DNA from: a virus | DNA: 35,122 nucleotides | IMG/VR virus record: IMGVR_UViG_3300042364_000225 | Coordinates: 1 to 35,122 of that record | Direction: 5' to 3' (one strand) | Notes under the pieces: model-generated | Seen by the model: the letters and a program-made list of their open reading frames with translations, nothing else | Told to the model about the DNA's origin: nothing | Databases searched by the model: none | Shown: piece after piece, positions 1 through 35,122 of the stretch | How positions within the stretch are numbered: the first letter of the stretch is position 1 | Layout: every line of letters starts with the position of its first letter | Made by a program: the position numbers and the translations under genes

Positions 1-127
1 TTGTGCGCGCACGATCACATCGGTCGTGTGATTGTGCAGGTTGTGGCTTGCGTTCCCGGCTGGCCGTGAGATGATCCCCGAGTCGTCGGTCCGCGCGCCC
101 CTGTGGCGCTGCGATGCCCGATGCACC
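1..127. repeat. Direct terminal repeat, left copy (circular assembly overlap)
   Basis: Bases 1-127 are identical to bases 34996-35122. A 127-base exact overlap at both ends is what a de Bruijn assembler with k=127 leaves on a closed circle, so it most likely marks a circular or circularly permuted genome and not a true virion terminal repeat. The stretch contains the inverted repeat ATCACA (14-19) / TGTGAT (27-32). Confidence 0.95.
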
Positions 128-394
128 AGAACATCCAGATAACTACCTGACGGCGTCCGCCGCTGCTGTCGCATGGCCGTCGATCGTGTCCCGAAGTCGC
201 AGATCGGCGCGACTTCGCTGCATGATCGCGTACGATGCCGACATGATCGCGCACGATGCCGACATGATCGGCGCAGATGGTCGCATTATCGCGCATTATC
301 GGCGCGAAAAAAAGGTACTCCCGACGCGTTTTTTTGGTTGTTTGGGCCAACGGAGTAGGCAGGAAACCCTACAGGCTTACTCGGGGGGGCGGTC
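128..394. promoter_or_regulatory. Repeat-rich leader before the large terminase
   Basis: No convincing gene lies here. There is a perfect 9-bp hairpin CGAAGTCGC/GCGACTTCG (192-200 and 209-217). A 21-bp direct repeat CATGATCGCGYACGATGCCGA occurs at 221-241 and 242-262 with a decayed third copy from 263. A 10-bp tandem repeat CGCATTATCG follows at 282-291 and 292-301. An A7 tract (307-313) and a T7 tract (330-336) come next, then a short hairpin GTAGG/CCTAC around 355-372. Its place beside the terminase suits a pac/cos site or the late promoter region, but nothing in the sequence proves either. Confidence 0.6.
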
Positions 395-2578
395 TTGAAG
401 TCGAAACGACCGCCGAAATCGACCCGCAAGCCGAATGCGGCGAAGCCGAAGCCGCCAGTTCTGGCACCTACCGCAGCGGCGGTGGACGCACCAACCACGC
501 CGGCCACCTCGACCGCCCCGCGCGGCTACGAACGGTTCCGCGAGGCGAAGGCGCAGGAGTTCCGCGCCATGTCCGCGCGCGGCCGCGACATCGGGTCGAT
601 CCCTCCGTGCGCGAACCCCGAGCGTCGGGCGGAGGCTGAGACGAGTTTGCAGCGCTGGTGCGGGGTCTACTTCGCGCAGACCTTCCCGCTGGCGTGGAGC
701 GAGCCGCACCTGCGCGCGCTCTCGCGCATCGACGAGGCCGTGACGGTGGGCGGCCTGTTCGCGTTCGCGATGCCGCGCGGCACGGGCAAGACCACGATGT
801 GCGAGGTGGGCGGGATGTACGCCGTGGCGACGGGGCGGCGCGACTTCATCGCGCTGATCGGCGCGACGGAGGAGCACGCGGAGCGGATGCTCTCGAACCT
901 GAAGGTGGAGTTCGCGACGAACGAGATGCTCGGCGAGGACTACCCCGAGATCTGCGTCCCGATCGAGCGGCTCGAGGGAATCGCGCAGCGCGCGAACGGG
1001 CAGCTGTGCTGCGGCAAGCCGACCCACATCAGGTGGGAGGCGAAGTCGATCGTCTTGCCGACCATCGCCGGGTCAAGGGCGTCGGGCGCGATCATCCGCT
1101 GCGCGGGCCTCACGGGTGCGATCCGCGGCATGAGCGCGAAGCGTGCGGACGGTCGGCGGGTGAGGCCGAACCTCGCGATCATCGACGATCCGCAGACCGA
1201 CGAGAGCGCGAACAGCCCGTCGCAGTGCAGGACTCGCGAGGGCTTGCTCGCGGGCGCGATCCTCGGCCTCGCTGGGCCGGGTCAGAAGATCGCGGCGGTG
1301 ATGCCGTGCACGGTGATCCGCGCGGGGGACATGGCCGACGCGATCCTCGACCGCGAGAAGCACCCCGAGTGGAGGGGCGAGCGGTCGAAGATGGTGGTGG
1401 AGTGGCCGACGGCGACGGCGCTGTGGGACGAGTACGCGGGTCTTCGGCGCCAGTCGTTCCGCGACGGCGGCCGCGGCGAGACGGCGACCGAGTTCTACCG
1501 CGCGAACCGCGCGGCGATGGACGCTGGCGGCTTGGTTTCGTGGGAGGCGCGGCACGATCCCGACGAGTTGTCGGCGCTTCAGCACGCCATGAACCTGCGG
1601 ATCGACCGCAAGGACGCGGCGTTCTTCGCGGAGTTCCAGAACGAGCCCATTCCGCTCGTGACGTCGAGCGTGGCGGAGCTCGAGCAGGACGAGGCAGCGG
1701 GCAAGGTCAGCGGCTACGCGCGCGGGCTTGTGCCTCGCGACGCGTCGGCGCTGACGATGTCGATCGACATCCAGCAGAACGTGCTGTTCTGGACGGTGGC
1801 CGCGTGGAGCGAGGACTTCACCGGGTGGGTGGTCGACTACGGCTGCTGGCCCGACCAGAAGATGAGGTACTTCACGCTCGGTGAGGTGAAGCGGACGCTG
1901 TCCGACACGGCGCCGAAGGCGGGCTTGGAGGGCTCGATCCACCACGGCCTCGAGCGTTTGCTCGAGGAGCGAGCCGACCGCGCGTGGAAGCAGGACGGCG
2001 GCGGGACGGTGCGTCTCGACCGCGTCCTGATCGACGCGAACTGGGGCAGATCGACGGATGTGGTGTACCAATTCTGCGCGCGTTCGCGGTGGAACGGCCT
2101 CGCGCTGCCGTCTCACGGCCGCTTCGTCGGCGCGTCGAGCGCTCCGTGGGGGAGCACGGCGAAGAAGAAGGGGGAGAAGGCGGGCGCGCACTGGCGGATG
2201 CCGCCGGCGACGGAGCGCCGAGCGGTGCGGCATGTGCTGTTCGACTCGAACTGGTGGAAGTCGTTCGTCCACGAGCGCTTCGGCGTGCCGCTCGGCGACC
2301 CGGGCAGCGTGGCGCTGTTCGACGGCGACCGCGAGTTGCATCGGATGTTCGCGGAGCACCTGACGGCGGAGCATCGGATCGCGGTGAGCGCGAAGGGTCG
2401 GACGGTCGACGAGTGGAAGCTGAGGCGTCCTGGCCTCGACAACCACTGGCTGGACTGCATGGTCGGCTGCGCGGTGGGCGCGAGCATGAGCGGGTGCTCG
2501 CTGCCGTCGATGCGCGAGGCGGTGGTGGAGCGGAAGCCGCGCGTGAAGCTGTCGGACATCAAGCGGGGGCCACGATGA
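395..2578 (+). CDS. Terminase large subunit, GpA-like
   Basis: This is the ATP-driven motor that cuts DNA and packages it into proheads. In the 727-residue product the Walker A motif PRGTGKTT is at residues 127-134 and a Walker B strand ending IIDD is at about 262-265. The C-terminal half has the spaced acidic residues of a nuclease domain (SIDIQQN, LIDANW, and DNHWLDC near the end). The start is a TTG preceded by a G-rich stretch; the next in-frame ATG is residue 59. The Ala/Pro/Lys-rich first 40 residues look disordered. No small subunit was recognised upstream. The stop overlaps the next gene as ATGA. Confidence 0.93.
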   Translation: MKSKRPPKSTRKPNAAKPKPPVLAPTAAAVDAPTTPATSTAPRGYERFREAKAQEFRAMSARGRDIGSIPPCANPERRAEAETSLQRWCGVYFAQTFPLAWSEPHLRALSRIDEAVTVGGLFAFAMPRGTGKTTMCEVGGMYAVATGRRDFIALIGATEEHAERMLSNLKVEFATNEMLGEDYPEICVPIERLEGIAQRANGQLCCGKPTHIRWEAKSIVLPTIAGSRASGAIIRCAGLTGAIRGMSAKRADGRRVRPNLAIIDDPQTDESANSPSQCRTREGLLAGAILGLAGPGQKIAAVMPCTVIRAGDMADAILDREKHPEWRGERSKMVVEWPTATALWDEYAGLRRQSFRDGGRGETATEFYRANRAAMDAGGLVSWEARHDPDELSALQHAMNLRIDRKDAAFFAEFQNEPIPLVTSSVAELEQDEAAGKVSGYARGLVPRDASALTMSIDIQQNVLFWTVAAWSEDFTGWVVDYGCWPDQKMRYFTLGEVKRTLSDTAPKAGLEGSIHHGLERLLEERADRAWKQDGGGTVRLDRVLIDANWGRSTDVVYQFCARSRWNGLALPSHGRFVGASSAPWGSTAKKKGEKAGAHWRMPPATERRAVRHVLFDSNWWKSFVHERFGVPLGDPGSVALFDGDRELHRMFAEHLTAEHRIAVSAKGRTVDEWKLRRPGLDNHWLDCMVGCAVGASMSGCSLPSMREAVVERKPRVKLSDIKRGPR

Positions 2579-2766
2579 CGCCGAAGAAGCCGAGCGCATC
2601 GACCGAGCCGAAGGCGGAGCCGAGCGGCCTGTGCTGCCGCGCGTGCGGCTCGCGCGAACTGCGGGTGATCTACACCCGCAACGCCCCGATGAAGCGGGTG
2701 ATGAGGCGCCGCGAGTGCCGCCGCTGTGGCGCGCGCTCGACCACCTACGAGCAGGAGGGCCGATGA
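2575..2766 (+). CDS. Small zinc-ribbon protein, NrdR-like fold
   Basis: A 63-residue protein with two CxxC knuckles (C21/C24 and C48/C51). The segment between and after them (RRRECRRCGARSTTYE) strongly resembles the N-terminal zinc ribbon of NrdR repressors, but the ATP-cone domain of NrdR is absent. It probably binds zinc and perhaps DNA. It is translationally coupled on both sides by 4-bp ATGA overlaps, with the terminase before and an unknown gene after. A packaging accessory role, possibly replacing a small terminase, is conceivable from position only. Confidence 0.75.
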   Translation: MTPKKPSASTEPKAEPSGLCCRACGSRELRVIYTRNAPMKRVMRRRECRRCGARSTTYEQEGR

Positions 2767-3053
2767 GCGGATGTCTATTAGTGGAACGATCTCGGGAATC
2801 TGCGCGGCGCGAAGACGAAACCGCTGATTTTCCTTCGTCGCCGTGTAGGTACTGGATGGATGGACTACCTCCGGTCGCCGACGCGCCAAGGCTCGAGCTC
2901 GAACTGAAGCTCGTGCCCGCGAGCGATCGCGAGGAGGCCATTCAGGTTGCATGGCTTGCGCATCTCGACGGGGATGACGCGCCGCGGGCGGTGAAGCGAT
3001 GGTGGGTCGCGACGCTGCGCCAGCGTCGACGGGAGCGGACCAACGAACTTTGA
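2763..3053 (+). CDS. Hypothetical protein in packaging module
   Basis: A 96-residue protein of unknown function. The chosen ATG overlaps the previous stop and has a good AGGAGG-type ribosome site a few bases before it. A second in-frame ATG at 2856 would give 65 residues. The DNA between 2770 and 2855 is less GC-rich than its neighbours and its translation is less regular, so the later start remains possible. The C-terminal half is helical and basic (VKRWWVATLRQRRRERTNEL). No domain was recognised. Confidence 0.6.
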   Translation: MSGCLLVERSRESARREDETADFPSSPCRYWMDGLPPVADAPRLELELKLVPASDREEAIQVAWLAHLDGDDAPRAVKRWWVATLRQRRRERTNEL

Positions 3054-3262
3054 GCAGCGTGCCGACCAACTCCGACATCGAGAAGGCGATCCGCGAGTCC
3101 GCGGTGGCGCCCGCTTCGGCGTCAAACGACGCGGGCAGCGTGACGCAGCAGGACATCTCGAAGCTGATCGAGCTCGACCGCTACCTCGCGTCGAAGGCGG
3201 CGACGAAGCGCCGCGACCGTGGGCTCCGCGTGCAGCGGATCATTCCGCCGGGGGCCGTCTGA
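3050..3262 (+). CDS. gpW-like head-tail connector protein
   Basis: A 70-residue protein whose C-terminal part (DISKLIELDRYLAS...RRDRGLRVQRIIPPGAV) has the pattern of small gpW-family head-completion proteins, which sit between terminase and portal genes in lambda-like phages. The start is uncertain. The TTG at 3050 overlaps the preceding stop and gives the usual family length. An ATG at 2999 would add 17 residues and overlap the upstream gene by 55 bases, and a GTG at 3059 is also possible. The stop overlaps the portal ATG. Confidence 0.7.
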   Translation: MSSVPTNSDIEKAIRESAVAPASASNDAGSVTQQDISKLIELDRYLASKAATKRRDRGLRVQRIIPPGAV

Positions 3263-4686
3263 TGGGCATCATTTCGCGCATCTTCGGCCGCTCGAACGCA
3301 GCGCCCGCAGCGCCCGCGCCTCGTCGCGTGGTCGTTCGCGCGAAGTACGACGCCGCGCAGAAGACGCCGCAGAACGCGAAGCACTGGGCGGGCGCGGACG
3401 GTTACTCGCCCGCTGCGGCGCTGACCGACGCGATTCGGAAGACCCTGCGCGAGCGCTGCCGCTACGAGGTGGCGAACAACTCGTACGCGAAGGGCATCGT
3501 CTCGACGCTTGCGAACGACCTCGTCGGCACTGGCGCGCGGCTTCAGCTGATGATCGAGGACCGCGTGGTGTCGAGCCGTATCGAGGCCGCGTTCGACGTG
3601 TGGGCGACCGAGGTGCGCCTCGCGGAGAAGATGCGCCTCCTCCGCTCTGGCCGCTGCGAGAGCGGCGAGGTGTTCGCGGTCCTCGCCTCGAACGCATCGC
3701 TGCGCGGGCCGATCAAGCTCGACCTGCGCCTCGTCGAGAGCGAGCAGGTGCCGCTGATCGAGTACGACGAGTTCGGAAACCCGACGCGGTACTGGCTGCT
3801 CGACGCGCACCCCGGCGACAACGGCGCGAGCACGATGGCGGGGCCGACGATGATGACGGCGCTCGCGGGCTCGGGCAAGTGGATCGACGCCTCGCGCGTG
3901 ATCCACTACTTCCGCGCCGAGCGCCCGGGCCAGCTGCGCGGCGTCCCCGACATCGTCCCCGCGCTGTACCTGTTCGGTCAGCTGCGTCGCTACACGCTGG
4001 CGGTGCTCGACTGTGCGGAGACGGCGGCGAACTACGCGGGCGTGCTGCACACGGACTCGCCCGCCGGCGGCGAGGCGGACGATGTGGACCCGATGGACAC
4101 GATCGAGGTCGAGCGCAACTCGTTCATCACGCTTCCCGCTGGCTGGAAGATGGGGCAGCTCAAGGCGGAGCAGCCGACCACGACCTACGAGATGTTCAAG
4201 AACGAGATCCTCAACGAGGTCGCTCGGTGCCTGAACATGCCGTTCAATGTGGCTGCGGGCAACTCGAGCAAGTACAACTACGCGAGCGGTCGCCTCGACC
4301 ATCAGGTCTACCACAAGAGCCTCCGCATCGAGCAGCAGGTTATGGCGGACACGGTGCTCGACCGCGTGTTCTCCGCGTGGATGTCGGAGGCGATCCTGAT
4401 CTCGGGTCTGATCCCGCCGCAGCTTCGCAGCGAGTCGTGGCCTCACGAGTGGATGTGGGATGGAAACGAGCACGTCGACCCCGCGAAGGAGGCGAACGCG
4501 CAGGCGGTTCGTCTCCTCAACGGCACGACGACGCTCGCCGCGGAGTACGCGCGGCAGGGCAAGGACTGGGAGAGCGAGTTGCGGCAGCGCGCGCGCGAGC
4601 ACGCGCTGATGATCGAGCTCGGTCTCCCGATGCCAGGGCAGCAGGCGATGTCGCCTGATGAGCCCGACCCGAATGGAGGGGAGTGA
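3262..4686 (+). CDS. Portal protein, lambda gpB family
   Basis: A 474-residue protein forming the dodecameric ring at the capsid vertex through which DNA enters and leaves. Family-typical segments are NNSYAKGIVSTLANDLVGTGARLQ near residues 73-95 and, near the middle, EMFKNEILNEVARCLNMPFNVAAGNSSKYNYAS, which matches the conserved lambda-type portal core. The length is normal for the family. The start overlaps the previous stop (TGATG). The last bases contain GGAGGGG, which serves as ribosome site for the following capsid gene. Confidence 0.93.
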   Translation: MGIISRIFGRSNAAPAAPAPRRVVVRAKYDAAQKTPQNAKHWAGADGYSPAAALTDAIRKTLRERCRYEVANNSYAKGIVSTLANDLVGTGARLQLMIEDRVVSSRIEAAFDVWATEVRLAEKMRLLRSGRCESGEVFAVLASNASLRGPIKLDLRLVESEQVPLIEYDEFGNPTRYWLLDAHPGDNGASTMAGPTMMTALAGSGKWIDASRVIHYFRAERPGQLRGVPDIVPALYLFGQLRRYTLAVLDCAETAANYAGVLHTDSPAGGEADDVDPMDTIEVERNSFITLPAGWKMGQLKAEQPTTTYEMFKNEILNEVARCLNMPFNVAAGNSSKYNYASGRLDHQVYHKSLRIEQQVMADTVLDRVFSAWMSEAILISGLIPPQLRSESWPHEWMWDGNEHVDPAKEANAQAVRLLNGTTTLAAEYARQGKDWESELRQRAREHALMIELGLPMPGQQAMSPDEPDPNGGE

Positions 4687-4687
4687 C

Positions 4688-6640
4688 ATGCAGGACATGA
4701 GCGGAAAGCAGATCAAGTTCGCGGGCGGTCAGGTCGAGTTCACGGCTCCGACCGAGATCGACGCTGCGGCCGGCGACGAGTCGCCGAAGCTGAAGTCGTT
4801 CAGGATGCTGGCCTACACGGGCGGCGCGATGAATGTCGGCTGGGGCGTGCCCGTCGTGGTCGACCTCGCGGGCATGAAGTCGAGCGAGAAGGCGCGACCG
4901 ATCCTGCTCCAGCACGACCCGCTGCGGATCGTCGGCCACACCGACTCGGTCGAGGTGAAGAGCCTTTCGCGCGGCATGGAGCTTCGCGTCTCGGGCGTGA
5001 TCTCGGGGGCGAGCGACGCGAGCGAGAGCGTGATGCGCTCGGCCGCGAACGGCTTCCCGTGGCAGGCGTCGATCGGCGCGTCTGCGAATCAGGTGGAGTT
5101 CGTGGACAAGGGGGAGAAGGCGGAGGCGAACGGCCGAACCTTCAAGGGTCCAGTCTACATCGTGCGTTCCTCGGCGCTTTCCGAGGTGTCGTTCGTTGCG
5201 CTCGGCGCCGACGACAACACAAGTGCATCCGTTGCGGCGTGTGCCGCTGAGATCGCGGGCGATCCCGCAGAAGGAATCAAGGGGAACATCATGGCTGACA
5301 AGACTGAAGTCACCGCCGCCAATGGCGCGGCGGACGTGGCCGCAACGGTGAGCGAGATCCGCGCCGCCGCTGCTGCCGAGGCAAACCGCATCGCGTCCGT
5401 CCGCAAGGCTGCGGGCGGGAACGCCGAGATCGAGGCGAAGGCGATCGCCGAGGGCTGGACCTCGGAGAAGACCGAGCTCGAGGCTCTCCGCGCATCGCGT
5501 CCCGTGATCGGCGCACCCGCCGCTCACATCAAGGGCGATGACGCTCCGAGCTCCGATGTCCTCGTCGCCGCGCTCTGCAAGGCCGGCGGCATGCGCTCGG
5601 TCGAGAAGAGCTTCGACGCGAAGACCCTCGAGGCAGCCGACAAGCGCTTCAAGCGCGGCATCGGCCTTCAGGAGCTCCTGCTCGAGGCGGCGTGGGCGAA
5701 CGGCTACACGGGCCGCTCGTTCCGTGGTCACGAGCGCGAGGTGCTCCGCGCAGGCTTCAGCGGCCTGTCGCTCCCGGGCATCCTCTCGAACACCGCGAAC
5801 AAGTTCGTTCTCGAGGGCTTCAACGCCGTTGAGAGCTCGTGGCGCTCGATCGCGTCGATCCGCGGCGTGAACGACTTCAAGTCGGTCACCTCGTACCGCC
5901 TCAACGGCGGCTTCGAGTACGACGAGGTCGCAGCGAACGGCGAGCTGAAGCACGGCGAGGTGAGCGAGACGGGCTACTCCAATCAGGCCAAGACCTACGG
6001 CAAGATGTTCGCCGTCACCCGTCAGGACATCATCAACGACGACCTCGGCGCGCTGACCTCGCTCCCGCAGCGGATCGGCCGCGGCGCGGCACTCAAGATG
6101 AACAAGGTCTTCTGGGGCGCGTTCCTCGACAACGCCTCGTTCTTCACCGCCGGCAACGGCTCGCTGAAGACGGGCGCTGGCACCGCGCTCGGCGTCGACT
6201 CGCTCACGCAGGCGGAGCAGGCGTTCCTCGACCAGACCGATCCCGACGGCTCGCCGCTCGCGATCGCTCCGAGCATCCTGCTCGTGCCGACCGCGCTCAA
6301 CGCGAAGGGCGCGCAGCTCATGTCGAGCCTCGAGCTCCGTCCGACCTCGTCCTCGAAGGACGTTGTCGGCAACCCGCACGCGGGCAAGTTCTCGGTGGTC
6401 TACTCGGCCTACCTGTCGAACGCGTCGCTCACGGGCAACAGCGCGACGGCGTGGTACCTGCTCGCCGATCCGAGCGTGCTCTCGACGATCGAGGTCGCGC
6501 TGCTCAACGGCGTGGAGACTCCGACGGTCGAGACGGCAGACGCCGACTTCAACCTGCTCGGCATCCAGATGCGCGGCTTCCACGATTTCGGCGTGGCGAA
6601 GCAGGAGTACCGCGGCGGCGTGAAGATGGCCGGCGCCTGA
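4688..6640 (+). CDS. Prohead protease / major capsid protein fusion
   Basis: A 650-residue fusion. Residues about 30-175 resemble a prohead protease, with candidate catalytic His76 (LLQHDP), the WQASIGA segment at 125-131 and a serine in RSSALSEVSFVALGAD. Residues about 202-270 are a charged Ala-rich helical stretch like a scaffold or delta domain. Residues about 290-650 are a Mu gpT-like major capsid protein. Such fusions are known in other phages. The ATG at 4688 follows GGAGGGGAG; a start at 4658 would overlap the portal. An internal in-frame start at 5291 is listed separately. Confidence 0.9.
   Translation: MQDMSGKQIKFAGGQVEFTAPTEIDAAAGDESPKLKSFRMLAYTGGAMNVGWGVPVVVDLAGMKSSEKARPILLQHDPLRIVGHTDSVEVKSLSRGMELRVSGVISGASDASESVMRSAANGFPWQASIGASANQVEFVDKGEKAEANGRTFKGPVYIVRSSALSEVSFVALGADDNTSASVAACAAEIAGDPAEGIKGNIMADKTEVTAANGAADVAATVSEIRAAAAAEANRIASVRKAAGGNAEIEAKAIAEGWTSEKTELEALRASRPVIGAPAAHIKGDDAPSSDVLVAALCKAGGMRSVEKSFDAKTLEAADKRFKRGIGLQELLLEAAWANGYTGRSFRGHEREVLRAGFSGLSLPGILSNTANKFVLEGFNAVESSWRSIASIRGVNDFKSVTSYRLNGGFEYDEVAANGELKHGEVSETGYSNQAKTYGKMFAVTRQDIINDDLGALTSLPQRIGRGAALKMNKVFWGAFLDNASFFTAGNGSLKTGAGTALGVDSLTQAEQAFLDQTDPDGSPLAIAPSILLVPTALNAKGAQLMSSLELRPTSSSKDVVGNPHAGKFSVVYSAYLSNASLTGNSATAWYLLADPSVLSTIEVALLNGVETPTVETADADFNLLGIQMRGFHDFGVAKQEYRGGVKMAGA
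5291..6640 (+). CDS. Possible nested product: scaffold-capsid from internal start
   Basis: Codon 202 of the fusion gene is an ATG with its own good ribosome site (AAGGGGA, seven bases before). Starting here would make a 449-residue protein lacking the protease and beginning exactly at the helical scaffold-like stretch. Internal starts of this kind are established for lambda C/Nu3. They let a phage make many capsid subunits per protease. Whether the internal start is used cannot be read from sequence; the alternative is proteolytic release from the full fusion. Confidence 0.5.
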   Translation: MADKTEVTAANGAADVAATVSEIRAAAAAEANRIASVRKAAGGNAEIEAKAIAEGWTSEKTELEALRASRPVIGAPAAHIKGDDAPSSDVLVAALCKAGGMRSVEKSFDAKTLEAADKRFKRGIGLQELLLEAAWANGYTGRSFRGHEREVLRAGFSGLSLPGILSNTANKFVLEGFNAVESSWRSIASIRGVNDFKSVTSYRLNGGFEYDEVAANGELKHGEVSETGYSNQAKTYGKMFAVTRQDIINDDLGALTSLPQRIGRGAALKMNKVFWGAFLDNASFFTAGNGSLKTGAGTALGVDSLTQAEQAFLDQTDPDGSPLAIAPSILLVPTALNAKGAQLMSSLELRPTSSSKDVVGNPHAGKFSVVYSAYLSNASLTGNSATAWYLLADPSVLSTIEVALLNGVETPTVETADADFNLLGIQMRGFHDFGVAKQEYRGGVKMAGA

Positions 6641-6658
6641 TGAGTGATCGAACGGCGA

Positions 6659-6689
6659 AGGGCGGGGCTGACAAGTGCGGCCCCGCCCT
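6659..6689 (+). terminator. Strong hairpin after the capsid gene
   Basis: A perfect 10-bp stem AGGGCGGGGC / GCCCCGCCCT with an 11-base loop lies 18 bases after the capsid stop and 38 bases before the next ATG. There is no U-tract after it, so it may be a partial terminator, an attenuator or an mRNA-stabilising 3' end that raises capsid message over downstream genes. Confidence 0.6.
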
Positions 6690-6727
6690 GAGCCTCGCAA
6701 ACGAAACAAACGAAAGAGGGCAGAGAA

Positions 6728-7057
6728 ATGGCAATTGCAGACAAGATCGCAGAAGGCAACTACATCGACTACACACCGGGCTCGGCCGTCTCGGCTGGCG
6801 CGGTCATCGTGCAGGCGGACCTCGTCGGCGTCGCGGAGAAGGACATCGCCGCGAACACGCTCGGCGCGCTGTCCGTCCGCGGCCTCTACAACATCAACAA
6901 GCTCTCGACGGACGTGGTCGCGGTCGGCGCGATCCTGTACTGGGATGTGGCGAACAGCCGCGCGACGATCACCGCGTCGACGCACAAGGTGTTCGGCCGC
7001 GCGATCGCTGCCGCCGGCAACGGCACGACGAAGGTGCTCGCGATCCTGAATCCGTGA
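6728..7057 (+). CDS. Capsid decoration protein, DUF2190-like
   Basis: A 109-residue protein beginning MAIADKIAEGNYIDYTPGSAVSAGAVIVQADLVGVAEKDIAA. The repeated small beta strands with the pattern 'G.vv..gdlvGva..di.a...g.l.v.G.y' are those of the DUF2190 family, which are capsid-surface stabilising proteins made directly after the capsid gene. Length and position fit. A ribosome site GAGGGCAGAGA precedes the ATG. It is separated from the capsid gene by the hairpin. Confidence 0.8.
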   Translation: MAIADKIAEGNYIDYTPGSAVSAGAVIVQADLVGVAEKDIAANTLGALSVRGLYNINKLSTDVVAVGAILYWDVANSRATITASTHKVFGRAIAAAGNGTTKVLAILNP

Positions 7058-7066
7058 GGCTGAATC

Positions 7067-7447
7067 ATGGGGAATCTGTTCGACAAGGGCAGCGCGCTCG
7101 TGGCATCGGCGATGCGCGCTGCCCTGTCGACGGACATCGTGTACGTGCGCGGCTCGGACAGCGTCAGGATTCCCGCGACGGTCGGTCGCACGGTGTTCGA
7201 GGTGGAAGACTCTCACGGCGTGCTGCGCTGGGAGAGCCGAGATTTCTTGGTGAGCGCGTGCGACCTCGTGCTCGGTGCGCTGCCGGTTGTACCCGCGAAG
7301 GGCGACCTGATCGAGGAGCGCTCGTGTGATGGGACGGTTCGCACCTACGAGGTAACGGCGCCTGGGCGTGAACAAGAATGGAAGTACGCGGACACGGCTC
7401 GGCTGATGATCCGCGTGCATACGAAGTTGAGGACGCAGACGACATGA
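7067..7447 (+). CDS. Head-tail adaptor / joining protein
   Basis: A 126-residue protein that probably links the connector to the tail. The sequence (LPVVPAKGDLIEERSCDGTVRTYEVTAPGREQEWKYADTARLMIRVHTK) matches the pattern of small beta-barrel head-tail adaptors: a 'P..GD.i......Y.V.....e..w...D......RIHt' ending. It sits between the decoration protein and the tail completion protein, as expected. Its stop overlaps the next ATG as ATGA. The identification rests on pattern and synteny. Confidence 0.6.
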   Translation: MGNLFDKGSALVASAMRAALSTDIVYVRGSDSVRIPATVGRTVFEVEDSHGVLRWESRDFLVSACDLVLGALPVVPAKGDLIEERSCDGTVRTYEVTAPGREQEWKYADTARLMIRVHTKLRTQTT

Positions 7448-7875
7448 CGGCGACACCAGCACAAGTCGGGGACGCGGTGCTGACGGCGGTGACGGGGCTC
7501 ACGCTGTCGAGCGCGTACACGGCTGTCCGCTCATTCTGGCCGGAGCGGAAGCCCGACGAGCTGCTGGCGCTGACGCTGACGGTGGTGCCTCGCGCGATCG
7601 AGCGCCGCGCGGAGTCTCGAGTGAACGAGCGCATCGACTTCGTGGTCGATGTGATGGTGCAGCGGAAGGTCGACCAGACGGCGCGGGACGCGGAGATCGC
7701 GCTCCTGAGCGCGGATGTGGAGAAGGTGGCGGACGCGCTGTACGCGCTCCGCGCGGGAACGACTGGATTCGTGTGCGTGGGCGTGACCATCGACCCGATG
7801 GTTTCGCCCGTTCACATGCAGCAGCATGGAGTGTTCACAGGGGTTGTCACCGCTCGGCTTCGCGCCGTCGGCTGA
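7444..7875 (+). CDS. Putative tail completion / terminator protein
   Basis: A 143-residue protein in the slot normally held by a tail terminator or minor tail protein, between the head-tail adaptor and the tail tube. It has alternating strands and helices typical of the fold (FVVDVMVQRKVDQTARDAEIALLSADVEKVADAL). The ATG at 7444 overlaps the previous stop; an upstream ATG at 7378 would overlap the adaptor gene by 70 bases. The function is inferred from synteny. Confidence 0.6.
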   Translation: MTATPAQVGDAVLTAVTGLTLSSAYTAVRSFWPERKPDELLALTLTVVPRAIERRAESRVNERIDFVVDVMVQRKVDQTARDAEIALLSADVEKVADALYALRAGTTGFVCVGVTIDPMVSPVHMQQHGVFTGVVTARLRAVG

Positions 7876-7891
7876 ACAGGAGGGATAAGAA

Positions 7892-8320
7892 ATGCCTATT
7901 CGTGTTGGACTTGAAGGATCGCTGAGGCGAGGCACTGTTGGAACAGCGATTGCCACGCTGACCGCAGTCAACAATGTGAAGGACCTCACCCTCTCGATGG
8001 AGAAGGGGGAGGCGGACACTTCGACTCGCGCAGCCGGCGGCTGGCGCACCACGCTCGGCACGCTGAAGTCTGCGACGCTCGAGTTCAACATGAACTTCGA
8101 CGTGACCGACACGGACGTGGACGCGTTCCAGCAGGCGTTCATGTCGAACACAATCATCGCGCTCGCGGTGCTCGACGCGGCGAGCGGAGAAGGACTGATC
8201 GCGGACTGGACTGTGACGGGCTTCTCGATTGAGCAGCCGCTTGAGGACACGCAGACTGTGAGCGTGACCTGCAAGCCGGCGTACGTCTCGCGTAACCCGG
8301 CGTGGCACACCCCGACCTGA
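7892..8320 (+). CDS. Major tail (tube) protein
   Basis: A 142-residue beta-rich protein preceded by a very strong ribosome site (AGGAGGGATAAGAA), consistent with high expression. The segment NVKDLTLSMEKGEADTSTRAAGGWRTTLGTLKSATLEFNMNFDVTDTDVDAFQQAF is the typical tube-protein pattern: strand, acidic loop, 'R...GW...l..l....l.f.l..d..d...'. Location just before the chaperone pair agrees. It would polymerise around the tape measure to form the tail tube. Confidence 0.85.
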   Translation: MPIRVGLEGSLRRGTVGTAIATLTAVNNVKDLTLSMEKGEADTSTRAAGGWRTTLGTLKSATLEFNMNFDVTDTDVDAFQQAFMSNTIIALAVLDAASGEGLIADWTVTGFSIEQPLEDTQTVSVTCKPAYVSRNPAWHTPT

Positions 8321-8337
8321 TAGGAGGAATCTGAACG

Positions 8338-8814
8338 ATGCACGGATTCAAGGATTCAGCGGGACGATATTGGTCTGTTCGTGTGGATGTTGGCGCGGTG
8401 AAGCGCGTGCGGTCTGCGCTCGGCGTCGACCTGATGCAGGTGGCGGAGAAGAAGGACGCGGAGGGCGGGCGCGAGCCTGGGGTGTTGGAGCGGCTCGCGT
8501 CCGACCCCGTCCTTCTCGTGGACGTGATCTACGTCCTGTGCCGCGATCAGGCGAACGCGCTCGGCGTGACAGACGAGGACTTCGGTGCCGCGATGGCTGG
8601 CGACGCGATCGAACACGCGGTGAAGGCGATGCTCGGTGCGATCGTGGATTTTTTCCCGAACCCTCGCGAGAGAGCCGCGCTCAAAAGGTTGCTGGAAGCG
8701 GCGGATCAGGAAGCGGATCGTGCGCGCAGCAAGATGGAGGCGCTCGTCGAAGAGAAGCTTGCGCCGAGTCCTGCTGGCGGTTCGTGGCCGAGTCGGCGGC
8801 CATCATCGGATTGA
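8338..8814 (+). CDS. Tail assembly chaperone, upstream frame (gpG-like)
   Basis: A 158-residue, largely helical protein in the position of lambda gpG, between the tail tube and (beyond the fibre insert) the tape measure. It has a mixed N-terminal part (FKDSAGRYWSVRVDVGAVKRVRSALGVDL) and a long helix (RERAALKRLLEAADQEADRARSKMEALVEEKL). It probably holds the tape measure during tail assembly. Codons about 104-106 include a T TTT TTC heptamer in the correct phase for a -1 slip. The -1 frame is open from 8370 to 9038 and encodes the next domain. Confidence 0.7.
   Translation: MHGFKDSAGRYWSVRVDVGAVKRVRSALGVDLMQVAEKKDAEGGREPGVLERLASDPVLLVDVIYVLCRDQANALGVTDEDFGAAMAGDAIEHAVKAMLGAIVDFFPNPRERAALKRLLEAADQEADRARSKMEALVEEKLAPSPAGGSWPSRRPSSD
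8649..8655 (+). other. Candidate -1 ribosomal slippery site
   Basis: The heptamer T TTT TTC is phased with the upstream chaperone frame (gaT TTT TTC ccg), an efficient X XXY YYZ slip sequence. A -1 shift enters the frame that ends at 9038. It lies 53 codons before the upstream stop, farther than in lambda G-GT, and the first about 40 residues after the slip look like non-natural Ser/Gly-rich protein, so the site is plausible but not certain. Confidence 0.4.
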
Positions 8815-9038
8815 TTCCCGACGACTTCACGCTTCGCGAGTTGTCATGGATGCACGACGCGAAGATCCGGAGTGAATGGAACCATACGGCATCGCTGATG
8901 TGCTTACTGGCAAACGCACACAGCGGAGGTAAGGGCAGACGGTTCAAGATTGAGGATTTCCATCCGCTTGCGCGAAAGAGCAAGTCTCCCGAGATGCGGA
9001 TTTCAGCGAAGGCGCTGAAGGGAATCTTCGGACTGTGA
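8784..9038 (+). CDS. Tail chaperone downstream frame (gpT-like extension)
   Basis: An 84-residue protein if started at GTG 8784; a TTG at 8811 that overlaps the upstream stop is another choice. The convincing part is LIPDDFTLRELSWMHDAKIRSEWNHTASLMCLLANAHSG...FKIEDFHPLARK. This resembles the small protein that follows the chaperone in many tail operons ('...TL.EL..M.......EW...S.l...ian......k...p.DF.P'). No good ribosome site precedes either start, so it may be made as a -1 frameshift fusion or by coupled reinitiation. Confidence 0.65.
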   Translation: MAESAAIIGLIPDDFTLRELSWMHDAKIRSEWNHTASLMCLLANAHSGGKGRRFKIEDFHPLARKSKSPEMRISAKALKGIFGL

Positions 9039-9051
9039 GGAGCGATCGACG

Positions 9052-9435
9052 ATGACCTGCGACGCGATCAACACCCGACTCGTCCCCGTGTGGAACGCTG
9101 CGATCAAGGCGGGCGTCGACTGGCGATTCTCGATTCGATTCCGCGACGAGAGCGGTGCGCCGATCGACCTGACGGGCTGCGTGTTCCGCTGGGCGATGCG
9201 GCCGAACTTCGAGTCGGCGACGCTGACGGCGTCGATGTCGACCACGGACGGCCGGATCACGGTGGACACTGTGAACGGCGTAGTGTCGTTCCATCTGCCG
9301 AAGTCGGTGACGGTGAATCTCGCAGGTCGGTTTGTGCATGACTGCGAGATGGAGTGGACAGGCGGGCTGGTCGACTCGCTGTGGGAGGGCGCTGTCACGG
9401 TTGGTCGTGAAGCCGCGCGGGGGGTGATCCCATGA
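9052..9435 (+). CDS. BppU-like N-terminal domain protein (baseplate/fibre adaptor)
   Basis: A 127-residue beta-sandwich-like protein. The order 'G.dw.f.i.f.de.G.piDLtG..fr..mr', then an 'I......G.v.f.lp' strand and finally 'G.f.hd.e....gg....l.eG.v.v' matches the N-terminal domain of baseplate upper proteins that attach fibres. A ribosome site GAGGAGCGATC lies before the ATG. It overlaps the following fibre gene by ATGA, so the two are coupled and probably form one appendage. Confidence 0.6.
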   Translation: MTCDAINTRLVPVWNAAIKAGVDWRFSIRFRDESGAPIDLTGCVFRWAMRPNFESATLTASMSTTDGRITVDTVNGVVSFHLPKSVTVNLAGRFVHDCEMEWTGGLVDSLWEGAVTVGREAARGVIP

Positions 9436-10907
9436 GCGCGACGAACACTGGCTGGCGGTTGATGCTTCTCGACGCGCCGCAGGTGAACCTGTCGCTCGAG
9501 ACGAGCCCGATCCTGATGGAGTTGGTGTCTCCGGGGCCGCAAGGCGCAAGCGGATCTGCGTCGTCTGTGACAAGCGTGAACGGCGAGACGGGTGCAGTGA
9601 CGCTCGACGCCGCGGACGTTGGAGCTGCGGCTGCGGTTCACGGCCACGCGATCTCGGATGTCACAGGACTCCAGACTGCGCTCGACGGGAAGGCCGCGTC
9701 GAGCCACACGCATCCGACCACGGATATCTCGGGCTTGGGCGCGCTTGCGACGCTGAACAGTGTCGGTACGTCGCAGATTGCCGATGGCGCTGTCACGAAT
9801 ACCAAGATCGGCAGCAAGGCAGTTGATACTGCGAAGATCGAGAATGGCGCGGTACAAGCGTTGCAACTCGACACCAACGCAGTCGAGACGGCGAAGATCA
9901 ACAACAAGGCAGTTACGCTTGCCAAGTTGCAGGACATCGCAGGATCTAGCATCATTGGCCGTACTGCTGGAACCGGAACGCCAGAGCAGATAGCACTGTC
10001 TGCGGATTTCGTGTTGGAGGATTTGATTCCCGGCGGCGCTACGTTGTCGATTTCGACCAGAACTGCGCGATCTGTGCTCGGTCGCAGCGCCGGAACGAAC
10101 GGCGCACCCGCTGACATTGTGGCTAGCACGGATGGCCACGTACTGCGCCGCGCATCTGGGGTTCTTGCGTTCGGTACGCCGCCTGCTACGGGTTCAAGCG
10201 GTCAAGTGATGTTCAACGACTCCGGCGTAATCGCTGGAGATTCTGGATTCACCTTTGATCCGCTGTCAGATACCGTCACTGTTGGTTCGGTTGCGTTCAC
10301 TTCAAACGGAGAATTGATCCGCAACACGACGAACGGGCAAATGGACTTCATGCCTGCGCCCGTCGCCGCGAATGCGTTCGGCGTGTACATGGACTTCACG
10401 AGCTTCACGGTCGGCGCTCGCATGGGCGTGATCCGTTCCGACAACGGAGTGAAGAACCCAGCCGGGTCGTACATCCAGTTCGAGACGCAATTGGCGATCG
10501 TGTCGGACACGAACACCGTCTACGGCAATAACGCCGAATGCGTGATGCGCGTCACGACAACAGGCAACGACACATTCCAAATCGCGCCATCTGTTGCCGC
10601 CGGACGCAGCGCGGCGGTGGCGATCTGCAACCAATCACACGTAGGCGTGGCAAATCGCTCGCCCGCAACGGCGCACGCTGATCCGACGTTCTACGTGTAC
10701 TCAAGCGACGGAACGCAAGCGCTCGACTACGTGCGCATCTCGCACAACCAAACCGACGCAGTGATTGAGTCGGGCGCGGGCAATCTGAACCTCGTCAGCG
10801 CGGGCGACATCAACAACAACGGCAACAGGATACCGAAGGTGTTCAGCGGCACGACCGCGCCGGGCGCGGGCACTGGCACGGACGGTGACCTTTACTTCCA
10901 GTACTGA
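9432..10907 (+). CDS. Tail fibre protein
   Basis: A 491-residue protein with fibre architecture. A short collagen-like GPQGASG is at about residue 34, followed by the fibre repeat HGHAISDVTGLQTALDGKA / SHTHPTTDISGLGALA at about 74-110. A beta-helical repeat array of the type IADGAVTNTKIGSKAVDTAKIENGAV...AVETAKINNKAVTLAKL covers about 118-168. The C-terminal half is Ser/Thr/Asn-rich and beta-rich, ending in the GTTAPGAGTGTDGDLYFQ motif often found at fibre ends. It probably contacts the host surface. Confidence 0.8.
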   Translation: MSATNTGWRLMLLDAPQVNLSLETSPILMELVSPGPQGASGSASSVTSVNGETGAVTLDAADVGAAAAVHGHAISDVTGLQTALDGKAASSHTHPTTDISGLGALATLNSVGTSQIADGAVTNTKIGSKAVDTAKIENGAVQALQLDTNAVETAKINNKAVTLAKLQDIAGSSIIGRTAGTGTPEQIALSADFVLEDLIPGGATLSISTRTARSVLGRSAGTNGAPADIVASTDGHVLRRASGVLAFGTPPATGSSGQVMFNDSGVIAGDSGFTFDPLSDTVTVGSVAFTSNGELIRNTTNGQMDFMPAPVAANAFGVYMDFTSFTVGARMGVIRSDNGVKNPAGSYIQFETQLAIVSDTNTVYGNNAECVMRVTTTGNDTFQIAPSVAAGRSAAVAICNQSHVGVANRSPATAHADPTFYVYSSDGTQALDYVRISHNQTDAVIESGAGNLNLVSAGDINNNGNRIPKVFSGTTAPGAGTGTDGDLYFQY

Positions 10908-10914
10908 GGATGAC

Positions 10915-11328
10915 ATGGCAGACAACATCGGCTATACCCCAGGCACAGGCGCGACGGTCGCGGCGGACGAGATCGGCGGCGTGCTGCATCAGCGCGTCAA
11001 GATCGGTGTTGGCGCGGACGGCACGGCTGTGGATGTCAGCGAGGCGAACCCGATGCCGATGGCCGCATATGGCGAACTCATCGAGGCCATCGAGGCGCTG
11101 CGCTTCACGGTGGCCTCTCTTACCCGCACGCTCAACGCGTCGATTCCAGACGCGAGCGGCAGGCAGCGCGTCAATGCCGAGACGGCGGTGCTCGCAAGCG
11201 GAACGCTCACGACCTGTTCTACCGTCACCAGTCTTTCGCAGATCGGCACAATCGACGCGCGAACCGTGGTGAACGACCTCAACAAGTTCGCAGCCGACTC
11301 GCTGCGACGCAACATCGCAACGAGTTGA
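10915..11328 (+). CDS. Putative virion structural protein
   Basis: A 137-residue protein. The N-terminus (NIGYTPGTGATVAADEIGGVLHQRVKIGVGADGTAVDVSEANPMPM) matches a pattern recurrent in phage tail-fibre neighbourhoods, where it occurs as a small separate protein or as an N-terminal module. The ATG at 10915 is preceded by GAGGATG; an upstream in-frame start at 10885 would overlap the fibre gene. It likely belongs to the appendage; a more exact role is not visible. Confidence 0.6.
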   Translation: MADNIGYTPGTGATVAADEIGGVLHQRVKIGVGADGTAVDVSEANPMPMAAYGELIEAIEALRFTVASLTRTLNASIPDASGRQRVNAETAVLASGTLTTCSTVTSLSQIGTIDARTVVNDLNKFAADSLRRNIATS

Positions 11329-11331
11329 CTC

Positions 11332-12756
11332 ATGCCAACAACCAACGGAAACCGCAAAATCCTCGACCCCAAGCGCTGGGAGTACATGACCCCAGCGCCC
11401 GCCGCCACGGCAGCAGGATCGTTCATCGCTTCTTCGCGGCACTATCGCCAGCAGCAACTTTATGTACAGGCGCAGACGGTCGCGTACCTCTACAACCCGA
11501 ACGAGGACGGCTGGGTTCAGACACCTAGCCCCGGCCTTGCGGCGGCGTTGGCGGCTGGGTCGTGCGGCACGGCGGGTTCGTTCTCCACTGGCAGCACGAT
11601 CGCTGTGGCATCGCTAACAGCGACGGCGGGTACGACCTCCACGATCACGACGAATCAGACGCTCGCCCGCGACCTTCGCGGGTACTCCATTCAAATCCTC
11701 GCGGGGGCGAACGCGGGCGTGACGCTGCCCATCGTGTCGAACACGATCGGATCAAACGCCGTCATCACCGTCGCCACGCAAGCGAGCGCGTTCAGCAATG
11801 CGACGGTCTACAGGCTTGTGACCCCCGTCTGGTATGTCGGCAACGGCGGCTCAACAGCCGCAGCCTCGTTCCGAAAGTACGACTTCGCGACCAACTCTTG
11901 GACGACGCTGGCGAACATGCCCGCATCCATCGGCACGGACGCGCGAATGATGGCCACGCCGTCTTGGGTGGACAGCGCGTATGTGTCGTTCGCAACTGGC
12001 ACGGCGACGAGCGCCACGGGAACCACGCTCGTCAACGCCGCGAAGACATGGACTACGAACCAGTGGACGAACTATCAGGTTCGCATCACGGGCGGCACTG
12101 GCGCGGGTCAGATTCGCACGATCTCAAGCAACACGGGAACGACGCTCACGGTTCCGACATGGAGCACGACCCCCGACTCGACCTCGGTGTACAGCATTGA
12201 GGGGAACGACGATTTCCTGTACCTGATCGGAAACGCCGCTGTCACGCTGTACCGCTACAGCATCACATCGAACACATGGTCTACGATCACGCCGACCGCA
12301 GCGCGCGGCGGCGCGCCGGGCGCGGCTTTGTCGGGTTCGTGGATTTGGGGTGTGACGCAAGCGGATTGGACGAACGAGAGCGCCATCCTCAACGGGCGAT
12401 TCCTCTACTCGTTCCGTGGCGGCGCGGGCGCGCAGATCGACCGCTACGACATCGCGCTCAACGCGTGGAACGCCGTCACATACTCGCCCGCCGTCGAGAC
12501 ATTCACCACGGGATCGAAGTGGATTTACGCGGGAGACTACCTGTACGGCACGAAGGAAGTCACAGGCCGATGGTTCCGCTACGACATCGCCCAGAGCGGC
12601 ATGGAAGGCATGACCACGATGAATGTCGGGCAGGGCACGGCCATCGTCGGAGACACGGCTTTCGATGTCGTCTACAAGGACGGCGCGACCAGCATCCCGT
12701 ATCTGCACATGCTGATGAACACCTCCACTATTCACGCAAGGATGATGGTGATCTGA
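11332..12756 (+). CDS. Kelch-like beta-propeller tail protein
   Basis: A 474-residue protein with repeated Kelch-type strands: 'asFRKYDFATNSWTTLANMPAS' (about residue 180), 'TLYRYSITSNTWSTITPTAA' (about 304), 'QIDRYDIALNAWNAVTYSP' (about 368) and 'WFRYDIAQSGMEGMTTM' (about 410). Two Ser/Thr-rich 'TxxTGTTLxxA...tGxxAGxxxxI' modules lie between them. Kelch propellers bind proteins or sugars, so this may be a receptor-binding or adhesin-like appendage. It follows two fibre genes. Confidence 0.65.
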   Translation: MPTTNGNRKILDPKRWEYMTPAPAATAAGSFIASSRHYRQQQLYVQAQTVAYLYNPNEDGWVQTPSPGLAAALAAGSCGTAGSFSTGSTIAVASLTATAGTTSTITTNQTLARDLRGYSIQILAGANAGVTLPIVSNTIGSNAVITVATQASAFSNATVYRLVTPVWYVGNGGSTAAASFRKYDFATNSWTTLANMPASIGTDARMMATPSWVDSAYVSFATGTATSATGTTLVNAAKTWTTNQWTNYQVRITGGTGAGQIRTISSNTGTTLTVPTWSTTPDSTSVYSIEGNDDFLYLIGNAAVTLYRYSITSNTWSTITPTAARGGAPGAALSGSWIWGVTQADWTNESAILNGRFLYSFRGGAGAQIDRYDIALNAWNAVTYSPAVETFTTGSKWIYAGDYLYGTKEVTGRWFRYDIAQSGMEGMTTMNVGQGTAIVGDTAFDVVYKDGATSIPYLHMLMNTSTIHARMMVI

Positions 12757-12920
12757 TGACGATCCAAGAACTTCTCGACCTCGCGCGAAACAAACTCGCC
12801 ACGCTGGCGCGGCAGCGAGAGCACGCATGGTCGCAGGGCGACTCGGCTCTTGTCGCCGCGCTTGACGCGAAGATCGCGACAACGGAGGACACCGTCGCCG
12901 CGCTCGAAGGGCTCGCGTAA
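12756..12920 (+). CDS. Small coiled-coil protein
   Basis: A 54-residue, probably all-helical protein (TIQELLDLARNKLATLARQREHAWSQGDSALVAALDAKIATTEDTVAALEGLA) with heptad-like spacing. It overlaps the stop of the Kelch-like gene (TGATG) and the start of the next gene (TAATG), so it sits in a tightly coupled set. It could be an assembly chaperone for a fibre, but no family was recognised. Confidence 0.6.
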   Translation: MTIQELLDLARNKLATLARQREHAWSQGDSALVAALDAKIATTEDTVAALEGLA

Positions 12921-13081
12921 TGTTCCTCACGCTGCTCTCATTGTCTGGCGCACCCCCGGTCGGCACGCAGGCGTTTATCAAGGTGAGCGGCGTGTGGGAA
13001 CTCGCCACGGTATTCATCAAGGTAAGCGGCACTTGGCAACCCGCGCAGCCGTTCTGGAAGAGTGGAGGATCGTGGCAATGA
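12920..13081 (+). CDS. Mini-protein with tandem FIKVSG-W repeats
   Basis: A 53-residue protein. Residues about 19-53 are three imperfect repeats: FIKVSGVWELAT, FIKVSGTWQPAQ and FWKSGGSWQ. The same 'vkVsGtWk.a' hairpin repeat occurs at the ends of many tail proteins. It is coupled on both sides (TAATG before, ATGA after). The hydrophobic first nine residues (MFLTLLSLS) might be a remnant signal or simply a strand. It is small but the regular repeat and overlaps make it credible. Confidence 0.6.
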   Translation: MFLTLLSLSGAPPVGTQAFIKVSGVWELATVFIKVSGTWQPAQPFWKSGGSWQ

Positions 13082-13314
13082 GCATCGACCTGAATCTCGT
13101 CGTCGCAGTGCTGACCGTCGTCACAAGCATCCTCGGCGTCGGATGGAAGCTCGGGCAGATAGCCTCAGGCATCCGTCTCGAGATCGCGGAAATCAAGGGG
13201 ATTCTGCAAGTTCACTCGGAGCGCGTGACGCAGCTCGAGCGCCGCGTCGACGCGGTGGAGAAGTCATGTAACACCAACGCGGCCTCGTGCCGTAGAAAGA
13301 CGAGAACACGATGA
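13078..13314 (+). CDS. Membrane-anchored coiled-coil protein (holin- or i-spanin-like)
   Basis: A 78-residue protein. Residues 5-28 form a hydrophobic segment (LNLVVAVLTVVTSILGVGWKLGQI). A heptad coiled coil (LEIAEIKGILQVHSERVTQLERRVDAVE) and a basic tail with two cysteines follow. The layout resembles XhlA-like lysis accessory proteins or an inner-membrane spanin subunit. It directly precedes a holin-like gene (4-bp overlap), which supports a lysis role. This is inferred from topology and synteny. Confidence 0.6.
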   Translation: MSIDLNLVVAVLTVVTSILGVGWKLGQIASGIRLEIAEIKGILQVHSERVTQLERRVDAVEKSCNTNAASCRRKTRTR

Positions 13315-13496
13315 AGCCAGGCTATAAGACCACGGAATTTTGGCTCTCTGTCGCGGCGATGATCGTCGGCGCGGCGATGGCAAGCGGTGTGTTTGAGGCA
13401 GACTCGGGCGGCGATCGAATCCTCGGCCTTGCCGCTACCGTTCTGGCCTCGCTCGGATACACGGTGTCTCGCGGCATGGCCAAGAAGGGGGCGTGA
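13311..13496 (+). CDS. Putative holin
   Basis: A 61-residue protein with two hydrophobic segments, LSVAAMIVGAAMASGVF (about 12-28) and ILGLAATVLASLGYTVS (about 37-53), and a basic end (RGMAKKGA). The N-terminus KPGYKTTEFWLS and the ending LGYTVSRG are shared by a family of small phage membrane proteins annotated as holins. It would form membrane lesions at lysis. It overlaps the preceding gene by 4 bp and abuts the next one. Confidence 0.65.
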   Translation: MKPGYKTTEFWLSVAAMIVGAAMASGVFEADSGGDRILGLAATVLASLGYTVSRGMAKKGA

Positions 13497-13811
13497 ATGC
13501 CCTCGACCGCATCGTCGCGGCCGTGGCTCTCGGCCTGTTTCGCTGGCTTGAGAGCCGCGCTGAGTCACGGCATCGCGCCGTGGATGCTGCTGTGGATCGG
13601 GATCGGCTGCGCCGCGGCGGTGCTCGGATTCGCGAGTGGTTGCAGCAGAACAGTCTTGGTCCCCGAGTCGAGCCCGATTCGGATCGGCCCCGAGACGAGA
13701 ACCCGCGTCTACGCCCTTGACGGCGGCGAGTGGGTGCTGAGCGAGAACAGGGTCGAGATCCCCGAGGGGTGGTACTGCGTGCCGCCCTCGTTCGTGGAGG
13801 AGAAGGAGTAG
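13497..13811 (+). CDS. Lipoprotein-like protein in lysis cassette
   Basis: A 104-residue protein with a hydrophobic stretch (MLLWIGIGCAAAVLGFASGC, residues 30-49) ending in a lipobox-like ASGC, so Cys49 may be lipidated. The mature part is SRTVLVPESSPIRIGPETRTRVYALDGGEWVLSENRVEIPEGWYCVPPS. The ATG at 30 could be the real start. Right after a holin-like gene, an outer-membrane (o-spanin-like) role is possible. The lipobox has Ala and not Leu at -3, so the call is tentative. Confidence 0.6.
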   Translation: MPSTASSRPWLSACFAGLRAALSHGIAPWMLLWIGIGCAAAVLGFASGCSRTVLVPESSPIRIGPETRTRVYALDGGEWVLSENRVEIPEGWYCVPPSFVEEKE

Positions 13812-13815
13812 GCCG

Positions 13816-14454
13816 ATGTTCACGATGAAGGCCGACACATCCAAGTTCTTCGATCGCGTGATCGTCGAGACTGAGGTCGAGCGGATCGAGTTCGAGGGGC
13901 TGAAGCGCAACGCGCTCTACCTGCGTCGCGCTGCGCGTAACTCGATCCGTCGGCGGAAGAGTCCGTCGCAACCGGGTCAGGCGCCGCGCTCTGTTCGCGG
14001 TGATCTGAAGCGCGGCATCCAAGCGCATTACGAGCGCGGAATCAGCGAGGCGGTTGTCGGGCCTGTCAGGTTCGATTGGGGCACGGGCGCTCCGAATGTC
14101 CTCGAGTTCGGCGGCGACTCGGTGATCGACAACTCGGTGGTGCGCAATGTCGGCGACGGCGGCGAGATCCGCGTGGTGAGCGGTGCGGCGGCGGGCGTGA
14201 AGCGCGACTCGTCGGGCAAGTTCCTCCGCGCGTCGCAGCGGGGCAAGGAGGTCCGCCCCGGCGTGCGCGTCGTGTACGGCAAGATCCGCACGCAGGCTCA
14301 GGCCGACCGCGCGACGCGGATCAACCGTGAGATATTCGGGCCGCGCACGATCAGGGTGGCGGAGCGGCCGTTCATGGCGCCCGCGCTTGAGCGCTCGCTG
14401 CCGAAGCTCGCGCCGATGTGGTCAACGAGCGTAAGGGGAGGCGGCGATGTCTAA
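13816..14454 (+). CDS. HK97 gp10-like tail completion protein
   Basis: A 212-residue protein with the hallmarks of the gp10 family: an early helix with basic 'ARNSIRRRKSPSQPGQAPRSVRGDLKRGI' (the 'P..P....G.L..si' region) and a C-terminal 'ERPFMAPALERSLPKL', the classical end motif. It is longer than the usual 110-150 residues owing to an insert around residues 95-165. It lies just before the tape measure, separated from the other completion genes by the fibre and lysis cassette. The stop overlaps the next start by 8 bases. Confidence 0.7.
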   Translation: MFTMKADTSKFFDRVIVETEVERIEFEGLKRNALYLRRAARNSIRRRKSPSQPGQAPRSVRGDLKRGIQAHYERGISEAVVGPVRFDWGTGAPNVLEFGGDSVIDNSVVRNVGDGGEIRVVSGAAAGVKRDSSGKFLRASQRGKEVRPGVRVVYGKIRTQAQADRATRINREIFGPRTIRVAERPFMAPALERSLPKLAPMWSTSVRGGGDV

Positions 14455-16189
14455 GCAAGGCGGAATCAAGGCGGGCGCTGCGTACGTCGAGTTGTCGATG
14501 CGCGACAAAATCACGGAGCCACTTCGTCGCGCCGAGAAGCGCATGGAGTTGTTCGGCGAGAAGGTGAAGGAGATCGGGAGCGCGGTCGCGATGGCCGGCG
14601 CGGCTGTGACCGCGTTCGGCGGTGCGATCGTCGTCGCGGCGGCTGCGAGCGTGGCTGCGTTCGCGAAGATCGCGGGCGACTTCTCCGACCTCGCTGCGCA
14701 GACGGGCCTGACGGCCGAGCTGATGAGCGAACTGGAGATGGCGCTCAAGGACGCCGGATCGAGCGTGGAAGAGTTTTCCAAGTCGGTCGTGAAGTTGCGC
14801 CGCTTCATCTCCGAGGCGGCGCAGGGATCGAAGGGCGCGGCCGAGGCGCTCGGCAGGCTCGGCCTGACTGCGTCCGAACTGATCGACCTCTCTGCCGACG
14901 AGCAGTTCCTCAAGATCGCCGACGCGCTGTCGAAGGTCAAGAACCCGACCGACCGCCTCGCGCTCGCGATGGAGTTGTTTGGCAAGAGCGCGTACAAGTT
15001 GCTTCCCGTCCTCGAAGCGGGCGGCGCTGGCATCGACGAGTTCCGGCGCAAGGCGCGCGAGATGGGCTTCAGCCTGAGCGGCGAGACTGCCGACGCGGCC
15101 GACGCGCTCGGCGCGCAGATCGAGGTGCTGCAAGATCAGTTCGGCCGCATCGCTGTAGCGATTGGTGAAGCGCTTCTACCTGTGGCGAACGCCTTCGTCG
15201 CGGTGATGCAGGGGCTCGTCGGCCGCGTGATCCAGTTCATCCGCGAGAACCAAGGGCTCGTTCTCGGCGTCACGGCAGCGGGCGTCGCGCTGCTCGGCGT
15301 CGGCACTGCGATCGGCATCGTCGGCGCAGGGCTTGTGACGTTCGGCGTCCTCATCTCAACTACGTCTACGGTGCTCGGCGCGTTGGCGGCAACGTCCTCG
15401 CTCGTCGCGACGGCGTTCGCGGGAATCGTCCCAGCGGCTACTGCTGCATGGGCAGCGGTAACAGGCCCGGTGTTCCTCGCGGTCGCCGGCGTCCTCACGC
15501 TCGGCGCCGCGATCGCGTACGCGACGGGGCTGCTCGGAGCGGCGGCGGCGTCGTTCTCCGCGCTGTGGGATGTCGGCGTCGAGACGGCGAGCGGCCTTGT
15601 GGCGGCGTGGCAGGGAGTGACCGACGCGATCGCCGCCGATGATTGGAGTCTCGCGGGAGAGATCGCGGTGCAGGGACTCGAGGTTGCCATCCGGCGAGGA
15701 CTCGAGGGAATCGTTTCGCGCGTGGTGATTCCGTTCGCGGCGAAGGTCTACAAGATCATCGGGAAGATTCCGGGGCTTGGATCGGTCGCGGATTTCGGTG
15801 CGGCGCTGAGTGCATCGGGCGGGCTGATTGATTTCGGCGGATCGCAAGCGCAACGCGAGCTCGACGAGTTGACGAAGCGCGCCCGCGAAGCGCGTCGAGA
15901 CGCGTCTCCTGCGTCGCGTCCGATCGAACCCGATGACATCGCGCCATCTGCGCCCGCGCTCCCGGAATTGCCGGGCGTCGATGCTCCAGCTCTACCCGAT
16001 CTCGCCCCCGCGCAAGCGGAGATTCAGACTCGCCTCTCGGCGATGGGCGGTTTCAACGCGGCCGCGCTTGGCGGAATGTTCGGTGACTCGGGATCGAAAA
16101 TCGAGGAGCACACAAAGAAATCGGCGGAGTATCTACAGAAGCTACTCGAGCAAGGCAAACGGCAGCGCGACGCGCTCGTGTGGTCGTAA
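14447..16189 (+). CDS. Tape measure protein
   Basis: A 580-residue protein that sets tail length. It has N-terminal helices (RDKITEPLRRAEKRMELFGEKVKEIGSAV), a hydrophobic run at about 45-72, and the typical 'DLAAQTGLTAELMSELEMALKDAGSSVEEFSKSVVKLRRFI' region at about 85-127. A block of strongly hydrophobic segments spans about 265-375 and a Pro/Ala-rich linker about 485-530. At 580 residues it is short for a tape measure, which suggests a tail of roughly 85-90 nm by the usual 0.15 nm per residue. Confidence 0.85.
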   Translation: MSKQGGIKAGAAYVELSMRDKITEPLRRAEKRMELFGEKVKEIGSAVAMAGAAVTAFGGAIVVAAAASVAAFAKIAGDFSDLAAQTGLTAELMSELEMALKDAGSSVEEFSKSVVKLRRFISEAAQGSKGAAEALGRLGLTASELIDLSADEQFLKIADALSKVKNPTDRLALAMELFGKSAYKLLPVLEAGGAGIDEFRRKAREMGFSLSGETADAADALGAQIEVLQDQFGRIAVAIGEALLPVANAFVAVMQGLVGRVIQFIRENQGLVLGVTAAGVALLGVGTAIGIVGAGLVTFGVLISTTSTVLGALAATSSLVATAFAGIVPAATAAWAAVTGPVFLAVAGVLTLGAAIAYATGLLGAAAASFSALWDVGVETASGLVAAWQGVTDAIAADDWSLAGEIAVQGLEVAIRRGLEGIVSRVVIPFAAKVYKIIGKIPGLGSVADFGAALSASGGLIDFGGSQAQRELDELTKRAREARRDASPASRPIEPDDIAPSAPALPELPGVDAPALPDLAPAQAEIQTRLSAMGGFNAAALGGMFGDSGSKIEEHTKKSAEYLQKLLEQGKRQRDALVWS

Positions 16190-16198
16190 GGAGGAAGA

Positions 16199-16999
16199 AT
16201 GCCAGCGACGGCGCTATGGAATCTCGAGGGGACTGAGGTCACGACGGGCGCAAGCCCGAGTGCCCGTCTTCGATACACCGTGAAGGACGCAACCGACGAG
16301 AGCGATGCTCTCGCGGCTGTGGCGACTGCGGCGCCATCGACCTACAACGGGATGCCGCGATCAAGTCGATCGTGCGAAACGATTGACGCGTCGACGTTCG
16401 TGGTTACGGTGACATATCAACCAAACCGGTTTGAGAGTGCGGCAGGCGCTTCTCCTCGGTTTGAGTTCGACACGACAGGCGGCAGCGAGCAGATGTTCCT
16501 CGCTCTGTCGACGATCGCCTCGTACGCGGCACCTGGCGCTGGTACTGCCCCCGACATGAAGGGTGGCATCAACGTCACGAGCGACGGCCCACAGGGGATA
16601 TCGCGGCCTGTTCCCGTCTATAACTTCAGCGAGACGCACACGATCGCTGCGGCTTCGTTTACGTCGGCCTACAAGGCGACGATCTTCTCGCTCACAGGGA
16701 AGGTCAACAACGCCACATTCAAGGGCTTCGCCGCGGGCGAGGTGCTGTTCCTCGGTGCTCGCGGCGCGTCGAACGCAAACGGCGACTACGAGATCACGTT
16801 CTCGTTCAGCGCGCTCCCGAACGTGAGCGGCGCGACGTTCGGCCCGTTCACAGGCGTCACGAAGAAGGGCTGGGATTACCTGTGGGTCCACTCGGTTGAG
16901 GAGGAGGACACGACGGCGAAGCGCGTCGTGAAACGACCGCAGCACGCATACGTCGTGCAGGTGTTCCCGTACGCGAATCTCTCGTCACTCGGAATCTGA
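16199..16999 (+). CDS. Hypothetical tail-tip region protein
   Basis: A 266-residue beta-rich protein of unknown family. The ribosome site AAGGAGGAAGA is excellent. Notable parts are TTGASPSARLRYTVKDATDESDALAAVATAAPSTYNGMPRSS at the start and KKGWDYLWVHSVEEEDTTAKRVVKRPQHAYVVQVFPY at the end. Its position after the tape measure is that of distal tail or baseplate hub proteins. It is probably a virion component; no enzymatic motif is visible. Confidence 0.6.
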   Translation: MPATALWNLEGTEVTTGASPSARLRYTVKDATDESDALAAVATAAPSTYNGMPRSSRSCETIDASTFVVTVTYQPNRFESAAGASPRFEFDTTGGSEQMFLALSTIASYAAPGAGTAPDMKGGINVTSDGPQGISRPVPVYNFSETHTIAAASFTSAYKATIFSLTGKVNNATFKGFAAGEVLFLGARGASNANGDYEITFSFSALPNVSGATFGPFTGVTKKGWDYLWVHSVEEEDTTAKRVVKRPQHAYVVQVFPYANLSSLGI

Positions 17000-17002
17000 A
17001 CC

Positions 17003-17917
17003 ATGTCGACGTCCGGCGACCCTCTGAAGCGCGTACTGCCCGGTGAGCCGTTTGCACCGAGTGCTGCCGCGTGGAACGCGATGATCGAATCTGCGCGGCG
17101 GATCGCCCAGATGGAGTCGAGCTCTCAGCGCTCGCTCTCTCCGAATGTTGCGCCGGGATTGGTTCGTGTCCGCAACTCGTCCGGCACGGCTCTCGACGCT
17201 GGCGACATCGTCGGATTCGGCGATGTCCTGTTCACTCCGACCGACAATCTCGACGAGTTCCGATTTCGTCCGACGGTGCAGGCCACGATTCCCACTCGCG
17301 CGTCACACTCCGCGCATTTCGGTGTGTTGGCGGGCGCGATCCCAAACAACGGGATCGGGCATGCCCAGGTATCCGGGCTTGCGGCTTGCCGTGTTGAGTC
17401 TCTGAGTACCACGGTACTGCCGGGCTGCGTCGAAGTTCGGAACAACGACGCGACCAAACTCTCGCTTGTGAGCGACGGCATCGCTCGCGTGGTGTGGCGT
17501 GAATCCGGAACGGGCACGAAACGCGCGATCATTCTGTTCTCGCGTGTATCGACGCTGCGATTTTTCGCGCGTATCACCGGCTCGGCGCTCATATCGGGTG
17601 CGAGTTACCGATGGGCGTACTCGTGGGAAGAGGTGATGTTGCCCGAGTATGGATCGGGCGACACGTTCGCGCTTGTTCCGGGAGGGCGCTCGGGAACGAC
17701 TACGACTCGATACGCGATCAACGCGATGGAGGCCGACAACACCTCATCCTTCGCGGGCGCTTCGTATCAGATCGACGCTGGCGAGACGTTCTTGCCGCGT
17801 CCGATCGGACTCACGCGCGGATCGGTGCAGCGGAATCCGGTGGTCGAGATGCGTCGCCTGACGAATGGCCGGCATGTATTCGATCCGCCAAACACGATCG
17901 ACGGGGAGTGTGCATGA
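17003..17917 (+). CDS. Hypothetical tail-tip region protein
   Basis: A 304-residue protein of unknown family. It opens with DPLKRVLPGEPFAPSAAAWNAMIESARR, a 'G..f...A..wN..i.aar' pattern that I associate with planctomycete prophage tail proteins. A beta-rich middle follows (GLVRVRNSSGTALDAGDIVGFGDVLFTP). Only three bases separate it from the previous gene and it overlaps the next start by ATGA, so it is part of the same late operon. Probably structural. Confidence 0.6.
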   Translation: MSTSGDPLKRVLPGEPFAPSAAAWNAMIESARRIAQMESSSQRSLSPNVAPGLVRVRNSSGTALDAGDIVGFGDVLFTPTDNLDEFRFRPTVQATIPTRASHSAHFGVLAGAIPNNGIGHAQVSGLAACRVESLSTTVLPGCVEVRNNDATKLSLVSDGIARVVWRESGTGTKRAIILFSRVSTLRFFARITGSALISGASYRWAYSWEEVMLPEYGSGDTFALVPGGRSGTTTTRYAINAMEADNTSSFAGASYQIDAGETFLPRPIGLTRGSVQRNPVVEMRRLTNGRHVFDPPNTIDGECA

Positions 17918-19923
17918 GCGTCAAGAAATCCTGCTGTTGTGGTGGCTGTTCGTCGCATGATTGCCTGAGCGGCGGCACCATCGACACGGGGTGCTGTCAC
18001 TCCTGCGATCACCTGCTTCTGTGGTGCGAGCGTCCCGGATTCAGCGGGCGCCGCGAGGTGCTGTGGCAAACGCAGACATTCCCTCCCACATGGTGTGAAA
18101 TCTGTGAGACAAAGACGCACGCGGGTCTGCCTCCGGTGCAGGCCATCTATCAGTATTACGGCACGTTCTGGCGCGTTCAGTACCTCGGCGGTCCGCAGCC
18201 ACAACGCGGGCTGAAGAACATCCTGCCGCCGTTCCCGGAGTGCCCGACTCGAGCGTGCTTTGGCGATGACCCCGACTGCACGTCGTGCAACCCGAGTGGA
18301 CCATTCGGCGGCAACACCTCGGGCTGTGCCTGTGGCGGAACGAGCAGTAACTCGGTCTACAGCCAGTACCAACTGGATCGGTATCAGGAAGACCCCGACA
18401 CGCGGTGGGCACCGGAAGTGATCTGTTGGAAGAACGGCAACGCGCTCTCCGGAACACTCGGACGACTCGATCGGCAGATTCTCGGCATCGTGTACTTCGA
18501 GCGATGGTGGCGCATCGCGCAAGGCACGGCGGACTGCAACGAGTACCGAATCGTCGTACCCGACTGCACGAAAGACCCGGTGACCGGCGACTACTCGTGC
18601 TCAGGCGGGCCGGCGGTGCAAGGCGACGATCTCGTTCCGAAGTGGTGGATTCACGCTTGCAGCGGCGTTCCGCTGTTCGACTTCGATCTCACGGACGCCG
18701 TGGGTCGCGGACTCATCACGAGCACCGAGGCTGACGATGTTCGGAACCTCGCGTCGCAGGGCATCCAGCCGGATCAGGCAACGCTCGCGAAGATGGCCGC
18801 CGGCGGATATTTCGACTCCCGTGATTGGCGCGAGGAACAGCGGCAGGCGTTCATCGACCTCGACGCGCGATTCCCCGGAGCGGGCTACGGCGCGTGTGTA
18901 GAGGCTGTTGGCGACATGGATGAACTTGGCCCCTTCCGCCGGCGGCTGACGCACCCGTTCGCCGCTCAGATCGACGAGCCGATTCTCCGAGCTGCCGACG
19001 CCACCGCCTCGGGCACCACGTTGCAGGCGTCGTGCATGATCGACTACCCGGGCGGGTGGACTGCGGGCGACGCTGGCGACTACGAATACTGGGCTGATCG
19101 CCAGTGGGTGTATTTCCGAGGTGTCCCGGGCGGTTGGATTTGGGCGGGATGGAACGCCCCCGGCGACGACGCCTGTGTGCAACTCGGGATCACCGACGAG
19201 GAGCAAGCCATTCTGCATGGCTGCGGTCGTTTCGATCCGACGTGCATCGAGGCTATTCGTGGTTGGCCGCTGCCGCCGCCCACCTGCACGCCGTGCACGG
19301 CATCGTGCAAGTGTGAGGGCATCACCTACACCAACTGCTCGTGCGCTTCGTCGTGTCCCGAGTGCGACCCGATCCCCGAAGTCGGCTGCGGCGGACAGCC
19401 GCTCTGCGACGGCAACGACACAGGCAACGGCAGCGGCGACTGTGAACAGTTCGGCGTCGAGCCGTTCTGTGAGGGGCTTCGCATGGTGTACGCGTACTAC
19501 AAGTACGTTCCGCAGTTCAGCGGCTCCTGTGAGGACTGCGAGAACAACGGCAAGGAAACGTGCGCTCGCTCTGTGCTTTCGTACTTGATACCCGCGCGCG
19601 TATCGAGTAACTCGTGGGCTGACGTCGTGCCGTACACCTGTCGGCCTGAGAACCCTCCACTCGGTGTGCCGAATCTGTTCCCACCGATCATCGGCGCACA
19701 CCAAGCCACGACGGCGGTGTGCCTCGGGATTCTCAACGCCGACCCGCTGTACTCGGAGGGAGACATGTGCTGCGGTGGATCTTGCCCGACAACAGCGGGC
19801 GAGCTCGACTGCTGCGGTCAGGTTGTCACGACGTGCGAAGGAAACAACGACTGCCCGCCTCACTCGCTCGAGGGGCAGATCGACTGCATCGGGCACGAGA
19901 TCGAATGCCAGGTTCAGGAGTAG
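17914..19923 (+). CDS. Large cysteine-rich tail-associated protein
   Basis: A 669-residue protein with about 53 cysteines (8 percent), spread along its whole length and arranged as CCC, CxC and CxxC groups (for example SCCCGGCSSHDC at the start and TCTPCTASCKCEG and NCSCASSCPEC near residue 470). Aromatic residues are also frequent. Such density implies many disulfides or bound zinc. No family was recognised. The start at 17914 overlaps the preceding stop; an upstream in-frame start at 17611 would run through that gene. By position it is a virion tail-tip or adhesin candidate. Confidence 0.7.
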   Translation: MSVKKSCCCGGCSSHDCLSGGTIDTGCCHSCDHLLLWCERPGFSGRREVLWQTQTFPPTWCEICETKTHAGLPPVQAIYQYYGTFWRVQYLGGPQPQRGLKNILPPFPECPTRACFGDDPDCTSCNPSGPFGGNTSGCACGGTSSNSVYSQYQLDRYQEDPDTRWAPEVICWKNGNALSGTLGRLDRQILGIVYFERWWRIAQGTADCNEYRIVVPDCTKDPVTGDYSCSGGPAVQGDDLVPKWWIHACSGVPLFDFDLTDAVGRGLITSTEADDVRNLASQGIQPDQATLAKMAAGGYFDSRDWREEQRQAFIDLDARFPGAGYGACVEAVGDMDELGPFRRRLTHPFAAQIDEPILRAADATASGTTLQASCMIDYPGGWTAGDAGDYEYWADRQWVYFRGVPGGWIWAGWNAPGDDACVQLGITDEEQAILHGCGRFDPTCIEAIRGWPLPPPTCTPCTASCKCEGITYTNCSCASSCPECDPIPEVGCGGQPLCDGNDTGNGSGDCEQFGVEPFCEGLRMVYAYYKYVPQFSGSCEDCENNGKETCARSVLSYLIPARVSSNSWADVVPYTCRPENPPLGVPNLFPPIIGAHQATTAVCLGILNADPLYSEGDMCCGGSCPTTAGELDCCGQVVTTCEGNNDCPPHSLEGQIDCIGHEIECQVQE

Positions 19924-19926
19924 GCC

Positions 19927-20223
19927 ATGTATCTACGCAGAGGCGCACAAAACCTCGATTGGCGCAAGGGGAAGGTCACGGTGCGCAACGTCGCGTCGTA
20001 TGTCGCGGCGGAGGCGTCTCTCGCGGTGCTCGGCCCTGTCGCGTCGGATGTGTTTGAGGCTCGCAAGGCTGCGTGCATGGGGTGCGAGCATCGAGCCACC
20101 GATACCGATCCGCCGGATGACATCGGCTTCTGCCGGAAGTGCGGGTGCGGGACATCAGCTCGCGCTCGACTGACGATCAAACTCACGATGCCCGCGGCGG
20201 AGTGCCCACTAAAAAAATGGTGA
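19927..20223 (+). CDS. Small zinc-binding protein with CxxC-CxxCxC motif
   Basis: A 98-residue protein. Cys50/Cys53, Cys69/Cys72/Cys74 and Cys93 follow a 'C..C.h......g.C..CGCg........CP...W' pattern found in small phage proteins of the late region. Residues 16-45 are hydrophobic to helical. A ribosome site AGGAGTAGGCC precedes the ATG, three bases after the Cys-rich gene. Zinc binding is inferred; the role is unknown. Confidence 0.65.
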   Translation: MYLRRGAQNLDWRKGKVTVRNVASYVAAEASLAVLGPVASDVFEARKAACMGCEHRATDTDPPDDIGFCRKCGCGTSARARLTIKLTMPAAECPLKKW

Positions 20224-20235
20224 TTGGGAGGCTGC

Positions 20236-21156
20236 ATGGGGAAGCAAAAAACCAAGACGCCGACGCCGCTGTTTCGCGTCACTCAGAAGTCGCGGAACAT
20301 CCACGTCGTGGACATAGAGCTAAAAAGCCTGTCAGAGGATCGTTGGTTTTTGCTCTCGAGCGATCGCCACCACGACAACCCGCACAGCGACCACGATTTC
20401 GAGTTGAAGCACTTGCGCGAGGCGGTCGATCGCGGCGCGGGAATTGTCGATCTCGGAGATAATTTTTGTGCAATGGGCGGGCGCGGCGATCCACGGCGGG
20501 CCAAGCACGGCGTCACGCGGCCCGAGCACGCGATGGCGAACGATTATTTCGATTCGCTCGTGACTCACGCAGCGGATTTCTACGCGCCGTTCGCGCGGAA
20601 CTTCGTGGTGATCGCGCGCGGGAACCACGAGACGAGCGTCTTGAAGAATCAGGAGACTGATCTCACCGAGCGTCTGTGCGAGCGAATGTCTGCCATAAGC
20701 AAGCATCGCGTGTACTCGGGTGGCTACGGCGGCTGGGTGCTGTTTCGTATCAAGTACACCACGCAGGTCTACTGCCTGAACATGAAGTACTTCCACGGCT
20801 CCGGCGGCGGCGGTTTGATGACGATGGACACGCTGCGAGTGCGGCGCATCGGCTCGTGGACTCCCGACGCGGATGTGATCGCTGGTGGTCACACGCACGA
20901 TAAATGGGTCATGGAAGTCGAGCGCGAACGGCTCAAGACCAAGAACGGCGACTACAAAGTTGAACTGAGCACCCAGTACCACGTTCGCTGCGGCACCTAC
21001 AAGGACGAGTACGGCGACGGCTTCGGCGGCTGGCACATCGAGCGCGGCGGTCCACCGAAGTCGCTCGGCGCGGTCTGGATGAAGTTGTGCTTGTCTGTGC
21101 CGCAGGGAGAATCGAAAGATCGCCGCATCAGCATCAAGTTTGAAAGGGCCGACTGA
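20236..21156 (+). CDS. Calcineurin-like metallophosphoesterase
   Basis: A 306-residue protein with the full set of metal-binding motifs of the superfamily: D43-x-H45 (SSDRHHD), GDN at 74-76 (VDLGDN), GNHE at 119-122 and GGHTH near residue 218. It should hydrolyse phosphodiester or phosphomonoester bonds using two metal ions; the substrate cannot be told from sequence. The ATG at 20236 lies four bases after GGGAGG; a TTG at 20224 is an alternative. Its location in the tail region and not the replication region is unusual. Confidence 0.85.
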   Translation: MGKQKTKTPTPLFRVTQKSRNIHVVDIELKSLSEDRWFLLSSDRHHDNPHSDHDFELKHLREAVDRGAGIVDLGDNFCAMGGRGDPRRAKHGVTRPEHAMANDYFDSLVTHAADFYAPFARNFVVIARGNHETSVLKNQETDLTERLCERMSAISKHRVYSGGYGGWVLFRIKYTTQVYCLNMKYFHGSGGGGLMTMDTLRVRRIGSWTPDADVIAGGHTHDKWVMEVERERLKTKNGDYKVELSTQYHVRCGTYKDEYGDGFGGWHIERGGPPKSLGAVWMKLCLSVPQGESKDRRISIKFERAD

Positions 21157-21157
21157 A

Positions 21158-21475
21158 ATGGCCCGTCGCAAGGCCATCCGCACAACGATCCGCGGCGATG
21201 TGTGGCGCGTCGAGTTCGCGCATATCGGGGACTACGGGCACTGCGAGTTTGGCTCGTGCCGCCGCACGCGGCGCATCCGCCTGTCGCCGTCGCAGTCGGA
21301 CGGGGAGCTGCTCGACACGGTGATCCACGAGATGATCCACGCGCAGGACTGGGACTTGTCGGAGGAGGCGGTGACGCAGCGCGCGACGGAGATCGCGACG
21401 GTGTTGCAGCGGTTGTTCGATGTGACGCGGAAACCTGCTAGTCCTCGCGTATCGGCACGACTTTCCCGTTCTTGA
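21158..21475 (+). CDS. SprT-like HEXXH zinc metallopeptidase-type protein
   Basis: A 105-residue protein with H57-E58-M-I-H61 in the context LLDTVIHEMIHAQDWDLSEEAVTQRATEIATVL. This is the pattern of minimal SprT/WSS-like metallopeptidases, which are common small phage genes. The N-terminal half contains 'GHCEFGSCRRTRRIRLSPSQS', a beta hairpin that may help bind the metal. It overlaps the convergent membrane-protein gene by 38 bases at its 3' end and is the last gene of the rightward late block. Confidence 0.7.
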   Translation: MARRKAIRTTIRGDVWRVEFAHIGDYGHCEFGSCRRTRRIRLSPSQSDGELLDTVIHEMIHAQDWDLSEEAVTQRATEIATVLQRLFDVTRKPASPRVSARLSRS

Positions 21476-21686
21476 TGTCGACGGCGTGCTTCGCGGCGGC
21501 GAGCATGAATGAGATGCCGAGCGGCAGAACGCAGCAGAGTCCGCATGGGGGCACCGTGATCGACAGCACGATTCCTGCGACGAGGAAGAACCCCGCAACC
21601 GAGAACACGCAGCCGATGTTCCAGTTCGCCACGCGCTGGCTGATCTCTCCGAATCTCCGCTTCGGTCCTGGCTTCTCGTTCCCCAT
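21438..21686 (-). CDS. Small membrane protein downstream of repressor
   Basis: An 82-residue protein with a basic N-terminus (MGNEKPGPKRR), two hydrophobic segments (NIGCVFSVAGFFLVAGIVLSITV and CGLCCVLPLGISFMLAAA) and a charged tail. It is the second gene of the only leftward operon, 12 bases after the repressor, so it is probably expressed in the lysogen. A superinfection-exclusion or other lysogenic-conversion role is possible from this context alone. Confidence 0.6.
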   Translation of the reverse strand: MGNEKPGPKRRFGEISQRVANWNIGCVFSVAGFFLVAGIVLSITVPPCGLCCVLPLGISFMLAAAKHAVDIKNGKVVPIRED

Positions 21687-21698
21687 CGCTTGACTCTC

Positions 21699-22394
21699 CT
21701 ACCTGTGCCGCCCGTTGAGCGGCGTGTATCGGCCGACCACGCGCACGATGCGCGAGATTCGGCCTGTGTCCTGATCGTCGCTCTCGACTCGCGGGCGATG
21801 GCGCCGCGCGTTGAGGGGGCGCAGCTCGACGCGTCCGTCGCCGAGGCGGTAGACGGCCTTGATGGTGTCTGATCGGTCGCGCATCTCGACGTAGCACGGG
21901 TCGCCGTCGCTCCACGACGCGCGCGGCGAGCAGACCACGATGTCGCCTTCGTCGAAGAGCGGCGACATGGAGTCGCCGACGACCTCGAGCGCGAACGCGT
22001 GCTCGTCGCCGACGGCCTGCGTGGTGATCGGGAGCGTCGAGCGCGGCGCGTCGATCTCTGCGCTGTGGTTGGCGCTGCCGGCGGCGACGGGCGCGAGCAT
22101 CGGCACGCCGCGCGGCGCGGTGCTCTCCTGCATGGAGCCAGAGACGCGCATCGAGAGCGGGCGTTTCTTGATGATGCGGCGTAGATCCGCGTCGAGCCTG
22201 TCGCGCGAGATGCCGAGCGCGAGCGCGATCTCGCCGAGCCGCTTCGCGGTGAACGGCAGTTCGCCCTGCACCAGTTTGGTCCCCGTGCTCTCGGATTTCT
22301 TGCCCATGCGGGCGGCGAGAGCCTTCTGCAAGACCCCCATCTCGTCGAGCAGGTCGCGCAGCGCCGCCCCGATTTCTTGATTGGTTGGCTCCAT
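21699..22394 (-). CDS. LexA/CI-type self-cleaving phage repressor
   Basis: A 231-residue prophage repressor. Residues about 5-65 form an XRE-like helix-turn-helix (LQKALAARMGKKSESTGTKLVQGELPFTAKRLGEIALALGI). Residues about 100-231 are an S24 peptidase domain with a cleavable Ala105-Gly106, nucleophile Ser142 (GDSMSP) and Lys179 (TIKAVY). The 37-residue Ser-Lys spacing equals that of LexA. It should repress the divergent early operon and be inactivated by RecA-stimulated self-cleavage after DNA damage. It is transcribed leftward from the intergenic region that holds its operators. Confidence 0.9.
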   Translation of the reverse strand: MEPTNQEIGAALRDLLDEMGVLQKALAARMGKKSESTGTKLVQGELPFTAKRLGEIALALGISRDRLDADLRRIIKKRPLSMRVSGSMQESTAPRGVPMLAPVAAGSANHSAEIDAPRSTLPITTQAVGDEHAFALEVVGDSMSPLFDEGDIVVCSPRASWSDGDPCYVEMRDRSDTIKAVYRLGDGRVELRPLNARRHRPRVESDDQDTGRISRIVRVVGRYTPLNGRHR

Positions 22395-22401
22395 GTATTG
22401 A

Positions 22402-22427
22402 CGGTAGCAGGGTTTACGGCGCTACCG
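22402..22427. promoter_or_regulatory. Candidate repressor operator (inverted repeat)
   Basis: A perfect 7-bp inverted repeat, CGGTAGC / GCTACCG, has a 12-base spacer and lies 8 bases upstream of the repressor start codon. It is well placed for autoregulation of the repressor. Confidence 0.5.
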
Positions 22428-22459
22428 CGAACTTTCCAGAAAAAAGGTGCAGAAGGGGG

Positions 22460-22488
22460 TTGACTCCTGCCGAAACTATCCGTAACTT
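22460..22488 (+). promoter_or_regulatory. Candidate rightward early promoter
   Basis: TTGACT (22460-22465), a 17-base spacer and TAACTT (22483-22488) form a sigma70-like promoter pointing into the early operon. The half-site CTATCCG fills the spacer immediately before the -10 box, so a bound repressor would block it. The -10 match is only moderate. Confidence 0.5.
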
Positions 22489-22528
22489 CCCCGAACTACC
22501 GCTGAATGCGGGCTTCAGAGACCATCCG

Positions 22529-22765
22529 ATGATTGATTCTCAGACCACCCCCCAAATGCTCACGGTCGCGGAGACCGCCGAGCGGCTCAAAATCTCAGCC
22601 GACCTTGTCCGTTCGCTGATCGCGAAGGGCTCGATCACCGCATCGCGCTACTCCGAGCGCGGCCACTACCGCGTCTCCAAGACGGCGCTCGCCGAGTTCA
22701 TCGCCGCGCGCGAGGCGGTCACCGCCGAGTCGTGCCGCTGCGCACGAAAGGGGTGCCGCCGATGA
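22529..22765 (+). CDS. HTH protein, excisionase/MerR-like (early regulator)
   Basis: A 78-residue protein with a winged-helix domain of the excisionase family (MLTVAETAERLKISADLVRSLIAKGSITASRYSERGHYRVSKTALAEFIAAREA, residues 10-63) and a short tail with three cysteines. As the first gene after the divergent operator it may act as a Cro-like regulator or excisionase. The ATG at 22529 is poorly supported by a ribosome site (CAGAGA), which could mean translation from a short leader. Its stop overlaps the next start (ATGA). Confidence 0.75.
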   Translation: MIDSQTTPQMLTVAETAERLKISADLVRSLIAKGSITASRYSERGHYRVSKTALAEFIAAREAVTAESCRCARKGCRR

Positions 22766-22986
22766 AGCGCACACCGCTCGTCTCGCTCGGCCAAGGCGAC
22801 TACAGCCGCGACTACCACGGCGCGGAGGACTTCCGCCTCGTGCCGTGGGTGCTGTTCCTCGTCGCGCTCGTCTGCATTTCGATCGGCGCCATCCTGATCG
22901 AGCAAATGAACCAACCAAGCGGTGCGCGGGCCGACGACTCCCGACCCATCGCCCAACCGGCGGACAGCGGCGCTCTCGGCTCCTGA
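22762..22986 (+). CDS. Single-pass membrane protein
   Basis: A 74-residue protein. One hydrophobic segment (LVPWVLFLVALVCISIGAILI, about residues 26-46) is followed by a polar, Pro/Ser-rich tail. The start overlaps the preceding stop by ATGA. A strong 7-bp hairpin follows the gene (22997-23017). No family was recognised. An early membrane protein in this position could modify the host envelope, but that is a guess. Confidence 0.55.
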   Translation: MKRTPLVSLGQGDYSRDYHGAEDFRLVPWVLFLVALVCISIGAILIEQMNQPSGARADDSRPIAQPADSGALGS

Positions 22987-22996
22987 GCGACCGCGC

Positions 22997-23017
22997 GGCT
23001 CGGTGAAAGCCCGAGCC
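22997..23017 (+). terminator. Hairpin between early genes
   Basis: A perfect 7-bp stem GGCTCGG / CCGAGCC with a 7-base loop TGAAAGC starts 10 bases after the membrane-protein stop. No U-tract follows. It may attenuate transcription before the recombination genes; the remaining spacer to 23103 holds no gene I can support. Confidence 0.45.
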
Positions 23018-23103
23018 CCGCCATTCACACACGACAGAGCCAACCAGTGGATTTCCCCGCGCTCGTTGCGCGCGGCTGTCTCACGGCCAAGAGGAACGAA
23101 CCG

Positions 23104-23961
23104 ATGCAGGAACGAACCGACACCATCCCCGCGAAGGGCCTCCACCGCATGGCGGATCGGCGGTACTTCTCGCTGGACATCCCGAGCTGCAGCGGCACGA
23201 AGCCGCTCATCAGCGGCACGAACGCGCACCTCGCGTGGGAGCGCGACCACCCGCAGGACGAGACGGACGCGATGCTCGTCGGCTCGTACCTCCACGCGCG
23301 GCTCTTGCAGCCTGCCGAGGTCGCGAAGCAGTTCGTGGTCTGCCCGAAGGTGGATCGCCGCACGAAGGAAGGCAAGGCGCAGTGGGCGGCGATGGAGATC
23401 GACGCCGAGAAGCGCGGCGCCTCGCTGATCGCCGAGAAGGACGCGGAGCTCGCGGAGTCGATGGCTGCGGCCGCGCTCTCGCACAAGGGCGTCGCGCATC
23501 TCCTGTATTCGTGCGTCGAGCGCGAGATCGTCGCGATCGGCGAGATCGCCGGGCGCCCTGCGAAGTGCAAGATCGACGGCATTCTCGCGAGCAAGAACGG
23601 CGGGCGCGAGGTCTGCGTGCTGGATGTGAAGTCGACCGTGTCGGCGTCGAACCGCGACTTCGGGCGCTCGGTCATCTCCTTCGGCTACGCGCACCAAGCG
23701 GCGTTCTACGCGCGCGTCCTCGACAGCATCGGTCTCCGCTGCGAGGACTTCGTCTTCATCGCGATCGAGAAGGAGCGCCCGCACTGCGTCGCGGTGTACC
23801 GCCTCCCCGAGGTCGCGGTGAGCGTGGCCGACCACCACATCGACCGACTCGTCGAGCGCTGGTGGAAGGTCAAGGCGGGCGACCGCACGGGATACCCCGA
23901 GGAGATTCAGGATCTCGTTCTGCCCGGCTGGTGGCTGCGCGGCGGATACGGCGACGAGTGA
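23104..23961 (+). CDS. PD-(D/E)XK exonuclease, RecE/DUF3799-like
   Basis: A 285-residue nuclease. Visible active-site elements of the RecB/lambda-Exo-like fold are His64 in GSYLHARLL, Asp148 in KCKIDGI, Asp164 and Lys166 in VLDVKST, and Gln188 in GYAHQAAFY. It should resect double-stranded DNA ends 5' to 3'. A RecT-like annealing protein is encoded two genes later, so the pair forms a Red-type recombination system for phage DNA. The start at 23104 has GAGGAACGAACC before it; the in-frame GTG at 23047 lacks this. Confidence 0.85.
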   Translation: MQERTDTIPAKGLHRMADRRYFSLDIPSCSGTKPLISGTNAHLAWERDHPQDETDAMLVGSYLHARLLQPAEVAKQFVVCPKVDRRTKEGKAQWAAMEIDAEKRGASLIAEKDAELAESMAAAALSHKGVAHLLYSCVEREIVAIGEIAGRPAKCKIDGILASKNGGREVCVLDVKSTVSASNRDFGRSVISFGYAHQAAFYARVLDSIGLRCEDFVFIAIEKERPHCVAVYRLPEVAVSVADHHIDRLVERWWKVKAGDRTGYPEEIQDLVLPGWWLRGGYGDE

Positions 23962-24007
23962 GCGACACACAACCACCAACACGCAACACCAGCAAAGGAA
24001 ACAAACG

Positions 24008-24394
24008 ATGACCACACCAGCAGCAGAAGCGTACTACGAAGCGCAACATCTCAGGGAGCACGAGGGTCTCGCGGTCGCGGTGCACAACCCGCACGGAAAG
24101 CCGATCGACGAACTGCCCGTGATCTACGGGTGGAACAACGGCGGCTCGTACGGATTGATGGCCGCACGGCTGATCGCGCAGGACGGCACGACGCTCGGAG
24201 GGCACGCATGCTCGAGCGAGGCGTACATGCCCGCCGACCTCGGCATCCTCGAAGGCACCCGGCCCGACCGTCACGAGGAGTTCCGCAAGCACTACCCAGA
24301 CGGCTACCGCATGGAGTTCGTCGGCTACGAACAGGCGCGTAATCACGCTGGCTTGGTCGAGGCGGTCCGCAGAAACCAAGCGGGGGGGAACTGA
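24008..24394 (+). CDS. Hypothetical protein in recombination module
   Basis: A 128-residue protein of unknown family with a ribosome site AAAGGAAACAAACG. The middle (KPIDELPVIYGWNNGGSYGLMAARLIAQDGTTLGGHACSSEAYMPADLGI) looks like a compact alpha/beta domain and is rich in Gly and His. It is encoded between the exonuclease and the annealing protein, so it may assist recombination. No motif allows a firmer call. Confidence 0.6.
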   Translation: MTTPAAEAYYEAQHLREHEGLAVAVHNPHGKPIDELPVIYGWNNGGSYGLMAARLIAQDGTTLGGHACSSEAYMPADLGILEGTRPDRHEEFRKHYPDGYRMEFVGYEQARNHAGLVEAVRRNQAGGN

Positions 24395-24396
24395 AC

Positions 24397-25479
24397 ATGG
24401 CAAAGCGAATCACACAGCAGAACGAAGAGACGGCGCTCGCGACCACCGCGCCGAACGACGCCGAGTGGCGCGCGATCGAGGGCGTCGTGATCGGCGGCGA
24501 CCTGACGCCGCTCACGCCCGAGCAGCGCGTCCGCTACATGCAGCGCGTCTGCACGGGCCTCGGGCTGAACTGGGAGACGAGCCCGTTCATCTATGTGAAG
24601 CCCGCGGACAAGCTGATCCTGTACGCGACGAAGGACTGCGCCGCGCAGCTGAGGCGCCGCGACGGCATCTCGATCGAGGTGACGGGGCGCTCGTTCATGC
24701 CCGAGCAGGGGATCTACTGCGTCGAGGTCAAGGCGACGAACGCCCAGGGCCGAAGCGAGACCGCGATCGGCTCGGTCGGCGTCATGGGCATGAAGCACGA
24801 GACCCTCGCGGGCCAGATGATGCGCGCCGAGACGAAGGCCAAGCGCCGCGTCACGCTCTCGCTCTGCGGCCTCGGCCTTGACGGCGAGGATGACATGCCC
24901 GCGTTCTCGCCGATCGGCAACGGCAGCGCGAAGGGCGACAGGACCACGGACAGCCTCATGGCGGGGAACGCGGCGGCGGACGGACTCGAGGCTGGCGCGC
25001 AGCCGAGTGCGATCAAGGGACTCATCGTCTCGGATCATCAGTCGGCGTCCGTCTCCGCCGCAACGCTCGCGAAGGCCGCTCCGTTCGTCGCGAGCCCGAG
25101 CGATGCCGCGAGCGTCATGCAGACGCTCTCGGACAACATCGCGCGCGAGGCCGCCGCGGCCGACCGCATCGACACGGGCACCTCGCCGCCACCGAAGACG
25201 GGCATCGTCGAGAAGGCGATGGACATCCTCTCGCCGCTCGGCTTTGAGGTGGTCGCCGAGACGGCCTCGCCCGCCGCGCTCGATGACGAGATCGAGGTGC
25301 TCGCCGACGAACTGGTCGCGCTGAACGACGCGCTCGGCGAGAAGAAGACCACGGTGAAGGCGATCCGCGCGTGGGCGCAGAAGACCTACCCGAACGACCT
25401 CGCGGCACAGGCCGCAGAACTCAAGAAGCGGGTCGAGGACAAGCGCGCGAAGGTCGCGTCGCTGTCGGCGACCGCATGA
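24397..25479 (+). CDS. Putative RecT-like single-strand annealing protein
   Basis: A 360-residue protein. Residues about 35-165 contain 'VVIGGDLTPLTPEQRVRYMQRVCTGLGLNWETSPFIYV..DKLILYATKDCAAQLRRRDGIS' and 'AGQMMRAETKAKRRVTLSLCGLGLDGEDDM'. This is a conserved phage family with the overall layout of RecT/Redbeta-like annealing proteins: 'cr..gL.p....ay....g.....kD....l', then 'a.KA.RRa...l'. The C-terminal 190 residues are Ala-rich linkers plus a coiled coil. Its place between an exonuclease and an SSB-like protein supports the call. Confidence 0.65.
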   Translation: MAKRITQQNEETALATTAPNDAEWRAIEGVVIGGDLTPLTPEQRVRYMQRVCTGLGLNWETSPFIYVKPADKLILYATKDCAAQLRRRDGISIEVTGRSFMPEQGIYCVEVKATNAQGRSETAIGSVGVMGMKHETLAGQMMRAETKAKRRVTLSLCGLGLDGEDDMPAFSPIGNGSAKGDRTTDSLMAGNAAADGLEAGAQPSAIKGLIVSDHQSASVSAATLAKAAPFVASPSDAASVMQTLSDNIAREAAAADRIDTGTSPPPKTGIVEKAMDILSPLGFEVVAETASPAALDDEIEVLADELVALNDALGEKKTTVKAIRAWAQKTYPNDLAAQAAELKKRVEDKRAKVASLSATA

Positions 25480-25500
25480 ACCCGAAAGGAGCCAAACACA

Positions 25501-26028
25501 ATGGCATTCGACTGGACCAAGAGCGTGAGCGCCCCGCAACTCGAGCCGGGCGACCACAAGTGCACGATCACGGATGTGAAGCGCAGCGGCAAGAACGGCA
25601 TGTTCGAGGCGAACGACGGCTCGCCGAAGCTGATGGTGGTCTACCAAGACCACCGCGGCGCGCAGATCGCGCAGTTCTTCACGCTGAACGAGAAGTCGGC
25701 GTGGGTGCTCGCGAAGCTGCTGGGCGCGGTCGAGCCCGCGATCGACCTCGCCGCGATCACCGCGAAGGGCATAACGCCCGCGCACTTCGCCGACCTCGAC
25801 TTCGCGCGCAAGAACCTCGTCGAGAAGCAGCGCACCGTGTTTGTCCGCGTGAAGAACGCCGACCGCGTGGACAAGAACGGGAACCCCGTGCTTGAGGCGG
25901 AGCCGATCCAAGCGGCCTTCGCCCGCGTGAACACGCCGCCGAGCGCGCCCGCACCTGCGGCGGCTCCGACCGCTGCCGCGCGACCGCCAGCGTCTCGTCC
26001 GATCGACGAGGACGAGGTTCCGTTCTGA
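25501..26028 (+). CDS. Putative phage single-stranded DNA-binding protein
   Basis: A 175-residue protein. An N-terminal beta-rich domain (GDHKCTITDVKRSGKNGMFEANDGSPKLMVVYQDHRGAQIAQFFTL) resembles DUF669-type OB-like phage proteins. It is followed by a Pro/Ala-rich linker (about 143-168) and the acidic tip DEDEVPF, the classical SSB C-terminal peptide that binds partner proteins. It lies directly after the recombination genes and before the replication genes. Function is inferred from this architecture. Confidence 0.7.
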   Translation: MAFDWTKSVSAPQLEPGDHKCTITDVKRSGKNGMFEANDGSPKLMVVYQDHRGAQIAQFFTLNEKSAWVLAKLLGAVEPAIDLAAITAKGITPAHFADLDFARKNLVEKQRTVFVRVKNADRVDKNGNPVLEAEPIQAAFARVNTPPSAPAPAAAPTAAARPPASRPIDEDEVPF

Positions 26029-26040
26029 CATTCCACTCGG

Positions 26041-26111
26041 CCTCGGTGCGTCGGAAACGGCGCATTGAGGCTTCCCATCGGCCTCGGTGCGCTGCACCCG
26101 GTGCATCGAGG
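26041..26111 (+). ncRNA. Two tandem look-alike RNA hairpins in the ParB-gene leader
   Basis: Two 30-base elements, 26041-26070 and 26082-26111, each begin CCTCGGTGC and end with a complementary (GC)AT(T/C)GAGG. Both fold into about 13 bp with a 4-base loop. The first has a GAAA tetraloop closed by TCG/CGG, and the second a CACC loop closed by GCTG/CGGT. Several pairs are G-U or change together between copies. The copies are 41 bases apart and fill the only sizeable gap in this operon, upstream of the ParB-like gene. This suggests a structured leader or a protein-binding RNA. Confidence 0.6.
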
Positions 26112-26134
26112 CTTTCGACAGCGAGGCAAACACC

Positions 26135-27121
26135 ATGACCACCAAGACCCCGACCGCAGGACGCCCCCGCAAGGTGATGCTCGATAGCATCGAGTACGAG
26201 CCTCAGAATCAGGCGCGCGTTCAACTGAACAACGACACCGTCGCCGAGTACGCCGACGCGATGGGGCGGAAGGAGAAGCTCCCGCCGATCGTGTGCTACC
26301 ACGACGGCTCGACCTACTGGCTCGCGGACGGCTTCCACCGCTACCACGCGGCACGGAAGCGCGGCGAGAAGTGGATCGACGCGCAGGTCATCAAGGGCTC
26401 GCGCGACGATGCCAGGTGGCACGCGGCGGGCGCGAACACCCAGCACGGGCTCAATCGCACGACCGCCGACAAGCAGAAGGCGGTGCGCCTCGCGCTTGAG
26501 CTGCGGCCGACGCTGAGCGACCGCAAGATTGCGGAGCACTGCGGGGTCGACCACAAGACCGTGGCTATCCAGCGCGCCAAGTCATCTGGGGAAATTCCCC
26601 AGATGGACTCGCCACGCACCGCCGTCCGCAACGGCGTCGAGTACCCGATCCGCACGGCGGGCATCAACGAAGGCCGCCGCGCCCAAGCCACGGAGAGCCC
26701 CGTGGAGCCGTCCGACCCGTGGGAGGACTCGGAGGGGGAGGACGAACCTGCGGCGGCTCCCGTGAAGGCGGCGGCGGCGGCGAAGCCCGCGCGCGTCGAC
26801 GGCAAGGGGCGCGTGATTCCCGAGAACATCGCCGAGGCGTTCCTCGACCAGCGCGCCGATGTGAACGAGTGGCTCGCCGACTTCCGCGCGATTTCGGAGC
26901 GACTCCTCGGGCAGCGGACGAAGAGCGGCTACGCGTCGCTCGCGTGGCCCGAGATCGAGGCGGCGCTCCTGCGGGTCGCGAACGCCGTCCGCGCCGAGGC
27001 GCTGCCGTACGCCGTGTGCCCGTACTGCTCGGGCGACGGGTGCGACGCTTGCAAGGGCAACGGATGGCTGCCGCGCGCCGGGTGGCAGTGCGTCGCGCCC
27101 GAACTGGCGGGGAAGGACTGA
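26135..27121 (+). CDS. ParB/Srx-like domain protein with C-terminal zinc ribbon
   Basis: A 328-residue protein. Residues about 14-100 are a ParB N-terminal-like domain with LADGFHRYHAARKRG (63-77), the nucleotide-binding or nuclease motif region of the family. A helix-turn-helix follows (LSDRKIAEHCGVDHKTVAIQRA, about 125-150), then an acidic linker. The C-terminal segment has a DnaJ-like CPYCSGDGCDACKGNGW knuckle (about 297-313). It could act in DNA binding, partition-like segregation or replication control. The tandem hairpins lie in its leader. Confidence 0.75.
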   Translation: MTTKTPTAGRPRKVMLDSIEYEPQNQARVQLNNDTVAEYADAMGRKEKLPPIVCYHDGSTYWLADGFHRYHAARKRGEKWIDAQVIKGSRDDARWHAAGANTQHGLNRTTADKQKAVRLALELRPTLSDRKIAEHCGVDHKTVAIQRAKSSGEIPQMDSPRTAVRNGVEYPIRTAGINEGRRAQATESPVEPSDPWEDSEGEDEPAAAPVKAAAAAKPARVDGKGRVIPENIAEAFLDQRADVNEWLADFRAISERLLGQRTKSGYASLAWPEIEAALLRVANAVRAEALPYAVCPYCSGDGCDACKGNGWLPRAGWQCVAPELAGKD

Positions 27122-27124
27122 CCG

Positions 27125-28864
27125 ATGCGCCTCCGCCCCTACCAAGCCGAGGCCATCGCGCGCATCGACGAGGCGTTCGCCTCGCACGACTCCGCGCTCG
27201 TCGTGCTCCCCACGGGTTGCGGGAAGACGATCGTGTTCGCGACCGCGATCGACAGGCTCGGCGGCCGCGGCCGCGCGCTCGTCATCGCGCACCGCGAGGA
27301 ACTGATCGCGCAGGCCGCGCAGAAGATCCACGCCGTCACGGGCGTCTCGCCGCAGATCGAGATGGCCGTGCACTGGGCCACGCCCGAGTGGCTCGACTGG
27401 GACCACGCGCCGACCCGCGTGATCGTGTCGAGCGTGCAGACCCTCTCGACGGGCCGCATGAAGCGGTTCGCGAGCGGCTTCGACCTCCTCGTCATCGACG
27501 AGGCGCACCATGCGCCGGCCGAGTCCTACCGCCGCATCATCGAGCACTTCCGCGCGATCAACCCCGAGATGCGGGTGCTCGGCGTGACCGCGACGCCCGA
27601 CCGCGCCGACGAGCTCGCGCTCGGCTCCGTGTTCGAGACGGTCGCCCACTCCTACGACATCGCGGACGCCGTCACCGACGGCTGGCTGACGCCGATCAGG
27701 CAGACGAGCGTGAATGTCGCGGGCCTCGACTACTCGTCGGTCCGCACCACGGCGGGCGACCTCAACGGCGCCGACCTGTCCAAGATCCTCAACGAGGAGA
27801 AGACCCTCCACCAGATCGCGCACCCGACGATCGAGGTCGCGCGCGGCCGACGCGCCATCGTGTTCTGCGCGAGCGTCGAACAGGCCACGCGGATCGGCGA
27901 GATCATCAACCGATGGAAGGGCGGCTCCGCTGCGATGGTCAGCGGCGAGACGCCGAAGCTCGAGCGTCAGGCGATCCTCTCGCGATTCGCCCGCGGCCAG
28001 ACGCAGTTCCTCTGCAACTGCGGCGTGCTCACCGAGGGATTCGACGACCCTGGCGTCGAGGTGGTCGTTCTCGCGAGGCCGACCAAGTCTCGCGCGCTCT
28101 TCGCGCAGATGGTCGGACGCGGAACCCGCCCGCTGCCGGGCATCGTGGACGGCCCCGAGACGGCCGCGGACCGCGTCGCGGCGATCGCGGCGAGCGCGAA
28201 GCCATGCTGCGAGGTCATCGACTTTGTCGGCAACACGGGCCGCCACCGCCTGATCTCGGTCTCCGACATCCTTGGCGGCAACGACCCCGAGCCCGTGCGC
28301 GACCTCGCGGCCGAGATCGCCCGCAAGGCGGGACGCGGCGCCGATGTCGAGTCCGCCCTCGCCGAGGCGCGCGCGCGCATCGAGGAGGAGCGCCGACGCG
28401 CCGAGGAGGAGGCCGAGCGCCGCGCCGCGGCGAAGAAGCTCCGCGACGAGCAGATCGCCCGCGAGGCCGCGCGCCGCGCGAACCTCCGCGCACGCGCCGA
28501 CTACCGCACCAGCACCGTCGATCCGTTCGAGGTGCTCGGCGTCAGGCGCGACCCCGCCGCGCTCGCCAAGTGGACGGGCTCGGGCCGCCCGATCAGCGAC
28601 AAGCAAGCGCAGATGCTCGCGCGCTCTGGCATCGACCCGCGCTCGCTCAACGGCGACGAGGCGCGGCGGCTCTGTCAGGAGATCATCGCCCGCTTCAAGA
28701 CGGGCAAGTGCACATTCAAGCAGGCCGCGATCCTGCGCAAGAACGGGCTCGACCCGAACATGAGCAAGGCCGACGCCACGAAGGCGCTCGACGCGATCTT
28801 CAAGAAGACCTACACCGCGCCGGCCGAGCCGCGCCAGTACCCCGTCTCCACGGAGGTGTTCTGA
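27125..28864 (+). CDS. SF2 DEAD/DEAH-box helicase
   Basis: A 579-residue helicase. Motif Q-like RPYQAEAI is at the start, Walker A PTGCGKT at 29-35, DEAH at 125-128, TATPDRAD (motif III region) at about 157, and motif VI-like QMVGRGTRP near residue 330. The C-terminal 170 residues are a long charged helix (EEERRRAEEEAERRAAAKKLRDEQI) and a basic domain. It likely unwinds DNA at the origin or during recombination. The stop overlaps the primase start (TGATG). Confidence 0.88.
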   Translation: MRLRPYQAEAIARIDEAFASHDSALVVLPTGCGKTIVFATAIDRLGGRGRALVIAHREELIAQAAQKIHAVTGVSPQIEMAVHWATPEWLDWDHAPTRVIVSSVQTLSTGRMKRFASGFDLLVIDEAHHAPAESYRRIIEHFRAINPEMRVLGVTATPDRADELALGSVFETVAHSYDIADAVTDGWLTPIRQTSVNVAGLDYSSVRTTAGDLNGADLSKILNEEKTLHQIAHPTIEVARGRRAIVFCASVEQATRIGEIINRWKGGSAAMVSGETPKLERQAILSRFARGQTQFLCNCGVLTEGFDDPGVEVVVLARPTKSRALFAQMVGRGTRPLPGIVDGPETAADRVAAIAASAKPCCEVIDFVGNTGRHRLISVSDILGGNDPEPVRDLAAEIARKAGRGADVESALAEARARIEEERRRAEEEAERRAAAKKLRDEQIAREAARRANLRARADYRTSTVDPFEVLGVRRDPAALAKWTGSGRPISDKQAQMLARSGIDPRSLNGDEARRLCQEIIARFKTGKCTFKQAAILRKNGLDPNMSKADATKALDAIFKKTYTAPAEPRQYPVSTEVF

Positions 28865-29910
28865 TGTCGTTCAACTGGGAACAGGCGGCCAAGCCCGCGC
28901 CCGACGCCGACGAGGTGCGATCGCTCGCGAGCATCGTCGAGGTGGTCGGCTCGCGCGTCGCGCTCCGACGCAAGGGCCGCGAGCTCGTCGCGCTCTGCCC
29001 GTTCCACGAGGACAGCACGCCGTCGATGGCGGTCATCACGCACAAGGGGCGCGGCTTCTACAAGTGCCACGCCTGCGGCGCTGGCGGCGACGCGATCAGG
29101 TTCGTGATGGACTTCGACGGCGTCGACTTCGCGGAGGCCGTCCGCCGCATCGCCGAGGGATTTGCGCTGCCGTCCGTGCCGATGAAGCGCCCGTCGAAGG
29201 CGCCGAAGATCGAGGAGCACCGCTACCGCGAGGACTGCGGCGAGGTCATCGACGCGTGGCGCATGCACACGACGCTCCAGCGCGTCGTGGACGCGGCCCA
29301 CACGCTCGGCGTCACCGAGTCCGCGCTCACGGCGTACGGCTTCGCGTGGTGCCCGGCGGGCGACGGCTCGTGGGCGTTCCCGATGCACGACGGCGAGGGC
29401 CGCGTGTGCGGCATCCGACTCCGCGAGCCCGTCGATGAAGGCGCGGCGAAGTGGGCGCTCAAGGGAAGCCGCGCGGGGCTGTTCCTGCCCGCAGGCGTGC
29501 GCCGAACCTCGCTCGACCGCGTGTTCGTGGTCGAGGGGCCGACCGACGCGGCCGCGCTCGAATGGGTCTACCGCGACTACCCCGTCGCCGTCATCGGCCG
29601 CGCGTCGTGCACGGGGCAGCACCAGCTCGTCGTGCAGGCGGTGCGGCTCCTCGCCGCGCGCGAGCCCGAGGTGGTCGTGATCGCCGACGCGGACGGTCCC
29701 GGCGTCGAGGGCGCGAACGCGCTCGCCGACGATCTCGTCGCGGAGTTCGCGCGCGTCAAGGTCGCCGTGCCGCAGCGCGGTCTCGGCGAGGGTCTCGGAT
29801 GCAAGGACATCCGCCAGTTCGTCAGGCAGAACGACGAGGAGACGGCGTTCCGACTCATCGAGTTGAAGGTGTCGGCGCGCATGTGGCATCGCAGGAGGAG
29901 CATCAAGTGA
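28864..29910 (+). CDS. DNA primase, CHC2 zinc finger plus TOPRIM
   Basis: A 348-residue primase. The zinc finger is Cys45, His48, Cys68 and Cys71 (CPFHED...FYKCHACGAGGDAI). A central helical part is followed by a TOPRIM domain with VFVVEGPTDAAAL and, later, VVIADADGPG carrying the acidic metal-binding residues. No helicase domain of the T7 gp4 type is fused to it; a separate SF2 helicase is encoded just upstream. It makes RNA primers on single-stranded DNA. Both ends overlap neighbouring genes. Confidence 0.88.
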   Translation: MSFNWEQAAKPAPDADEVRSLASIVEVVGSRVALRRKGRELVALCPFHEDSTPSMAVITHKGRGFYKCHACGAGGDAIRFVMDFDGVDFAEAVRRIAEGFALPSVPMKRPSKAPKIEEHRYREDCGEVIDAWRMHTTLQRVVDAAHTLGVTESALTAYGFAWCPAGDGSWAFPMHDGEGRVCGIRLREPVDEGAAKWALKGSRAGLFLPAGVRRTSLDRVFVVEGPTDAAALEWVYRDYPVAVIGRASCTGQHQLVVQAVRLLAAREPEVVVIADADGPGVEGANALADDLVAEFARVKVAVPQRGLGEGLGCKDIRQFVRQNDEETAFRLIELKVSARMWHRRRSIK

Positions 29911-30266
29911 GCAGCTGGATACCGATTTCATCAACGATCGCGAACCGAACGGAGGTGCGCGTACTCGCGCGAACCCTCGGCATCGCGGACGCGCACGCCG
30001 TGGGGCTGTGCGTGATCTTCTGGTCGTGGGTCGACGCCGAGAGCGCGGACGGGTCGCTCCCGCGCGTGGTCGCGGGCGACATCGACGCGGTGGTCAAGCA
30101 CCCGGGCTTCGCCGACGCGCTTGAGAGCGCGGGCTGGCTCCTGCTCGACGATGGCGGCGCGATCGTCCCGAAGTTCGACCGCTGGATGGGTCAGAGCGCG
30201 AAGCGCAGGGCACAGGATCAACGGCGCAAGCGCGCCGAACGCGAAAGGGGCAAGGCCAATGTCTGA
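29907..30266 (+). CDS. Replication-initiation-like winged-helix protein
   Basis: A 119-residue protein with a GTG start that overlaps the primase stop (GTGA) and has an excellent ribosome site (AGGAGGAGC). The sequence WIPISSTIANRTEVRVLARTLGIADAHAVGLCVIFWSWVDAESADGSLP...VVKHPGFADALESAGWLLLDDGGAIVPKFDRWM matches the N-terminal winged-helix domain of phage replisome organisers and helicase loaders. A very basic tail (KRRAQDQRRKRAERERGK) follows. It may mark the origin for the primase and helicase. Confidence 0.65.
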   Translation: MSSWIPISSTIANRTEVRVLARTLGIADAHAVGLCVIFWSWVDAESADGSLPRVVAGDIDAVVKHPGFADALESAGWLLLDDGGAIVPKFDRWMGQSAKRRAQDQRRKRAERERGKANV

Positions 30267-30600
30267 ACGGGTGAAACTGCTTGAAGAGACGGCGCGCATC
30301 GTGCGCGAGCGCGGCGAGTCGTACGGCTCTCCCGAGGCGCACTTCGCGCGCACGGCGGGCGCGATCAGCGCGATCTTCGCGCACAAGCTCCGCGCGCCGA
30401 TCACGGCCGCGGATTGGGCGATGTTCATGGTGATCGACAAGCTCGCGCGGGAGCAGCACGCTCCGAAGCGCGACAACGCGGTCGATGTGGCGGGCTACGG
30501 CGCGTGCCTCGGAGAGATCCGCGCCGCCGAGAAGCGCCGCGAACTCGAGGGCTGGGCGCGCGCCGAGATCGAGCGCAGAAAGGTGGACGAAAAGGCATGA
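30259..30600 (+). CDS. DUF6378 family protein
   Basis: A 113-residue protein with the family pattern 'ER GESYGSPEAHFARTAGAISAIFAHKLRAPITAADWAMFMVIDKLAREQHAPKRDNAVDVAGYGACL'. That is, 'RG..YG....nf...a..w........i...d.a..m...KlaR......DN..D.agYa'. The family is frequent in phage early regions and its role is unknown; the fold is thought to be helical and MazG-like. The start overlaps the previous gene by 8 bases and the stop overlaps the next start. Confidence 0.75.
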   Translation: MSERVKLLEETARIVRERGESYGSPEAHFARTAGAISAIFAHKLRAPITAADWAMFMVIDKLAREQHAPKRDNAVDVAGYGACLGEIRAAEKRRELEGWARAEIERRKVDEKA

Positions 30601-31028
30601 GCACGCTCATCGCACACATGCGGGCGGCGGCCACGCTCGACGAGGCCGCGCGGCTGATCGCGGACTACCTGCGGTCGATGGCCGAGGACATCTCGAAGTG
30701 CGCGCCGAGCAAGCGCAACCGGACGCTTCACCGCTGGGCGGCGAAGTTGGAGGACGCGGTCGAGAGCGCGAACGAGGAACGGATGGACACCGAACTTGTG
30801 GAGGTACCCATGCTGGTTGGAGTCTTGAGGATGGCCGACGATCTACGGAAGCTCGCGGCGGAACGGAACTGCGAGAAGTCGGTCGCCGACTCGACGGAGT
30901 GGCAGGCGGCGAAGCGGCTTGAGGAGTACGAGGCCGAGCGGCGGTGGCTCATCAACGAGAACACGAGGCTGCGCACGCTGAACGCGTCGCATTTGGCGCG
31001 GGTCGCCCGTGCGGAGGAGACGCCATGA
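30597..31028 (+). CDS. Hypothetical helical protein
   Basis: A 143-residue protein predicted almost wholly helical, with many Glu, Arg and Ala residues (ADDLRKLAAERNCEKSVADSTEWQAAKRLEEYEAERRWLINENTRLRTLNASHLARV). The second half looks like a coiled coil. It is coupled to both neighbours by 4-bp overlaps. No family was recognised. Confidence 0.6.
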   Translation: MSTLIAHMRAAATLDEAARLIADYLRSMAEDISKCAPSKRNRTLHRWAAKLEDAVESANEERMDTELVEVPMLVGVLRMADDLRKLAAERNCEKSVADSTEWQAAKRLEEYEAERRWLINENTRLRTLNASHLARVARAEETP

Positions 31029-31297
31029 GGGTCGAGATCCACTGCGACAACGCGCCCGAGGTGTTCAGCCGGACGCACAGCGAGATGGACACGCGCTACC
31101 GCACCGTAATCCGCTACGAGCAGCCCGACTGCTTCGCGGAGGTGTGCGTCGAGTACATGGACACGGAGGGAGAGTGGAGGACGGTCACGACCGCGCCGCT
31201 CGGCCCGCAGGAACTCCGCACGGCGCTGCGCGCGGTCGACGAGAACTCGCTCGACGCGATGCTGCGGGGCCTTGATGGAAAGGAAAACGCACGATGA
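31025..31297 (+). CDS. Hypothetical small early protein
   Basis: A 90-residue alpha/beta protein (MRVEIHCDNAPEVFSRTHSEMDTRYRTVIRYEQPDCFAEVCVEYMDTEGEWRTVTTAPLG). The first half reads as a beta sheet, the second as one helix. The start overlaps the previous stop by ATGA, and its own stop overlaps the next start in the same way. No known family. Confidence 0.6.
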   Translation: MRVEIHCDNAPEVFSRTHSEMDTRYRTVIRYEQPDCFAEVCVEYMDTEGEWRTVTTAPLGPQELRTALRAVDENSLDAMLRGLDGKENAR

Positions 31298-31701
31298 TTT
31301 CTGACCTGACCGAGAAGACGGAACCACCGCCGCCGCTGACCCAGCGCGAGATGGCGCAGTTCGTGACGCTGTCCACGATGCCGACGCTTGAGCGCGGGTT
31401 GGAGCGGCTGCGGTGGCTGGAGCGCGAACTCGCGGAGCGCACCGCTGAGCGCGACCGCATGACAGGCCAGCGCAATGCGGCACTTGACGCTCGCGACATC
31501 ACGCAGCGAACACTCGACGGCATCGACGGCGTGTTGTCTCAGCGCACCGCCGAGCGCGACGAGGCGCGGCGAGAGGTGTGTAGGTTAGACAAACACCTCC
31601 ACTGGGAGCATGGAAACCTAGATCCATCCAAGTTTGGCGAGGAAGCGCTCGCCGCCGAGCGCGGCTGGGACTGCTTTGAGGAAGGAAACAAGACATGCTG
31701 A
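31294..31701 (+). CDS. Coiled-coil protein with RTAERD repeats
   Basis: A 135-residue protein with a coiled-coil centre containing two copies of the phrase RTAERD (ELAERTAERDRMTGQ and LSQRTAERDEARREV). The same phrase is found twice in the product of the gene at 31886, so the two genes share a repeat. The C-terminal part (KHLHWEHGNLDPSKFGEEALAAERGWDCFEEG) is a separate small region. Function unknown. Confidence 0.6.
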   Translation: MISDLTEKTEPPPPLTQREMAQFVTLSTMPTLERGLERLRWLERELAERTAERDRMTGQRNAALDARDITQRTLDGIDGVLSQRTAERDEARREVCRLDKHLHWEHGNLDPSKFGEEALAAERGWDCFEEGNKTC

Positions 31702-31889
31702 ACTTTGCCGAATCCCTGCTTCGCGCAGGCGTGGCCGTCGTGCGACTCCCCGTCGCGGTCGTGGCCGACACCATCACGATGGGAGGTCACCTGACCGACC
31801 GCGACGAGCCGTACACGGCGAGCGCGGCGAAAGACCTCGTCAAGAACTTGGAAGACGCGGCATTGCCGCAAGATGAGGGGGAGCGATGA
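31695..31889 (+). CDS. Small conserved phage protein
   Basis: A 64-residue protein, MLNFAESLLRAGVAVVRLPVAVVADTITMGGHLTDRDEPYTASAAKDLVKNLEDAAL. The 'a...V..LPv.vvaD.vTmGG.ltd..epyT' pattern belongs to a small phage protein family of unknown function that I recall from many prophages. A hydrophobic helix at about 10-25 may touch the membrane. It overlaps the previous gene by 7 bases. Confidence 0.65.
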   Translation: MLNFAESLLRAGVAVVRLPVAVVADTITMGGHLTDRDEPYTASAAKDLVKNLEDAALPQDEGER

Positions 31890-32371
31890 GCAACACACCG
31901 AGGACGGACGCGGCGAGAAAACACGCCTTCACGAATAGCGGAATGCGCTCAGAATCCGTGGTTCCTGTATCGCTGGCGTATGAACTTGAACGCGAACTCG
32001 CGCAGCGCACCGCCGAGCGCGACGCTCTCGCAGCCGACCTCGCGCAGCGCACCGCCGAGCGCGACGAGGCGCGCGCTCGACTCGCCGTCTCGATGGAAGC
32101 GCACCAAACCACGATCTTAGGACCCGTCGCCGTGCTGCTTCGAAATCTCACGCAGACCCGCGAGGCGGCGGGATGCAGAGACGGGGACAACCTCCGCGCG
32201 TTCGTCGGCAACATGAGAACCATGATCGACGCCGTTGAGGCGATGGGCTACGAGTGGCGCTGGACCAAGTCCATCGACGAGAACGGCGAGCAGGTCGGCG
32301 CGTGGGTCATGCGCGACGCCGCCGAGGCCGATGCCAACAACGAGCGATTCAGGAGGACCGATGGTGAATAG
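31886..32371 (+). CDS. MSNTPRTDA-type phage protein with coiled coil
   Basis: A 161-residue protein beginning MSNTPRTDAARKHAF and continuing 'VPVSLAYELERELAQRTAERDALAADLAQRTAERDEARARL'. The MS(N/D)TPRTDA start followed by an ELERELA coiled coil is widespread among phage early proteins of unknown role. The last 60 residues form a separate folded part (FVGNMRTMIDAVEAMGYEWRWTKSIDENGEQVGAWVM). The stop overlaps the nuclease gene start by 11 bases. Confidence 0.65.
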   Translation: MSNTPRTDAARKHAFTNSGMRSESVVPVSLAYELERELAQRTAERDALAADLAQRTAERDEARARLAVSMEAHQTTILGPVAVLLRNLTQTREAAGCRDGDNLRAFVGNMRTMIDAVEAMGYEWRWTKSIDENGEQVGAWVMRDAAEADANNERFRRTDGE

Positions 32372-32735
32372 CCGACGAAAGGGCGCGACCGCCGAACTGG
32401 AGCTCGCGCGCGTGTTCACGGATGCAGGGGTGCCGTCGAGGCGCTCCGTCCAGTATTGCGGCCGGGCGGGCGACGCCGACCTCACCTGCGACGGGCTCGA
32501 CCTTCACATCGAGGTCAAGCGCGTGGAGAAGTTCAGGCTCGCCGAGGCGATCGCGCAGGCGTCGCGCGATGCGAACGGCAAGCCGTGGGTGGTCGTTCAC
32601 CGCGGCTCGCGGATGCCGTGGCTCGTCATCCAGACCTTCGACCAGTGGGCCGCCGACAGCGTCAGGTTCCGCGAGGCCAAGGCCGCGAACGCGAACGCGA
32701 AGGGGGACGGCCATGCAGCCGAAGCCGCAGGGTGA
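32361..32735 (+). CDS. PD-(D/E)XK endonuclease, Holliday-junction-resolvase-like
   Basis: A 124-residue nuclease of Hjc or VRR-NUC size. Motif elements are KGATAELELARVF (helix with catalytic Glu), GDADLTCDGLDLHIEVKRVEKF (Asp followed by E-x-K) and a C-terminal strand PWVVVHR...WLVIQTF. It would cut branched DNA left by replication or recombination before packaging. AGGAGG lies six bases before the ATG. Confidence 0.8.
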   Translation: MVNSRRKGATAELELARVFTDAGVPSRRSVQYCGRAGDADLTCDGLDLHIEVKRVEKFRLAEAIAQASRDANGKPWVVVHRGSRMPWLVIQTFDQWAADSVRFREAKAANANAKGDGHAAEAAG

Positions 32736-32922
32736 CCGACGCTCCCCGCTCCTCGTCACCCGCGACGAGGCCGCGCGGCGGCTCGGGCTCGACCGCGTCT
32801 CGCGCAGGCCCGAGCGCGTGGTCCGAGAGATGGTCGCCCGCGGAGAACTCCGAGGGGTCGCCGTGGGCCGTTGGGTCATGGTCGAGGCCGAGAGCATTGA
32901 TCGGTGGATCGCATCCCGCTAG
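32713..32922 (+). CDS. Excisionase-like HTH protein next to integrase
   Basis: A 69-residue protein with a MerR/excisionase-type winged helix (LLVTRDEAARRLGLDRVSRRPERVVREMVARGELRGVAVGRWVMVEAESIDRWIAS). The ending 'v.rw.mV...siDrWI' is typical of excisionase-family domains. It overlaps the nuclease gene by 23 bases and ends 9 bases before the integrase, so it is the best candidate for the recombination directionality factor. The other HTH protein at 22529 is the alternative. Confidence 0.7.
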   Translation: MQPKPQGDRRSPLLVTRDEAARRLGLDRVSRRPERVVREMVARGELRGVAVGRWVMVEAESIDRWIASR

Positions 32923-32931
32923 GGTGACTGC

Positions 32932-34110
32932 ATGGAGCCACCGAAACTAGAGCGGCGCGAGGACGGGTACTACCGCGTCCGATGGACAGACGGCGCAGGC
33001 AAGCGCCGCGAGCGGTCCTTCGGCGCCGACCGACGCGCCGCGCGGAACCGATACCTCGCGTGGGTCAACCAGTGGCGATCAGACCCGATGGTGCGTGACC
33101 CCGGCGACACGGGCCCGCTCACCGTCGCGCTCGCCGTCGAGCGCTACGAGGCGCACGCCGCGACCTACTACGCGGGCTCGCGCGAGGTGCTCAACATCCG
33201 CCACACGCTCCGCGCGCTCGTTGAGGTCGCGGGCGACACGCTCGCGAGCGAGATCGGGCCCGAGACGATCGACGCCTACCGCGAGCTTCAGGTCGCGCGC
33301 GACATCTCGTTGGGGGTCATCAACCAAAGGGTGCGCACGATCCGCCGCGCGTGGAAGTGGCTCGCGAGCAAGAGGCTCGTCTCGATCGAGTCGTGGCAGT
33401 GCCTCTGCGCGCTCGAGCCGCTGCGCCGCGGGCGATGCGCCGCCCGAGTCACTGAGCCCGTACGGCCCGTCGCCGACAGCGTCGTGGAGCGCACCTGCGA
33501 CGCGCTGCCGCCGTCGATCGCAGCGATGGTCAGGCTTCAGCGGATCACGGGCATGAGGCCCGGCGAGGTCTGCGCGATGGAGTGGCGCGAGATCGACCGC
33601 AGCGGCGAGGTGTGGGTCTACGAGCCCCGCCACCACAAGACGGCGCACCACGGCCACCGCCGCCGCGTCATGCTTGGCCCGCGCGCGCAGGCGATCCTCG
33701 CGCCGCTCGTCGGCCTCGCGATCGGTGGGCGCGTGTTCTCGCCGAACCTCGCGATGGAGGAGCGCGACGAGGCCGCGCGCACCGCCTACGAGCCGCCCGA
33801 GGGCGCGCACGACTACAGAACCTGGCGTTGCTATCAGTCGCGCCTCGCAGCACGCCCGAGGCGATCCGACCGCGGCGACGAGTGGACCACCGTCTCGTTC
33901 GCGCAGGCGATCCGCAGGGCCGCTCAGGCGGCGGGCGAGCCGCACTGGAGCCCGAACCAGTTGAGGCACTCGGCGGCGACCGAGGCGAGGCGCGGCGGCG
34001 GGCTCGATGTCGCGCAGCTCCTCCTCGGGCACCGTCACGCCGAGGTCACCGAGGTCTATGCGGAGACGGACCTCGCGCGGCTTCGCGAGTGGGTGCGCCG
34101 GCACGGCTGA
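32932..34110 (+). CDS. Tyrosine-family integrase
   Basis: A 392-residue site-specific recombinase. It has an N-terminal arm-binding part, a core-binding SAM-like domain (about 60-165) and a catalytic domain with Arg209 (TGMRPGE), a Lys in HHKTAHHGHRR, Arg345 (NQLRHSAAT), His367 (LGHRH) and nucleophile Tyr376. The residue normally His in box II (HxLRH) is Asn342 here. 'VYEPRHHKTAHHGHRRRVMLGPRAQAIL' and the box order match, from memory, planctomycete integrases. The attP site follows the gene. Confidence 0.92.
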   Translation: MEPPKLERREDGYYRVRWTDGAGKRRERSFGADRRAARNRYLAWVNQWRSDPMVRDPGDTGPLTVALAVERYEAHAATYYAGSREVLNIRHTLRALVEVAGDTLASEIGPETIDAYRELQVARDISLGVINQRVRTIRRAWKWLASKRLVSIESWQCLCALEPLRRGRCAARVTEPVRPVADSVVERTCDALPPSIAAMVRLQRITGMRPGEVCAMEWREIDRSGEVWVYEPRHHKTAHHGHRRRVMLGPRAQAILAPLVGLAIGGRVFSPNLAMEERDEAARTAYEPPEGAHDYRTWRCYQSRLAARPRRSDRGDEWTTVSFAQAIRRAAQAAGEPHWSPNQLRHSAATEARRGGGLDVAQLLLGHRHAEVTEVYAETDLARLREWVRRHG

Positions 34111-34140
34111 CTGTCGCGGACTGTCGCAGTCTGTCGCGAA
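34111..34140. repeat. Three tandem CTGTCGC decamers (candidate arm-type sites)
   Basis: Immediately after the integrase stop, three 10-bp units read CTGTCGCGGA, CTGTCGCAGT and CTGTCGCGAA. One-turn phasing 70-100 bases from the att core suits cooperative binding of the integrase N-terminal domain or of an excisionase. Confidence 0.55.
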
Positions 34141-34153
34141 CTACACCAACGCG

Positions 34154-34177
34154 ATTGGGGCAAAACTGGGGGAAAAA
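34154..34177. repeat. Left copy of ATTGGGGCAAAA / TGGGGGAAAA motif pair
   Basis: ATTGGGGCAAAA is at 34154-34165 and TGGGGGAAAA at 34167-34176. The same two words occur in the opposite order at 34406-34426, on the other side of the att core. They may be further arm-type or bending-protein sites of attP. Confidence 0.4.
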
Positions 34178-34210
34178 CGAGAGCGGCGCGCATAAACCTG
34201 CGCGCCGCAA

Positions 34211-34254
34211 AGCGGGAGACGGGATTCGAACCCGCGACATTCAGCTTGGGAAGC
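34211..34254 (-). other. attP core: 3' half of a tRNA-Gly(CCC) gene
   Basis: On the minus strand this stretch reads as the tRNA from the end of the anticodon stem to the discriminator base. It contains loop TTCCCAA (anticodon CCC), stem GCTGA, T arm GCGGG-TTCGAAT-CCCGT, acceptor CTCCCGC and T73. Upstream of the loop only two bases still pair, so homology stops there. A tRNA 3' half beside the integrase is the usual attP arrangement: insertion would restore the host tRNA gene. The right and left limits are estimated from where tRNA pairing ends. Confidence 0.85.
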
Positions 34255-34525
34255 ATCTGAAGGCCAGAATCGGACCTTGCCCGACTCTGACCGACATTGA
34301 CGGACCTTCACCGCAAGTGACGCTCCGAGCGGGTGTTGCGACCGTTCCCGCGCAGAACGACGATGACGGACGCTGACCGAGATAACCCGACCTCGACGGA
34401 TCGTGTGGGGGAAAATTGGGGCAAAATCGTCCGCGGCGAACCTCGTCGGCCATCGACTCGATGCGCTGGGCGTCCAAAGACTCGCCGCCGACCCCGCAAG
34501 CGACACGCTCCAGAGGCGAGGCCGC
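34255..34525. other. Gene-free stretch between attP and the iteron arrays
   Basis: No credible gene is seen; open frames here lack ribosome sites and have no domain. Apart from the motif pair at 34406-34426, nothing structured was recognised. Confidence 0.5.
34406..34426. repeat. Right copy of TGGGGGAAAA / ATTGGGGCAAAA motif pair
   Basis: TGGGGGAAAA (34406-34415) runs straight into ATTGGGGCAAAA (34415-34426), the reverse order of the pair at 34154-34177. Confidence 0.4.
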
Positions 34526-34629
34526 GTCCGCATCCTGTCCGCATTTTGTCCGCTTCGATGCGGACATCTGTCCGCTTTTCGTCCGCATTCTGTCCGCTTT
34601 GATTCGGACAGATGTCCAACGATGTCCGC
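34526..34629. repeat. Iteron array A, GTCCGC with 11-bp period
   Basis: GTCCGC occurs at 34526, 34537, 34548, 34570, 34581 and 34592, and a GTCC at 34614, all separated by exactly 11 or 22 bases; another is at 34624. Inverted copies fill the skipped slots, giving a palindrome GCGGACA-TC-TGTCCGC (34560-34575) and a weaker one at 34606-34617. Repeats on one face of the helix imply cooperative protein binding, as at an origin, packaging site or centromere-like site. Confidence 0.75.
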
Positions 34630-34676
34630 ACGCCGACGCGTGCGAGAGGTGGCCGGCACGGCGTCGACGGTGCCGC

Positions 34677-34691
34677 GAAACTCCGAGTTTC
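34677..34691. promoter_or_regulatory. 15-bp palindrome GAAACTCCGAGTTTC
   Basis: Perfect 7-bp arms flank one central base. It is copy one of a motif GAAAYTCCGARTTTC that recurs at 34880 and 34896. It lies between iteron arrays A and B and looks like a dimeric protein binding site. Confidence 0.55.
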
Positions 34692-34729
34692 AGGCCGAAC
34701 CGCGTTCTGAGCGTTCTAGAGGGGTTCGT

Positions 34730-34791
34730 GTCCGCTTTTCGTCCGCATCGTGTCCGCTTTTCGTCCGCATTGATTCGGACATCTGTCCGAA
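34730..34791. repeat. Iteron array B, GTCCGC with 11-bp period
   Basis: GTCCGC occurs at 34730, 34741, 34752 and 34763, then GTCCGA at 34785, again in steps of 11 or 22. The array ends in the 18-bp palindrome TTCGGACATCTGTCCGAA (34774-34791). It is built like array A, about 100 bases away. Confidence 0.75.
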
Positions 34792-34810
34792 ACGAGCGTG
34801 ACCACAGAAC

Positions 34811-34837
34811 AGGACAGGAGAGGACAGGACAGGAGGG
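34811..34837. repeat. Polypurine tandem repeat AGGACAGGAN
   Basis: Two 10-bp units AGGACAGGAG and AGGACAGGAC, followed by AGGAGGGA, make an almost pure purine strand. It contains a 19-base mirror repeat (34811-34829), a kind of sequence that can form triplex DNA. Confidence 0.5.
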
Positions 34838-34879
34838 ATCATCCGAAGCAGGAATATTCCTAGTATTACTATAGTGGCG

Positions 34880-34910
34880 GAAATTCCGAATTTCGGAAAC
34901 TCCGAATTTC
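34880..34910. promoter_or_regulatory. Two tandem GAAAYTCCGARTTTC palindromes
   Basis: GAAATTCCGAATTTC (34880-34894) and GAAACTCCGAATTTC (34896-34910) are 16 bases apart and match the palindrome at 34677. The junction forms a further inverted repeat TTCCGAA-T-TTCGGAA (34884-34898). The region is AT-richer than the rest of the genome, and a small hairpin CTGCG/CGCAG follows at 34911-34925. Confidence 0.6.
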
Positions 34911-34940
34911 CTGCGTTGAGCGCAGCGATGCCAGGGGGTC

Positions 34941-34998
34941 GAGCTCCGCACATTGTGCGTCGAGCTCCGCACATTGGCATCGTGAGCTCCGCACATTG
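34941..34998. repeat. Three 15-bp direct repeats GAGCTCCGCACATTG
   Basis: Identical copies start at 34941, 34962 and 34984, spaced 21 and 22 bases (two helical turns). The last runs into the sequence present at both window ends. On the circular molecule they lie about 400 bases before the terminase gene. Confidence 0.75.
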
Positions 34999-35122
34999 TG
35001 CGCGCACGATCACATCGGTCGTGTGATTGTGCAGGTTGTGGCTTGCGTTCCCGGCTGGCCGTGAGATGATCCCCGAGTCGTCGGTCCGCGCGCCCCTGTG
35101 GCGCTGCGATGCCCGATGCACC
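34996..35122. repeat. Direct terminal repeat, right copy
   Basis: This stretch is identical to bases 1-127 and shows that the sequence closes into a circle. Confidence 0.95.

Follow-up and report, generated by a model that had tools for sequence, protein, structure and literature searches.

A programmed -1 frameshift like that of the lambda G/GT genes, located at the slippery heptamer T TTT TTC (8649-8655), very probably lets a single message encode two tail assembly chaperones in the window, i.e. the whole stretch of 35,122 nucleotides analysed here. Most ribosomes would stay in the 0 frame and synthesize the G-like protein (158 aa). In a minority, the two Phe tRNAs would re-pair on TTT TTT after a slip of one base backwards; the product would be a G-T fusion in which residues 1-106 of G are joined to a T-like domain by a flexible linker some 40 residues long (predicted slip product 106 + 127 = 233 aa). 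By analogy with lambda, the core shared by both proteins would coat the tape measure protein, the T domain would recruit tail tube subunits and the slip rate would set the G:GT ratio. A -1 programmed frameshift in a tail chaperone pair was already the main reading of the original prediction, and comparison with relatives supports it. The features involved, all on the + strand, are as follows.

7892..8320, +: major tail tube protein, with which the T domain is expected to interact (phrog_1407, E 1.4e-12; PF06199, E 3.8e-8)
8322..8327, +: Shine-Dalgarno AGGAGG of the G-like ORF, read from the sequence
8338..8814, +: putative G-like tail assembly chaperone ORF, 158 aa, 0 frame (ORF, AGGAGG, tail tube gene upstream, protein model, viral-library matches)
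8647..8684, +: 38-base block near-invariant in the window's clade (12 distinct sequences), possible clade-specific stimulator
8649..8655, +: slippery heptamer T TTT TTC, proposed -1 slip site (in phase; TTTTTTN in 134/156 distinct regions; 2/87 Phe-Phe pairs elsewhere are TTTTTTY)
8655..8774, +: predicted linker of the fusion in the -1 frame, rich in Gly/Ser/Arg and unlike a protein sequence (translation; 0 stops vs 60 expected; composition)
8656..8814, +: C-terminal 52 codons of G, which only unslipped ribosomes would translate; helix predicted at 109-141, followed by a low-confidence tail (model, 0-frame identity)
8775..9038, +: T-like domain, -1 frame, stop 9036-9038, no usable start of its own seen (profile HMM, weak Phage_tail_T match)
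14447..16189, +: tape measure protein, on which the G part is expected to act (phrog_8462, E 1.1e-40)

Proposed slip site and frame relation in the window and its relatives

The heptamer is read GAT TTT TTC (8647-8655), i.e. Asp-Phe-Phe with F105-F106, in the ORF 8338-8814, and its phase is right for X XXY YYZ, as originally proposed for the chaperone frame. The + strand of the window contains no other TTTTTTC. A second in-phase site, T TTC CCG, begins at 8652, one codon later. Phe is encoded by 12 TTT vs 168 TTC in 15 chosen ORFs of the window, so that TTT at the slip site is notable. Between the slip and the upstream stop, 52 sense codons of the 0 frame are left, a count that agrees with the slip well before this stop (53 codons) given in the original prediction. 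The -1 frame, which had been described as open across the heptamer to 9038, is indeed open from just past the TGA at 8265 through the stop 9036-9038. As the window is GC-rich, this openness is by itself weak evidence, and its strength comes from relatives.

Scans for related loci gave at least 205 loci; two of these scans gave the best 80 each, and all family counts below refer to the loci listed. One of the two peptide patterns used in one scan contains Phe-Phe, which selects for this dipeptide and not for its codons. Profile HMMs, each built from 22 sequences of the upstream or the downstream part, were run on the 205 listed loci and the window in all three forward frames; therefore, in-frame fusions or +1 pairs would have appeared. 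None was found among the 198 listed two-part sequences (window and repeat fetches included), and the downstream part lies in the -1 frame in 198/198. The original prediction had envisaged relatives in which the two frames are clearly separate, each with its own ribosome site; the opposite was found, all 198 listed sequences keeping the -1 relation. The T-like domain, thought from the window to be conserved, was detected in 203/206 listed sequences, window included. Only the downstream part was recognised in 5 listed loci and only the upstream part in 3, each of which ends soon after.

Five loci (L016, L017, L018, L020 and L023) carry distant T-like domains without a recognised G-like ORF upstream, and a WNHTASLM motif occurs in the four of these domains that were read. 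The bacterial contigs that carry the upstream part (22 loci, mostly metagenome bins) are from Lentisphaeria/Victivallales, Kiritimatiellae, Planctomycetota, Elusimicrobia and uncultured bacteria.

Removal of exact duplicates from the 198 sequences left 156 distinct regions. Near-identical ones remain among them, and clusters were therefore used (71 at 70% protein identity, 39 at 50%). Conservation of the heptamer in relatives had been proposed as a check, and in-phase TTTTTTN is present in 134/156 distinct regions listed, the -1 frame being open from there in 133; it is found in 55/71 clusters at 70% identity and 27/39 at 50%. As a control, Phe-Phe pairs elsewhere in long forward ORFs of the 71 representatives were examined; of these 87 pairs, 2 are encoded by TTTTTTY, and Phe is encoded elsewhere by 728 TTT vs 2056 TTC. 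For L172, both this control and the stop counts given below start at a second T run that precedes its true site, the latter being one of these 2 hits; when both are swapped, the count is still 2. L126 has the heptamer, and a single downstream stop interrupts its -1 frame, which may reflect either decay or a sequence error.

The 16 of 71 representatives without TTTTTTN at this place are diverse. Four carry another in-phase canonical heptamer at or near it: A AAT TTT in L045 and L146, T TTC CCG in L095 and A AAA AAA in L137. Eight (L035, L100, L103, L158, L173, L179, L195 and L203) retain T TTY, which would still let the first tRNA re-pair. The A site of this group holds TGC, TCC or ACC, full re-pairing concerns the P-site tRNA only, and the -1 relation is kept; a weak or A-site-independent slip is possible in these loci. 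No slippery site was found at the usual place in three others (L062, L063 and L186; 3/71), which keep the -1 relation and the open frame, and L204 (1/71) has an early 0-frame stop.

The run of six T could also suggest that the polymerase, rather than the ribosome, slips and generates edited mRNAs. Six T are, however, short for transcriptional slippage, and the variants A AAT TTT (L045, L146) and G TTT TTC CCG (L095) allow tandem re-pairing without a T6 run. Furthermore, the ribosome-binding-like signal found upstream of the heptamer (see below) would be expected to act on ribosomes. Editing by the polymerase is thus hardly credible.

The -1 frame and the downstream domain

Ribosomal slipping at the heptamer makes a prediction about the DNA that follows it: if ribosomes read the entire linker in the -1 frame, this linker should be devoid of stops. 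In 55 representatives, the 2423 codons of the -1 frame between heptamer and domain include 0 stops vs 60.1 expected by synonymous resampling. In the same stretch, the +1 frame has 99 stops. Before the heptamer, the -1 frame has 120 stops in 5279 codons, spread over 43/55 representatives, and a -1 stop adjoins the heptamer in 4/56 sites. The 55 representatives are those with an open -1 frame, only L126 being closed among the 134 heptamer regions; without selecting for openness, the 134 regions with in-phase TTTTTTC show 1 stop (that of L126) in 5771 -1 codons. The joint probability of the stop-free frame was computed as though the related sequences were independent and is not taken as a p-value.

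The sequence of the linker is much less constrained than its openness. Over the stretch shared by both frames, identity reaches 80% for the 0-frame amino acids, 66% for the -1 peptide and 82% for the DNA (219 pairs), and the 0 frame is better conserved than the -1 frame in 207/219 pairs. This indicates that the G helix is the constrained reading and that the linker is passive. Its composition is near that obtained from resampled 0-frame codons. The original prediction found the linker poor-looking, and the -1 peptide is indeed Gly/Ser/Arg-rich and not protein-like; this is what a passive linker would look like, the same DNA being held mainly as a 0-frame helix. The doubt drawn from it, namely that a later slip or reinitiation might apply instead, is countered by the conservation of the heptamer and by the stop-free -1 linker.

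A later slip would take place at a non-canonical site near the start of the T domain and GT would then keep the 0-frame helix. Such a slip would fit the 0-frame peptide, which is protein-like until a few codons before the domain, as opposed to the -1 linker. Nevertheless, it leaves unexplained why the heptamer is conserved, why the -1 linker is free of stops and why stimulator signals are found at the early heptamer; moreover, inspection revealed no shared slippery site near the domain. It is therefore regarded as improbable.

Even less probable is the synthesis of the downstream domain as a separate protein, by reinitiation or internal initiation and without any frameshift. Two potential starts could be invoked, a GTG at 8784 in the -1 frame of the window and a Met conserved inside the T domain (ATG 8850 in the window). 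However, in the region that begins 60 nt upstream of the domain start and ends 9 nt downstream of it, 0/71 representatives have a start codon accompanied by a Shine-Dalgarno-like 4-mer, vs 51/71 for the starts of G, and 62/71 are devoid of any ATG, GTG or TTG in the -1 frame. The lack of a good start site that had been noticed for the window thus extends to its relatives. As for the conserved Met, a Shine-Dalgarno-like 4-mer precedes it in 10/67, and strongly conserved residues of the domain lie upstream of it. The 0-frame stop, for its part, has no fixed place relative to the T domain across relatives, which also speaks against separate initiation, and neither the open linker nor the heptamer would be explained by it.

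Possible stimulatory signals around the proposed slip site

For the preferred reading, a slip at the early heptamer, comparison across the family shows sequence signals consistent with two classical helpers of frameshifting, an upstream Shine-Dalgarno-like run and a downstream RNA structure. Pairing with the anti-Shine-Dalgarno upstream of the heptamer has a mean of -7.07 kcal/mol vs -5.20 for resampled sequences (difference -1.87, SE 0.21, n=55), the values at nine control positions ranging from -0.48 to +0.63. A Shine-Dalgarno-like pentamer is present 7-20 nt upstream in 35/54 representatives and absent in 19/54.

RNA folding in the 51 nt after the heptamer exceeds that of synonymous resampling (mean z -1.05, SE 0.13, n=54), with z values from -0.57 to +0.01 at offsets from +12 on and at all upstream offsets tested. 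The raw folding energy at a position 72 nt before the heptamer is as low as that just after it, and the codon-controlled test alone marks the latter. RNAalifold gave no common RNA structure on 27 relatives. For a named 9-bp stem, pairing is seen in 72.8% of cells vs 28-35% when the stem is slid, and its covariation is not above that of shuffles (173/500 as high); therefore, only the codon-controlled energy signal is claimed.

In the window itself, the bases upstream of the heptamer carry no GGAGG run and the sequence after it is predicted to be less structured than resampled codons (z +1.94). Neither helper is thus seen in its own clade, which leaves the slip rate of the window without support from them. 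The clade to which the window belongs harbours a block of 38 bases (8647-8684) in which one base differs among 12 distinct sequences. From the slip on, 1/12 codons are synonymously variable in this clade vs 32/104 before the slip. The block may be a clade-specific stimulator. A weak consensus hairpin is predicted in the clade and is weakest in the window.

The two proteins and the predicted C-terminal swap

The ATG of the G-like ORF is preceded at 10 nt by AGGAGG and the tail tube gene (7892-8320) lies directly upstream. The model of the G-like protein (pLDDT 85.9, pTM 0.74) shows a helix that ends at residue 105 and, after the slip point, a helix at 109-141. Among the best 50 of its 290 matches to viral models (BFVD), 10 are named tail assembly chaperone (E 0.012-0.48; Foldseek probability 1.00 for the best of them, E 0.012). 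Solved structures gave no match at E<=0.001, the best Z in a second comparison being 3.8. The 22 upstream members have no PHROG match, and their Pfam matches are scattered and weak (one or two members each, best E 0.0037).

The -1 domain of the window scores 17.4 bits (E 0.006) against PF06223 (Phage_tail_T), below the curated cut-off of 25.9, and is not assigned as a member of this family. Phage_tail_T is matched at E<=0.1 by 9/22 downstream members (best 0.00061), and two PHROGs are weakly matched by 2 and 1 of the 22. The model of the T domain is poor (pLDDT 72.7, pTM 0.48).

The G/T gene lies between the tail tube and tape measure genes, the latter not being adjacent. Indeed, the tape measure gene is found about 5.4 kb past the T domain, after 9052-9435 (phrog_1084), 9432-10907, 11332-12756 and others (to 14454). 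Elsewhere in the window, the head protease and the major capsid protein appear to be encoded by one ORF of 660 aa (4658-6640; phrog_4523, Phage_capsid_4 and weak Peptidase_S78), and the head-tail joining gene (7067-7447, PF25138) overlaps the next ORF (7378-7875) by 70 bases.

The arrangement is that of lambda gpG/gpGT in several respects: the tail tube gene comes first, G follows, T overlaps G in the -1 frame, and the X XXY YYZ site is in phase. An unequal G to GT ratio, which passages of PMC5009743 give as 30:1 in lambda, would be expected here too. The two systems differ by the site (GGGAAAG in lambda, TTTTTTC in the window), by the distance from the slip to the G stop (5 codons vs 52) and by the position of the tape measure gene, as H follows T in lambda, instead of lying about 5.4 kb further on. 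Furthermore, hhalign to the single lambda G and T sequences gave nothing significant.

The contractile-tailed phage P2 also offers a comparison. Its gpE/gpE+E' pair has a T-run heptamer (T TTT TTG), as in the window, and a downstream part without its own ribosome site, according to sections of PMC3931495; unlike in the window, its slip lies 6 codons before the E stop. The same -1 frameshift mechanism is attributed to lambda gpG/gpGT and P2 E/E+E' in parts of PMC5009743, PMC4493119 and PMC3931495. In an HK97-like tail chaperone cluster, two frameshift genes slipped at 6 and 7% in experiments, as stated in a portion of PMC3711429.

The distance between slip and stop sets the family apart. It amounts to 52 codons in the window, with a family median of 60 and a range of 46-109 (55 representatives), vs 5 in lambda, 8 in TP901-1, 6 in P2 and 6 in D3. 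A slip so far from the 3' end of G is unusual compared with these four reference phages. The D3 site (GGGAAAG) was taken from the sequence and not from the annotation, and a further in-phase AAATTTA, 85 codons from the stop of TP901-1 ORF43, was taken as chance. No perfect X XXY YYZ stands close to the end of HK97 gp13, although a -1 frameshift is annotated in its record, and this gene was left out of the comparison.

Outside tail genes, the -1 frameshift of Escherichia coli dnaX uses an upstream Shine-Dalgarno-like stimulator and a downstream stem-loop, and both types resemble the signals found across the window's family. The dnaX slip runs onto a stop and yields a shorter product, whereas the slip proposed here would open a further domain.

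With a slip 52 codons from its end, GT would not extend G but would replace its C-terminal third. From the protein model, such a C-terminal swap rather than an extension is the probable architecture of the pair: the slip would occur where the predicted folded core ends, and each chain would carry either the G-only helix or the linker with the T domain, but not the two together. The assembly properties of G and GT would thus differ too. This probable picture also includes a family found in Elusimicrobia contigs as well as in those of the Planctomycetota-Lentisphaerota group, together with stimulators that were apparently replaced at least once, in the clade of the window.

No match was obtained by tblastn against INPHARED with the upstream and downstream parts of the window, the upstream parts of L039 and L062 and the downstream part of L010 as queries. 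Within the paper library used, searches found nothing on this heptamer together with tail assembly chaperones and nothing relevant on such phages of Planctomycetes or Lentisphaerae. Because the slip is early, ordinary gene calling would be expected to end G at its own stop and either to miss T or to give it a false late start.

Globally, a family of mostly uncultured phages joins those that seem to build their tails by frameshifting. Its members form a natural series, with a slip site that was retained and stimulators that seem to have changed, and the putative swap architecture makes it possible to ask whether the fusion needs the end of G at all.

Follow-up and report, generated by a model that had tools for sequence, protein, structure and literature searches.

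The window analysed here, a stretch of 35,122 nucleotides that makes up one viral record, begins and ends with the same DNA: bases 1-127 are repeated perfectly at 34996-35122. The length of this terminal repeat equals a standard assembler k-mer (metaSPAdes is in use with k=127; PMC8443750), so we take the window to be a circular genome of 34,995 bp and the repeat to be an artefact of assembler overlap. It belongs to a temperate phage whose hosts are probably Planctomycetota bacteria. On the circle, the integrase gene (32932-34110) is followed by attP, by a repeat region and by the terminase gene TerL (395-2578, plus strand), and the 1,279 bp between integrase and TerL hold no convincing gene. 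The 3' part of a tRNA-Gly(CCC) gene serves as the attP core (34208-34254, minus strand). In two related contigs (L139 and L141) the match to the phage stops at 34254 and each junction has a full tRNA-Gly(ccc), which identifies these contigs as prophage ends. Four sites that read TGGGG(C/G)AAAA (34156-34427, plus strand, starting at 34156, 34167, 34406 and 34417) are the only matches to that motif in the genome; the core has two of them on either side, and they are likely to be the arm-type sites of the integrase. In one further contig (L146 3660-4448) the repeat region beyond the arm sites is replaced by unrelated sequence with open reading frames.

After the arms come, in order, the TGTCCGC repeats, a segment of low-stability DNA with two 16-mers, the three 15-mers that are the subject of this work, and a hairpin; these are followed by a weak candidate promoter, a 21-bp array, A/T tracts and the start of TerL at 395. 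The TGTCCGC repeats (34526-34790, plus strand) form two blocks phased at 11 bp, with palindromes GGACATCTGTCCG, and their copy number shifts between strains in steps of 11 bp, which is one repeat. Nearest-neighbour energy puts the stability minimum of the whole genome in the segment 34837-34912, which ranks first at window sizes of 30, 50, 75 and 100; this candidate unwinding element ends 29 bp ahead of the first 15-mer. It contains two tandem 16-mers, CGGAAATTCCGAATTT and CGGAAACTCCGAATTT (34878-34909, plus strand), that are conserved in relatives.

The 15-mer GAGCTCCGCACATTG occurs in three perfect copies on the plus strand, at 34941-34955, 34962-34976 and 34984-34998, with start-to-start distances of 21 and 22 bp, exactly as the first-pass annotation had described them; the last 3 bases of the third copy lie inside the 127-bp terminal repeat. 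That annotation also placed the repeats upstream of the terminase, and this is true on the closed 34,995-bp circle only, where the two ends of the window coincide and about 449 bp separate the start of the first 15-mer from TerL. No further copy with three or fewer mismatches was found in the genome, the next best match having four. Among 100 simulated order-2 Markov genomes, none contained such a 9-mer array (at least three copies at a spacing of 14-45 bp) or any 15-mer in three copies. The real genome has no 9-mer arrays apart from the 15-mers and the TGTCCGC repeats. Other 15-mers are present three times, in coding repeats near 31.5-32.0 kb and in the TGTCCGC array, and what is unique to the 15-mers studied here is the run of three in a row at a spacing of 21-22 bp.

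Four distinct strains could be compared. The window phage and L007 each have three copies of the 15-mer, while L009 and L011 have two; the ten copies show two substitutions in all. The spacers of 6-7 nt between them diverge, and the step nevertheless stays at 21-22 bp in every strain. Since the 15-mers are conserved in two or three copies while their spacers drift, they look like protein-binding sites. A pair of 15-mers was found solely in viral contigs of the window phage's clade: it was absent from all 392 genomes sampled in the phylum to which the L084 genome belongs, and no phage record matched the repeat region at the DNA level. A search of the window against Rfam gave no match. The last 15-mer copy runs into an inverted repeat at 35004-35033 (also window 9-38), whose arms, GCACGATCACAT and GTGTGATTGTGC, form a 12-bp hairpin. 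The hairpin is almost invariant in the four strains and has the half-site GCACAWT in common with the 15-mers, and the single-strand fold of the 111 nt around it has a z-score of -3.4. Six of the eight GCACAWT half-sites in the genome fall within 85 bp at the 15-mers and hairpin; this clustering, together with the meeting of copy 3 and the hairpin, makes the two look like a single element.

The other side of the region holds a probable packaging site. Four diverged contigs, all recovered in the search for relatives of TerL, begin at the base equivalent to window 358, which lies 37 bp ahead of TerL; three of them (L004/L129, L006/L132 and L010) come from three metagenomes and the fourth (L084) from a MAG deposited in GenBank under the title Candidatus Kuenenia. 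Base 358 does not coincide with a gene boundary, all contigs that span the site have an unaltered CGGAGTA just before it, and the assemblies are separate, so that the shared ends are explained neither by trimming at genes nor by differences between strains. A fifth contig (L005/L130) begins 14 nt earlier, and in the contigs of L007, L008, L009, L011 and the window the sequence continues across 358, as expected of circular or concatemeric DNA. A cos is very probably present in this region, and the coincident contig ends make window 358 the probable left virion end. No contig was found with a right virion end at 376/377; the contigs at the right end break off inside the repeat arrays or close to them, probably for reasons of assembly. 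Weak symmetry in the sequence suggests an overhang of 19-20 nt (358-376 or 358-377). An end shared by L028 and L055 was considered as a further signal and set aside as not significant, these being two distant contigs among about 30 ends.

The first-pass annotation had noted other repeats up to base 301, and these correspond to a real array of 21-bp repeats, CATGATCGCGCACGATGCCGA, at about 221-303 (plus strand), which has one copy fewer in relatives. A- and T-tracts occupy window 305-336, upstream of cos, and in L007 and L009 the same place (L009 3885-3906) holds a terminator-like hairpin with a run of T. In lambda the sites used by terminase lie within a cos of about 200 bp (PMC4669245; PMC4856287). 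The 15-mers are 355-412 bp from the cut, their individual ends lying 355-398 bp away from it, and fall outside such a span, whereas the 21-bp array lies close by, 55-137 bp upstream of 358; by this difference in distance the array is the better-placed candidate for recognition by terminase. The suggestion that the repeats mark a pac or cos recognition region thus survives in one part: a cos is very probably here, and the 15-mers as its recognition site are disfavoured by their distance from the cut and by the candidate promoter, hairpin and 21-bp array that stand between.

TerL is of the GpA (lambda) type and does not have the Nu1-like domain that its relatives carry at the N-terminus. In 96 related loci there is an open reading frame of about 65 aa, a homologous domain at the TerL N-terminus, or both; in the relatives L013-L126 the Nu1-like frame of about 65 aa lies upstream of TerL and a second copy is fused to the TerL N-terminus. 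The structural model of this small protein (mean pLDDT 87) aligned best with 7lwr, the structure of a viral DNA packaging motor (Z 7.1, rmsd 1.3, 48 residues), a value of Z below 8 being insufficient as sole proof, and next best with an excisionase (Z 5.6). Foldseek gave only weak EF-hand matches for the model, the Nu1-type match coming from a second aligner, and one member of the set weakly matches a terminase-small-subunit family. On the strength of the 7lwr alignment and that weak family match the modelled protein is called Nu1-like here. A profile built from the 96 loci finds no TerS-like gene in the window, which bears out the earlier remark that no small terminase subunit could be recognised, and the close relatives of the window phage are all missing from the loci that carry the Nu1-like domain. 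An unexpected by-product of the analysis is that the window clade has lost the duplicated domain, both as a free gene and as the copy fused to TerL. The open reading frame at 114-398, open in four strains, was rejected as a TerS: its residues vary freely in two variable stretches and its middle block is near-invariant at all codon positions, and it was judged non-coding on those grounds. Two HTH_17 proteins (22526 and 32713) look excisionase-like, and one of them may act as TerS. Among the TerL relatives that are HTH-less, L026 and L076 have a different frame ahead of TerL, which is about 160 aa long in L076 and incomplete in L026 and may be another kind of TerS.

An NrdR-like zinc-ribbon protein of 63 aa (2575-2766, plus strand) had been put forward as an unusual packaging partner that might read the repeats. 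Of 116 related loci, 81 have its gene immediately after TerL, and 64 of those 81 also have a Nu1-like TerS domain. The zinc ribbon is therefore a standing companion of TerL, with or without TerS, and not a TerS substitute peculiar to the window phage, and the proposal of a special partner is not supported. A role as an Ogr-type late activator was likewise rejected, Pfam returning an NrdR ribbon and not listing Ogr_Delta. In L007 (5181-6668), and also in L008, an insertion of about 1.5 kb separates the end of TerL from the zinc-ribbon gene.

The 15-mers are most probably a further instance of an element of known kind. The reading that we place first, at somewhat less than an even chance, is that the 15-mers are the iterons of a phage replication origin. 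Helically phased direct repeats beside an A+T-rich region are the hallmark of an iteron origin (PMC5043065); in lambda, two iterons and the AT-rich tract are enough for unwinding, and lambdoid phages vary in iteron number, with four in some and six in others (PMC7466680). At the present locus we find several direct repeats, in helical phase, adjoining easily melted A+T-rich DNA, and the phage has its own primase, helicase and replication-initiation homologue. The initiation homologue (29907-30266, plus strand) matches phrog_2509 (E=1.7e-31) over the N-terminal part of the family profile only, and its tblastn matches are annotated as protein O, primosomal protein I or YdaU; it is the candidate reader of the 15-mers. 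The gene for this protein has no comparable array near it, the sole 9-mer arrays of the genome being those of the 15-mer and TGTCCGC region.

In such an origin, the 15-mers would be occupied by one DNA-binding protein, all on one face of the helix, and would form the iteron part together with the low-stability stretch at 34837-34912 and the hairpin at 35004-35033. The replication-initiation protein, as the presumed reader, would bind the phased 15-mers and bend the DNA; the AT-rich stretch would then open, unwinding being the expected consequence, and the products of the primase and helicase genes (27125-29910), or host factors, would load next. Once replicated, the DNA would pass to terminase for cutting at cos, a separate site at window 358 some 360 bp downstream of the 15-mers, with the 21-bp array as the likelier recognition site for packaging. 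Several observations temper this reading. AT-richness marks promoters too, and the repressor and early-promoter region (about 22371-22540) likewise ranks with the least stable stretches of the genome. Two strains hold just two copies of the 15-mer. The TGTCCGC array, phased at 11 bp and lying across the AT-rich stretch, has more copies than the 15-mers and could be the initiator site in their place. A search of the repeat region for the DnaA box TTWTNCACA with at most one mismatch found none, and there was no IHF consensus near the 15-mers. DnaA boxes are present in many iteron origins and absent from that of lambda, and so are not required.

It is possible, if unlikely, that the 15-mers and hairpin are instead upstream activating sites, through which a phage activator would serve a late promoter of the terminase operon. 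The element is directly upstream of the late operon, and its phased repeats precede a weak candidate promoter, read by eye, at about window 49-75 (TTGCGT-16-GATGAT, plus strand, with TG before the second hexamer), the hairpin ending about 10 bp ahead of the candidate -35. The equivalent promoter in L011 (TTGACC-17-CATGAT), with its TG-bearing -10, passes the scan, and the window has a weaker version in the same place; but in the window and in L009 the promoter falls below the scan threshold, its sequence is poorly kept, and the repeats separate it from the segment of lowest stability.

We consider it doubtful that the 15-mers make up a distal portion of an extended cos and are recognised by a non-canonical protein in a clade that has lost its Nu1-like TerS. 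What speaks for such a role, besides the cos mapped at 358, is the repeat spacing of about 21 bp common to the 15-mers and the 21-bp array, and the finding that no array was detected upstream of TerL in 70 relatives that do bear TerS (control stretches, 0 of 76), so that arrays and the loss of TerS go together; this association is that of one clade, and the detector required three exact 9-mers. The distance of the 15-mers from the cut tells against it, as does the nearer 21-bp array, which has little sequence in common with them, and so does the zinc ribbon, which accompanies TerL also in relatives that have the TerS-like domain. The wider proposition, that a GpA terminase without a Nu1-like TerS selects DNA by arrays upstream of cos (the 21-bp array and possibly the 15-mers) through a different reader protein, with packaging recognition and perhaps the start of replication in one control region, we also regard as speculative and unlikely.

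It is distinctly improbable that the 15-mers are sites for some other phage regulator, or for the ParB-like protein encoded at 26135-27121, in repression or partition for example. The phage does encode an S24 repressor and the two HTH_17 proteins as well as the ParB-like protein, but there is no 15-mer within three mismatches at the repressor and early region or elsewhere, and a direct repeat is unlike typical operators or parS. The ParB-like protein has an HTH and is a further candidate reader of repeat arrays. Two other identities were tried and rejected: a CI operator, there being no 15-mer near the repressor gene, and integrase arm sites, since the arms are the TGGGG(C/G)AAAA motifs and the 15-mers are about 690 bp from the attP core. 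A functionless tandem duplication under no constraint would account for the difference in copy number among strains and is scarcely credible, given ten copies so nearly identical against spacers that diverge.

These findings turn a cluster of repeats into a testable map of the control region of a Planctomycetota-type phage, with integrase arms, a tRNA-Gly core, a candidate origin, promoter and terminase array, and a mapped cos end. They also show that coincident contig ends in independent assemblies can stand in for virion DNA in locating a packaging end. Since one clade has lost a duplicated Nu1-like domain, DNA recognition by a lambda-type terminase without a canonical TerS becomes directly testable. 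The parts mapped here are ordinary phage parts; what is unusual is the loss by this lineage of its packaging-recognition protein.

Comparison with known systems places the region close to lambda in packaging and close to iteron origins in its repeats. The Nu1/gp1-type DNA-binding domain of TerS is carried by relatives of the window TerL, while the window phage and its close relatives are without both copies. As in the cosQ-cosN-cosB site of lambda, a TerL of the GpA family is accompanied by a lambda-family portal, a fixed end lies just upstream of the terminase gene, and a repeat array and A/T tracts are found near the cut. Unlike lambda, the window phage has its array on the opposite side of the cut (the right end) from cosB, has no recognised TerS gene and no IHF consensus, and has a proposed overhang of 19-20 nt. 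The overhang of lambda is 12 nt. With ori-lambda and the origins of plasmids P1, RK2 and pSC101 the 15-mer region shares repeats phased at about two helical turns, adjoining A+T-rich DNA, a copy number that varies among relatives and a genome that encodes an initiator homologue. It differs from them in having two or three copies of its repeat, situated between attP and cos; and whereas the lambda origin lies inside its initiator gene, the 15-mers of the window phage are about 5 kb from theirs.
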